A DNA stretch of 41,356 bases, taken from Bacteroidales bacterium (GTDB taxonomy: Bacteria > Bacteroidota > Bacteroidia > Bacteroidales > UBA1715). Within the stretch, counting starts at the first letter, position 1. Every line of letters starts with the position of its first letter. The notes below the pieces were generated by a model. The model saw only the letters and a program-made list of their open reading frames with translations. It made no database searches and was not told the DNA's origin. The position numbers and the translations under genes were made by a program. Below, piece by piece: positions 1-41,356 of this stretch. Location of the stretch: the NCBI GenBank assembly GCA_024409235.1, contig JAKSUA010000023.1:1-41356 (forward strand). The letters are read 5' to 3'.

Positions 1-80
1 TGGAGAGATTTTTTTGTCTCTCAAATTAGTTTTGAATTAACTTTAAACAGTTTCTAAAAAGGTAATACCAATTATTCCTA

Positions 81-200
81 ACGAAAAGTGTATATTTTTG
101 TATAAAACTCCTAACGAAAAATGTGTTGTTCTATACTAAACTTGTTACGAAAAGTGTATATTTGTTGTGAAATATCATCACGAAAAATGTAATTGTTATG
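81..200 (+). repeat. Four imperfect tandem repeats, period 33 bp, upstream of an AAA ATPase gene
   Basis: The motif acgaaaa(g/a)tg occurs at 81, 114, 147 and 180, exactly 33 bp apart. The remainder of each unit is AT-rich and less conserved. Units 1 and 3 contain -7-like boxes (TATTTTTG at 93-100, TATATTTG at 157-164), so the array is built from promoter-like units. The fourth unit runs over the start codon of the ATPase at 198. Inference: an array of protein-binding sites, possibly autoregulatory, with about three helical turns between sites. There are no unique spacers, so it is not a CRISPR. Confidence 0.75.
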
Positions 201-1496
201 TATAGGAGTGTTTATAATGATTTGATACAGTGGAAATTGAGTAAAGATAGAAAACCGTTGGTTTTAAGTGGGGCTCGACAAATAGGAAAAACATACATTT
301 TAAAGAAATTTGGAAAATCTGAATTTAAAAAATTAGCCTTCTTTTCTCTAGATAGAGAGTTGAGTGTACGCTCTATCTTTGAGAATACTACTGATATTCA
401 CTCCATAATACTTTCTCTTTCGGCAATATCGGGTGTTGATATAACACCTAAAGATACTCTTATCGTCTTAGATGAAATTCAAGATTGTCCCAAAGCTTTA
501 GAAGCTTTGAAATACTTTTCAGAGGATGCTTCCGAATATTTTGTCGCTGTTGCAGGTTCATTATTGGGAATTTCTTTACATAACAATATCTCGTTTCCTG
601 TTGGTAAGATTGATATGATTAGAATGTTCCCTATGGATTTCTGTGAGTTTCTGGAAGCAAATGGTAAGACAAAGTATGTCGAAGTAATTATGCAAGAAAA
701 TTACGAAGTCTTAAATCTTCTTTCTACTGAATTGCAAGAATTACTGCGTATGTATTATTATGTGGGTGGTATGCCAGCAGTTGTAAAACAGTTTGTTGAA
801 ACTAGGGAACTAACTAAAGTTCGGGCGTTACAAAATCAGATTTTATTTGATTATTCAAGAGATTTTTCGAAACATGCTCCACAGTCTTTGGTTCCTCGAA
901 TCAATTTGGTTTGGAATTCCATACCATCGCAGTTGTCAAAAGAAAATAAAAAATTTGTTTATGGTGCATTAAAACATGGTGCAAGAGCCTCGGAATTTGA
1001 ATTGGCAATTCAATGGCTCATTGATGCAGGTTTGATATATAAAGTAAATAGAGTTTCTGTTGTTAAGATGCCATTAAAATTCTATGAGGATATGGGAGCC
1101 TTTAAGCTTTTTTTGATAGATGTAGGTTTAATGGGTGCTCTCGCGGCCACTTCTGCTGAATCAATGTTGGTTAATAATAATATTTTTTCTGAATATAAAG
1201 GTATGTTCACAGAATTGTTTGTGGCAACTCAAATGATTTCCAATAAAATGAATCCTTTTTATTATTCCTCTGACGACGCTCATAAAGAACTAGATTTTGT
1301 GATTCAAGGTACAATGAATGTTTTCCCGATAGAAGTAAAAGCAGAAGAAAATGTTCACGCAAAATCATTAAAAGCTTTTCTACAAAAAAATCCAAATTTA
1401 AAGGCTGTACGAATTTCTATGAAGAATATGATTGAGCAAGAAAATTTGGTGAATGTACCTTTATATGCTTTTATTCCTTATTTGAAACGGTTATAA
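198..1496 (+). CDS. AAA+ ATPase of the DUF4143 type
   Basis: A 432-residue protein with an N-terminal AAA ATPase domain and the C-terminal DUF4143 nuclease-like domain found in a large, poorly understood prokaryotic family. Walker A is GARQIGKT at residues 25-32, Walker B is LIVLDEIQ at 88-95, and GSLLG near 120 fits sensor 1. Near the C-terminus, ELDFVIQ followed by PIEVKAEEN gives a D...ExK pattern like a PD-(D/E)xK fold. The ATG at 198 is the natural start and sits inside the fourth 33-bp repeat. Members are often proposed to be toxin-antitoxin-like or mobile-element associated, but the role here is unknown. A second, diverged member lies at 11594-12730 with its own 33-bp repeat array. Confidence 0.88.
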   Translation: MYRSVYNDLIQWKLSKDRKPLVLSGARQIGKTYILKKFGKSEFKKLAFFSLDRELSVRSIFENTTDIHSIILSLSAISGVDITPKDTLIVLDEIQDCPKALEALKYFSEDASEYFVAVAGSLLGISLHNNISFPVGKIDMIRMFPMDFCEFLEANGKTKYVEVIMQENYEVLNLLSTELQELLRMYYYVGGMPAVVKQFVETRELTKVRALQNQILFDYSRDFSKHAPQSLVPRINLVWNSIPSQLSKENKKFVYGALKHGARASEFELAIQWLIDAGLIYKVNRVSVVKMPLKFYEDMGAFKLFLIDVGLMGALAATSAESMLVNNNIFSEYKGMFTELFVATQMISNKMNPFYYSSDDAHKELDFVIQGTMNVFPIEVKAEENVHAKSLKAFLQKNPNLKAVRISMKNMIEQENLVNVPLYAFIPYLKRL

Positions 1497-1506
1497 CCCT
1501 ATATAT

Positions 1507-1752
1507 CTATTTTATCCCTTCTGTAATTCTATAAAATGGAAGTTCCAGAGCCTTTGCTATTGTGGCAATTGTTTTTACGGTAAGATTAGTTTTCCCTGAT
1601 TCTATTCTGCACATATTTGATGTCTCAAAATCGCAACGAAGCGCAAGTTCATGTTGTGAAATGCCTTCCTGCTCTCGTAAAAACTTAATTCGTTGTCCGA
1701 TTTTTTTATACAAATCTGCTTCGTTCACGGTAAAACAATTTGAATTGTTCAA
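1507..1752 (-). CDS. Small XRE-family HTH regulator
   Basis: An 81-residue protein that is almost entirely a Cro/CI-type helix-turn-helix domain (IKFLREQEGISQHELALRC, then a recognition helix around ETSNMCRIESG and the usual LTVKTIATIAKALE tail). It is convergent with the ATPase gene at 198-1496 and divergent from the OmpA-domain gene at 2019. The shared upstream region carries two identical 16-bp palindromes (1780-1795 and 1847-1862). The likely role is repressor of itself, of the 2019 operon, or both; this is inferred from layout only. No toxin partner lies beside it. Confidence 0.85.
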   Translation of the reverse strand: MNNSNCFTVNEADLYKKIGQRIKFLREQEGISQHELALRCDFETSNMCRIESGKTNLTVKTIATIAKALELPFYRITEGIK

Positions 1753-1779
1753 ATGAACAAGTTTATTACCGCTTGTTTA

Positions 1780-1862
1780 TTATCATAAATGATAAGTTTT
1801 TCGGTATGATTTGTTTGTTTTTCCCTGAAAAAATTATATAATTGCATTATCATAAATGATAA
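1780..1862. promoter_or_regulatory. Two identical palindromic operators TTATCATAAATGATAA
   Basis: A perfect palindrome (TTATCAT-AA-ATGATAA) is present at 1780-1795 and again, identically, at 1847-1862, with starts 67 bp apart. Both lie between the divergent HTH gene (start 1752) and the OmpA-domain gene (start 2019). Such symmetry and repetition are typical of dimeric HTH operators. Binding by the adjacent HTH protein is inferred. Confidence 0.65.
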
Positions 1863-2018
1863 TACTTTGTCTGCAACATCTTAATCAGGCTCTTGAGGCA
1901 GATTTTGTTACATAATGATTGCTTACAGATTTAGAAAAGGACTAAAAAGGACTTTTGAAAAGGTTGCGAAAAGATGTTTGTTTGTAATGTGGAAGTTTAA
2001 TTAAAAAAATATAAAAAT

Positions 2019-2939
2019 ATGCCAAGCAAAGTAAGAGTTTACGGAAAAGCACAAAACCGAACAGCATTGGGAATTATCAATGCGTATCAAGTAATGTTCC
2101 CTCAAGCAACCTATGAGGATTTCAAGAAATCTTTTCCTAATGAGATAAATCCAGATTGTGGATCAAAAAATATTTTTCTTACGGAGAAAGAAATCCAAGA
2201 ACATGTTGCAGCAGGAGACGCATGGTATACACAAGGTCAAGGATACTTTGTTGAGCCAGAAGAATATATGACATCTAGTGATGGTATAAAATTCGCAGTT
2301 GTACGCATGTGGACAAAACCTAGTTTTGATAGATTGGTTTCTCATGCAAAATCGTATGATATAGAAATTGCCGAATTTGAAAAAGGTGTAAAGGGAGAAA
2401 AAGGCGGTTGGCGTCTTGAATATCTTAATGGCTATGTTCCACCTGTACCAACTAAATCGAAAACATGGTTGTGGGTTTTGATAGGTGCAGCAGTTATAAT
2501 TGCAATTTTAGCATTGTTGTTAATGCGTAGTTGTAATAAAGAACCACAAGTTGTTGAGAAAATAGTAACGGTAGTAGATACAGTATATGTACAACAAATT
2601 GAAGAAATAGAAAAGAACTTTAATGCTGCTGAATTTGAAAAAGGAAAAACAGATTTGTCGGATGCATCAAAGTTTGTACTTCATGATTTAGCTACATTGA
2701 TGGGTAAACAACAACAAATTAAATTGAAAATTGTTGGTCACACATCTGCTGAAGGTGATGCTAAATTTAATCAAAAACTTTCGGAGGGTCGTGCGAAAGC
2801 AGCTGTTGATTTCTTGATTTCTCAAGGAATTTCCCAAGACCGTTTACAGTGGGAAGGAAAGGGAAGCAGCGAATTGAAAGATGCCGCAAATCCAGAATCG
2901 AACGTAAATAGAAGAACGGAATTTATAGTAATAGAATAA
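2019..2939 (+). CDS. Inner-membrane protein with periplasmic OmpA-like domain
   Basis: A 306-residue protein with three parts. Residues 1-145 form a soluble, presumably cytoplasmic domain with the motifs NRTALGIINAYQ, VVRMWTKPSFDRL and GGWRLEYLNGYVPP; I recognise this domain from other Bacteroidetes proteins but know no function for it. One transmembrane helix follows (about 148-170, TWLWVLIGAAVIIAILALLL). Residues about 200-306 are an OmpA/MotB-type peptidoglycan-binding domain (IVGHTSAEGD, LSEGRAKAAVDFL, NRRTEFIV). There is no signal peptide, so the N-terminal domain should be inside the cell and the OmpA domain in the periplasm. It is the first gene of a close-packed set running to 4157 and probably anchors a cytoplasmic assembly to the wall. 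A flagellar or secretion stator-like role is possible but unproven. Confidence 0.85.
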   Translation: MPSKVRVYGKAQNRTALGIINAYQVMFPQATYEDFKKSFPNEINPDCGSKNIFLTEKEIQEHVAAGDAWYTQGQGYFVEPEEYMTSSDGIKFAVVRMWTKPSFDRLVSHAKSYDIEIAEFEKGVKGEKGGWRLEYLNGYVPPVPTKSKTWLWVLIGAAVIIAILALLLMRSCNKEPQVVEKIVTVVDTVYVQQIEEIEKNFNAAEFEKGKTDLSDASKFVLHDLATLMGKQQQIKLKIVGHTSAEGDAKFNQKLSEGRAKAAVDFLISQGISQDRLQWEGKGSSELKDAANPESNVNRRTEFIVIE

Positions 2940-2951
2940 ATATATAAACAG

Positions 2952-3356
2952 ATGAAAACAAGCTCAAAAACATTGTCGTCATTTCTTTCGGCTGCGGTAT
3001 GGGCAGATGGAGAATATGATGAATTTGAAAAAGAATTTGTTGCACAAGTTGGAGAAATTCTTGAAGTAAAAACATTATGCTCCGATTTGGAAAGTGCAAT
3101 AAAGGCAACAGAAAAAATGACAGAAGATGAATTGTCCTCATGTCTTGAAGAAGCTGCTAAACAAGTCGATCCCGAAGAAAAAGAAGGGGTATTGACATTG
3201 TGTCTACAAATGATGTGTGCAGATGCTTTTTTGGCAAACGATGAAGTAGAAAATTTCTTTGCTTTTGCAGAAATTCTTGGTGTTGACGAATCTACGGCAA
3301 GTTCAATACTTGATGAATTTGTTGATGAAGAAGAAGATTTAATAATAGAAGAATAA
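2952..3356 (+). CDS. TerB-like acidic helical protein
   Basis: A 134-residue, strongly acidic, all-helical protein (VWADGEYDEFEKEFVAQV, then LCLQMMCADAFLANDEVENFFAFAEILGVDES). The repeated pattern of A-DG-...-E followed by a second A-D-...-NDEVE segment matches the TerB/TerB-like fold seen in tellurite-resistance and phage-conflict loci. The match is by pattern only, and the exact metal ligands cannot be confirmed by eye. It starts 12 bp after the OmpA-domain gene and is surely co-transcribed with it. It ends in a run of acidic residues, a possible partner for the two basic proteins that follow. Confidence 0.65.
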   Translation: MKTSSKTLSSFLSAAVWADGEYDEFEKEFVAQVGEILEVKTLCSDLESAIKATEKMTEDELSSCLEEAAKQVDPEEKEGVLTLCLQMMCADAFLANDEVENFFAFAEILGVDESTASSILDEFVDEEEDLIIEE

Positions 3357-3374
3357 CCATTAATTTATAGAACT

Positions 3375-3641
3375 ATGGCGATACAAAAAACAGCATCTGG
3401 TAAAGTTGACAAACGTACCAAAGAATATAAAGAAATGGTTGAACGTGCGAAAAAGGCACGTGCTGCTCAAAAGACAACAAAAGCAAAACCAGCTATTAAA
3501 AAATCCTCGTCTTCTACACGTCGTGCCGATGGTCATTTAGACCAACGAACAAAAGAAGGAAAAGCAGCAGCTGCTCGAATGGCAGAGGCTCGAAAGGCTA
3601 AAAATAGTTTCAAGAATAAATTAAAACGATTATTTAAATAA
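3375..3641 (+). CDS. Small very basic protein with two internal repeats
   Basis: An 88-residue lysine/arginine-rich protein. Two copies of a motif of about 25 residues are visible: (A)SGKVDKRTKEYKEMVERAKKAR near residues 8-30 and ADGHLDQRTKEGKAAAARMAEARK near 51-76, linked by an Ala/Lys/Ser-rich stretch resembling histone-like or ribosomal-tail linkers. This fits nucleic-acid binding or binding to the preceding acidic TerB-like protein. I do not recognise a named family. The gene sits 18 bp after its neighbour in the same operon. Confidence 0.7.
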   Translation: MAIQKTASGKVDKRTKEYKEMVERAKKARAAQKTTKAKPAIKKSSSSTRRADGHLDQRTKEGKAAAARMAEARKAKNSFKNKLKRLFK

Positions 3642-3647
3642 TAGAAG

Positions 3648-3806
3648 ATGGGATTTTTTACAAAAGGGAAAGATAGTGGCTTGTTAGATGATCGTCGTAA
3701 AGATGTTAAGGCGGTTAAAAAAGCTCTCAAAATAGCCACTTTAGGTATTGTAGATACAACAGGTAAGAAGAAAAATTCTTCTGTTTTAAGCAAAAAAAAG
3801 AAATAA
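3648..3806 (+). CDS. 52-residue basic small protein
   Basis: An open frame begins MGFFTKGKDSGLL, continues RRKDVKAVKKALKIATLGIV and ends in a lysine tail. It starts 6 bp after the preceding stop and fits the spacing of the operon. The central part could form an amphipathic helix and the ends are highly charged. Supported by position, spacing and lack of overlap rather than homology. Function unknown. Confidence 0.6.
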   Translation: MGFFTKGKDSGLLDDRRKDVKAVKKALKIATLGIVDTTGKKKNSSVLSKKKK

Positions 3807-3842
3807 GAAAAATAAAAAAAGTAATAATAAAAATAAATAGTT

Positions 3843-4157
3843 ATGGCAGATTTAAAAATCAGTGGTCGTACAACAGTACGCAAGTTAAAAGAAGAGTTCA
3901 AAAAAGCATTTGGAAGTTCTCTTCGTGTTTACATGAGTCCATCATGCAAAGGTAAAATGGCAGATGACGCAGCTACATTAGCGTCAATTCGTGCTGAAGG
4001 TGCAAAAGGTGGCGAACTTACAGTTGGAGGTGCTAAACGCGTAGGCAACTTCGAAACTGAATTCGTTGAAATGTGGGGTATAGGTGTTCAAGTAGCAAAT
4101 GCTGACGACACTAAACTTGCCGACAACGATGCAACACTTGTTCAAGCAGGTAAATAA
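3843..4157 (+). CDS. Small duplicated-domain protein (possible beta-grasp-like repeats)
   Basis: A 104-residue protein made of two repeats of about 50 residues. Repeat 1 has LKISGRTTVRKLKEEFKKAFG then DDAATLASIRA. Repeat 2 has LTVGGAKRVGNFETEFVEMWG then DNDATLVQA. The pattern (two strands, an amphipathic helix ending in FG, strands, then D-x-x-TL) suggests a small alpha/beta fold; a ubiquitin-like beta-grasp is my guess, not a demonstrated match. I recognise the family as recurrent in Bacteroidetes but unnamed. A longer paralogue is encoded at 7713-8168. A strong terminator follows, so this closes the first transcription unit. Confidence 0.7.
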   Translation: MADLKISGRTTVRKLKEEFKKAFGSSLRVYMSPSCKGKMADDAATLASIRAEGAKGGELTVGGAKRVGNFETEFVEMWGIGVQVANADDTKLADNDATLVQAGK

Positions 4158-4168
4158 TTATAGAATGT

Positions 4169-4200
4169 GGAAGGGCGATTTTTCGATCGCTCTTCTTTTT
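4169..4200 (+). terminator. Rho-independent terminator after the first small-gene operon
   Basis: GAAGGGCGAT pairs with ATCGCTCTTC (one G-U) around a short TTTTCG loop and is followed by a run of T. It lies 12 bp after the stop at 4157. Confidence 0.8.
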
Positions 4201-4221
4201 ATATGCCCTTGAAAAAGTATT

Positions 4222-4890
4222 ATGCAAACAGATATAAAGAATATTATTGAAGATTTTCATAACAAAGCTGGCATAACAGAACGTTATGCGTCTTTTGATA
4301 TATGTTTTACCTATTTCCATAGCAATCGAAACAAGTTAGCGAAAGATATGGAACGTAGTTGCTTGTATTTGTGGAGTTATTTGGCGAGTTGGGGCATGCT
4401 TCGCGGAAGCAGTGGTTTACTGCAAAAAAGTCCTGTTGCATTAATCCCGCTAATTGAACATTTTTCCAAACTGGATAATACTATTTGGGAATTGGATGTT
4501 GACAAATATGATTCAAAAACAATCCCGTTGTTGATTGAAGAATGTAAAACCATAAAAAATATTTTAGAAAAAGAACTAAACGTAGATGCTTCTGATACGC
4601 TTACAACTAAGATTTTAATGGGTGTTGTTGGTTGTATTCCTGCATATGATACGTATTTTACAGAAACATTTCGGAATTTATTTAATACAGGAGATTTACA
4701 ATGTGCTTTTAGAACCATTAATGAAAAGTCTCTTTTGTGCATAAAAAGTTTTTACAACGAGAACAAGAAATTTTTGGATTCTGTTCATTATTACTCATTG
4801 AATTTTAATGGTGAAGAATCTTCATATCAATATACAAAAGCAAAATTGATAGATATGTTTGGATTTAATTATGGGATAAATAAAAAGTGA
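4222..4890 (+). CDS. Conserved helical protein of unknown function
   Basis: A 222-residue, mostly helical soluble protein. Distinctive segments are SFDICFTYFH, a membrane-free hydrophobic core YLWSYLASWGMLRGSS, and KILMGVVGCIPAYDTYF. I have seen this pattern in unannotated proteins of many bacteria, which argues for a real conserved family, but no activity is known to me and no catalytic motif stands out. It has no signal peptide or transmembrane helix. It opens the second transcription unit, just after the terminator at 4169-4200 and 8 bp before the leucine-rich-repeat gene, with which it is presumably co-transcribed. Confidence 0.7.
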   Translation: MQTDIKNIIEDFHNKAGITERYASFDICFTYFHSNRNKLAKDMERSCLYLWSYLASWGMLRGSSGLLQKSPVALIPLIEHFSKLDNTIWELDVDKYDSKTIPLLIEECKTIKNILEKELNVDASDTLTTKILMGVVGCIPAYDTYFTETFRNLFNTGDLQCAFRTINEKSLLCIKSFYNENKKFLDSVHYYSLNFNGEESSYQYTKAKLIDMFGFNYGINKK

Positions 4891-4897
4891 TATAAAT

Positions 4898-6997
4898 ATG
4901 GAAAATAAACATGTCTTTGTAAATAATCTATACTTTGCTGTGAACGATGATTACACAGCTCATGTGTCAATTGAAAATATAGAGGATTGTAATGAAGAAC
5001 TAAGCATACCTCCTTTAGTAAAAATAGAAAATACAACATATCCTGTTTCTGAAATTTTAGATTTCAAGGATTGCAAAAGGTTAAAAAAAATAATATTACC
5101 CGATTCTATCAAAGAGATATCTACTGAAGCTTTTGCAGGTTGTGCAAATTTAGAATCAATTGACTTTTCGAAAAAATTAGAAAAAATTGGTTGTGGCGCA
5201 TTTAAGGGTTGTAAAAATTTAAAAAAGGTAATGTCGCCATATTCCGTGAAAGAAATATATGATGAAGCTTTTGCTGGTTGTGAAAATTTAGAATCTTTTG
5301 ATTTCAAGAGTATAGAAAAAATAGGGACATATGCGTTCAAAGGTTGCAAAAAGCTTGGGAATAGAATAGAATTGCCAACTTGTTTAAAAAGTTTGGGCCG
5401 AAACGCATTTGAATGTAATACACTTGTTATAAACTCAATGGTAGAATATGAAGGGGAGTGGGAAAATGTTACTTGTGTTGAATATAATGCTTGGAAGGCC
5501 GAAAGTTTTGCTTTTTCTGGTGCCAAAGATTTGAGAAAAGTTGTCATTACTAATTCTTGCTCACAGCTTGGAGAGAATTTGTTTTTTCAACATGATGGTA
5601 TCAAAGAGGTTGTAATACAAGGTTCTTTTGAATCTATTGGAAATGCGTTAGAGTTTTCAAAATCAAAATTGGGGAATCCGATAAAGAAATTATATATTGA
5701 ATCTGTTAGAAAAGTGGATGACGGGGACATTTCTGGAGTTGAGGAAATTGTCATTAATAAAATAGATAGAGTGGGTGAATCTGCATTCTTATATGATAAA
5801 AATCTTAAATCTATTAAACTCGGAGAAGGAATAAAAACTATTGGTAAAGAGGCGTTTAACGGTTGCGAAAATTTACCAGTAGTGTCTTTACCAAATTCAC
5901 TTGAGGAAATAGGTGAAAATGCTTTTGAAGCTACAGGTTTAACCACTGTGGTAATTCCAAACTCGGTAAAAAAAATAGGAACAGGTGCTTTCAGTAGCTG
6001 CAAAAATTTAAATACAGTGTCTTTACCAAATTCACTTGAGGAAATAGGTGAAAATGCTTTTGAAGCTACAGGTTTAACCACTGTGGTAATTCCAAACTCG
6101 GTAAAAAAAATAGGAACAGGTGCTTTCAGTAGCTGCAAAAATTTAAATACAGTGTCTTTACCAAATTCACTTGAGGAAATAGGTGAAAATGCTTTTGAAG
6201 CTACAGGTTTAACCACTGTGGTAATTCCAAACTCGGTAAAAAAAATAGGAACAGGTGCTTTCAGTAGCTGCAAAAATTTAAATACAGTGTCTTTACCAAA
6301 TTCACTTGAGGAGATAGGTGAATTTGCTTTTTATTCTACAGATTTAACCACTGTGGTAATTCCAAACTCGGTAAAAAAAATAGGAGCTTCTGCTTTCAGT
6401 AGCTGCGAAAATTTAATAAACGTATTAATAGACAATAAAAGAGAGAATGTTGTTATTGAGGATGGTGCCTTTTCTGATATGACTATCGTTCATTTCAAAG
6501 ATGACAAGCAAGAAACTACAAAATCACAAACTGTTACAGAGAACATTGTAGAAACAAAATCTTTAGATAAGTCAGTCAATGTAACACCTAAAAAAGAAAA
6601 TAAAAAAATAAATATTATGGCAAAAAAATCTGCAATTTCTGGAGAGTATGTTATTTCGGTAGAAGATAGTGGTAGCATAGTAGTGTATCGAATTTTCGAT
6701 AATGTAATAGCAAGTTTGCGCGAAGTCGCAGAAGTAAAAGGTTTTGAGTATGACACGAAATGGAACACTCGTCAATTTGGTAGCAAACTTTGTAAAGAAT
6801 TTGGCGATGGTAAGTCTGCTGAAATAGGAAACTATTTCATTACTGTAAAAGCAGACGGTGGAATAGAAACCTATCGAACATACGATAACACGATAGAAGC
6901 CTTGCGTACCATTGCAGAAAACATTGGCTTCACGGCAGATCCTAATTGGAATACTCGCCAATTTGGCTCAAAGCTTATTGATGAAATTAATAAATAA
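4898..6997 (+). CDS. BspA-type leucine-rich-repeat protein fused to a two-copy C-terminal domain
   Basis: A 699-residue protein. Residues about 40-540 are BspA/TpLRR-type repeats (LPNSLEEIGENAFEATGL and IPNSVKKIGTGAFSSCKNL units of 22-23 residues), the LRR_5 family common in Bacteroidales. From residue 574 (an internal MAKKSAISG) onward are two copies of a domain of about 55 residues: GEYVISVEDSGSIVVYRIFDN...WNTRQFGSKLCKEF and GNYFITVKADGGIETYRTYDN...WNTRQFGSKLIDEI. Unlike secreted BspA proteins it has no signal peptide, so it is probably cytoplasmic. The upstream residues KENKKINI are encoded by AT-rich DNA that looks like an ancestral intergenic leader, suggesting fusion to a formerly separate gene. 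The LRR part probably gives a binding surface; the target is unknown. Confidence 0.85.
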   Translation: MENKHVFVNNLYFAVNDDYTAHVSIENIEDCNEELSIPPLVKIENTTYPVSEILDFKDCKRLKKIILPDSIKEISTEAFAGCANLESIDFSKKLEKIGCGAFKGCKNLKKVMSPYSVKEIYDEAFAGCENLESFDFKSIEKIGTYAFKGCKKLGNRIELPTCLKSLGRNAFECNTLVINSMVEYEGEWENVTCVEYNAWKAESFAFSGAKDLRKVVITNSCSQLGENLFFQHDGIKEVVIQGSFESIGNALEFSKSKLGNPIKKLYIESVRKVDDGDISGVEEIVINKIDRVGESAFLYDKNLKSIKLGEGIKTIGKEAFNGCENLPVVSLPNSLEEIGENAFEATGLTTVVIPNSVKKIGTGAFSSCKNLNTVSLPNSLEEIGENAFEATGLTTVVIPNSVKKIGTGAFSSCKNLNTVSLPNSLEEIGENAFEATGLTTVVIPNSVKKIGTGAFSSCKNLNTVSLPNSLEEIGEFAFYSTDLTTVVIPNSVKKIGASAFSSCENLINVLIDNKRENVVIEDGAFSDMTIVHFKDDKQETTKSQTVTENIVETKSLDKSVNVTPKKENKKINIMAKKSAISGEYVISVEDSGSIVVYRIFDNVIASLREVAEVKGFEYDTKWNTRQFGSKLCKEFGDGKSAEIGNYFITVKADGGIETYRTYDNTIEALRTIAENIGFTADPNWNTRQFGSKLIDEINK
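5881..6420 (+). repeat. 135-bp tandem repeat inside the LRR gene, four units
   Basis: Units start at 5881, 6016, 6151 and 6286, exactly 135 bp apart (45 codons, two LRRs each). Units 1-3 appear virtually identical even at synonymous positions, while unit 4 has diverged. This points to recent expansion by slippage or unequal recombination and predicts copy-number variation between strains. Confidence 0.9.
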
Positions 6998-7012
6998 TCA
7001 ATACAGTTATGT

Positions 7013-7041
7013 ATAGTCGACACGGGAGTGTCGACTATTTT
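7013..7041 (+). terminator. Perfect 11-bp stem hairpin with T tail
   Basis: ATAGTCGACAC at 7013-7023 and GTGTCGACTAT at 7028-7038 are perfect reverse complements with a GGGA loop, followed by TTTT. It lies 16 bp after the LRR gene and 11 bp before the next ATG, so it may be an intra-operon attenuator or mRNA-stability hairpin as well as a terminator. Confidence 0.6.
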
Positions 7042-7051
7042 AAAGGTTACG

Positions 7052-7708
7052 ATGATAAATAAAATTATAACTGACATACAATCGTTTCTTGAAAACAACA
7101 ACGAGTTGCTATTCAACGAACGTGATTTACAAATGCATCTCGCATCACATTTACGTGAAACTAAATTTTACGATGATGTCGATGTAGAATATTATGTTCC
7201 GCACGAGGAATTGGTCAATTACGTCTGGGAAAGTGAGTTGAAATTGGATATTGTAGTCAAGAAGAATTCCAAATATTATCCAATAGAATTAAAATATAAA
7301 ACAAAAACTGTCAAAGAAGCATCCGAAATTTTACGATTTGATGAATCTATACAAAAGTCTAAACCTATCTTGAAAAATCAAGGAGCACAGGATTTGGGTA
7401 TGTATGATTTTTGGAAAGATGTCCGTCGGGTAGAATTGGTGAAAAAACGTTTTAAAAACGTGGAAAGCGGTGTGTCTGTCTTTGTTACAAATGATAAAGC
7501 ATATCTCAATAAAACTAAAGAAAGTTCTAATAACTATCAGTTTGATATGAGTGAGGGCAAACATTTGAATAGCCGTCATTGGCAAAATAGTAACAGCACG
7601 TGCGCAAGAACGCATCGTGATTTTGACCTTGATAGTAATTATACCATCAACTGGAACAATGTTGTGTACGAAAGTATAACTTTTTATTATACAATTTTAA
7701 AAATCTAA
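7052..7708 (+). CDS. Putative PD-(D/E)xK nuclease-like protein
   Basis: A 218-residue protein. The core SELKLDIVVKKNSKYYPIELKYKTKT gives a D...ExK pattern in adjacent strands, as in PD-(D/E)xK restriction-endonuclease-like folds; an upstream acidic helix (NERDLQMHLASHLRE) matches the usual first helix. Later residues SVFVTNDKAYL fit a further core strand. A longer frame begins at a GTG inside the hairpin at 7013-7038; the ATG at 7052 (MINKIITDIQSF) is preferred because it follows AAAGG and clears the stem. DNA cleavage or binding is plausible but untested. It lies 4 bp before the next gene. Confidence 0.6.
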   Translation: MINKIITDIQSFLENNNELLFNERDLQMHLASHLRETKFYDDVDVEYYVPHEELVNYVWESELKLDIVVKKNSKYYPIELKYKTKTVKEASEILRFDESIQKSKPILKNQGAQDLGMYDFWKDVRRVELVKKRFKNVESGVSVFVTNDKAYLNKTKESSNNYQFDMSEGKHLNSRHWQNSNSTCARTHRDFDLDSNYTINWNNVVYESITFYYTILKI

Positions 7709-7712
7709 ATTT

Positions 7713-8168
7713 ATGGTAGTAAAGAAAACATCAGCAAAAAAAACTACAACTAAGTCTACTGCTACGAAGAAAACTGTTGTTACAAAAGCTGTGGAGCTAT
7801 CTGTTTCTGGAAATAAGAAAATAGATACCTTGCGAAAAGAGTTTAACAAACAGTTTCCTTATCTTCGTTTAGGTCTGTATTATAGCTATATGCGAAATGA
7901 ATCAACAAAGACACCTTTAGATGGAGCTAAAACACTAGCTTCTGTTCGTCGTGGAGATTCATCGGGAAATATATCTATATCTGGAAATAAGAAAATCAAA
8001 TCTTTAGAACAAGAATTTGATAAGGTGTTTGGTTTGTATGCTCAGGTTTGTTATACAACTAAAGAAGGAAAACGTTATTATACCTCAGGATCAGATGACG
8101 AAAAAACATTGGCTTCTTTCAATGCCGAATGCGAAAAGAATGGCTGTAAAAAAGGAGAGTGGAAATAA
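7713..8168 (+). CDS. Duplicated-domain protein, paralogue of the protein at 3843-4157
   Basis: A 151-residue protein with a basic Lys/Thr-rich N-terminal tail (residues 1-28) followed by two repeats: LSVSGNKKIDTLRKEFNKQF...KTLASVRRGD and ISISGNKKIKSLEQEFDKVFG...KTLASFNAE. These match, position for position, the repeats of the 104-residue protein at 3843-4157 (SG--K/T-----L--EF---FG, then D--TLAS). The extra tail looks like a flexible nucleic-acid-binding or tethering segment. Family function is unknown. Two paralogues in one locus suggest a shared assembly. Confidence 0.7.
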   Translation: MVVKKTSAKKTTTKSTATKKTVVTKAVELSVSGNKKIDTLRKEFNKQFPYLRLGLYYSYMRNESTKTPLDGAKTLASVRRGDSSGNISISGNKKIKSLEQEFDKVFGLYAQVCYTTKEGKRYYTSGSDDEKTLASFNAECEKNGCKKGEWK

Positions 8169-8174
8169 TAGTAT

Positions 8175-8459
8175 ATGATAGCAATAATTTATCTTCTCAA
8201 TTTATTTGGTCCAATAATAGTAATTCTTGGTTTGTTTTGTTCAGCTTTCCTTATGCAAGGTGAGTTAGATGAATGGCTGTGGACAGTTTCTGGTATTTGT
8301 GGTTTTATAGGAATATTTTTTTGCATTGCGAGTTGGTCTTATGGAATTCCCCCTCGTTGGTTTTGGTCAAAATCGCAGGTTGATTTGTTTAGTAGTAAGG
8401 TTGGTTGTGTTATTGGAAACATGATACAATTTTTCCTTTTCCCATTGCGCTTATTGTAG
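8175..8459 (+). CDS. Small two-helix membrane protein
   Basis: A 94-residue protein with two clear hydrophobic segments (about residues 2-26, IAIIYLLNLFGPIIVILGLF, and 32-52, LWTVSGICGFIGIFFCIASW), then an amphipathic tail ending in a further hydrophobic stretch. There is no lipobox or recognised family. It starts 6 bp after its neighbour, so it is part of the same transcript. It could anchor other cluster products to the inner membrane. Confidence 0.6.
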   Translation: MIAIIYLLNLFGPIIVILGLFCSAFLMQGELDEWLWTVSGICGFIGIFFCIASWSYGIPPRWFWSKSQVDLFSSKVGCVIGNMIQFFLFPLRLL

Positions 8460-8481
8460 AAATATTAGATTAATTAAATTT

Positions 8482-8724
8482 ATGAGTAAAGAATATTACA
8501 GAAAGAAAATTATTGACTTGCGTGCTGCTATGCAAAAAGAGAAGGACGCAAAGAAAAAAGATAACGAATATTATGCTAAGATGATAAAAACTGCAAGCTC
8601 TCCTTCTTCTAAGGCTTCTTTTAGAAAATCAAAAGTTGATCATGCTGCAACTCATGATAGACATATTGAGTCTTACAAAAAGCAGATTGAATCAGCAAAG
8701 GAGAGTTTGAAGCGAGAAAAATAA
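8482..8724 (+). CDS. Small charged coiled-coil protein
   Basis: An 80-residue protein rich in Lys, Glu and Ser, with heptad-like spacing over most of its length (KKIIDLRAAMQKEKDAKKK near the start and HIESYKKQIESAKESLKREK at the end). It resembles small Bacteroidetes proteins with paired helices, but I cannot name a family. It is co-directional and 22 bp after the membrane protein gene. Confidence 0.6.
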   Translation: MSKEYYRKKIIDLRAAMQKEKDAKKKDNEYYAKMIKTASSPSSKASFRKSKVDHAATHDRHIESYKKQIESAKESLKREK

Positions 8725-8734
8725 AATCACATAT

Positions 8735-9073
8735 ATGCCTCAAATGATAAACTATGGTAACGAAATTATTCGTTACAGTGACAAAGGGATAGAGTATTCT
8801 ATCAATAAAGGTATAACGTGGAACCGACGTTATACTGGTTCTTCGTGTGGCGAATTTCGTGACTTGATTGTTTACGGAACAGATATTATTGCTGCCACAA
8901 GTAAGGGTATTTATTATTCGACAAATAAAGGCTTGTCTTGGATGTCAAGATATACAGGAACTTCGTGCGGCGATTTCTATAGCTTAATGATAACCGGGAA
9001 TGAAATTATTGCTACTACAAGTAAAGGGCTGTATCGTTCAACAAATAAAGGCTTAAGTTGGATTAAACGTTAA
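8735..9073 (+). CDS. Miniature BNR/Asp-box-like repeat protein
   Basis: A 112-residue protein built from three repeats of about 38-40 residues, each ending in a form of YYSTNKGLSW: GIEYSINKGITW, GIYYSTNKGLSW, GLYRSTNKGLSW, alternating with RYTGSSCGEFRDL / RYTGTSCGDFYSL. The S-x-N/D-x-G-x-x-W signature is that of BNR/Asp-box repeats of sialidases and photosynthesis-assembly beta-propellers. Three repeats are too few to close a propeller, so oligomerisation or an incomplete blade set is expected. There is no signal peptide. It is the last gene of this unit before a weak hairpin. Confidence 0.65.
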   Translation: MPQMINYGNEIIRYSDKGIEYSINKGITWNRRYTGSSCGEFRDLIVYGTDIIAATSKGIYYSTNKGLSWMSRYTGTSCGDFYSLMITGNEIIATTSKGLYRSTNKGLSWIKR

Positions 9074-9093
9074 TCCAATTATACGGCTAATTT

Positions 9094-9116
9094 AAAAAAA
9101 GAGTCAATCTTTTTTT
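9094..9116 (+). terminator. Weak A/T hairpin with T run
   Basis: AAAAAAAGA pairs with TCTTTTTTT around GTCAA. The stem is perfect but almost all A-T, so termination may be partial, allowing read-through into the channel gene at 9140. Confidence 0.4.
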
Positions 9117-9139
9117 AGGAGTGTTTTTGATTAGGGAAA

Positions 9140-10825
9140 ATGAACATACAAGAAATTAAGCAAGAACTATCGCGTGTATTCGACGATGATCTGCATACAA
9201 AACAATGGCACAATATAGTTGACTACACTATAATTGCATTAATAATTATTAGTACAGTTGAGGTTTTTCTTTCAACATTCGATGGAGTGGTTGAAAAATA
9301 TGGACGGCTTTTGCATTGGGTTGATGTGTTCACAACCGTAGTTTTTACTGTGGAAGTATCGCTTCGTATTTGGTGTGCAGATTTATTGGATGAAAAATAC
9401 AAAGGTTTTTTGGGGAGAATTCGCTATTGCTTTAGCTTTTATGGCTTGATAGACATTCTTTCTACCTATCCATTCTATTTGAATTTTGTGATGAATATTC
9501 CATACACGGCTCTCAAAACACTGAGAATCGCCCGCTTGTTTAGAATATTCCGTTATATGAAATCGTTCCGCTTGCTTTCAGAAGCTATTAATTCAAAGAA
9601 AATGGAATTGTGGGTGTCGTTGCAATTTTTATTTATCGTAACGATAATTCTTTCTTTTATTTTGTTTTTTGTAGAACACGACGCGCAACCTGATGTCTAT
9701 GTTGATGGAACATATCCGGTTGTTTGGGCTTTTGCTCAATATATAGGTGATCCTGGAGGTTTTGCGGAAAATCCTCCAATTACATTTGTCGGAAGGTTGA
9801 TTGCTTGTTTGGTCGGTATTCTTGGAATTGCAATATTTGCAGTTCCTGCCGGTTTAATAGGCAGTGGCTTTACCGATGCAATGGATAACGATAGAAAGAA
9901 AAAGAAAATAATTGATAATATAGAACGATTACGATTGGCATTTGAAACAAAGTTAGATAGACTTACAGGGTTTCAAATTGTTCCTCGATATTTGTCGGTA
10001 GTCGAAATTCAGGCTCGTATGGGGTTGACTGCTACCGAAATAATAGAAGCAACTACTAAGGGAGATGAGTTTAGACTAATAAATCTGGCATGTACGCGTC
10101 CTGCAGACGAACGTCCAGAGGATAAATTAGGAGTAGAACATTTTTCTATATCTACAGTTTATGGTCAATGCATAAATAGAAATTCAAAAGTTACCATTTT
10201 TGCTCCGAGCAATATTGTTGATCCAATCGCAGGTTGGTGGGCTTATTATTTGGCAAAAATAGGTGGATTTAATTATGTAAGCCGCGAATTTGGTGAAGCT
10301 CGTCCGTATCAATCTTACTATACCTATAAGCCAGAGTTGCAGATTCCTGGTCGGGACGAGTGTATGAATGATTTAAATCAATTCCTTGATAAAGAAGATA
10401 AGTGGCTATTTACTGTTTTACCGTCTAGTGGAGCGAATGAACCAACTTTGCCGACGCAATTCCATTTTGGATATGGCGCGAAAAAAGGTGATGAAACCTT
10501 TGATGATCCTAACATTACATTAAATGATGTTACTTTATTTAAGTCTCTGTATAGTGAACTCTCAGAGTTACTATTGACTAAATATCAGTTGTCCGCAGAT
10601 TATCAACGTTATCATAATAATTCCTCAAAAGCAAATTTTGCCCGTCATTTAAATACAAAAGTGAACGTTGTATGTTTGAGAGTGGCTTGGAGTGTATTAT
10701 GTTGGGATATGCGTGCAATACAAATTGCGTATGATTTTGCGGCAATAATCAAGAAAAATTGTGAGGCTTTGCCGTTGCCGGAATCAAAGGATCTTATGAA
10801 AGCATCTATAGGATATATTGATTAA
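9140..10825 (+). CDS. Voltage-sensor-type ion channel with altered filter and large cytosolic C-terminal domain
   Basis: A 561-residue protein with the six-helix Kv/ion-transport fold: S1 about 27-46, S2 60-80, S3 97-115, S4 122-140 with arginines at 129, 132, 135 and 138, S5 157-178 and S6 217-243 (ending IFAVPAGLIGSGF, typical of bacterial Kv channels). The pore loop has WAFAQYIGDPGGF (196-208) where K+ channels have the TVGYGD filter, so classical K+ selectivity is doubtful. Residues 250-561 are a soluble domain I do not recognise; it contains GWWAYYLAKIGGFNYVSRE and HFGYGAKKGDE and could be a sensor or an enzyme. The stop overlaps the next ATG by one base (TAATG), so it is translationally coupled to the pyroglutamyl peptidase. 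Confidence 0.82.
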   Translation: MNIQEIKQELSRVFDDDLHTKQWHNIVDYTIIALIIISTVEVFLSTFDGVVEKYGRLLHWVDVFTTVVFTVEVSLRIWCADLLDEKYKGFLGRIRYCFSFYGLIDILSTYPFYLNFVMNIPYTALKTLRIARLFRIFRYMKSFRLLSEAINSKKMELWVSLQFLFIVTIILSFILFFVEHDAQPDVYVDGTYPVVWAFAQYIGDPGGFAENPPITFVGRLIACLVGILGIAIFAVPAGLIGSGFTDAMDNDRKKKKIIDNIERLRLAFETKLDRLTGFQIVPRYLSVVEIQARMGLTATEIIEATTKGDEFRLINLACTRPADERPEDKLGVEHFSISTVYGQCINRNSKVTIFAPSNIVDPIAGWWAYYLAKIGGFNYVSREFGEARPYQSYYTYKPELQIPGRDECMNDLNQFLDKEDKWLFTVLPSSGANEPTLPTQFHFGYGAKKGDETFDDPNITLNDVTLFKSLYSELSELLLTKYQLSADYQRYHNNSSKANFARHLNTKVNVVCLRVAWSVLCWDMRAIQIAYDFAAIIKKNCEALPLPESKDLMKASIGYID

Positions 10826-11442
10826 TGAAAGTTCTTCTTACAGGTTTTGAACCATTTGGTCTTGAAAATATAAATCCATCAAGGGAAGTTGTTCTTAAAT
10901 TCCCCAAAATAGAAAATGTTGAAATTGAGAAATTGCTATTGCCAGTTTCCTTTAATCGTGTTGCTCCTATTGTAAAGAGCGTAATTCGTCAAGTCAACCC
11001 CAATGTCATTCTAATGTTAGGTCAGGGAGGCGGTAGGTCGGGAATTTCGTTGGAACGGGTTGCAATTAATATAGATCATGCTACTGTGTCCGATAATGAT
11101 GGTGTTTGTCCACAAAATACTATTATAAGTAAAAGTGGCGCAAATGCTTATTTTTCAACGTTGCCTATATCTGCATTGGTTAACGTGTTGAAAGATAACT
11201 CTATTGAAGCAAAGGTGTCTAATACGGCGGGAACGTATGTGTGCAATCATTTGTTTTATGAAGTTTGTAGATATACAAAACGCTTTAATCCCTCTATGCA
11301 GGTTGGCTTTGTTCATTTGCCATATTTGCCAGAACAAATAGTCAATAAAAAGGATAAACCATCATTAAGCTTACAACAAGATATAAAGGCAATTGAAATT
11401 TTGATTCAACAACTTGTAAGACTAAATGTAAAAAGTGATTAA
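10825..11442 (+). CDS. pcp: Pyroglutamyl-peptidase I (C15 family)
   Basis: A 205-residue cysteine peptidase that removes N-terminal pyroglutamate from peptides. It opens with the family signature LLTGFEPFG and has an intact triad: Glu77 in ISLERVAINI, Cys140 in SNTAGTYVCNHLFYE and His164 in GFVHLPYLPEQ. Length is normal for the family. The ATG overlaps the channel stop by one base, so the two are made together; a soluble peptidase coupled to a channel with an unknown cytosolic domain is unusual and suggests the two work as one unit. Ordinary peptide salvage is the alternative. Confidence 0.92.
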   Translation: MKVLLTGFEPFGLENINPSREVVLKFPKIENVEIEKLLLPVSFNRVAPIVKSVIRQVNPNVILMLGQGGGRSGISLERVAINIDHATVSDNDGVCPQNTIISKSGANAYFSTLPISALVNVLKDNSIEAKVSNTAGTYVCNHLFYEVCRYTKRFNPSMQVGFVHLPYLPEQIVNKKDKPSLSLQQDIKAIEILIQQLVRLNVKSD

Positions 11443-11471
11443 GATATTCAAAAATTTTTTAGTTAAAATGC

Positions 11472-11550
11472 AAAAATCTTCAATAGTAATAAAGAAATTT
11501 ATGTAAAAATCTTCAATAGTAATAAAGAAATTTATGTAAAAATCTTCAGT
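11472..11550 (+). repeat. Tandem 33-bp repeats upstream of the second AAA ATPase gene
   Basis: The 33-bp units at 11472-11504 and 11505-11537 are identical; a third, partial copy (AAAAATCTTCA) begins at 11538. The period equals that of the array before the other ATPase gene (81-200), although the unit sequence differs. Confidence 0.85.
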
Positions 11551-11567
11551 ATAAGAAAAAGAAAAGC

Positions 11568-11575
11568 TATTTTTG
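11568..11575 (+). promoter_or_regulatory. Bacteroidetes -7 box TATTTTTG
   Basis: TATTTTTG matches TAnnTTTG and is followed by GTATA-like sequence, the same arrangement as at 93-100 before the other ATPase gene. It lies 19 bp before the ATG at 11594. No convincing -33 element is visible. Confidence 0.5.
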
Positions 11576-11593
11576 TATACATTTTTAACTACT

Positions 11594-12730
11594 ATGGGTG
11601 AGATAAAACGAAATATATATAGTTTGATAGAGCGTAAGATGCAACCACAAAAAATAATGGTTGTGTATGGAGCGCGTCGTGTGGGAAAGACAAATCTTGT
11701 TAAGCAGTTGTATGAGAATTTCTCGGGAAAGAAAATTTTTCTAAATGGCGAGAGTTATGATACTGAGCGACTTTTAAGTGAGCGTAGCATTTCAAATTAC
11801 AAGCGATTGTTTGCTGGGACGGAATTGTTGGTAATAGATGAGGCGCAACATCTTTCAGATATCGGGTTGAAATTAAAATTGATAGTTGATGAAATCCCAG
11901 GTATTCGGGTAATTGCATCTGGTTCGTCTTCTTTTGATTTGAAAAATAATGTTGGTGAACCATTGGTAGGAAGAAGTTCGCAATTTATACTAACACCATT
12001 TTCGCAACAGGAATTGAATGCCGTGGAGAATGGTTTTGAAACGTTTTCTAATTTGGAAGAAAAACTTGTTTTAGGCACATATCCGGAATTATTGCATATA
12101 GAGGCTTTTGACGACAAAAAAGATTATCTGAAAGAAATCGTAGATTCTTATTTGTTGAAGGATATTTTAGCCGTAGATGGCATTAGAAATGCTAATAAAA
12201 TGCGTGAGCTTTTGCAATTGATTGCATATCAAGTAGGTAGTATGGTTTCGTACGATGAACTTGGACAAAGTTTAGGTATAAGCAGAAATACTGTTGAACG
12301 GTATTTGGACTTGCTGCAAAAAACATTTGTGGTCTATCGCCTGGGTAGTTATTCTAAAAATCTTCGGAAAGAGATTCGCAAAAGTTCGAAATGGTATTTT
12401 TACGATAATGGTATCCGTAATGCTGTGGTTTCAAATTTTCAGCCTTATTCGCTTCGTTCTGATGCAGAAAAAGGTATGCTTTGGGAAAATTATATAGTTG
12501 GCGAAAGACGGAAATTAGCGTTAAATCAGAAAAAAAATACTGAGTTTTTCTTTTGGAGAACATACGATAACCAGGAGATAGATTTGATAGAATACGGTGA
12601 TGGGCAATTGTGTGCATTTGAGATGAAATCAGGGAAGAAGAATCCCAAAGCACCTATTGCTTTTCGTGAAGCATATCCAGAAGCGTCTTTTACTGTGATA
12701 AATAGAGAAAATTATCTGGATTATATTTGA
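11594..12730 (+). CDS. AAA+ ATPase of the DUF4143 type (second copy in window)
   Basis: A 378-residue protein with Walker A GARRVGKT (residues 26-33), Walker B LLVIDEAQ (78-85), sensor-like IASGSSSF, a winged-helix-like segment (SYDELGQSLGISRNTVERYLDLL) and a C-terminal DUF4143 domain with a D...ExK-like pair (QEIDLIEYGDGQLCAFEMKSG). A TTG seven codons upstream would overlap the -7 box, so the ATG at 11594 is chosen. It belongs to a different subgroup from the ATPase at 198-1496 (little obvious identity beyond motifs), yet shares the 33-bp upstream repeat period. Function unknown. Confidence 0.88.
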   Translation: MGEIKRNIYSLIERKMQPQKIMVVYGARRVGKTNLVKQLYENFSGKKIFLNGESYDTERLLSERSISNYKRLFAGTELLVIDEAQHLSDIGLKLKLIVDEIPGIRVIASGSSSFDLKNNVGEPLVGRSSQFILTPFSQQELNAVENGFETFSNLEEKLVLGTYPELLHIEAFDDKKDYLKEIVDSYLLKDILAVDGIRNANKMRELLQLIAYQVGSMVSYDELGQSLGISRNTVERYLDLLQKTFVVYRLGSYSKNLRKEIRKSSKWYFYDNGIRNAVVSNFQPYSLRSDAEKGMLWENYIVGERRKLALNQKKNTEFFFWRTYDNQEIDLIEYGDGQLCAFEMKSGKKNPKAPIAFREAYPEASFTVINRENYLDYI

Positions 12731-12786
12731 ATTAGTTGTTTCTAGATTTCTTTGAATTGTTTCCGAAAAAACAAAAGCATCTTGTT

Positions 12787-12794
12787 TATATTTG
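12787..12794 (+). promoter_or_regulatory. -7 box TATATTTG
   Basis: TATATTTG (TAnnTTTG) lies 23 bp before the ATG at 12818. It falls inside a possible upstream TTG-initiated extension and so argues against that longer start. Confidence 0.5.
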
Positions 12795-12817
12795 CAAGGA
12801 ATAGAAAAATATATGAT

Positions 12818-13702
12818 ATGAATGTTTTAACAACCCCAAGGGAAGTAGAGGAAAGAAATGTAATTTCTGTTCTCGAAATATTTGATATACATGCAAATAA
12901 GAGAACTGAGGTTTGTGAGTTTGACGAGCTTATTGAGGCTCCGAATTGGTTGAAAGATGGAAAGACGCTTGTGTTTAATGGACATGGAAATTTATATACC
13001 TTCAATTTGGAAACAAAGGAACGTCGTCAGATTGAATTAGGTTTCTGTAATCAATGTAATAACGATCATGTATTGTCTCCAAATCACGATAAGGTTGCTG
13101 TCAGCCATCATACAATAGAGGATGGACAAAGTAGGGTGTATGTTATTCCTTTTAATACAGGAGTTCCTGAGTTAATTACTCCAATTGCTCCAAGTTATCT
13201 TCATGGATGGTCTCCGGATGGTAAAGAGTTGGCATATTGTGCGGAAAGAAATGGAGAATATGACATATACACTATTCCCGCTAAAGGAGGAGTGGAGAAA
13301 CGTTTGACTGATGCAGAAGGTTTGAATGACGGTTGTGAATACTCTCCGTGCGGAAAGTACATCTGGTTTAACAGTGTAAGAACAGGATTGATGCAAATCT
13401 GGAAAATGAATGTGGATGGCTCGGAACAAACTCAGATGACATTTGATGAAGATAGGGACAATTGGTTTGCACATGTTTCTCCGAATGGTGAATTTGTGGT
13501 ATATATTTCTTACAATAAAGACGATATAAATCCCGGTGATCATCCAGCTAATAAAAATGTGGAAATAAGAATGATGTCGCCTCAGGGTAAGAATAACCGG
13601 ACTCTTGTGAAATTGTTTGGTGGACAGGGAACTGTAAATGTAAACAGCTGGTCGCCAGATAGTTCCCGTTTTGCATTTGTAAGTTATAAGTTGAAAGCAT
13701 AA
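12818..13702 (+). CDS. TolB-like WD40/PD40 beta-propeller protein
   Basis: A 294-residue protein with repeated PD40 blades: WLKDGKTLVFNGHGNLYTF, HGWSPDGKELAYCAERNGEYDIYTI, SPCGKYIWFNSVRTGLMQIWKMN, VSPNGEFVVYISY, and SWSPDSSRFAFVSY. The SPDG...I/A motifs are characteristic of the TolB C-terminal propeller and related proteins. No signal peptide is visible from the chosen ATG, so it may be cytoplasmic. A role linked to carbohydrate or protein handling is only a guess; standalone propellers of this kind are common in Bacteroidales and usually annotated as transporter or TolB-like proteins. Confidence 0.82.
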   Translation: MNVLTTPREVEERNVISVLEIFDIHANKRTEVCEFDELIEAPNWLKDGKTLVFNGHGNLYTFNLETKERRQIELGFCNQCNNDHVLSPNHDKVAVSHHTIEDGQSRVYVIPFNTGVPELITPIAPSYLHGWSPDGKELAYCAERNGEYDIYTIPAKGGVEKRLTDAEGLNDGCEYSPCGKYIWFNSVRTGLMQIWKMNVDGSEQTQMTFDEDRDNWFAHVSPNGEFVVYISYNKDDINPGDHPANKNVEIRMMSPQGKNNRTLVKLFGGQGTVNVNSWSPDSSRFAFVSYKLKA

Positions 13703-13754
13703 AAAAGTAAAAAATGGTACAAATATTGCTTGAAGAAAAAGAAAAAATAAAGCT

Positions 13755-14249
13755 ATGAAACAGATAAGAAATTTTATTGGTTGCACAATTGCAGCTACGT
13801 TGTTGTTTGTTGCAACAGGTTGTGAAAATGAATACATCACAAAGGAATACTACACAAATGTGTATGGTTCGCAAGTTTCCACGAATGAATATGTTATAAA
13901 TCCAAGAGATTGGCAGGAAGGTCAATACGATGATGGCAGAAAGTATTTGTATGTGGCATGTGAAAACCGTGATATAACGGACAAAATTATGCAGAATGGT
14001 GCTGTGCTTGCTTATATGTGGTTTACCTACGACGTGGAAAGTAATTCCAGCTCATGGAACTTGCTTCCATACGTATATCCTTATTCATATACAAACGATA
14101 AAGGTGAGGTTGTATATGTTGGCGAAAATTTCCGCTTTGAGTACGAAAAAGGTAGTGTTGTATTTATTGTAGAGGACTTGGATGGTTGTGTTCCCGATAA
14201 AATGGTTGCAGAATCTATTTTCAAGGTTGTTGTAATAGAAAATATGTAG
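13755..14249 (+). CDS. Putative lipoprotein
   Basis: A 164-residue protein with a lipoprotein signal peptide: a short basic start (MKQIRN), a hydrophobic core (FIGCTIAATLLFVA) and a lipobox ending TGC with Cys23. The mature part begins ENEYITKEYYTN and is rich in Tyr and Asp, resembling small outer-membrane-associated Bacteroidales lipoproteins of unknown function (DWQEGQYDDGRKYLY; VLAYMWFTYD). It stands alone between the TolB-like gene and a terminator at 14273-14300. Confidence 0.75.
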   Translation: MKQIRNFIGCTIAATLLFVATGCENEYITKEYYTNVYGSQVSTNEYVINPRDWQEGQYDDGRKYLYVACENRDITDKIMQNGAVLAYMWFTYDVESNSSSWNLLPYVYPYSYTNDKGEVVYVGENFRFEYEKGSVVFIVEDLDGCVPDKMVAESIFKVVVIENM

Positions 14250-14272
14250 TACAAACTTGTTTGATTTTATAG

Positions 14273-14300
14273 AAGGGAAGGCGTATGCTTTCCCTTTTTT
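14273..14300 (+). terminator. Rho-independent terminator of the lipoprotein gene
   Basis: AAGGGAA and TTCCCTT flank a loop of about 10 bases, followed by a T run, 23 bp after the stop codon. Confidence 0.75.
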
Positions 14301-14324
14301 GTTTACAGAATAACGTGGATTTTC

Positions 14325-14332
14325 TAATTTTG
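14325..14332 (+). promoter_or_regulatory. -7 box TAATTTTG
   Basis: TAATTTTG fits TAnnTTTG and lies 17 bp before the ATG of the DUF1294 gene. Confidence 0.45.
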
Positions 14333-14349
14333 TGTTAAAAATAATTTGA

Positions 14350-14610
14350 ATGGAATTGTTCGGATGGTATATAACAATTATGTCTGTTGTGACATTTTTT
14401 ATGTATGGAGTAGATAAGTATAAAGCATCACATAGGAAATGGCGTATTCCAGAAAATACGCTGATAGGATTTGCAATCATTGGTGGAAGTTTAGGCGCCT
14501 TGGCAGGAATTTGGATTTGGCGGCATAAAACGTTACATCCAAAATTCAAATATGGTGTTCCTTTTATTTTGATAATACAGGTTTCATTATTGTGTTGGTT
14601 GGCAATATAG
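14350..14610 (+). CDS. DUF1294 family membrane protein
   Basis: An 86-residue inner-membrane protein with three hydrophobic segments. The family signature is complete: YGVDKYKASHRKWRIPENTL, then GGSLGALAGIWIWRHKTLHPKFKYGVP. Its length is typical of the short DUF1294 form that lacks the N-terminal cold-shock domain. Biological role unknown. A -7 box lies just upstream, so it is probably a monocistronic gene. Confidence 0.9.
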   Translation: MELFGWYITIMSVVTFFMYGVDKYKASHRKWRIPENTLIGFAIIGGSLGALAGIWIWRHKTLHPKFKYGVPFILIIQVSLLCWLAI

Positions 14611-14955
14611 CACGAACAATTACTATAAAACGTTTTACATATTCAGCATCGTTTACAAAAATTGAAATGTTGTCGCCGAATTTTGTGTGTTTTGCGTCGT
14701 TTGTCAATTCACTGACTTTTGCAGGAACATCGGTTGTCTTTGTGTAACTGCTTAAATCAATATCTTTAATATCTTCTTTTTATCGTTTTCTTTTGGAAAA
14801 ATAATTGGAAGTTCATGGAGTGTTGATATCTCTGTCAATTGTTGAGTTTCAGAGAGTAAAGCAAAAAAGCACAAACCTATTAGGCTAGTGCTTTTTAATG
14901 TTTGTAACTTATTGATAATCCTTGTTAAAAAGTTCGTTGACTTTGTTTTGTGCAA
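14564..14955 (-). pseudogene. Frameshifted gene remnant, minus strand
   Basis: Two frames join at an A-rich tract near 14775. The first (14955 down to about 14776) reads to STLHELPIIFPKENDKKK; after a one-base shift the second continues EDIKDIDLSSYTKTTDVPAKVSELTNDA and then FGDNISIFVNDAEYVKRFIVIV. The segment DVPAKVSELTNDA is reminiscent of phage-tail or appendage repeats. The end overlaps the DUF1294 gene, where the reading is probably not genuine. A decayed gene is the best reading; coincidental open frame is possible. Confidence 0.35.
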
Positions 14956-14965
14956 ATAAATCTCT

Positions 14966-15109
14966 CTATTCGCTGTCAGGAAGGCTGTTGTAGATTTCTA
15001 TAAAGATTCTGTCGTAATCAAATGAAGTTTCATTTCCTGGAAGAAACGATTGGGCAAAGGTAGATTTTCCTGCACCGTTACATCCCGCTATAATAGTTAA
15101 TTCAGGCAT
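14966..15109 (-). pseudogene. Truncated zeta-toxin-like P-loop kinase
   Basis: The frame reads MPELTIIAGCNGAGKSTFAQ, then SFLPGNETSFDYDRIFIE, and stops after 47 residues. The P-loop AGCNGAGKST followed by a short F-D-x-D segment is the N-terminus of zeta-toxin-like kinases that are normally about four times longer. The rest is missing, replaced by the unrelated remnant at 14564-14955. It overlaps the end of the small gene at 15102-15299 by 8 bp, the usual arrangement of these two-gene loci. Confidence 0.7.
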
Positions 15110-15299
15110 TTCCTTTCTTTAGAATGTCTTGGACCTCTTTGCTAAGTCTTCCTTCTTTTTTTCTGATTTCAAACAATTCAGAGCGGGGGATAACAATTGT
15201 GTTAAGTTTAAAACGAGCTTTGCTCATTTGTTGAGCCACTGTTAAACCTGATATGAGAATTTTGTTTTCTATACAATGAATTTGTTCTCTAAAATACAA
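15102..15299 (-). CDS. Small partner of the truncated zeta-like toxin
   Basis: A 65-residue protein (LTVAQQMSKARFKLNTIVIPRSEL; ends VQDILKKGNA). In Bacteroidetes, zeta-like kinases are commonly preceded by a short protein overlapping their start, as here. I infer an antitoxin-like or accessory role from position only. With its kinase partner truncated it is probably a relic. Confidence 0.5.
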   Translation of the reverse strand: MYFREQIHCIENKILISGLTVAQQMSKARFKLNTIVIPRSELFEIRKKEGRLSKEVQDILKKGNA

Positions 15300-15329
15300 A
15301 TACTTTTAATTTGTAATATTGATAACAAG

Positions 15330-15402
15330 AGCGAGAAACGGGGCTCGAACCCGCGACCCCAAGCTTGGGAAGCTTGTGCTCTACCAACTGAGCTACTCTC
15401 GC
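15330..15402 (-). tRNA. tRNA-Gly (anticodon CCC)
   Basis: The minus strand folds as a full cloverleaf: acceptor GCGAGAG/TTCTCGC (with one G-U), D-arm GCTCAGTTGGTAGAGC, anticodon stem CAAGC/GCTTG with loop TTCCCAA, and T-arm GCGGG TTCGAGC CCCGT. The anticodon is CCC, reading GGG glycine codons. No 3' CCA is encoded. The 3' end faces the toxin and phage-like remnants at 14.6-15.3 kb. Confidence 0.95.
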
Positions 15403-15559
15403 TTATAGTATTGCAAATGTATGTTTTCTTTTTTAAACAAAATAAAACATAGATAAAATATTCTCGGTTTTCATTGAATGGCGCTGTAAATTTTCAGTAT
15501 ACTAATTTGTTCATAAAATAGAAAGTAGCCATCATTCTGTGTTAATAAAAAAACTTGCG

Positions 15560-15567
15560 TATCTTTG
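15560..15567 (+). promoter_or_regulatory. -7 box TATCTTTG
   Basis: TATCTTTG matches TAnnTTTG, 15 bp before the ATG of the GH16 lipoprotein gene. Confidence 0.5.
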
Positions 15568-15582
15568 AAAAAAATCTGAATT

Positions 15583-16488
15583 ATGAAAAGAAATTATGTA
15601 TTCCCGTTTATCGCTTTTGCAATCTTATTTGGTGCTTTAGCATGTGAAAAAGAAAATGTTGAACCTACACCAGATCCAAAACCTGCAGATACAACAGTTG
15701 CCGACACAACAGTAACACCTGCCGATACTGCAGTTACTCCTGCAGAGCCTGTTATTAAAGGTTATAATTATTATGGTGCTGAGTTGTATACGAAAGCTAC
15801 TTTTTTATATGGTCGTTACGAGGCTCGTATGAAAATGGGGTTTGCTCCGGGCTGCATTAGTTCTATGTTTTTGTATTATGAAAATTCATACAAGGGGAAT
15901 GGAGAAATTTGGAACGAAATCGATATTGAAATTCTTGGAAAAGATTCATTAGGTTTCCAGTCTAATTTGATTACTGGTACTGCCGAAAAACAGGTTACAA
16001 GTGAGAAACTACATAAAATTGGTAGCGTTTGCGATGACTATCATGTATATGTGATGGAGTGGACTCCTGAATATGTGGCATGGTTTGTTGATGATGTGGA
16101 AATGCGTAGGGATTCAATAAATCATCCTGTAAAGGCTGTGGTAAATAAAAAGGATACACTTCAGGATCAAATTGATTATATGAAAAAAAGACAAAGTCTG
16201 CGTTTTAATTTGTGGTGGGAAAAGAATACTGGTTGGGTAGGCCGTTTTAAAGAAGATAGAATTCCTATTGCACAGTATATTGATTATGTTGTTGTCTCTA
16301 CTTATGATGCAGAAACAAAACAATTTACTGAAAAATGGCGTGATGATTTCGATGGCGAATCCTTAAATACGCAGCGATGGGCACGTGGTGATTGGCAGTT
16401 AGGACAGGTTAGGGAACGTTATAGCAACGTGGAGATTGTTGACGGAAATGCAGTGCTACGTTTAACAAAAGAACCTATCTATAAATAG
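15583..16488 (+). CDS. GH16 lichenase (beta-1,3-1,4-glucanase) lipoprotein, circularly permuted
   Basis: A 301-residue secreted lipoprotein: signal peptide, lipobox GALAC (Cys21) and a Pro/Thr-rich linker (28-56). The catalytic motif NEIDIEILG gives nucleophile Glu112, Asp114 and acid/base Glu116. The fold order matches the naturally permuted Fibrobacter succinogenes lichenase, not Bacillus enzymes: it begins GAELYTKATFLYGRYEARMKM, passes through the catalytic strand, FQSNLITG, MEWTPEYVAWFVDD, LRFNLWW and WVGRFKEDRIP, and only then has DDFDGESLNTQRWARGDWQ, the segment that is N-terminal in unpermuted enzymes. It should cut mixed-linkage glucans at the cell surface. Confidence 0.9.
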   Translation: MKRNYVFPFIAFAILFGALACEKENVEPTPDPKPADTTVADTTVTPADTAVTPAEPVIKGYNYYGAELYTKATFLYGRYEARMKMGFAPGCISSMFLYYENSYKGNGEIWNEIDIEILGKDSLGFQSNLITGTAEKQVTSEKLHKIGSVCDDYHVYVMEWTPEYVAWFVDDVEMRRDSINHPVKAVVNKKDTLQDQIDYMKKRQSLRFNLWWEKNTGWVGRFKEDRIPIAQYIDYVVVSTYDAETKQFTEKWRDDFDGESLNTQRWARGDWQLGQVRERYSNVEIVDGNAVLRLTKEPIYK

Positions 16489-16497
16489 TAGAAACTA

Positions 16498-17133
16498 ATG
16501 GAAACAGAACAGTTGTCAAGAACTGCAGTGGAGAAAGCAAATGCTTTCTCCCATTTGTTTGGTGCGTTTTTGGCAATACCAACAGGAACGTATGTTATTG
16601 TAAAAGGATTCGAAAAAAGCACTGTCGTAGGGCTTTCAATGTGCATATTTACTTTTGGATTCTTTTTCTTGTATCTAGCTTCGTTTTTGTATCATTGGGC
16701 AATTAATCCAAAAACAAAATTGGTGCTGCGTCATTTCGACCATGCTAATATTTACATATTGATTGCAGCATCTTATACACCGATATTGCTGGCTGTTGTG
16801 GGAGGAATGCTGGGACTGGTGTTTTTTATTGTGATGTGGTTTGTTGCTTTGGTTGGTATTATTTATAAAATAATTGCTTTAGGGAAATATCCGAAATTGT
16901 CTCTTGCCATATATCTTGTTATGGGGTGGTCAGTTTTGTTTGTGGCAAAACCAGTGTGGGAAAGTCTTTCTGCCTTACAGATTGGTTTTATAATTGGAGA
17001 AGGTATTTTGTACTCAGCAGGAACATATTTCTATTCTCATAAGGAAAAGCCTTGGAACCATGTAATATGGCATTTCTTTGTGTTGGCAGGAACAGCTTGT
17101 CATTATGTTGCAATGATTCCTATTGTTCAGTAA
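16498..17133 (+). CDS. Hemolysin III / PAQR family membrane protein
   Basis: A 211-residue inner-membrane protein with seven hydrophobic segments. Family motifs are NAFSHLFGAFLA near the start, FLYHW in helix 2, RHFDHANIYILIAASYTP in the centre and NHVIWHFFVLAGTACHY at the end; the conserved His/Asp residues are those that form the zinc site in PAQR proteins. Despite the family name, haemolysis is not established for most members, and roles in lipid or membrane homeostasis are more likely. It starts 9 bp after the lichenase gene, but a functional link is not apparent. Confidence 0.92.
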   Translation: METEQLSRTAVEKANAFSHLFGAFLAIPTGTYVIVKGFEKSTVVGLSMCIFTFGFFFLYLASFLYHWAINPKTKLVLRHFDHANIYILIAASYTPILLAVVGGMLGLVFFIVMWFVALVGIIYKIIALGKYPKLSLAIYLVMGWSVLFVAKPVWESLSALQIGFIIGEGILYSAGTYFYSHKEKPWNHVIWHFFVLAGTACHYVAMIPIVQ

Positions 17134-17185
17134 TTGTGCTATCCTTTTTTTTAGCAAAAATGAATAACGACTAAGTAGAATTACA

Positions 17186-18691
17186 TTATATTCTACGCGA
17201 ACAGAACGTATGTAAAAGATTTTCCTGTTTCAGAAGTCGCTGTATTGCAAAACGGCCTATTATAAGTGCGTTAGGTAATCCTCCTGGAGTTTGTAGCCAT
17301 TGTCCTGCAAGATAAAAATTGTCTAATCCTGGAAGTATTCCTGGATGATTTTCTTTCTTAACATGAGGAGTTTGTATAAATCCCATATATGAACCTTTGT
17401 AAGCTCCCGTGAATCTGTTGAAACTCTTAGGAGTAACCATTTCTACCGCCGATATTTTCCCTGAGTATTCAGGATAATGCAGCTCAAGACGTTGTTGTAT
17501 TTCATTAATAATACGTTCTTTCGCTGCTTTGTATTCCGTTCTGTTTTCGTTGTATAGTCTGTTCCAATATTCAAAATCATCTTCGTTTTGAACAATCAGA
17601 ATTTGCATTAAACTTTTCCCTTCAGGAGCAAAATTAGGCTCGTCAGCGTAATTGTTTGTTATAATAATGGAATGTTTATTCCCTGCAATTTCATAAGGTT
17701 CACAGTTGAATAATTCCATCGAAGGCAGTTTGTCTGTTGGGCAGTCAAATGCGAAGTAAATATTTATTTCCGAAAAAATTGGATAATTCTGTTTGTCAGC
17801 GTACCATTTCTTAAACAGATCGTCCATGTAGTTTTCTCCTAATATTTTGAATGTAACATCAGGGTCTGTGGCACTGATAACAAAGTCTGCTGTTGTTTCA
17901 GTTTGGTCTTCGAATTTGATTTTTGTAACCTTGCGGTTTTCTACAACTAGATTGGAAACTTGTTTTTTACAAGATATTTTCCCTCCTAAAGCAAGATATC
18001 TGTCACGCATTCTGTTTGTGATCATGTCGGAACCTCCAAGAGGTAGGTCTGCATTGTCCGATGTGAACATAGAATACATAAAGAATGTTGCCAGTACGTA
18101 ATATTCTTTGGGAAGATAATTATAGATAATCTGTTGAATAACAGGATTTTTGAATCTCTTGGCATAATCGTCCAACGAGAGTTTCCCAAACTTCGCTGCA
18201 ACAGGAATAGCCTTAAGCATTTTGAATACAATTTTGAGGTTGTCCCAAAGATTGCGCTGTTCCGATGGTTTTAATGCTGGAATTTGTAATGCTTGGAAGT
18301 TTTTTATGGCATCAATAAACTGGTTTATTTCCTCTGTGTCTTCTGGCGCTAAAAGTAGCAGCTCTTCTCTCATTTTCTCCGGATTACGCCAAACATGGGC
18401 TTTTTTGCCGTCGATGTTTACTTCCATGAAAAAGTCGTGTTTGAGAATAGCTTTGTCTTTCCCTAATACACCAACATCCTCCCATACTTTGTAAATGTCT
18501 GTTTTAGGGTTTGTTCCTGTCATCCAATGAACACAATTGTCAATATGAAAACCTTGGCGCTTCCATGAAGTACATTGTCCGCCAACAACAATATGTTTTT
18601 CATAGATTTCGCTTTCCAATCCGCTCATTTGAGCATAGATACCTGCTGCAAGACCAGAAACTCCACCACCAATAATTGCGACTTTTGCCAT
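17186..18691 (-). CDS. FAD-dependent oxidoreductase, CrtI/phytoene desaturase-like
   Basis: A 501-residue flavoprotein. The N-terminus has the dinucleotide-binding motif VAIIGGGVSGLAAGIYAQMSG with an acidic residue (SEIYEKH) ending the second strand, followed by VGGQCTSWKRQGFHIDN, typical of the phytoene desaturase/carotene isomerase superfamily. The C-terminus has the second FAD signature (NFYLAGQWLQTPGGLPNALIIGRFA). Length fits the family. The substrate is unknown, and no carotenoid genes neighbour it, so retinol-saturase-like or lipid-related activity is equally possible. Confidence 0.85.
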   Translation of the reverse strand: MAKVAIIGGGVSGLAAGIYAQMSGLESEIYEKHIVVGGQCTSWKRQGFHIDNCVHWMTGTNPKTDIYKVWEDVGVLGKDKAILKHDFFMEVNIDGKKAHVWRNPEKMREELLLLAPEDTEEINQFIDAIKNFQALQIPALKPSEQRNLWDNLKIVFKMLKAIPVAAKFGKLSLDDYAKRFKNPVIQQIIYNYLPKEYYVLATFFMYSMFTSDNADLPLGGSDMITNRMRDRYLALGGKISCKKQVSNLVVENRKVTKIKFEDQTETTADFVISATDPDVTFKILGENYMDDLFKKWYADKQNYPIFSEINIYFAFDCPTDKLPSMELFNCEPYEIAGNKHSIIITNNYADEPNFAPEGKSLMQILIVQNEDDFEYWNRLYNENRTEYKAAKERIINEIQQRLELHYPEYSGKISAVEMVTPKSFNRFTGAYKGSYMGFIQTPHVKKENHPGILPGLDNFYLAGQWLQTPGGLPNALIIGRFAIQRLLKQENLLHTFCSRRI

Positions 18692-18748
18692 AAAAAATGT
18701 TTTAGGTAAAGATAGTTTTTTTATGGTAAAATAGTGTTGTGAAAAATA

Positions 18749-18774
18749 AAAAAGCCACTTTTCAGTGGCTTTTT
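18749..18774 (-). terminator. Rho-independent terminator downstream of purU
   Basis: GCCACT and AGTGGC with a TTTC loop, flanked by A and T runs on both sides. On the minus strand it follows purU by 28 bp, and it insulates the oxidoreductase gene that starts at 18691. Confidence 0.85.
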
Positions 18775-18801
18775 ATATAAAACTGTCATTATGAATTTCG
18801 A

Positions 18802-19671
18802 TTATTCGAAAACAATAGTTTTATTGTTGAAAACTAATGTCTTGTGCTGAATATGAGACCATATTGCTTTGGAAAGAACTATTTTCTCCAAGTCCAAACC
18901 TTTGCGTTTCATGTTCTCAACAGTGTCTTTGTGTGAAACTTCAGTAACACCTTGGGCGATGATTGGTCCCGCATCAAGTTCCGGAGTAACATAGTGGCTT
19001 GTTGCACCAATAAGTTTTACACCACGTGCGTATGCCGATTCGTATGGCTTTGCGCCTGGGAATGCAGGCAGGAATGAGTGGTGGATATTGATGATTCTGT
19101 TTGTGTAATCTTTTATGAATGAATCAGAAACAACCTGCATGTAGCGTGCAAGAATCACTAAATCAATGTTGTTCTCTTTAAGAAGTTTCTTGATTTTTGC
19201 TTCCTGTTCTAACTTGTTTTCAGGTGTGATAGGTAGGCAGTAGTATGGTATGTTGAATTCTTCAGCAATGTGACGAAGTTTTTCGTGGTTGCTGATAATA
19301 AGTGGAACTTCAATGTCCCATTCTCCAGAACGTGCACGTGAAAGAATGTCGTAAATACAATGAGACAAGTTCGACACGAAAATTGCAAGACGTTGTTTTG
19401 TTGTAGAAAAATGAATTTCAAACGTCATGTTAGCAGGTTTTGCAACTAGTGTGTCAAAATAATCTCCGATTTTTTCTGTTGGAATGTTGAAACCTTCCAG
19501 GTCCCATTGCACACGCATGAAGAATTCAGATTCTTCGTGGTCAACGTGTTGGTCCAAGTAAAGGATATTTCCGTTGTTGTTTAAAATAAAGTTTGTAACG
19601 GCAACAACGATACCTTTCTGGTCTTTACAGTGAACAAGTATGGTTGCTGTTTGTTGATTTTTCTTTTCCAT
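18802..19671 (-). CDS. purU: Formyltetrahydrofolate deformylase
   Basis: A 289-residue enzyme that hydrolyses 10-formyl-THF to THF and formate, balancing one-carbon pools and supplying formate for purine synthesis. An N-terminal ACT domain (ATILVHCKDQKGIVVAVTNF) is followed by the formyltransferase-like catalytic domain with NIHHSFLPAFPGAKPY and LIGATSHYVTPELDAGPII. It starts 2 bp after the yebC stop, so the two are co-transcribed. Confidence 0.95.
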   Translation of the reverse strand: MEKKNQQTATILVHCKDQKGIVVAVTNFILNNNGNILYLDQHVDHEESEFFMRVQWDLEGFNIPTEKIGDYFDTLVAKPANMTFEIHFSTTKQRLAIFVSNLSHCIYDILSRARSGEWDIEVPLIISNHEKLRHIAEEFNIPYYCLPITPENKLEQEAKIKKLLKENNIDLVILARYMQVVSDSFIKDYTNRIINIHHSFLPAFPGAKPYESAYARGVKLIGATSHYVTPELDAGPIIAQGVTEVSHKDTVENMKRKGLDLEKIVLSKAIWSHIQHKTLVFNNKTIVFE

Positions 19672-19673
19672 TT

Positions 19674-20423
19674 TTATAGGGCGTTAGCCAATTCGTCTGT
19701 GATTTCAAGGTTGTGGTAAACTGCACTTACATCGTCGATTTCTTCCAATGCGTCAACGAAATTCATAACTTTTTGTGCTTCTTCCAAAGGAAGTTCCTTC
19801 ATTGTGTTAGGAATTTGTTTTAATTCTGCACTGTCGATTTCTACATTCAATTCTTCAAGCTTCTTCTGGATTTCTCCGAAAGAGTCGTAAGGACAGTACA
19901 ATGTTACGATTTCTTCGTCTTCAGCATCAAGTTCGTCCAAACCTGCATCAATTAGTGCGAATTCGAATTCGTCCATTGGCATTGTGATTGCAGTTTTCTT
20001 GATTTCAAAAACACCTTTTCTGTCGAAAATAAAAGCAAGTGAACCATTGTTTCCAAGGCTGTTGTTGTATTTCTTGAAAACTGTACGTACAGCAGTGTAT
20101 GAACGGTTGTTGTTGTCACTCAAACATTCAACGAAAACGGCAACACCGCCATTGGCATAACCTTCGTAAGTTAAAAGTTCGAAGTCTGACTTGTCCTGTT
20201 TACCTTTGTTGATTGCACGCTCAATAACATCTTTTGGCATGTTTTGGCTCTTTGCATTTTGAATACAAAGACGCAAACGTGGGTTCATATCTGGATCGCC
20301 GCTTTGTCCTTCTTTTACAGCGATGGTAATTTCTTTAGAAATACGAGAGAAGATCTTACTTCTTTTAGAGTCGTTTGCTCCTTTATCTCTCTTAATTTTT
20401 GCCCATTTACTATGTCCTGACAT
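19674..20423 (-). CDS. yebC: YebC/PmpR family protein
   Basis: A 249-residue protein with the hallmark start MSGHSKWAKIKRDKGANDSKRSKIFSRISKEI and the characteristic central NMPKDVIERAINKG and TYEGYANGGVAVFVECLSDNNNR. The family was long called a transcriptional regulator; more recent work ties members to translation through difficult sequences such as proline stretches. Co-transcribed with purU. A TATATTTG -7 box lies upstream on the minus strand. Confidence 0.95.
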   Translation of the reverse strand: MSGHSKWAKIKRDKGANDSKRSKIFSRISKEITIAVKEGQSGDPDMNPRLRLCIQNAKSQNMPKDVIERAINKGKQDKSDFELLTYEGYANGGVAVFVECLSDNNNRSYTAVRTVFKKYNNSLGNNGSLAFIFDRKGVFEIKKTAITMPMDEFEFALIDAGLDELDAEDEEIVTLYCPYDSFGEIQKKLEELNVEIDSAELKQIPNTMKELPLEEAQKVMNFVDALEEIDDVSAVYHNLEITDELANAL

Positions 20424-20445
20424 ATGATAATTCTTTAAATTCGGG

Positions 20446-20471
20446 CAAATATATAAAAAAGCCTACATTTG
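20446..20471. promoter_or_regulatory. Divergent promoter pair
   Basis: On the minus strand, TATATTTG (20446-20453) precedes yebC. On the plus strand, TACATTTG (20464-20471) precedes the phosphoesterase gene at 20495. Both match TAnnTTTG. Confidence 0.5.
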
Positions 20472-20494
20472 TAACTGTTTTGAAATAGTAAAAA

Positions 20495-20989
20495 ATGAAG
20501 AAAATACTCCTGCTTTCGGATACTCACAATTATTTAGATGAGGCAATTTTAAAACATGTGAAAAGTGTTGACGAAATCTGGCATTCTGGGGATATTGGTT
20601 CTTTGCATCTGCTGGAAGAACTCCAGAATCTGAAGCCTGTTCGTGCGGTATGGGGAAATATTGATGGGCAGGATTTACGGGTACGTATTCCTAAAGTTGA
20701 AAAATTTGAATGTGAAGGCTTACGGATTATGATGACTCACATTGGAGGATATCCAGGAAAATATGATTCGTCTGTTTTGCCTCAGATTGTTGAATATAAA
20801 CCGAATATTTTTATTAGCGGACATTCTCATATCCTAAAAGTGATGAACGACAGTAAGTTGCATCTTCTTCACATGAATCCGGGGGCTGTTGGGAAAACAG
20901 GCTTTCATAAACAACGTACAATGATTCGTTTTGAAATTGAAAATGGTGTACCCAAGAATTTAGCTGTTGTTGAATTTAATAGATGGTGA
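20495..20989 (+). CDS. YfcE/MJ0936-type metallophosphoesterase
   Basis: A 164-residue calcineurin-like phosphoesterase. Metal-binding motifs are in order: LLSDTHNY (D-x-H), HSGDIGS (GD), WGNIDG (GN), MMTHIGGY (H) and SGHSHI (GHxH). Length is typical of the small YfcE/MJ0936 class, which shows phosphodiesterase activity on model substrates. The downstream GNAT gene begins one base after its stop, indicating co-transcription. Confidence 0.92.
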   Translation: MKKILLLSDTHNYLDEAILKHVKSVDEIWHSGDIGSLHLLEELQNLKPVRAVWGNIDGQDLRVRIPKVEKFECEGLRIMMTHIGGYPGKYDSSVLPQIVEYKPNIFISGHSHILKVMNDSKLHLLHMNPGAVGKTGFHKQRTMIRFEIENGVPKNLAVVEFNRW

Positions 20990-20990
20990 C

Positions 20991-21479
20991 ATGCTTGAGA
21001 GTCGGTTGGAAATAAAATGTTTTAAAACAGAGTTTAAAGACTTGCTTCAGGTGTTTGCAAATCAAAAACTGCTGCATTATACTGATTTGGAACTCTGTAA
21101 AAACGTGGATGATCCATATTTAAAAAATTGGTGCACCGATGCTGAACGTATTTCATTTTCCGGGTTTGTAAATGATGAATTTGTTGGTTTTGCCTCGGCG
21201 CATTTGGTGAGAAAGCATCTGACTGCATCGTTGACAGTCGTTGTGCTTGAAGAATTTCAAGGTAGGGGATATGCAAAATTATTGTTGGAAAACTTGGTGA
21301 AACATCTTGCTTCAATTGGAATTGTAAGGGTGGAAGCCCAGGTGTGTACGGAAAATGTTGCATCGGCAGCAATGTTGGAAACATTAGGCTTTCAGCGGGA
21401 GGGAATTCTGCGGAAAAACTTCCTGATAGAAGGTCATTTATATGATTCTTACATGTTTGCAAAAATAGTGAGGCCGTGA
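20991..21479 (+). CDS. GNAT-family N-acetyltransferase
   Basis: A 162-residue acetyltransferase. Motif A (LTVVVLEEFQGRGYAKLLLENLVKHL) carries the Q-x-x-G-x-G/A acetyl-CoA loop, and the late segment VCTENVASAAMLETLGFQREGILRKNF is typical of RimJ/SpeG-like members, pointing to a small-molecule or N-terminal amine substrate. The ATG at 20991 is preferred; a TTG at 20967 would extend into the upstream gene. Confidence 0.88.
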   Translation: MLESRLEIKCFKTEFKDLLQVFANQKLLHYTDLELCKNVDDPYLKNWCTDAERISFSGFVNDEFVGFASAHLVRKHLTASLTVVVLEEFQGRGYAKLLLENLVKHLASIGIVRVEAQVCTENVASAAMLETLGFQREGILRKNFLIEGHLYDSYMFAKIVRP

Positions 21480-21570
21480 ACGAAAAAATCAGTTGATTTC
21501 TTTTGTATAACCCTACAATTTAATTTTATTTGCAAAAAATTAAAGAGGATTTTATGCTTGACAGAAAACG

Positions 21571-22989
21571 ATGAAGAACACGTATTTTGATTTGATAGAA
21601 CAAAGTTTCTATTTCCCTCAGGAAGGATTTGACCTTCGTGATGGTTTCCTAACTTTCCAAGGAGTCTCTCTCAAATATTTAATTGATAAATACGGTACGC
21701 CATTCCGATTTATCTATCTTCCCAAAATAGGTGAACAAATTCGTAAAGCCCGAAATCTTTTTAATAAGGCTATAAAATACTATAATTACAAAGGTAATTA
21801 TGAGTATTGTTACTGTACAAAATGTAATCACTTTTACCATGTAATAAACGAAGCTCTAAAACACAATGTGAATTTAGAGACTTCATCGTCGTTTGATATT
21901 GATTTGATATTGAAATTGTACGATGCAAAGAAAGTTGATAAGCATTTGGTTGTAATTCATAATGGTTACAAAACAGATGAATATCTTCGTAAAATAGTTA
22001 TGTTGCGTGATTTAGGTTTCCATAATACTGTCACTATTCTTGATAGTACCGATGAACTTGACCGTTTGGAAAAAGTTATGGGACGCAAGAAATTGAAAGT
22101 GGGAATCCGTATGGCAATCAACGAGGAATCGCAGTCTGCGTATTACACTTCACGTTTGGGAATACGTCCGAATGAAATTCTTCATTTCTACAAACGTTTG
22201 AAAACAAAGAAGAATTTGGAGTTGAAAATGCTTCATTTCTTTGTTGATTCTGGTATAAAAGACAGTTTGTATTACTGGGGTGAGTTCCAAAAAGCTCTGA
22301 AAGTGTATATAGATTTGAAGAAACAATGTGATACGTTGGATTCTCTTGATTTAGGCGGCGGTCTTCCTATTCGTAATCACATGGGTTTTGAATATGACTA
22401 TGATTACATTATCGGTGAAATCATAAAGAATATAAAGGAAACCTGTGCAAAGGAAAAAGTTGAAGATCCAAACATTTACACTGAATTCGGTAAATATACA
22501 GTGGGAGAAAGTGGCGCTATTATTTTCCGGGTGTTGGAACAGAAACAGCAGAACGATACGGAATGTTGGTATATCATCAACAATAGCTTGATGAATACAA
22601 TTCCTGACGCATGGGGAATTCACGAGAAATTTATTCTTCTTCCAATCAACAAGTGGAATAATGAATATAAGCGTGTGAATATCGGTGGTATTAGCTGTGA
22701 CCATTCCGATTATTATAATTCCGAGGATTTGAATCAGGAAGTAATGCTTCCTTCTTATTCTGAAAAAGAAAAAGAACCGTTGTATATAGGTTTCTTCCAT
22801 ACGGGAGCATATCAGGATTCTATCAGCGGATACGGAGGTATAAAACATTGTTTGATTCCTTCTCCTAAATATATTGTTATTGACCGTGACGAAACAGGAA
22901 ATATAATAGACTACGTATATCGTGAAGAACAGTCTGCAGAGGATATGTTTAATATATTGGGATATAACGAAGCCGATAGAAAAAAATAG
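21571..22989 (+). CDS. Fold-type III PLP-dependent decarboxylase (arginine/diaminopimelate decarboxylase-like)
   Basis: A 472-residue enzyme with the alanine-racemase-like barrel. The PLP lysine is Lys84 in YCYCTKCNHF, which replaces the usual YAVKAN. The phosphate-binding glycine loop is LDLGGGLPIRN around residues 260-268, and NVNLETSSSFDIDL matches the conserved G-x-E/D-x-x-S segment. Similar Bacteroidetes proteins are annotated as arginine decarboxylase, but substrate assignment by motif is unsafe; lysine, ornithine, diaminopimelate or carboxynorspermidine are possible. It stands alone and ends at a strong terminator. Confidence 0.82.
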   Translation: MKNTYFDLIEQSFYFPQEGFDLRDGFLTFQGVSLKYLIDKYGTPFRFIYLPKIGEQIRKARNLFNKAIKYYNYKGNYEYCYCTKCNHFYHVINEALKHNVNLETSSSFDIDLILKLYDAKKVDKHLVVIHNGYKTDEYLRKIVMLRDLGFHNTVTILDSTDELDRLEKVMGRKKLKVGIRMAINEESQSAYYTSRLGIRPNEILHFYKRLKTKKNLELKMLHFFVDSGIKDSLYYWGEFQKALKVYIDLKKQCDTLDSLDLGGGLPIRNHMGFEYDYDYIIGEIIKNIKETCAKEKVEDPNIYTEFGKYTVGESGAIIFRVLEQKQQNDTECWYIINNSLMNTIPDAWGIHEKFILLPINKWNNEYKRVNIGGISCDHSDYYNSEDLNQEVMLPSYSEKEKEPLYIGFFHTGAYQDSISGYGGIKHCLIPSPKYIVIDRDETGNIIDYVYREEQSAEDMFNILGYNEADRKK

Positions 22990-23042
22990 TTCCTATTTAG
23001 TTTGAATGTTTAGGCTGACAATTCAGTTGACATGATTCCATA

Positions 23043-23076
23043 AAAAAGCCCTTCAAAATCTTTTGAAGGGCTTTTT
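23043..23076. terminator. Bidirectional terminator between convergent genes
   Basis: A perfect 16-bp stem (AAAAAGCCCTTCAAAA / TTTTGAAGGGCTTTTT) with a 2-base TC spacer; some end pairs must open to form the loop. It serves the decarboxylase gene on the plus strand and the regulator gene on the minus strand. Confidence 0.9.
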
Positions 23077-23093
23077 GTTTATTACAAGTATAA

Positions 23094-23642
23094 CTAAGCT
23101 AATACTGATAAGAATTTAGCTCTTGCACCATTTATTGTACGTACTGCGTGTGAAATAGAAGAGTTGAAGATAATGCTGTCGCCTTCGTGCAACTCTACTT
23201 TTTCGTCTTTAATATGAACTTCCATTGTGCCGTCAATCACATACAAAAATTCCTGTCCTTCGTGTGAGCTGAACTGCACATTCTCGTCGCTCGCATCGGC
23301 TGTTACAATGAAAAAGTTTGCTTTTTTACCAATAAAATCGGAAACTAAAGCTTGGTATTTATACCGTTTATGGCGTTCAACGCTAACTCCGTCACCACGT
23401 CGTGTTACCGTATAATTCGATTTTTGAGGAGCTTCTCCTGTTAAAAGAATTTTTACGTCAACCTTATACAGATTTGCGATCTTTAGGATTGAACTAACTG
23501 GAATATCTATCTTACCAGATTCGTAATCTTGATATTCGTATTTATTGATGTCTAATGCTTCTGCCGCACCATCTGCCGAATAGCCACAAGCTTCACGGGC
23601 TGCAACAATTCTTTCTGCTATTTCTTCTGTTTGCTCTCTCAT
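23094..23642 (-). CDS. XRE-cupin transcriptional regulator
   Basis: A 182-residue two-domain regulator. Residues 1-60 are a Cro/CI-type HTH (IVAAREACGYSADGAAEALDINKYEYQDYESG), and residues about 110-180 are a cupin sensor (SSHEGQEFLYVIDGTMEVHI, LHEGDSIIFNSSISHAV). This architecture (SutR/PuuR-like) often controls amino-acid, polyamine or sulphur metabolism genes. In many Bacteroidetes the same type of gene lies near acyl-CoA ligases; here it lies between the decarboxylase and the DXS-like enzyme, and its target is unknown. Confidence 0.9.
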   Translation of the reverse strand: MREQTEEIAERIVAAREACGYSADGAAEALDINKYEYQDYESGKIDIPVSSILKIANLYKVDVKILLTGEAPQKSNYTVTRRGDGVSVERHKRYKYQALVSDFIGKKANFFIVTADASDENVQFSSHEGQEFLYVIDGTMEVHIKDEKVELHEGDSIIFNSSISHAVRTINGARAKFLSVLA

Positions 23643-23750
23643 TGTAATAAAAGTTTAAATTGTACGTCCGCACTAATATAGTAAAATATTTGCAACAATG
23701 AAACTATTCATTCGGATTTTAGTTGAGTGGTAACGTATTCGTTTTTTCTC

Positions 23751-25496
23751 TTACAGCAGATTTATTACGTCTTCGACAATCTGCTCGGCATTCATGCGCA
23801 TGGTTGCACGGAATTCCGATGGATTGTATCTGTCGGCGAATTCTTTTGTTGCTCCACGTACAATTACTTTCATGTCTGAAGTTCCGTAGAAACGGGCTAC
23901 TTTTTCACCGAAACCTCCGTCAATCAAACCGTCTTCCATTGTAACTACTAAACGGTGGTCTTTTTTCAATGATTCAAGTAGTTCCAGGTCCAAGCCAGTG
24001 ATGTAGCGTGGATTGATGATTGTTGCGTTGATTCCTTTGCTTTGTAATAATTCAGCAGCTTTTTGTGCTTCAAAGAATTCATTGCCTAATCCGATTATTG
24101 CCACACCGTTACCTTTTTTATCCACTCTGAATTTGTTAAGGTCAGAGTAGCCTTCTGCCACTGGTTCGTCGGTGTGCACAACGTTCATTGGAATTCTGAT
24201 TGCAACCGGATGCTCGTTTTGTTCTATGCTCCAGTCAACCATTGCTAAGTATTCTTCGCAGGTTGTTGGTGCCAGATACACCATGTTAGGAATATTCGCC
24301 ATTAATGGAATATCGTACCAGCAGGTGTGTGTTACGTCTGTCATCGACGACACGCTTCCCCATGAAACTAATATTGTTGCCGGGTTGTTGTTTACGCACA
24401 AGTCCTGCTGCAGTTGGTCGTATGTTCTCTGCATGAAAGTGCTGTGTGTGCTGAAAACTGCATGAGCACCGGCTTTTGCCATACCCGAAACCATTGCAAC
24501 TGCCTGTTCTTCGGCTATGCCACAGTCAACAAACTGTTTTCCGGCCTGTTTACGGCGTGCTTCGGTGAATCCGTAGGAAGTTGGAACTCCTGCTGCAACG
24601 CAAACCAATGATTTGTCGGTTTTCATTTTTTCAAGTAAATGTTCGGCAATAATAGTACCGTAGTCTTCGCCGCCGCCTGCAGGTGATTCTCCTGTTTCAA
24701 GATTGAAAGGAGAGTGCCAGTGCCAGTTTTCTTTGTTTGCTTCTGCCGGTTTGTATCCTTTTCCTTTTAGTGTGTTGATGTGCACAACAATAGGATGGTT
24801 GATGTCTTTTACTTTTTGAAATGCTGCAATTAGCTGCTCAATGTTGTTGCCGTCTTTCACATAGATGTAGTCTAAATTCAATGCACGGAAAAAATTGTCC
24901 TGTGCTTTGCCGTCGGTTTCACGCAGTTTTCTAAGACCTTCGTAAAGACCTCCGTGGTTTTCGGCTATGGACATCTGGTTGTCGTTCACAACAATGATGA
25001 AGTTGCTCTGTAGTTCTCCAGCAACATTCAGTCCTTCGAAAGCTTCGCCGCCGCTTAGGGAACCATCGCCGATAATGGCGATTACATTCTCTTTCTTCCC
25101 TAACACATCACGGCCTTTAGCCAAACCTGTTGCAAGGCTTACCGAAGTGGATGTGTGCCCGATAATAAAGTGGTCGTGCTCGCTTTCCGATGGTTCGCTG
25201 TAGCCAGAAATTGAGTCGTATTTTTCTTCATTTAAATATGCTTCGGCTCTGCCTGTAAGCATTTTGTGGGGATAGGTCTGGTGCGAAACGTCGAAAACAA
25301 GCTTGTCGGCAGGCGAGTTGAACACATAGTGCAATGCAATAGTTGCCTCAACAAAACCAAAGTTTGGTCCGCAGTGGCCACCGTGAACGCTGGCACGTTT
25401 GATTAAAGCTGTTCTCATTTCTGCAGCTAAAGCCTGCATTTCTTGTATGTTTAGTTTTTTTACGTCCGAAGGACCTGAAATATTTTCTATGTACAT
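23751..25496 (-). CDS. 1-deoxy-D-xylulose-5-phosphate synthase-like transketolase
   Basis: A 581-residue thiamine-diphosphate enzyme with the full transketolase/DXS domain order. The ThDP motif is GDGSLSGGEAFEGLNVAG...VVNDNQMSI (143-176). The DXS-like loop SGYSEPSESEHDHFIIGHTSTSVS lies at 97-120, the pyrimidine domain includes GIAEEQAVAMVSGMA, and the C-terminal transketolase domain ends in GLIDGGFGEKVARFY. It is slightly shorter than typical DXS, and the SGYSEPSESEHD segment differs from the canonical SGFPKR-ES form, so it may be a second, specialised DXS-like enzyme rather than the primary isoprenoid-pathway one. Confidence 0.82.
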   Translation of the reverse strand: MYIENISGPSDVKKLNIQEMQALAAEMRTALIKRASVHGGHCGPNFGFVEATIALHYVFNSPADKLVFDVSHQTYPHKMLTGRAEAYLNEEKYDSISGYSEPSESEHDHFIIGHTSTSVSLATGLAKGRDVLGKKENVIAIIGDGSLSGGEAFEGLNVAGELQSNFIIVVNDNQMSIAENHGGLYEGLRKLRETDGKAQDNFFRALNLDYIYVKDGNNIEQLIAAFQKVKDINHPIVVHINTLKGKGYKPAEANKENWHWHSPFNLETGESPAGGGEDYGTIIAEHLLEKMKTDKSLVCVAAGVPTSYGFTEARRKQAGKQFVDCGIAEEQAVAMVSGMAKAGAHAVFSTHSTFMQRTYDQLQQDLCVNNNPATILVSWGSVSSMTDVTHTCWYDIPLMANIPNMVYLAPTTCEEYLAMVDWSIEQNEHPVAIRIPMNVVHTDEPVAEGYSDLNKFRVDKKGNGVAIIGLGNEFFEAQKAAELLQSKGINATIINPRYITGLDLELLESLKKDHRLVVTMEDGLIDGGFGEKVARFYGTSDMKVIVRGATKEFADRYNPSEFRATMRMNAEQIVEDVINLL

Positions 25497-25650
25497 GATT
25501 TTAATTTTTTACAAAAATAATCATATTTTTTTATTGTTTGAAAGGAATGGTTTGAGCCTGGTTTTAACCCTACTTAGACCCAACTTGGTCCCTACTAAGC
25601 GGTAGTGAATTTTTAGATTTTTTTCGGTGTTGTCAATTTCTTCTTTCTGC

Positions 25651-25683
25651 AAAAAAAAAGGTAGGCTAAAAACCTACCTTTTT
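25651..25683. terminator. Strong bidirectional terminator after the GH9 gene
   Basis: GGTAGG and CCTACC flank a 7-base loop between an A run and a T run. It lies 19 bp beyond the GH9 stop on the minus strand. Confidence 0.88.
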
Positions 25684-25701
25684 AATTCTATTGTAGTTTG
25701 A

Positions 25702-28700
25702 TTATTTAATTGTAATTGTTGCATCAGAACTCATTTTGATGTAGTATCCTTTGCCTGGAGTTAATTTTGTTTGAGCTGATTTCAAATCTTTTAACTCAGT
25801 GTATTTTGATAATACTGTAGAAGCAGTTGCTTCTGTTGCTTTTGGATAACCTAACAAGTTCCAGCCTGCTTTTAATGCAATTGTTGTAGAAGTTGGAGCA
25901 ACACCTTCTGTTGAAAGTGTGAATGCGTTGTCAACTTTTACTAAATATGCTTCACCATATTTTAATGTTGTTAGGCTTTGCAATTCTGCAGCTTTGCCAG
26001 GTTTGTAGAAGCCGTCGTCATTTTTAATGATAGAAACATTGCTGATGTTTGTGCCAAATACATTTGCAACGCTTGCGTCTTCAGGTAAAGCATAGAATGA
26101 AATCAAGTTCCACCCAACTGTCAATGCTATAGTTTGTTTTGTTGTAGCTTGTAGGGTAGAGAATGATTTTTCAGCACTAAGATCAGATACGTTTTCAGCT
26201 TCGTCGAATGCGCTTACTGTAATAGTGTATTCTGTATTAGCAGTAAGTTTTGTTAACTCATATGTGTTTGTAGTAGCTGTACCGACTTTAGTTCCGTTTA
26301 CAAACACATTGTAACCTGTTACTGCTGTATTATCTGTTGATTTAACCCAAGAGATAGTAGCAGATGTTTCTGTGATATTTGAAACTGTAATAGTGCCTGG
26401 TGCAGTTGGCGCTTCTGTATCTCCGCCACAGTCTGCGTTAGGATCTATTATAGCAAATACAGGAGTTCTTGCGCAACTTGAACCAGATGAAATTTTCCAA
26501 TTACATAAAGCAGGGAATGCAAAGTTAGAAGCCTGTCCGTTTGTCGCACCTGTGAATTTAATGATTGATTGGTCTCCTTGGAATGATGAGTAATTTACAC
26601 CATTTTCATAGAAACCAACAGCTGCATTTGATGGTTTTATGTTTAATTGGTAGTTTCCTGCTTTTGTGAGTGTAATAGGATTTTTCTCGAATGATAGCGT
26701 TAACCAACCTGTTCCTGAAACGTTGGCTGTTGTTGTTGCTGTTGTTTTTGCATCGCCTTCTATTGTTGCAGTGAAAGTTTGGTTGCCAGTGCTATATGCA
26801 CTTTGAATATAAACATCAATACCAATAATTTGCATTGCAGTTCCAGCTGTGAATTTTGCAGAAATTTCACCCCAGTTTACTGCTGTTTTCCCATTGAAAT
26901 CTGTTGTTTTTGGCCCTGCTGTAAAGCTCATTGAACCTGCATCCTGGACATAATATGTTGTTGTTTTGGTAATGTTAGGTGCGTATGTCGTTCCTGTAGC
27001 CAATGCAGTTCCGCCTTCGGCTACGCTATACCATTCGTAGTCTCCTGCAGTTTTAACTGATAATTCAGCTTTTCCTGCGGAACAAATTGTGTCGTTAATA
27101 ACTTCTGGTAGGTTAGATGTTACGGTTGCTGAAGCAGATTTGCTTGCACAACCAGCAGCACTAATTGTCAATTTGTAAACACCGGCAGTATATGCAGTGT
27201 ATGAATTTGTTGTTGCGCCAGATATTGCCTTGTTGTCTTTGTACCAAGTGTATGTAAGACCATCTCCTTCAACATCAGTTGAGAATGTAGCAGATGTTTC
27301 TTTACAAAGTGCTACATCTTTGCCAATTGTTACATCTGGTAGGGTAGCGCTAACGACTACAGAACCTTTTGTAGTCCATTTGTCTTTTGCTGTTTCTTCC
27401 ACAACGCAAGTATATGTTCCTGCTTCTGTAACGGTAATACTTGTTTTGCCGTTGTTTGCAGAAAGTAAAGTTTCGCCTTTATACCATTTGTATGTGATTT
27501 TTTCTCCTGATTCTAATGCCGTTAGATCAACGACAGCATTGATAGTTGCCTTGCCTGTTCCGCAAAGTGTTTGTTCAGGACCAAGATCTGGTGAAGGATG
27601 TCCGAATTTATTAGGGTTGATAGGTGCTTTTTTAGAAACAATGTATCCTAAAGCGCTTACAAGACCGGCATTGTAGTCTATACCACCTTCAGTGATTTCG
27701 TAATCTGCAGTTCCTGCATTTTTCAATGTCGTGGGGTCGTAACCTTTACCACCACCTAAGAAACCAAATTGTACGTTTCGAGTAGGAATGTTCAAGTTCT
27801 TTCCGGCAGGGTTGCTGTCATCAAGATAGACATTTCTATGGTGAGGGTGATTAAAGTATGTGTATGAACCAGAACTTGGTACAAAACCAACTATGTATGA
27901 AAGTTTTGATGAGTTGTTACCCAAAATAAAATCTATGTTGGCATAAATATATTTATCGTAGGTTGTTACTCCCTTTAATTTATTATATAATGCCATTATA
28001 AATGCAGCATTTCCGTTGTAACGAAGTGTTCCCCAGTTATCAGAAGATTTATAAATACCGCTACCATCTGCTTTACCGACATAGATGTTCTTAATGAACA
28101 TTTCCAACAATGCTAATCCATCATTATCACCTAATTTTGCAAGGTTATATGCTGCAATGTCATCGTTGTTGTTGTAACCAAATTGCCAGTTGTGGTCTTT
28201 TACTTCGCCTTTATATTTTAAAGCTTCTGTTTTGTATGTAGCATCATTGGTTGCCCAATATAGTTCGGCATTTGCACAAACATAATCATCATACATTCTT
28301 GCATTTGCTGGGTAGAAACTACCAGCTCCTGCAGTTTTACCTAAGTTAGATTTTGCGTATGCAAGTGCATATTTTGCGTGATCCAAACATTTTTTTGCGA
28401 AATCAGGGTCGAATGGGGCGTATGCTGTTGACATAATCGCTAATGTAGCAGCACAGAACGATGGCATTGAACCATCAGCTGGGTTTTTTGTTACAACACG
28501 TGATCCATCGGATTGACCGCCTTGGCTTTTCGATGATTTTGCCATTTTTACCGATGTTACCCATTGTTGGTGGTCGGCATTACCATCACCAACTTGTGAG
28601 TAGAATGTAGAAGCATTTGGCGTACATTTTATAAACCATTCGCAAGCGGCACGAACTTCGTCCAAAATATCTGGAATGCCATTTGGTTTACCTTTCTTGC

Positions 28701-29091
28701 CTTCCCACGTAAAATCTTTTGCTGCACGATAACCAGAGTAATCGTATGAATAGTAGTCGTCGTAACCTTCAGGGAATTCGCTATATCCTTTTATAAGAAT
28801 GTAGGCAGAGTAGAATGCTGTTTGTCCAAATTTTACGTGGTCACCACAGTCGAACCAACCACCGGTAAGGTCAACGCTGCCATCAGCATCTTTGTCGAAG
28901 TCATAACCAACATCATGGTCCATAACCAACCAGTTTGGAACAGAGTGGTCTTTCGCACTACTTCGTTGTGCACCATAAAAACGGGTTGTCATCCATAGTG
29001 CTTTTTGGTAGTCTCCAGTAGTAAATGTTTGGCCAAATATTTGTAACGCTGAAGAGATTGCTACTACGGTTAAAAGAATATATTTTTTCAT
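25702..29091 (-). CDS. Multidomain secreted GH9 endoglucanase
   Basis: A 1129-residue secreted cellulase. Order: signal peptide (1-21, ending IFGQ); GH9 catalytic domain (about 22-487) with DxxD nucleophile region WFDCGDHVKFGQ, the NHPHHR histidine motif and acid residue in ITEGGIDYNAGLVSALGYI; Ig-like/PKD-like domains (about 490-720) with paired TYKWYKG/TYTWYKD repeats; a jelly-roll-like region (about 725-880); a fibronectin III domain (about 894-978); and a C-terminal pair of GWNLISFY/GWNLLGYP repeats. The end is TITIK, with no typical type IX secretion CTD signature, so it may be surface-held by the GWNL repeats or exported by another route. Endo-acting cellulose or glucan hydrolysis is expected, together with the lichenase at 15583. 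Confidence 0.92.
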   Translation of the reverse strand: MKKYILLTVVAISSALQIFGQTFTTGDYQKALWMTTRFYGAQRSSAKDHSVPNWLVMDHDVGYDFDKDADGSVDLTGGWFDCGDHVKFGQTAFYSAYILIKGYSEFPEGYDDYYSYDYSGYRAAKDFTWEGKKGKPNGIPDILDEVRAACEWFIKCTPNASTFYSQVGDGNADHQQWVTSVKMAKSSKSQGGQSDGSRVVTKNPADGSMPSFCAATLAIMSTAYAPFDPDFAKKCLDHAKYALAYAKSNLGKTAGAGSFYPANARMYDDYVCANAELYWATNDATYKTEALKYKGEVKDHNWQFGYNNNDDIAAYNLAKLGDNDGLALLEMFIKNIYVGKADGSGIYKSSDNWGTLRYNGNAAFIMALYNKLKGVTTYDKYIYANIDFILGNNSSKLSYIVGFVPSSGSYTYFNHPHHRNVYLDDSNPAGKNLNIPTRNVQFGFLGGGKGYDPTTLKNAGTADYEITEGGIDYNAGLVSALGYIVSKKAPINPNKFGHPSPDLGPEQTLCGTGKATINAVVDLTALESGEKITYKWYKGETLLSANNGKTSITVTEAGTYTCVVEETAKDKWTTKGSVVVSATLPDVTIGKDVALCKETSATFSTDVEGDGLTYTWYKDNKAISGATTNSYTAYTAGVYKLTISAAGCASKSASATVTSNLPEVINDTICSAGKAELSVKTAGDYEWYSVAEGGTALATGTTYAPNITKTTTYYVQDAGSMSFTAGPKTTDFNGKTAVNWGEISAKFTAGTAMQIIGIDVYIQSAYSTGNQTFTATIEGDAKTTATTTANVSGTGWLTLSFEKNPITLTKAGNYQLNIKPSNAAVGFYENGVNYSSFQGDQSIIKFTGATNGQASNFAFPALCNWKISSGSSCARTPVFAIIDPNADCGGDTEAPTAPGTITVSNITETSATISWVKSTDNTAVTGYNVFVNGTKVGTATTNTYELTKLTANTEYTITVSAFDEAENVSDLSAEKSFSTLQATTKQTIALTVGWNLISFYALPEDASVANVFGTNISNVSIIKNDDGFYKPGKAAELQSLTTLKYGEAYLVKVDNAFTLSTEGVAPTSTTIALKAGWNLLGYPKATEATASTVLSKYTELKDLKSAQTKLTPGKGYYIKMSSDATITIK

Positions 29092-29534
29092 TGTTAATCA
29101 GTTTCTTTTTAGTATGACAAAGTCTTTTAGAGTAACCCTAATTTATGAGTTGTCTAAAATCGGTATAAAGGTACAAAATTTTTGTGAATGAGAAAAAAGA
29201 AAATGGTAATTGTAGGTGTTTTTGTTCTTTACTGGAAAGAGAATAGATTTTGTTATGACTTTTTTAATAAAAAATTATAAAAAAACATTGTTTTGAAATA
29301 CGTTATTAACTTGCTAAGTATCTGTTAGTGAGTTTGTTATATTTGTTTTGTTTTTCGAATTGCTAATAATTATACAAATTTTTTTTTGCATGTGTGTGTT
29401 GATGCAGTGTATTTGTGTTGAAGGTTTGAGGTAATTTTATCGGGCAGGCCGGCAATGGGCGATCGACGTTGCAGGAATGTTAGGGAGCCGCGGCACTGAG
29501 AACCACAATTTATTTATTGTTAATTTTATTATTC
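29092..29534. other. Intergenic region with a GC-rich patch
   Basis: About 350 bp upstream of the GH9 gene is AT-rich without a convincing gene; it probably holds the GH9 promoter. From 29441 to about 29502 the composition changes abruptly to GC-rich (CGGGCAGGCCGGCAATGGGC and onward to GAGCCGCGGC), unlike anything nearby. It marks the left edge of the patchwork zone. I recognise no RNA or repeat in it. Confidence 0.6.
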
Positions 29535-29777
29535 ATGACGAAAATTACGTCTATAATAAATTTCTCCGGTACTTTGGGCGGAGAGCTTACGGGTGCAAAC
29601 TATAAAGGAATCCCGGTTTTACGAAAAAAGGCTGTTACTTGTTGTCAGCCAAATACTCAGAAACAGCTTGAACAGCGGCTGAGAATGAAGTTGGTAGGAA
29701 AAGTGTTGAAGAACGTTGCTCCATATTTGCGGACATCGTTTTCGAAGACATGCAATGGTGCATCCAAAAGTGTTTGA
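29535..29777 (+). pseudogene. Truncated DUF6266-like protein
   Basis: From an ATG at 29535 the frame reads MTKITSIINFSGTLGG, NYKGIPVLRKK, and QPNTQKQLEQRLRMKLVGKVL, resembling the N-terminus of DUF6266 proteins, which are several times longer. After about 29735 the frame runs into unrelated DNA (see 29755-29826) and ends. The family match is moderate. Confidence 0.45.
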
Positions 29778-29826
29778 AAAAGGCGGTTTTGATGTGGTGA
29801 TTGGGAATCCTCCGTATGTATTATGC
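29755..29826 (+). pseudogene. Fragment of an Eco57I/type IIG-like adenine methylase
   Basis: In a frame different from the preceding remnant, the sequence reads HPKVFEKGGFDVVIGNPPYV. This is the classic motif IV (NPPY) region of Eco57I/BREX-PglX-type N6-adenine methylases. Nothing else of that gene is present; on the right the sequence switches directly into the MFS transporter fragment on the other strand. Confidence 0.75.
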
Positions 29827-29899
29827 CAGCCATTATGGCTAACATCCACATCAGTGTTGAAGGAATACCTTCATGAGGTTTTATGATTGTTGTGTTCAT
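29822..29899 (-). pseudogene. N-terminal fragment of an MFS transporter
   Basis: The minus frame starts at 29899, overlapping the stop of the upstream gene by 4 bp (ATGA), and reads MNTTIIKPHEGIPSTLMWML then AIMAG. This resembles the start of Bacteroidales MFS exporters just before their conserved ANLYYNQP motif. It is cut at about 29822-29826, where methylase-derived DNA begins. The ATGA overlap shows it was once the next gene of the operon. Confidence 0.6.
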
Positions 29900-30093
29900 T
29901 TTCTAATCTCCAATGTAATATCAATATATGACCGTTTCCCTTCGATGTAGTCTATATACAATTCCTCTGCATCGCGCCCTTTGAGTATGTGGCATTTTCC
30001 ACAAAGCTCGCAGTTGTGTATGCATTCCCATTCATCGCGAACGTAGTTCATTCGCTCTTCTTTTGTTGATGTCTCGATACTTGGAGGAGTCAT
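29896..30093 (-). CDS. Small cysteine-rich protein, possible metal binding
   Basis: A 65-residue protein with a tight cluster ECIHNCELCGKCHILKG (C-x3-C-x2-C-x2-C), likely a zinc- or iron-sulphur-binding knot, followed by AEELYIDYIEGKRSYIDITLEIR. I recall similar small proteins in Bacteroidales but no function. It starts 3 bp after the YgbA-family gene and overlaps the transporter fragment by 4 bp. Confidence 0.65.
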   Translation of the reverse strand: MTPPSIETSTKEERMNYVRDEWECIHNCELCGKCHILKGRDAEELYIDYIEGKRSYIDITLEIRK

Positions 30094-30096
30094 TTT

Positions 30097-30396
30097 TTAT
30101 AATTCTCTGATTAAATGTTTGATGGCTGCAATAGGATGATACCACATCATGCGAGGACCTGCATAGCGCATAGCTTGACGCATCCGCTCCTTCATGTCCG
30201 GCTTATAGCAATGGATAGGACATTTCTTGCAAGTTGGTTTCTTCTCGCCAAACTTACAATGATCCAGACGCTGGTAAGCGTAGTCGAGTAGGGCGGAGCA
30301 CTCTTCGCAAAGTCCTTTGCTTACGTGCTTCTTCCCATGGCAGTAAATTTCTACCATCTGCCTGACAGTTGTCTTTTCCTGTTCGATGCGTGTCAT
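30097..30396 (-). CDS. ygbA: YgbA-family protein (nitrous oxide-stimulated promoter family)
   Basis: A 99-residue cysteine-rich protein. The family pattern is clear: MVEIYCHGKKH, LCEECSALLDYAYQRLDHCKFGEKKPTCKKCPIHCY and MRQAMRYAGPRMMWYHP. In enterobacteria the ygbA gene is induced by NO under NsrR control and has been linked to recovery from nitrosative stress; the Cys clusters suggest metal or Fe-S binding. It lies in a compact minus-strand operon between the 78-residue protein and the cysteine-rich small protein. Confidence 0.9.
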   Translation of the reverse strand: MTRIEQEKTTVRQMVEIYCHGKKHVSKGLCEECSALLDYAYQRLDHCKFGEKKPTCKKCPIHCYKPDMKERMRQAMRYAGPRMMWYHPIAAIKHLIREL

Positions 30397-30402
30397 ATAA
30401 TA

Positions 30403-30639
30403 TTAGGAATTACGAAAACAGGCATTTAGTTTATCTTCCCTGATCTTTTTTGGCTGAGCCTTGCCTGCAAGCACTAGGATTTTCTTGCCATTGCGATAGA
30501 TGTGCAACTGTCGGCTACGAACTACGGCTGTTAGTTCTTCATCTTCCTGCATTGCTTCCCAGATGGGATAGTACTCGCCTTCAGGAGAAGAGAGTTGCTT
30601 TTGAAGGTGTGAACACATGTTTGTTGTATCGATCGTCAT
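30403..30639 (-). CDS. Small conserved-looking protein of unknown function
   Basis: A 78-residue protein with no named family that I recognise. Distinct segments are PIWEAMQEDEELTAVVRSRQLHIYRNGKKILVLAGKAQPKKIREDKL. The N-terminal region and the beta-rich RQLHIYRNGKKILVLAGK part look globular. Its ATG overlaps the stop of the upstream mosaic frame by 4 bp, and it is 6 bp from ygbA. Confidence 0.55.
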   Translation of the reverse strand: MTIDTTNMCSHLQKQLSSPEGEYYPIWEAMQEDEELTAVVRSRQLHIYRNGKKILVLAGKAQPKKIREDKLNACFRNS

Positions 30640-30902
30640 TTCTCAAGTATCTTGAAATAGTTGTTCCTGATGCACCATATTCTTATTGCCCATAGAACGA
30701 AAAATCCGTTTGAAACTACCTCGTAGATAGTGTTCCAAGGGTAGGGATGTTCAAAGAATAGTTTGGCAATCCACAATCTGAGCTCTTTCTGAAACGGTGC
30801 TATCTGGCAGTGTGCGCTTCCGCAGACAGGATCTTCCAGTATGCCAATCTTCTGTGGCGAAGCAAGGAAATTGAAATCTGCATAAACAATAATCTTCTTC
30901 AT
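30636..30902 (-). pseudogene. Mosaic frame: HipA N-terminus joined to a PhzF fragment
   Basis: The first 22 or so residues (MKKIIVYADFNFLASPQKIG) resemble the start of Bacteroidetes HipA kinases, expected directly after the HTH gene at 30906. The frame then changes to EDPVCGSAHCQIAPF, the signature of PhzF-family isomerases (EDPVxGSAHC), and continues with an unassigned hydrophobic tail (IYEVVSNGFFVLWAIRIW). An intact HipA would be several times longer. Best read as a recombination scar rather than a working protein, though the single open frame could be translated. Confidence 0.55.
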
Positions 30903-30905
30903 CTC

Positions 30906-31205
30906 TCATCTTTTGAGCAATTCAGCATCCTGCAACTGTCGACCAAGAGCATCGTCGGCAGCCAGCAGCGTGATGTCCTTTTCCAGATTGAGTGCAAAGA
31001 GAACACGCGCATATATGCCCATGCTGACCGTAGGGTCACCATGCTCTACCTTCGAGACGGTCAGACGAGTAACCGTTGCTCTGTCTGCTATATCCTGCAT
31101 AGAAAAATGCCTACGTTTGCGTGCCAGCATAATCTGTTCGCCCATGATCTCCAGTTGTTGGCTCAATACCCTTGGCATCATCTTTCCAAATGTGTTCTTT
31201 CCCAT
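30906..31205 (-). CDS. XRE-family regulator, HipB-like
   Basis: A 99-residue DNA-binding protein with an HTH at about residues 22-75 (MLARKRRHFSMQDIADRATVTRLTVSKVEHGDPTVSMGIYARVL) and a short acidic tail (ITLLAADDALGRQLQDAELL). This is the HipB pattern; HipA normally follows, and a HipA-like N-terminus indeed begins 3 bp downstream before the gene is broken. With no toxin left, it may survive as a regulator of the ygbA operon. Two inverted repeats lie immediately upstream (31214-31231 and 31237-31256) as probable operators. Confidence 0.85.
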   Translation of the reverse strand: MGKNTFGKMMPRVLSQQLEIMGEQIMLARKRRHFSMQDIADRATVTRLTVSKVEHGDPTVSMGIYARVLFALNLEKDITLLAADDALGRQLQDAELLKR

Positions 31206-31213
31206 AATTGTTA

Positions 31214-31256
31214 ATTATTGGGTACAATAATAATATATGTTTAGTATAATAAACAT
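31214..31256. promoter_or_regulatory. Two inverted repeats upstream of the HipB-like gene
   Basis: ATTATTG-GGTA-CAATAAT at 31214-31231 and ATGTTTA-GTATAA-TAAACAT at 31237-31256, both with perfect 7-bp arms, lie 9 to 51 bp before the start codon at 31205. The arms differ in sequence, so they may be sites for two factors or degenerate sites for one. Confidence 0.55.
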
Positions 31257-31273
31257 TATAAGGATTTTTTATA

Positions 31274-31691
31274 TTATTTTCTATAGAAATGCGTAGAAAG
31301 TTTGTTATACAAGCCAATCGCATCTGCCATTATCTCCTCATGGTCAAATGCAAGGGGAGGGAGTGCTTTGATTGAAAACCACTCTGCCTTTGCAGCATCA
31401 TCCTGAGCAATTACAGAGAGCGGTTCGTCTACGATAGCGAGGTAGGCAATAGTGATTGTGCGACCACGAGGATCTCGGTCAACTTTTGAATATGCTCCAA
31501 CCTGAACCATGCTGTCTAACCTCAAACCAGTTTCTTCTTCAAGTTCACGGATTGCACATTCCTCTGTAGTCTCATCCCTTATATGGCTCAAAGCCTCGTT
31601 GAATCAGTAGCACCTTCGGCTCTTCTTCTTTTGTTATGGCAACAACATCTGCCGTTACAGCAGGTCGTGGATATTTGTATGTATAACTCAT
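31274..31691 (-). pseudogene. Nudix hydrolase with an internal out-of-frame deletion
   Basis: From an ATG at 31691 the frame reads MSYTYKYPRPAVTADVVAIT, VLLIQRGFEPYKG and then stops. The downstream frame resumes at DETTEECAIRELEEETGLRLD and runs to 31274. In intact relatives about a dozen residues (KW-LPGGF-x-x-M) join the two halves. The missing piece contains the first glycines of the Nudix box, leaving only REL-EE-TG. The junction reads AAGGGATGAG, so a short deletion at a GGA microhomology is likely. Confidence 0.8.
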
Positions 31692-31693
31692 AT

Positions 31694-32362
31694 TTACTTT
31701 ATTCGGTATCTGTATAGGCAGCCTTGGTATTTGTCGAATGATTCACATAACTCTTTTATTTCATCATCAGAGAATTTGTTTGCGTATGCTGACAACAGAT
31801 ACTTAACCTTAGCCTCTGTTTTCTGATTACTGCGTTTAAGATTGAGACGAGGACTTGCATCCTGAATTTCACGAGCAGACTCATACTCGAGCAATACAGG
31901 ATAATCATCGATGGTTCCCAATGCATCATGTGCCCTGAATAGTTCAGCACATGCCCAAGGACCTTCTAACCGTTCGCCAGTTTCGGCATTATGGAGTTCC
32001 CTGATAAGTATTCCTCCGAAATAGCTATCGTTGGATAGGACTGGTTTTATAGACAATTTCTTTTTGTCATTGACAATCCTTTCCACCTTTGTCTCACTTT
32101 TGAAACTTAAATCGATTCCTCCGAAATCATTAACATACCATTGCATTGATTCGCAATTTCGTGGATGAGTAATGATGTCCTTGTGGTGTTTGTTGTAGAA
32201 GTAGAACTCTACATCTGCAAATAGGAAAATATCTTCACCTTTCCTAATTGCCACGTTCTTGAATAGCATTCCTGCTATCATGTCAAAACGTTTAGAGAGG
32301 TAATCGGTATCTGCTTCGGATGTAAGACAAAGTAGGCACTTTAATGACTCCAATATATTCAT
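31694..32362 (-). CDS. Conserved hypothetical protein, possible DNA-repair-like
   Basis: A 222-residue soluble protein. Notable segments are DIFLFADVEFYFYNKHHKDIITHPR, MQWYVNDFGGIDLSFKSE, YFGGILIRELHN and GPWACAELF. The order 'FYFY...H-D..THPR...W..N..GGIDL.F.S...GGILIR' is familiar to me from unannotated Bacteroidetes proteins and is vaguely reminiscent of 3-methyladenine glycosylases (GGxLIR...GP), but I cannot assign a function. It sits between the nuclease gene and the broken Nudix gene on the same strand, probably in one operon downstream of the MUG-type glycosylase. Confidence 0.6.
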   Translation of the reverse strand: MNILESLKCLLCLTSEADTDYLSKRFDMIAGMLFKNVAIRKGEDIFLFADVEFYFYNKHHKDIITHPRNCESMQWYVNDFGGIDLSFKSETKVERIVNDKKKLSIKPVLSNDSYFGGILIRELHNAETGERLEGPWACAELFRAHDALGTIDDYPVLLEYESAREIQDASPRLNLKRSNQKTEAKVKYLLSAYANKFSDDEIKELCESFDKYQGCLYRYRIK

Positions 32363-32389
32363 TGAATTTCTTATCTTTATATTATGATG

Positions 32390-33607
32390 TTACAAGTTCA
32401 TTCCTTTTGTCGCTTCTCTAACTCTTTCTATTTCAGAAACGATAGAATTGACGAATTTGACAGGATGTGCTTCTAGTTCTTGCCAAAAAGAATCATCCAA
32501 TTGCCTATTCATCCAATCCCAACTTATGTAGCCTTCAGTTTCTTGCTTACTATAAACATCTGATAGTTTGGATAAGTGTTTTTGTGCTATCGTCTTTTCT
32601 GGGTCTTTCCAGATTCCATTATACAAGTTTCGTTTGTTGTCACTTTCTATTGCCCACCAGCTTTTCTTCCAATCAGAAATCTCAATTTCAAGATCAAAGT
32701 AGTCGTAGCTGAATGAGTATGCTTTAATTTTATAGCCTTTCTTTTCAAGTGCCTTTACAATCTTTGTCTCACACATTGATTTAATTCGGCTATTTGTGGC
32801 GTTTGACAATAGATCTTCCAATTTGTAAACTTCCTCCCACGTGTCAAGAAGTTCCTTAAGGCTATTTAATTGAAGCTTTTCCATCATTTTGATTTCTAAT
32901 TGATTTTCAATTATTCTATCTTCTTTACGTAATCCAAACTCCTGTTTTAGATAATCTGTATATTGAATGATCGCAGATGACAATAAAGGTTCAGACTTTA
33001 CATTATCATATGTGATAATTTCTTCAAGCCAAGGTATGATGTCATCTTTGAAATTCATAGTAATGAATCTGCCATCACTTTTGCTTGTGACTCGAAGAAA
33101 CTTTTTAGCTTCGTCTGTTAAACTGTTATCCGTTATCTCTTTCGAACCATCACCGGTTAGATAAATGACATAAATTTTGTTTTTGGGAATACTGCAACTT
33201 AGAGCATATTTGACATATCGTCCAATTTGTTCTTCCATATCTTTGGCACCCCAAATTTTATTTTCAACAATGATAGCATACTTGTTCTTCTCCTTAATGA
33301 ATAAATCTATACGATTTTCCTCATTAGAGAGTATAGGGGTGTTGATTTCAATATCAATATTGGCACAACATTTTGATTGCATCATAGATACGAACGATCG
33401 TAACAAAGGATAGTTGCCATTGCTTGAATATTGAAGCAACCCTCGAAGGATTCTTGAATTAGCATTTTCATTAGCATGAAGTTCACTAATTATATTCATG
33501 CTATACGGCAGTTCATCCTTCTTGGTGTTATATAGCTCGTACAATTCTCTTGCTATTTTCAAGAGAACATCTACGTTATTTACGTTATCTGTTGGAATTG
33601 TAATCAT
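32390..33607 (-). CDS. PD-(D/E)xK nuclease superfamily protein
   Basis: A 405-residue protein. The nuclease core is ENRIDLFIKEKNKYAIIVENKIWGAKDMEEQIGRYVKYA, giving D...ExK (E-N-K) plus the downstream QxxxY motif, as in the PDDEXK_4 group often found in phage-defence islands. The N-terminal part has the group's usual NIISELHANENANSRILRGLLQ helix, and the C-terminal half is an alpha/beta domain of unknown role. The ATG at 33607 is chosen because it lies 9 bp after the stop of the 55-residue gene; a start nine codons earlier would overlap that gene. Confidence 0.85.
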   Translation of the reverse strand: MITIPTDNVNNVDVLLKIARELYELYNTKKDELPYSMNIISELHANENANSRILRGLLQYSSNGNYPLLRSFVSMMQSKCCANIDIEINTPILSNEENRIDLFIKEKNKYAIIVENKIWGAKDMEEQIGRYVKYALSCSIPKNKIYVIYLTGDGSKEITDNSLTDEAKKFLRVTSKSDGRFITMNFKDDIIPWLEEIITYDNVKSEPLLSSAIIQYTDYLKQEFGLRKEDRIIENQLEIKMMEKLQLNSLKELLDTWEEVYKLEDLLSNATNSRIKSMCETKIVKALEKKGYKIKAYSFSYDYFDLEIEISDWKKSWWAIESDNKRNLYNGIWKDPEKTIAQKHLSKLSDVYSKQETEGYISWDWMNRQLDDSFWQELEAHPVKFVNSIVSEIERVREATKGMNL

Positions 33608-33615
33608 TGGGTGAT

Positions 33616-33783
33616 TCAGTTTAATACAAAACAATCTAAGACTATCATCCCATCTGTGCCAGCTTGACCACTTTCAACCATGGATATAGCGGTCATTTCA
33701 GCCTCATGAGGAGATGATGCAGATACCTGCAGTATAACTTCTTCTCCAAACTCTGTTGTTATCTGTACATCGTAGAGTTCCAT
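33616..33783 (-). CDS. 55-residue protein between glycosylase and nuclease genes
   Basis: A short frame reads MELYDVQITTEFGEEVILQV then SASSPHEAEMTAISMVESG and ends VLDCFVLN. The pattern (strand, strand, helix, strand) looks like a real small alpha/beta domain. It overlaps the end of the glycosylase gene by 25 bp and stops 8 bp before the nuclease ATG, so it fills the gap in the operon neatly. No family recognised. Confidence 0.55.
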   Translation of the reverse strand: MELYDVQITTEFGEEVILQVSASSPHEAEMTAISMVESGQAGTDGMIVLDCFVLN

Positions 33784-34313
33784 GACTCAAGAGTTTCTTT
33801 GACTTGTTTATACAGTTCAATCTTTACTTCAGAGGTTATAGCATTGCCATGAGGGAAGGGTATATTGAAGAAAATAGTATCACATCCATCGACCAATTTA
33901 CCAAGATTACCATGCTTAACACCCCCTTTTCCCATGTACTCTTTGACAAAATGCTTTATCACTTTGCTATGGAGTATAACAACGACTTTAGGCTCATACT
34001 TTATAATGGTTTGCATTAGATCAATGCAATTTCTTACAGTAGGTTTAACCACTGCGCTATTGCTCTCTGCAAGCCCATTGACGAGGTCTGTTACACCATA
34101 TTCCCAATGGTTTGCATTGACTCTTGAAGAACCAAAAACTTGCTCATCCGCCACATTCATATTCACAGGGACGGTAATTAAACCGGAATCGTATAATTGA
34201 TTCCAAAATGCAGGATTAGTCGAAAAGTAATGACCTTTCTTGCTTGACGTGTTCGCAGGATTTAACCCAACAAACAAAATGTCTAATCCATGTCTTACAT
34301 ATGGATATATCAT
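33759..34313 (-). CDS. MUG/TDG-type uracil-DNA glycosylase
   Basis: A 184-residue protein of the uracil-DNA glycosylase superfamily, G:T/U mismatch-specific (MUG) branch. The first motif is LFVGLNPANTSSKKGHYFSTNPAFWNQL, where GLNP and the later F-W are diagnostic. The catalytic Asn lies in GLNPANT, and the second motif corresponds to IPFPHGNA near the C-terminus. A TTG six codons upstream is possible, but the ATG at 34313, 18 bp after the preceding stop, is preferred. It may excise damaged bases or, given its neighbours, process foreign DNA. Confidence 0.82.
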   Translation of the reverse strand: MIYPYVRHGLDILFVGLNPANTSSKKGHYFSTNPAFWNQLYDSGLITVPVNMNVADEQVFGSSRVNANHWEYGVTDLVNGLAESNSAVVKPTVRNCIDLMQTIIKYEPKVVVILHSKVIKHFVKEYMGKGGVKHGNLGKLVDGCDTIFFNIPFPHGNAITSEVKIELYKQVKETLESWNSTMYR

Positions 34314-34331
34314 AATTACTAAACTATACAA

Positions 34332-34610
34332 TTAAATTAGAAAATTGTCGTATGCCCAATCAATACCTTCCTCGAATGGATATTTGAATGAATTTAGCAA
34401 AACGAGTTTTTCTTCTTCGCTAAATTCATTTGTTTCACATTCACAAAATAGAGATTGGGCATGATTCTCAATTGCTTCATCTTCTAGCCCCATTGCTTCA
34501 ACAAGCTTCATATTGCTAATAAGATTAAGATTCTCTATTAGCCATTCTGCTCCTTGTGTGAATCCTTCTTCAAATTCAAGAACAGCATCTTGATGATTGT
34601 GTGAGTCCAC
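34332..34610 (-). CDS. Small acidic protein of unknown function, possibly 5'-frameshifted
   Basis: The frame from the GTG at 34610 gives 92 acidic residues (LEFEEGFTQGAEWLIENLNLI; FSEEEKLVLLNSFKYPFEEGIDWAYDN). The reading continues upstream in frame as IHDAAKTFAFNAIVDSHNHQ, while an ATG at 34680 (MDDEIKNKK) leads into it only after a one-base shift in an A-rich tract. Either the GTG is used or the gene is a recent frameshift. The 'F-x-x-GAEW-x-I-x-x-L' pattern resembles small phage-associated Bacteroidetes proteins. It heads the operon that follows the 41-bp repeat at 34716. Confidence 0.55.
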   Translation of the reverse strand: MDSHNHQDAVLEFEEGFTQGAEWLIENLNLISNMKLVEAMGLEDEAIENHAQSLFCECETNEFSEEEKLVLLNSFKYPFEEGIDWAYDNFLI

Positions 34611-34715
34611 AATTGCATTAAATGCGAAAGTCTTGGCCGCATCATGTATTTTGTTTTTTATTTTTTATTTCATCATCCATACCAATAATCTTTTATATCA
34701 TATTTACCAATTACG

Positions 34716-34756
34716 GTGCAAAGTTAGAATAGGGTAGTCTCAAATCATGGGACAAG
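34716..34756 (-). repeat. 41-bp direct repeat, copy 1, with promoter-like box
   Basis: This copy is identical to 40557-40597 at 39 of 41 positions, in the same orientation. On the minus strand it contains TAACTTTG (a TAnnTTTG -7 box); both mismatches fall near or in that box, yet the box consensus is kept. It precedes the 92-residue gene and the mug-nuclease operon. Confidence 0.9.
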
Positions 34757-34772
34757 CTTCCAAAACCGTTAT

Positions 34773-36770
34773 TTATAGGTCTTTTTTGTATGTTATATCT
34801 TTCCAGTGTATCGAAAATGCAGTCTCAGCTGCATCATCCAGATATTCTTGCAGAAATTTAAACGGGAACGGATATGTCATCAATTCATTCCAACGTCCAA
34901 AACCAAATTTTAGCATCCCACAGATTTCAAAGATATGCTGTTCTATGAGCTCGGGGTTCTCTTTGTGAAGTATGAAAATACGACGAGCACGAGGCATCTT
35001 GTCCATCTTGGTTTTAGGAGTAATCTTCATAGATTCACTATTGGTTCCTGAAATATAGGAATATGAAGAGTAGGGCTCTCCATCAATACCCTCGCTTTTC
35101 CACAGATGGAACCCTATGTATCCACGAAGATAGTCATGAGCAACTTTCTTACGCTTGAACATTGCTACAGTCTCGCCCTCGTTGGTCACTTGACTATATG
35201 CTTCATCAATTAGGTTTACGTCCAAAATTGGTATTTCATCTGTATCGACGATAAAATAGACATTTCCATTTTTGACTAATGCCATATAATCTCTTGCTCC
35301 ACGTATCTTATCATATTCAGAATACTTTAGATTTTGAGATATGAAATTCTCAAAGTCTTCCCCTTGATTATCCAGAGATAATCCATATTGTTTAATTTCA
35401 ATAGTTCCATGGTCGTCAATCTCCATAGACGCACCATGAACATTTCCCTGATTGATTTTGTATCTGATTGCATTCCATCCAATAAGCATATCTGCCAAAG
35501 GCTTTGGCATTACTCTTTTAGCTAAACTATCCTTTACGATGAGTTCAATGAGTATTCTTCTTACTCTGAAGGTATCAAGCAAATCCAGTTTTTCATCTCC
35601 ATAATATGTGATATGCTGGAGAGCATTACCGTTGTTTAACATTCTTACCATGGACTGAGAATACAGAGTTGCCTCAGATTCTTCTTCTTTTGGTTCGCAT
35701 AGTTTGATTATTATGTCGTCCGGAGTTGGCTTTTTGGGAAAAACAATATGCCCACTCATAATTTCTAGAGCTTCATTCTTGAAGTTCTTGATGACCGACT
35801 TAGATCCACTTGTTTGAAACGGATCTTCAAATGAAATGCTTCTTTCGGCAAGATACTCCTGTATAAGTGCCAAGATTCCATCTTTGGTTTTACATTCATC
35901 ATAATGGATGACCTGGGAATCTCTGAAATTTACCTCTATTATTCCTTTGAACGCATCATTAACAGATTCTATTACTTGCCAGATAACATACAGTTTTCCG
36001 TGAGAATAATCTTCTACATTAAACGGCCAATAAGGAACTAGGTTTTTATTGTCATTGAAATTCTTCTTTTGAATGAAAAGCTTCTTAAGGTCGTATTCGC
36101 CATTTTTCACGCTTTTAATGATTATCGGCTTTACGGCTTGACCTGACCAATAATCACCATCAAAATCTTTGGCAATCTGAAATGCACATGTTCTGTGCTT
36201 TAACAACTCTTTTTCGTTGAAAGGATTAGAAAATGATGTCGTCCGAGCCGTCAGATTCATGTATTCATTAACCTCTATTTTTAAGCATACAAGTTCTTTG
36301 CGACTCTTGCGAGCCCCAAAATTCTTGTCATCGCAAACAAGTAACGAACCATCGTTATACATCATGTTGCTATTCTTTTTCTTTCCCAGAGAATTTATAG
36401 CCAAAGATGCAATGATTCTTTGCCGCACTTTATCTTCATACTTTTCGAGGGTGTTATTCCAAGCTTTAACGTCGTTATATGCTCTAAGACTGTTAAGAAC
36501 TTCATCCTCTTTTCCTTTTGTGGTTAATATGAAGAACTGAACAGATGGGAAATGTTGAGCACCCCATCTGTCTCTGATTCCTGAGACAGATATGAAAGGG
36601 ACATCTCCAAATTGTTCATAAGCCAGGTTCTTATGTTCTGGGTCAGTACTATAATAAGATACGATGGAGTATTTTGCAAAGAACTTGTCTTTATCCCATG
36701 AGACTTCGATTCTATTCGTTGTGATAGGAAGACTCTTTATGTAATTATCATCTAATACTATCCTTGCCAT
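34773..36770 (-). CDS. ddmE: Argonaute-like partner of the helicase-nuclease (DdmE-like)
   Basis: A 665-residue soluble protein. Its ATG shares one base with the stop of the helicase-nuclease gene (TAATG), so the two are translated together. Size, gene order and partner match DdmE, the catalytically inactive prokaryotic Argonaute of the DdmDE plasmid-elimination system. Internal hints are a beta-rich C-terminal half (YMALVKNGNVYFIVDTDEIP; RRIFILHKENPELIEQHIFEICGML) and an ending like the PIWI C-terminus (ELMTYPFPFKFLQEYLDDAA, compare T-x-P-x-P-hydrophobic-A in Argonautes). I cannot see a DEDX catalytic tetrad, as expected for DdmE. The alternative is the related pPIWI-RE group. Identification rests mainly on context. 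Confidence 0.6.
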   Translation of the reverse strand: MARIVLDDNYIKSLPITTNRIEVSWDKDKFFAKYSIVSYYSTDPEHKNLAYEQFGDVPFISVSGIRDRWGAQHFPSVQFFILTTKGKEDEVLNSLRAYNDVKAWNNTLEKYEDKVRQRIIASLAINSLGKKKNSNMMYNDGSLLVCDDKNFGARKSRKELVCLKIEVNEYMNLTARTTSFSNPFNEKELLKHRTCAFQIAKDFDGDYWSGQAVKPIIIKSVKNGEYDLKKLFIQKKNFNDNKNLVPYWPFNVEDYSHGKLYVIWQVIESVNDAFKGIIEVNFRDSQVIHYDECKTKDGILALIQEYLAERSISFEDPFQTSGSKSVIKNFKNEALEIMSGHIVFPKKPTPDDIIIKLCEPKEEESEATLYSQSMVRMLNNGNALQHITYYGDEKLDLLDTFRVRRILIELIVKDSLAKRVMPKPLADMLIGWNAIRYKINQGNVHGASMEIDDHGTIEIKQYGLSLDNQGEDFENFISQNLKYSEYDKIRGARDYMALVKNGNVYFIVDTDEIPILDVNLIDEAYSQVTNEGETVAMFKRKKVAHDYLRGYIGFHLWKSEGIDGEPYSSYSYISGTNSESMKITPKTKMDKMPRARRIFILHKENPELIEQHIFEICGMLKFGFGRWNELMTYPFPFKFLQEYLDDAAETAFSIHWKDITYKKDL

Positions 36771-39700
36771 TATCCAATAATTTTTTTAAGTGTATCAATT
36801 GCACTTTGGATGATGTTGCCATCATTGTCAATTACTCCATGAATCTCAGTTACTGCATCCATGGACTCACCAGGAAGCTGCAGCATATTAACTGTAATGA
36901 GCTGACATCCCAATCTTTCACGTTTAATCTTGCGTTTGTCTTTAGTAGCCAGTTCACCTTGTTTGTCATTGTGATCAACAAGTGGATTCATGTTTTTTAC
37001 ATCAAATGCTATCTTATACGTTCCATCAGGATTACAGATTACAAAGTCTGCCAACTCATAGTCGCGACCTTCAAGGTGTTTGAAATCCTCCTCTTGGCAA
37101 TTAGTGTATTCTAACACTATTGCCTTGAAAGCTTCTTCGCCTATTTCACCAGCGTAATCTGTCTTCAATATCTCTGGATGAAGAATTAAACCACCTGGCT
37201 TCCAATCTGTAGCATAACCATTTGCTTCAAAGTGTTTTCGAATCACATCATTCTTCATCAACACATCCAGTCTTACAGTGGATGGTGAGATTGGTTGAGT
37301 ATATGGTCTACCCTTTCCCTGGGGGCAAATGTCATTACTACGGTTTGGGTCAAAAGAGAAGAAGTACTCGTTGTTCTCATTTCTTTGCCAATTGCCATAG
37401 CATTTGCAGATGAAAGTCAAGTATTTATCCTCTTCAACTAACTCGCTATAATCACTGATGACAGGTTTTTTAATGATAGTTTGCTTGTAGCTTTGATTCA
37501 TTAACTGGTTTATCTGTACATTACGAGGTACAGATGTGCCTTCCTCAACATCGTCATCGTAATCCTCTTCTCTATCTGGATGTGGAGTATACCGGAGAGC
37601 AATACTGCGCATTCTATCGAGTTGCCTTTTTGCATAATTGGCATTGTTACATCTGACAATTTCTTCGGGATTAGCTGCAGATGGAAGTTCTTTCGGCATT
37701 GAAAGGATGTATTCAGCGAGGGTACGGAACTCTTTTGTGAGAGACTTCTCTAAGTTGTCTCTGTCAAAATACTTAGCCATATCCATATCAAACAGAATAT
37801 ATGTAGTATGTGGCTTGTTCCTTGTACGGCACAATCGACCAACAGCTTGTTCAACAACAGTCTGTGCCCATGCTGCCTTGTCTTTTGCTATGCCAGGATT
37901 GTTCTTGTCGCCAAACCAGAAATTGTTCGACAGAGCTCTACATAGCCATGAAGCAACTTCGTTCTTTGAAAGACAACCACGTTCGTATAGCATCATCAGG
38001 GAGAGCATGGCATTATATAGGCTTTTCTCGAACGTTGACTCATTGCCATCCTCGCTCATCATCAGATATGCACTTGGACATTGAACATAAACGGCATCCC
38101 AGTCTTTCTTCAGTTTTTCATCATTTGTTTCCCAATTGTCGCCTTTGACAAAATCAAGCCCCTCGGGAATCTCATACTGCATATTTGCACCAGCTTTGAA
38201 GCTTGCGTACGCAGATACCAGCATTATTTTAGAATCCTTGCTTTCGCTAAGTTCTTTGAGAATAGATCCTTCAACCTCTTCCCAATCCTTGGAGATTCTT
38301 ATATGGTCATTTGTCCAATCTGTGGGAAGTTCATCTTCAAACGGAGTATTCTGGTACTTGTACGAGCCATCTATCAGACAGCTTAAAACGTTTGTCTGTA
38401 AAGGATCACCGTTCCTGTTTTGGAAGAAGATCATACTTCTTATGTCTTCATGGTTAATAAACCAATGATAGGCTTCAATAAACTGGAACAGTCGATAAAG
38501 TGGGAAGGATATACTCTCTCCTTCCTTTTTTGATTTTATGAGTTCTCTTCGAGTCAACTTGAACCAACGCTCATCAAGTCCTTCTTCGCGTGCCTCTTTA
38601 GAGAACATCATTTTATACTTTTCAGGCAGGAATGTTTTTTCATCCCTGCTATCTTCGAAAGTATAGTGTTCAAGTGCTTTTATTTCTATTTGATGTTCTA
38701 CTGGGTATGTATGGGAAACGAGATTGTCAAACGTCTTTCTGTCATCCTCAGACAAAGCGTGAACATTATTACCGACACTCTCTTTGAGGTATTCTATGTC
38801 GCAATTACTGATTACAGACGAGCTTGAAGCCGTGGCTGAACACAGCACTACAGAAGTGCCCTCTGTTCTCAATAAATCGAAAAGAATCTTCTCAGGTGTA
38901 GTTGAAATCTCTCGACAGGAAAGACGTACTCGATGCTGGTTGTCTCGCTCGTCCACTTCCTCCTGATATAACTGTACACCTTGTGAATAAACAGAGTAAT
39001 CTGGCAGTTTTAGCTTTTCTTCTCCCTTATTGATAATCAGATTCTTTCTGTTTGTCATAAATTCAAAGAGCTGCTGCTCAAATTGATATTCCGAGTTTGT
39101 CTCAAAACGTGAGAAAAGAGTATGTATTTCTCTTTCACGCGTTGGATAACCTAAGTAGTGATTCTTAGGCAACTTGTTTGCAGACAGTTCATCCTCTGTT
39201 CTTTCGAAGTCTTCCACACTTTTCTGGAATGCCTCATTGACAACTTTGCTTAACTGTGCTTTAATGGCAGTGGTGTTACCTACAATCAATGACAGGAACT
39301 TGTCCATTGGCACAACGTAGTCAAACATTCGTTTTAGTTCGACATCATCTTCGGCATGATGTAATTTGAACTGTTTCTTTCCTTTGTTGTAGCATATAAA
39401 GGAATGTGATTTGTCGTTGGATTTGGAAACATTGAGTTTCAGAGCAGGACCAGAGAAGAATACTCCTCGTCGATAGTCCTCAAGGTCTTCTATGTCACCC
39501 AAGAAAATATTCTTGTATGGCTCTGTATTTCCTAAGGTCTTTTCCCAATTCGTTGAGATGATGTTATTTGCCTTGTTCAATGAATCATCGAGTAAACTGC
39601 CATAATATTCATCTGAAACATGGTCAGCCATATCTATCAGCTGTTTATACTGTAGATAACCATTATAGCCCTTTGAAAACCTATTCCTTCCTCCTGAACT

Positions 39701-40534
39701 TTCAATTGCTTGATCGATGATCGCATTGCGCATTGCAATGGCAGCTTGGTCAGACTCATCTAATAGAATAAGAGTCCTTCTCCCTTTTTCTGTAATGTCA
39801 TGAAGACTGATTTTCTCACCCAGAATAGGGTCTATTCCGTACATTGCCTTATGTACGGTCATGAGGAGCACTTTTTTCTTTTTATAGTCAACCTGTGGAT
39901 AGACTTCAGCCAAAGATGGAAAATCTCGTAGGACTTTCCCAATGTCAAGGCGACTTCCTTTTTTCTGGCGGTTGTATATCTTTTTATATAACTCGAAGAA
40001 GTTTCTTACGTCTCTTCTGAGTTTCGTTTCTCCTTCTGTTATCTGAGTTTGAATAAAATCGTTATTGTTGTTTCCCTGAGTAAGAATCAAGTTTTTTACA
40101 CCTTCATAGGTCTTTTTGATTTTACTGCAGGCATATCTCAATTCATTATTGCTTCCTTCCGTATTCATCTCACCGATTCTGTGGTCAATCTGATCAATGA
40201 ATTTACGAAAAGAATCTGTATCAATAGCGTTCTTGATTACCTCTGCATTATTTTCAATAACCAGCTTTTGGTCATCTTTGATTACACTATCTGGCGAATC
40301 AATGAACCTGTCAATTTCGCGATTCATGCCTTCTACCAACTTATTTTGAACGCAAAGAATAACTATACGGTCAAAATGCTTAGGATAGTATTCACATGTC
40401 AGTTTTCCAATCGTATAAGACTTGCCTCCACCTGTTGCTATGTCGCAAATGTGGAGTCCCGGCGTGACATATTCCTTGAAGATCGCTTCAACGTGTTCAC
40501 TAAGTTGTTCTTTATATGATTTAGACATAATCAT
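36770..40534 (-). CDS. ddmD: SF2 helicase with C-terminal PD-(D/E)xK nuclease (DdmD-like)
   Basis: A 1254-residue protein. Helicase motifs in order: Walker A IATGGGKSY (32-40), motif II LLDESDQAA (DESD 259-262), motif III CSATAS (SATA 566-569), motif V SAYASFKAGANMQ, and motif VI QAVGRLCR (896-903). The C-terminal nuclease has D1163 in ELADFVI and D1178-x-K1180 in AFDVKNMNP. One chain combining an SF2 motor with this nuclease, followed by an Argonaute-like protein, is the layout of DdmDE, which in Vibrio cholerae destroys small multicopy plasmids. The promoter repeat at 40557 lies 23 bp before the start. A second in-frame ATG is at 40528. Confidence 0.72.
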   Translation of the reverse strand: MIMSKSYKEQLSEHVEAIFKEYVTPGLHICDIATGGGKSYTIGKLTCEYYPKHFDRIVILCVQNKLVEGMNREIDRFIDSPDSVIKDDQKLVIENNAEVIKNAIDTDSFRKFIDQIDHRIGEMNTEGSNNELRYACSKIKKTYEGVKNLILTQGNNNNDFIQTQITEGETKLRRDVRNFFELYKKIYNRQKKGSRLDIGKVLRDFPSLAEVYPQVDYKKKKVLLMTVHKAMYGIDPILGEKISLHDITEKGRRTLILLDESDQAAIAMRNAIIDQAIESSGGRNRFSKGYNGYLQYKQLIDMADHVSDEYYGSLLDDSLNKANNIISTNWEKTLGNTEPYKNIFLGDIEDLEDYRRGVFFSGPALKLNVSKSNDKSHSFICYNKGKKQFKLHHAEDDVELKRMFDYVVPMDKFLSLIVGNTTAIKAQLSKVVNEAFQKSVEDFERTEDELSANKLPKNHYLGYPTREREIHTLFSRFETNSEYQFEQQLFEFMTNRKNLIINKGEEKLKLPDYSVYSQGVQLYQEEVDERDNQHRVRLSCREISTTPEKILFDLLRTEGTSVVLCSATASSSSVISNCDIEYLKESVGNNVHALSEDDRKTFDNLVSHTYPVEHQIEIKALEHYTFEDSRDEKTFLPEKYKMMFSKEAREEGLDERWFKLTRRELIKSKKEGESISFPLYRLFQFIEAYHWFINHEDIRSMIFFQNRNGDPLQTNVLSCLIDGSYKYQNTPFEDELPTDWTNDHIRISKDWEEVEGSILKELSESKDSKIMLVSAYASFKAGANMQYEIPEGLDFVKGDNWETNDEKLKKDWDAVYVQCPSAYLMMSEDGNESTFEKSLYNAMLSLMMLYERGCLSKNEVASWLCRALSNNFWFGDKNNPGIAKDKAAWAQTVVEQAVGRLCRTRNKPHTTYILFDMDMAKYFDRDNLEKSLTKEFRTLAEYILSMPKELPSAANPEEIVRCNNANYAKRQLDRMRSIALRYTPHPDREEDYDDDVEEGTSVPRNVQINQLMNQSYKQTIIKKPVISDYSELVEEDKYLTFICKCYGNWQRNENNEYFFSFDPNRSNDICPQGKGRPYTQPISPSTVRLDVLMKNDVIRKHFEANGYATDWKPGGLILHPEILKTDYAGEIGEEAFKAIVLEYTNCQEEDFKHLEGRDYELADFVICNPDGTYKIAFDVKNMNPLVDHNDKQGELATKDKRKIKRERLGCQLITVNMLQLPGESMDAVTEIHGVIDNDGNIIQSAIDTLKKIIG

Positions 40535-40556
40535 AATAGAGTTTACAGAAATTTTT

Positions 40557-40597
40557 GTGCAAAGGTAAAATAGGGTAGTCTCAAATCATGGGACAAG
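40557..40597 (-). repeat. 41-bp direct repeat, copy 2, at the helicase-nuclease promoter
   Basis: The partner of 34716-34756. On the minus strand it carries TACCTTTG (a TAnnTTTG -7 box), giving a predicted short 5' leader before the start at 40534. The interval between the two copies contains only the two-gene module. Confidence 0.9.
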
Positions 40598-40854
40598 TAA
40601 CAGAAAAATATTAGCAATACTAATTTTTATCTATGACTTGTATACATTCTTGATAATACGAATATCTACAATTAACACTGAAAAAATACTAAGAAAAATT
40701 GATAAAATTGCAAAGAAACGCAATAAAATCGATGATTTTCGATAGAAATTTAGAAGCTGTTTTGAAATTATTTTAAAAAATATATAATTATTTAGTTATC
40801 AGTTGATTAATTAAAATATTCTCATGACTTTATAAAAATCAAAACAATAAAGTT
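40598..40854. other. AT-rich intergenic stretch
   Basis: There is no open frame of interest. The sequence is very AT-rich with no clear repeat or terminator, and is probably non-coding DNA between the promoter repeat and the transposase remnant. Confidence 0.6.
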
Positions 40855-41020
40855 ATGAAGCAATATTCAATCAACCTTAGCGATAATCAGTGGCAATTTT
40901 AAAAAATCATCGGTTCGCAAGAACGAAAAAGAAAGTATTCGTTAAGAAACATTTTAAATTATACTCTTGCCCATCTCGTATGCTTCCTGCATGGCTCAAC
41001 ATGGGATGTTGTTTGTCGGT
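40855..41020 (+). mobile_element. Remnant of an IS5-family transposase
   Basis: From ATG 40855 the frame reads MKQYSINLSDNQWQF, then an in-frame stop, then KIIGSQERKRKYSLRNILN. This is the N-terminus of IS5-like transposases (LTDxQW...RKRKxSLRxIxNA). In another frame, CPSRMLPAW matches the following conserved CQWRMLP. The stop, frameshift and truncation make it a relic. No terminal inverted repeats are discernible. Confidence 0.65.
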
Positions 41021-41027
41021 TTTAGTG

Positions 41028-41191
41028 CTATGAATCGTGGTATTTCAAAACTTTCAGCCTTTTTTGTATCAATTCAAGATACGCGACCTTCATCTCTTCG
41101 CTGAGGAAAGAGTTGCTATCAAGTCCTCCCATGTAGGCAGAGCTTTGTGCATATTGTCAATGAGCCGAAGGGTGATGCGTTTATTCCTCAT
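41028..41191 (-). pseudogene. C-terminal remnant of a HipA-like kinase
   Basis: Beginning at an ATG (41191) that overlaps the HTH stop by 11 bp, the frame reads RITLRLIDNMHKALPTWEDLI; after a one-base shift it continues NSFLSEEMKVAYLELIQKRL and KVLKYHDS to the stop at 41028. SFLSEEMK...L-E-R-L-K-V-L is the usual HipA C-terminus. The large N-terminal and catalytic portion is missing, so the kinase is dead. Confidence 0.65.
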
Positions 41192-41356
41192 TGAACCTTG
41201 GCGTTGCCACCAATGTATAGTTAAACAAATCGAGCAATTGGTTCACCTTGTCCATGCGTAGCGTAGGTTTACCTTGCTCCAATTGGCGCACAAAGTTAAG
41301 GCCAACACCCGACTTCATGGCGAGTTCCTCCTGCGTCAAGCCGTATTCCTTGCGCA
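41181..41356 (-). CDS. HTH regulator (y4mF/HipB-like), 5' end beyond window
   Basis: A partial frame entering from the right edge and ending at 41181: RKEYGLTQEELAMKSGVGL, NFVRQLEQGKPTLRMDKVNQ, LLDLFNYTLVATPR. This is a Cro/CI-type helix-turn-helix of the y4mF subgroup, which typically pairs with HipA. Its partner is reduced to the fragment at 41028-41191. Confidence 0.82.
   Translation of the reverse strand, partial: RKEYGLTQEELAMKSGVGLNFVRQLEQGKPTLRMDKVNQLLDLFNYTLVATPRFNEE

What the first reader, a model, noticed from the sequence alone, without database searches (positions are those of the whole stretch)
34773..40534. DdmDE-like helicase-nuclease/Argonaute pair in a Bacteroidales genome
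Seen: a 1254-residue SF2 helicase with motifs I, II, III, V and VI, ending in a PD-(D/E)xK nuclease (D1163, D1178, K1180), with a one-base stop/start overlap to a 665-residue protein. Known: DdmD is a helicase-nuclease and DdmE an inactive Argonaute; together they eliminate small plasmids in V. cholerae. Inference: this is a distant DdmDE or an intermediate between DdmDE and pPIWI-RE systems.
Basis: partly seen in the sequence, partly recalled or inferred. Interest (0 to 1): 0.8.

Follow-up and report, generated by a model that had tools for sequence, protein, structure and literature searches.

The report
Divergent DdmDE plasmid-defence gene pair
[quoted passage not shown] both resemble the known DdmDE pair, so they would likely find and destroy invading plasmids.

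The parts
36770..40534 (-). DdmD-like SF2 helicase with C-terminal PD-(D/E)xK nuclease, 1254 aa, first gene of the pair
   Evidence: PADLOC DdmD 2e-23; PDB sequence hits are DdmD entries only; profile to PDB DdmD 5e-30; predicted fold of residues 470-1254 matches DdmD
34773..36770 (-). DdmE-like protein with predicted Argonaute fold, 665 aa, second gene; start codon overlaps the helicase stop by one base
   Evidence: AlphaFold2 model; six DdmE entries top both fold comparisons; profile-profile E 4e-22 to DdmE-type partners
40418..40435 (-). helicase motif I TGGGKS, residues 34-39
   Evidence: T34 to K38 invariant in 30 of 30; aligned in 12 of 13 loci, gap in L031
39749..39760 (-). helicase motif II DESD, residues 259-262
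   Evidence: invariant in 30 of 30
38831..38839 (-). helicase motif III SAT, residues 566-568
   Evidence: invariant in 30 of 30; SAT in 7 of 7 distant loci
37826..37849 (-). helicase motif VI QAVGRLCR, residues 896-903
   Evidence: Q896, A897, G899, R900, R903 invariant in 30 of 30
36995..37048 (-). nuclease active site D1163, D1178-V-K1180
   Evidence: invariant in 30 of 30; D and DxK aligned in 13 of 13 loci; region within the fold alignment to the DdmD C-terminus
35532..35663 (-). partner: candidate guide 5'-end pocket, Y370, R376, Q385, H386, E409, K413
   Evidence: Y370, R376, Q385, H386 in 76 of 77 (1 gap), E409 and K413 in 77 of 77; across 13 loci Q 12 of 13, E 13 of 13, K 13 of 13. 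The pocket assignment is inferred.
34845..34871 (-). partner C-terminal signature PFPFKFLQE, residues 634-642, likely the end of the PIWI domain
   Evidence: P634, P636, K638, E642 in 77 of 77; P634, K638, E642 in 13 of 13 loci, P636 in 11 of 13
40550..40597 (.). upstream copy of the flanking 48-bp direct repeat
   Evidence: 90% identical to 34709-34756; three copies in the genome at E 0.01
34709..34756 (.). downstream copy of the flanking 48-bp direct repeat

Best explanation
The two genes very likely form a remote DdmDE system: the 665-residue protein is predicted to be a DdmE-type Argonaute that likely carries a short DNA guide, and the 1254-residue protein, a DdmD relative with intact helicase and nuclease motifs, would be recruited to plasmid DNA and destroy it. 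Shown here: both genes, their order and overlap, DdmD homology by sequence, conserved helicase and nuclease residues, and purifying selection. Predicted: the DdmE fold of the partner and the DdmD fold of helicase residues 470-1254. Inferred from the characterised DdmDE systems and untested here: DNA guide loading, pairing with plasmid DNA, release of an autoinhibited DdmD dimer, 5'-to-3' translocation on the displaced strand, and nicking or degradation. The partner is probably not a slicer, so cutting would be left to the helicase-nuclease.
Against: No direct sequence match of the partner to DdmE, by single sequence or profile: the link rests on a predicted structure and a bridging profile. 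PADLOC is patchy on the distant loci too: of three tested, its DdmD model matches L020 and L021 but not L019, and its DdmE model matches only the partner of L021, weakly (7.5e-4). Identity to the solved proteins is only 13-19% in the fold alignments. The catalytic state of the PIWI domain is read from sequence patterns, as no coordinates were in hand; D509, probably one of the old catalytic positions, is kept in 75 of 77. No expression, guide or plasmid data exist. The helicase N-terminal 469 residues were not folded.
Confidence: 0.82

Rival explanations
1. The pair is closer to ApsAB, the related E. coli antiplasmid family, or sits between ApsAB and DdmDE; the outcome is still plasmid loss but guide binding differs.
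For: [quoted passage not shown] The partner keeps a conserved Y370...R376...Q385...K413 set that loosely recalls the ApsB motif.
Against: The partner model matches DdmE nearly end to end (543-579 of 665 residues for the five best entries), while that paper says ApsB resembles DdmE poorly (RMSD 30.6) and lacks typical PIWI and PAZ domains. The motif Y-x3-K...QG...K is not conserved: four residues after Y370 stands L or M in 73 of 77, and neither QG of the window is conserved, Q in at most 16 of 77. With free spacing the pattern occurs in 27 of 77 rows, at scattered places.
Confidence: 0.1
2. It shares the DdmDE parts but mainly targets phages or integrative elements, or triggers cell arrest, rather than eliminating small plasmids.
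For: It lies beside other defence-like genes, for example PDC-S26 at 32390-33634. Targets of remote members are untested.
Against: The published relatives DdmDE and ApsAB act on plasmids, and ApsAB showed no activity against eight phages.
Confidence: 0.15
3. It is a pPIWI-RE system or an intermediate leading to it.
Against: No pPIWI-RE model matches the partner. pPIWI-RE is a three-gene operon in the order REase, DinG, pPIWI-RE. The nuclease is fused to the helicase here. The separate nuclease gene lies downstream, is better matched by PDC-S26 (3e-24), and has no BLAST match at E 1e-3 in the nine loci searched outside the window's own genome (one of the nine, L022, is no relative).
Confidence: 0.03

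Closest known systems
DdmDE of Vibrio cholerae
   Same: Helicase-nuclease gene followed by Argonaute-fold gene; same helicase motifs and nuclease position; DdmD and DdmE are the top fold matches
   Different: 13-14% (DdmE) and 18-19% (DdmD) identity in the fold alignments; partner not recognised by the PADLOC DdmE model
DdmDE of Lactobacillus casei
   Different: 14-16% identity; partner 665 residues against 712-713 in the solved DdmE chains
ApsAB of Escherichia coli (PMC11096173, passages read)
   Same: Helicase-nuclease plus Argonaute-like protein, antiplasmid; helicases form one family with DdmD according to the paper
pPIWI-RE systems (PMC3702460, passages read)
   Same: PIWI protein, SF2 helicase and restriction-type nuclease used together
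   Different: Three genes in the order REase, DinG, pPIWI-RE; DinG-type helicase; none of its domain models matches the pair

Membership tests
DdmDE | DdmD: SF2 helicase and C-terminal PD-(D/E)xK nuclease in one chain, homologous to DdmD | tested here: met
DdmDE | DdmE: long-Argonaute fold homologous to DdmE | tested here: met
   Predicted structure and profile bridge; no direct sequence hit
DdmDE | Two-gene pair, helicase-nuclease first, Argonaute second | tested here: met
   13 of 13 complete loci opened; co-transcription itself not tested
DdmDE | PIWI domain catalytically inactive | tested here: inconclusive
   No acid at the inferred first position (RYKI, 436-439); Q in 66 of 77 and H in 3 of 77 at the inferred last position 641; D509 kept in 75 of 77. 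Positions inferred without coordinates.
DdmDE | Binds single-stranded DNA guides | not testable with these tools
   needs purified protein or guide sequencing
DdmDE | Eliminates plasmids in cells | not testable with these tools
   needs a plasmid-stability assay
DdmDE | DdmD autoinhibited dimer released by DdmE | not testable with these tools
   needs biochemistry or a solved complex
pPIWI-RE | Three-gene operon REase, DinG helicase, pPIWI-RE | tested here: not met
   two-gene pair; definition from passages of PMC3702460
pPIWI-RE | pPIWI-RE domain in the Argonaute-like protein | tested here: not met
   no Pfam family for the partner at E up to 1
pPIWI-RE | DinG-family helicase | tested here: not met
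ApsAB | Conserved partner motif Y-x3-K...QG...K | tested here: not met
   Not conserved: L or M four residues after Y370 in 73 of 77; Q of either QG in at most 16 of 77; pattern with free spacing in 27 of 77 rows at scattered places
ApsAB | Sequence homology of the partner to ApsB | not tested
   no ApsB sequence was available in the collections reached

The most novel reading that the evidence does not exclude
This is a Bacteroidales subtype of guided plasmid defence with its own guide-anchoring pocket (Y370, R376, Q385, H386, K413), in which helicase and Argonaute segments recombine separately and the whole pair moves as a repeat-bounded cassette, so that plasmid recognition can be re-tuned by exchange of parts.
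Probability: 0.2. Interest if true: 0.65.

Novelty: new member of a known kind. Interest (0 to 1): 0.45.

Why it matters
If active, it brings DNA-guided plasmid destruction to a Bacteroidales clade with hundreds of relatives in public data (377 partner proteins at E 0.01 or better; 233 helicase proteins at 0.001 or better), among them genomes from ruminant stomachs (water buffalo, goat). The Argonaute half escapes the annotation models tried, so surveys that rely on them will miss or half-annotate the system. It offers a remote comparison point for working out which DdmE residues hold the guide: Q385 (12 of 13 loci), E409, K413, K638 and E642 (13 of 13) are the ones that survive across phyla. 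Whether this clade is already in the ApsA/DdmD tree of PMC11096173 was not checked; its supplementary data were not open here.

Tried and rejected
Direct sequence routes for the partner failed: PADLOC, Pfam and NCBIfam gave nothing at E up to 1; PDB sequence search gave nothing with the single protein, and the profile gave one chance match, NSF at E 0.76. The structure and the bridging profile solved it.

Rejected: pPIWI-RE or an intermediate to it (see rivals). The weak helicase match in genome G367 (E 5e-4, one stop inside) is not a relative: that stretch (L022) showed no helicase or partner match by BLAST and the two ORFs tested were TonB and SusD proteins; it was dropped from the locus counts. 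Viral contigs: no relative of the partner, no exact copy of the repeat. Phages: no match of the helicase. Plasmids: the window helicase found one Nostoc record; the relative L021 found five, of which four were opened; Lactobacillus delbrueckii (H6) was not opened. Genome G889 carries the partner in two pieces on two contigs, not examined further and not counted.

The flanking repeat as a general feature of the family was rejected: within 2.5 kb on each side (822 bases upstream in the window) a repeat lying at both gene ends was found in 1 of 13 loci. L033 shows three repeats of 25-96 bases whose downstream copies lie 1.3-2.1 kb away, and L017 a borderline one of 20 bases (E 0.047). In 13 other genomes of the family only a 21-base partial match in one.

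A Mantel correlation of 0.975 between helicase and partner divergence (0 of 10000 permutations as high) was computed but is given little weight, because two deep clades dominate it. The three DdmDE structure papers and the DdmD paper that I asked for were not held; what is said of the DdmDE mechanism comes from passages of one review (PMC12409362). PMC12904381 (passages) swaps the names DdmD and DdmE in one passage, so it was not relied on. Searches that combine DdmDE or DdmD with Bacteroid* listed 15 of 22 papers (any three of four terms) and 6 of 6; judged by title and abstract start none describes this clade, and none was opened for that question.

Full report
OBSERVATION. The window carries, on the minus strand, a 1254-codon ORF at 36770-40534 and a 665-codon ORF at 34773-36770, both starting with ATG. 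The junction GGATAATGGCA shows the TAA stop and the ATG start sharing one base. K38 of motif I, DESD 259-262, SAT 566-568, Q896/G899/R900/R903 and D1163, D1178, K1180 are invariant in 30 of 30 aligned helicases. Divergence between the window and L004 is mostly synonymous (NG86: helicase dN 0.072, dS 2.0; partner dN 0.097, dS 2.0). dS is near saturation, so the ratios (0.036, 0.049) are rough. L017 against L018 gives 0.082 for the helicase; dS could not be computed for the remaining three of six comparisons.

GENE ORDER. Helicase then partner, overlapping or at most 15 bases apart, was seen in 13 of 13 loci with both genes complete that I opened: six close (window, L004, L005, L016, L017, L018; 53-87% identical to the window) and seven distant (L019, L020, L021 in the same order; L030 Nostoc, L031 Lactobacillus, L032 Persicobacter, L033 Cetobacterium on plasmids). 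Not counted: L022 (not a relative), L023 (remnant, no helicase), G889 (partner in two contigs), H6 (not opened). None of the five close relatives shares a neighbouring gene with the window (window ORFs right of 29000, BLAST E 1e-3; a small antisense ORF at the partner's end aside), which fits horizontal movement. L017 and L018 share flanks with each other.

DISTRIBUTION. In a sample of 393 genomes of the order, 8 matched the helicase: 4 full-length at 60% or more (the window's included), 3 distant, 1 false. The partner was found in 1 of 14 genomes of the window's family, in 3 of 149 of the family of G212 and in 1 of 149 of the family of G150. The helicase profile in 295 genomes of the class and the PADLOC DdmD model in 395 of the phylum (0 of 14 control genomes) found only the window's genome.

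HOW IT LIKELY WORKS. Shown: the parts and their conservation. Predicted: the two folds. Inferred from characterised DdmDE as described in a review (PMC12409362, passages): the Argonaute holds a single-stranded DNA guide, finds plasmid DNA, and recruits the helicase-nuclease from an autoinhibited dimer; the helicase runs along the non-target strand and cuts. In this partner the residues that survive across the 13 loci are Q385 (12 of 13), E409, K413, P634, K638 and E642 (13 of 13). By spacing and position Q385 and K413 look like the Q and K of the Argonaute guide 5'-phosphate pocket (this comparison is recalled, not computed). The slicer tetrad looks broken: no acid in the strand RYKI at 436-439, and Q in 66 of 77 at 641 (H in 3); D509 remains in 75 of 77. 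Without coordinates this is inconclusive.

WHAT IT IS NOT. pPIWI-RE is a three-gene operon with a separate REase, a DinG helicase and pPIWI-RE in that order (PMC3702460, passages); none of its domain models matches the partner. The third gene downstream of the pair, a nuclease (32390-33634), shows a sub-threshold hit to the pPIWI-RE-associated REase (E 0.034) but is better matched by PF14281 (4e-17) and PDC-S26 (3e-24), and was not found beside the pair in the other loci searched. ApsAB (PMC11096173, passages) is a sister system; its partner motif is not conserved here and the fold matches DdmE, but ApsAB sequences were not compared.

UNEXPECTED. A 48-bp direct repeat brackets the pair (34709-34756 and 40550-40597, 90% identical, perfect over the 29 bases AATAGGGTAGTCTCAAATCATGGGACAAG). 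The only other copy in the genome (E up to 0.01; 89% over 64 bases) lies beside a remnant of the partner gene (residues 558-663, 89% identical) on contig C13. On the sense strand the repeat contains TAnCTTTG, like the Bacteroidota -7 box (recalled), so it may be a shared promoter, a cassette boundary, or both. It was found in 1 of 13 loci. Separately, L017 and L018 are mosaic: fourfold-site identity is 246 of 360 in the helicase, 43 of 124 in the partner and 52 of 106 and 48 of 97 in the two genes upstream, against 155 of 355 and 81 of 182 for the window/L004 pair (sums over the windows printed). This points to exchange of the helicase segment, in the one pair where it was seen.

VERDICT. New member of a known kind, with an Argonaute half that the models tried here miss.

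Noticed in passing
window 34709-34756 and 40550-40597; G000:C13:12428-12491 (L023 9629-9692): 48-bp direct repeat bracketing the pair; only one other copy in the genome, next to a partner-gene remnant. Possible cassette boundary or shared promoter.
   Followed up: partly
L023 9610-10152, minus: ORF of 180 aa holding residues 558-663 of the partner (89% identical) with an unrelated N-terminus: remnant of a second copy, no helicase beside it.
   Followed up: partly
L017 5947-11723 and L018 7787-13551: Mosaic: helicase 93% but partner 69% identical; fourfold-site identity 246/360 in the helicase against 43/124 in the partner and about half in the upstream genes; points to segment exchange.
   Followed up: partly
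window 41057-41356, minus: At the contig end, the 3' end of an XRE-type antitoxin-like gene followed by a frame-broken stretch resembling a HipA C-terminus (translations; the XRE and HipA naming is recalled). Described only.
   Followed up: no
window 31694-34610, minus: Downstream genes include a PDC-S26 defence candidate (32390-33634), a UDG/Mug-like glycosylase (33759-34331) and a weak Mem_03 match (31694-32362); contig C13 holds a second PDC-S26 gene.
   Followed up: partly
L019 7823-16636: DdmDE-type pair directly followed by a type I restriction hsdR gene, as if embedded in a restriction operon.
   Followed up: no
L030, L031, L032, L033: DdmDE-type pairs on plasmids typed as non-mobilizable in four genera, one next to parA/parB (L032): plasmids may carry the system against rival plasmids.
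   Followed up: no
L017 11739-13777, L018 5799-7765: Upstream of the pair in both, on the same strand and closely spaced: an HNH gene (Pfam in both) and a gene that in L018 reads as fused methyltransferase and HIT domains; the L017 counterpart of the latter was not scanned.
   Followed up: no
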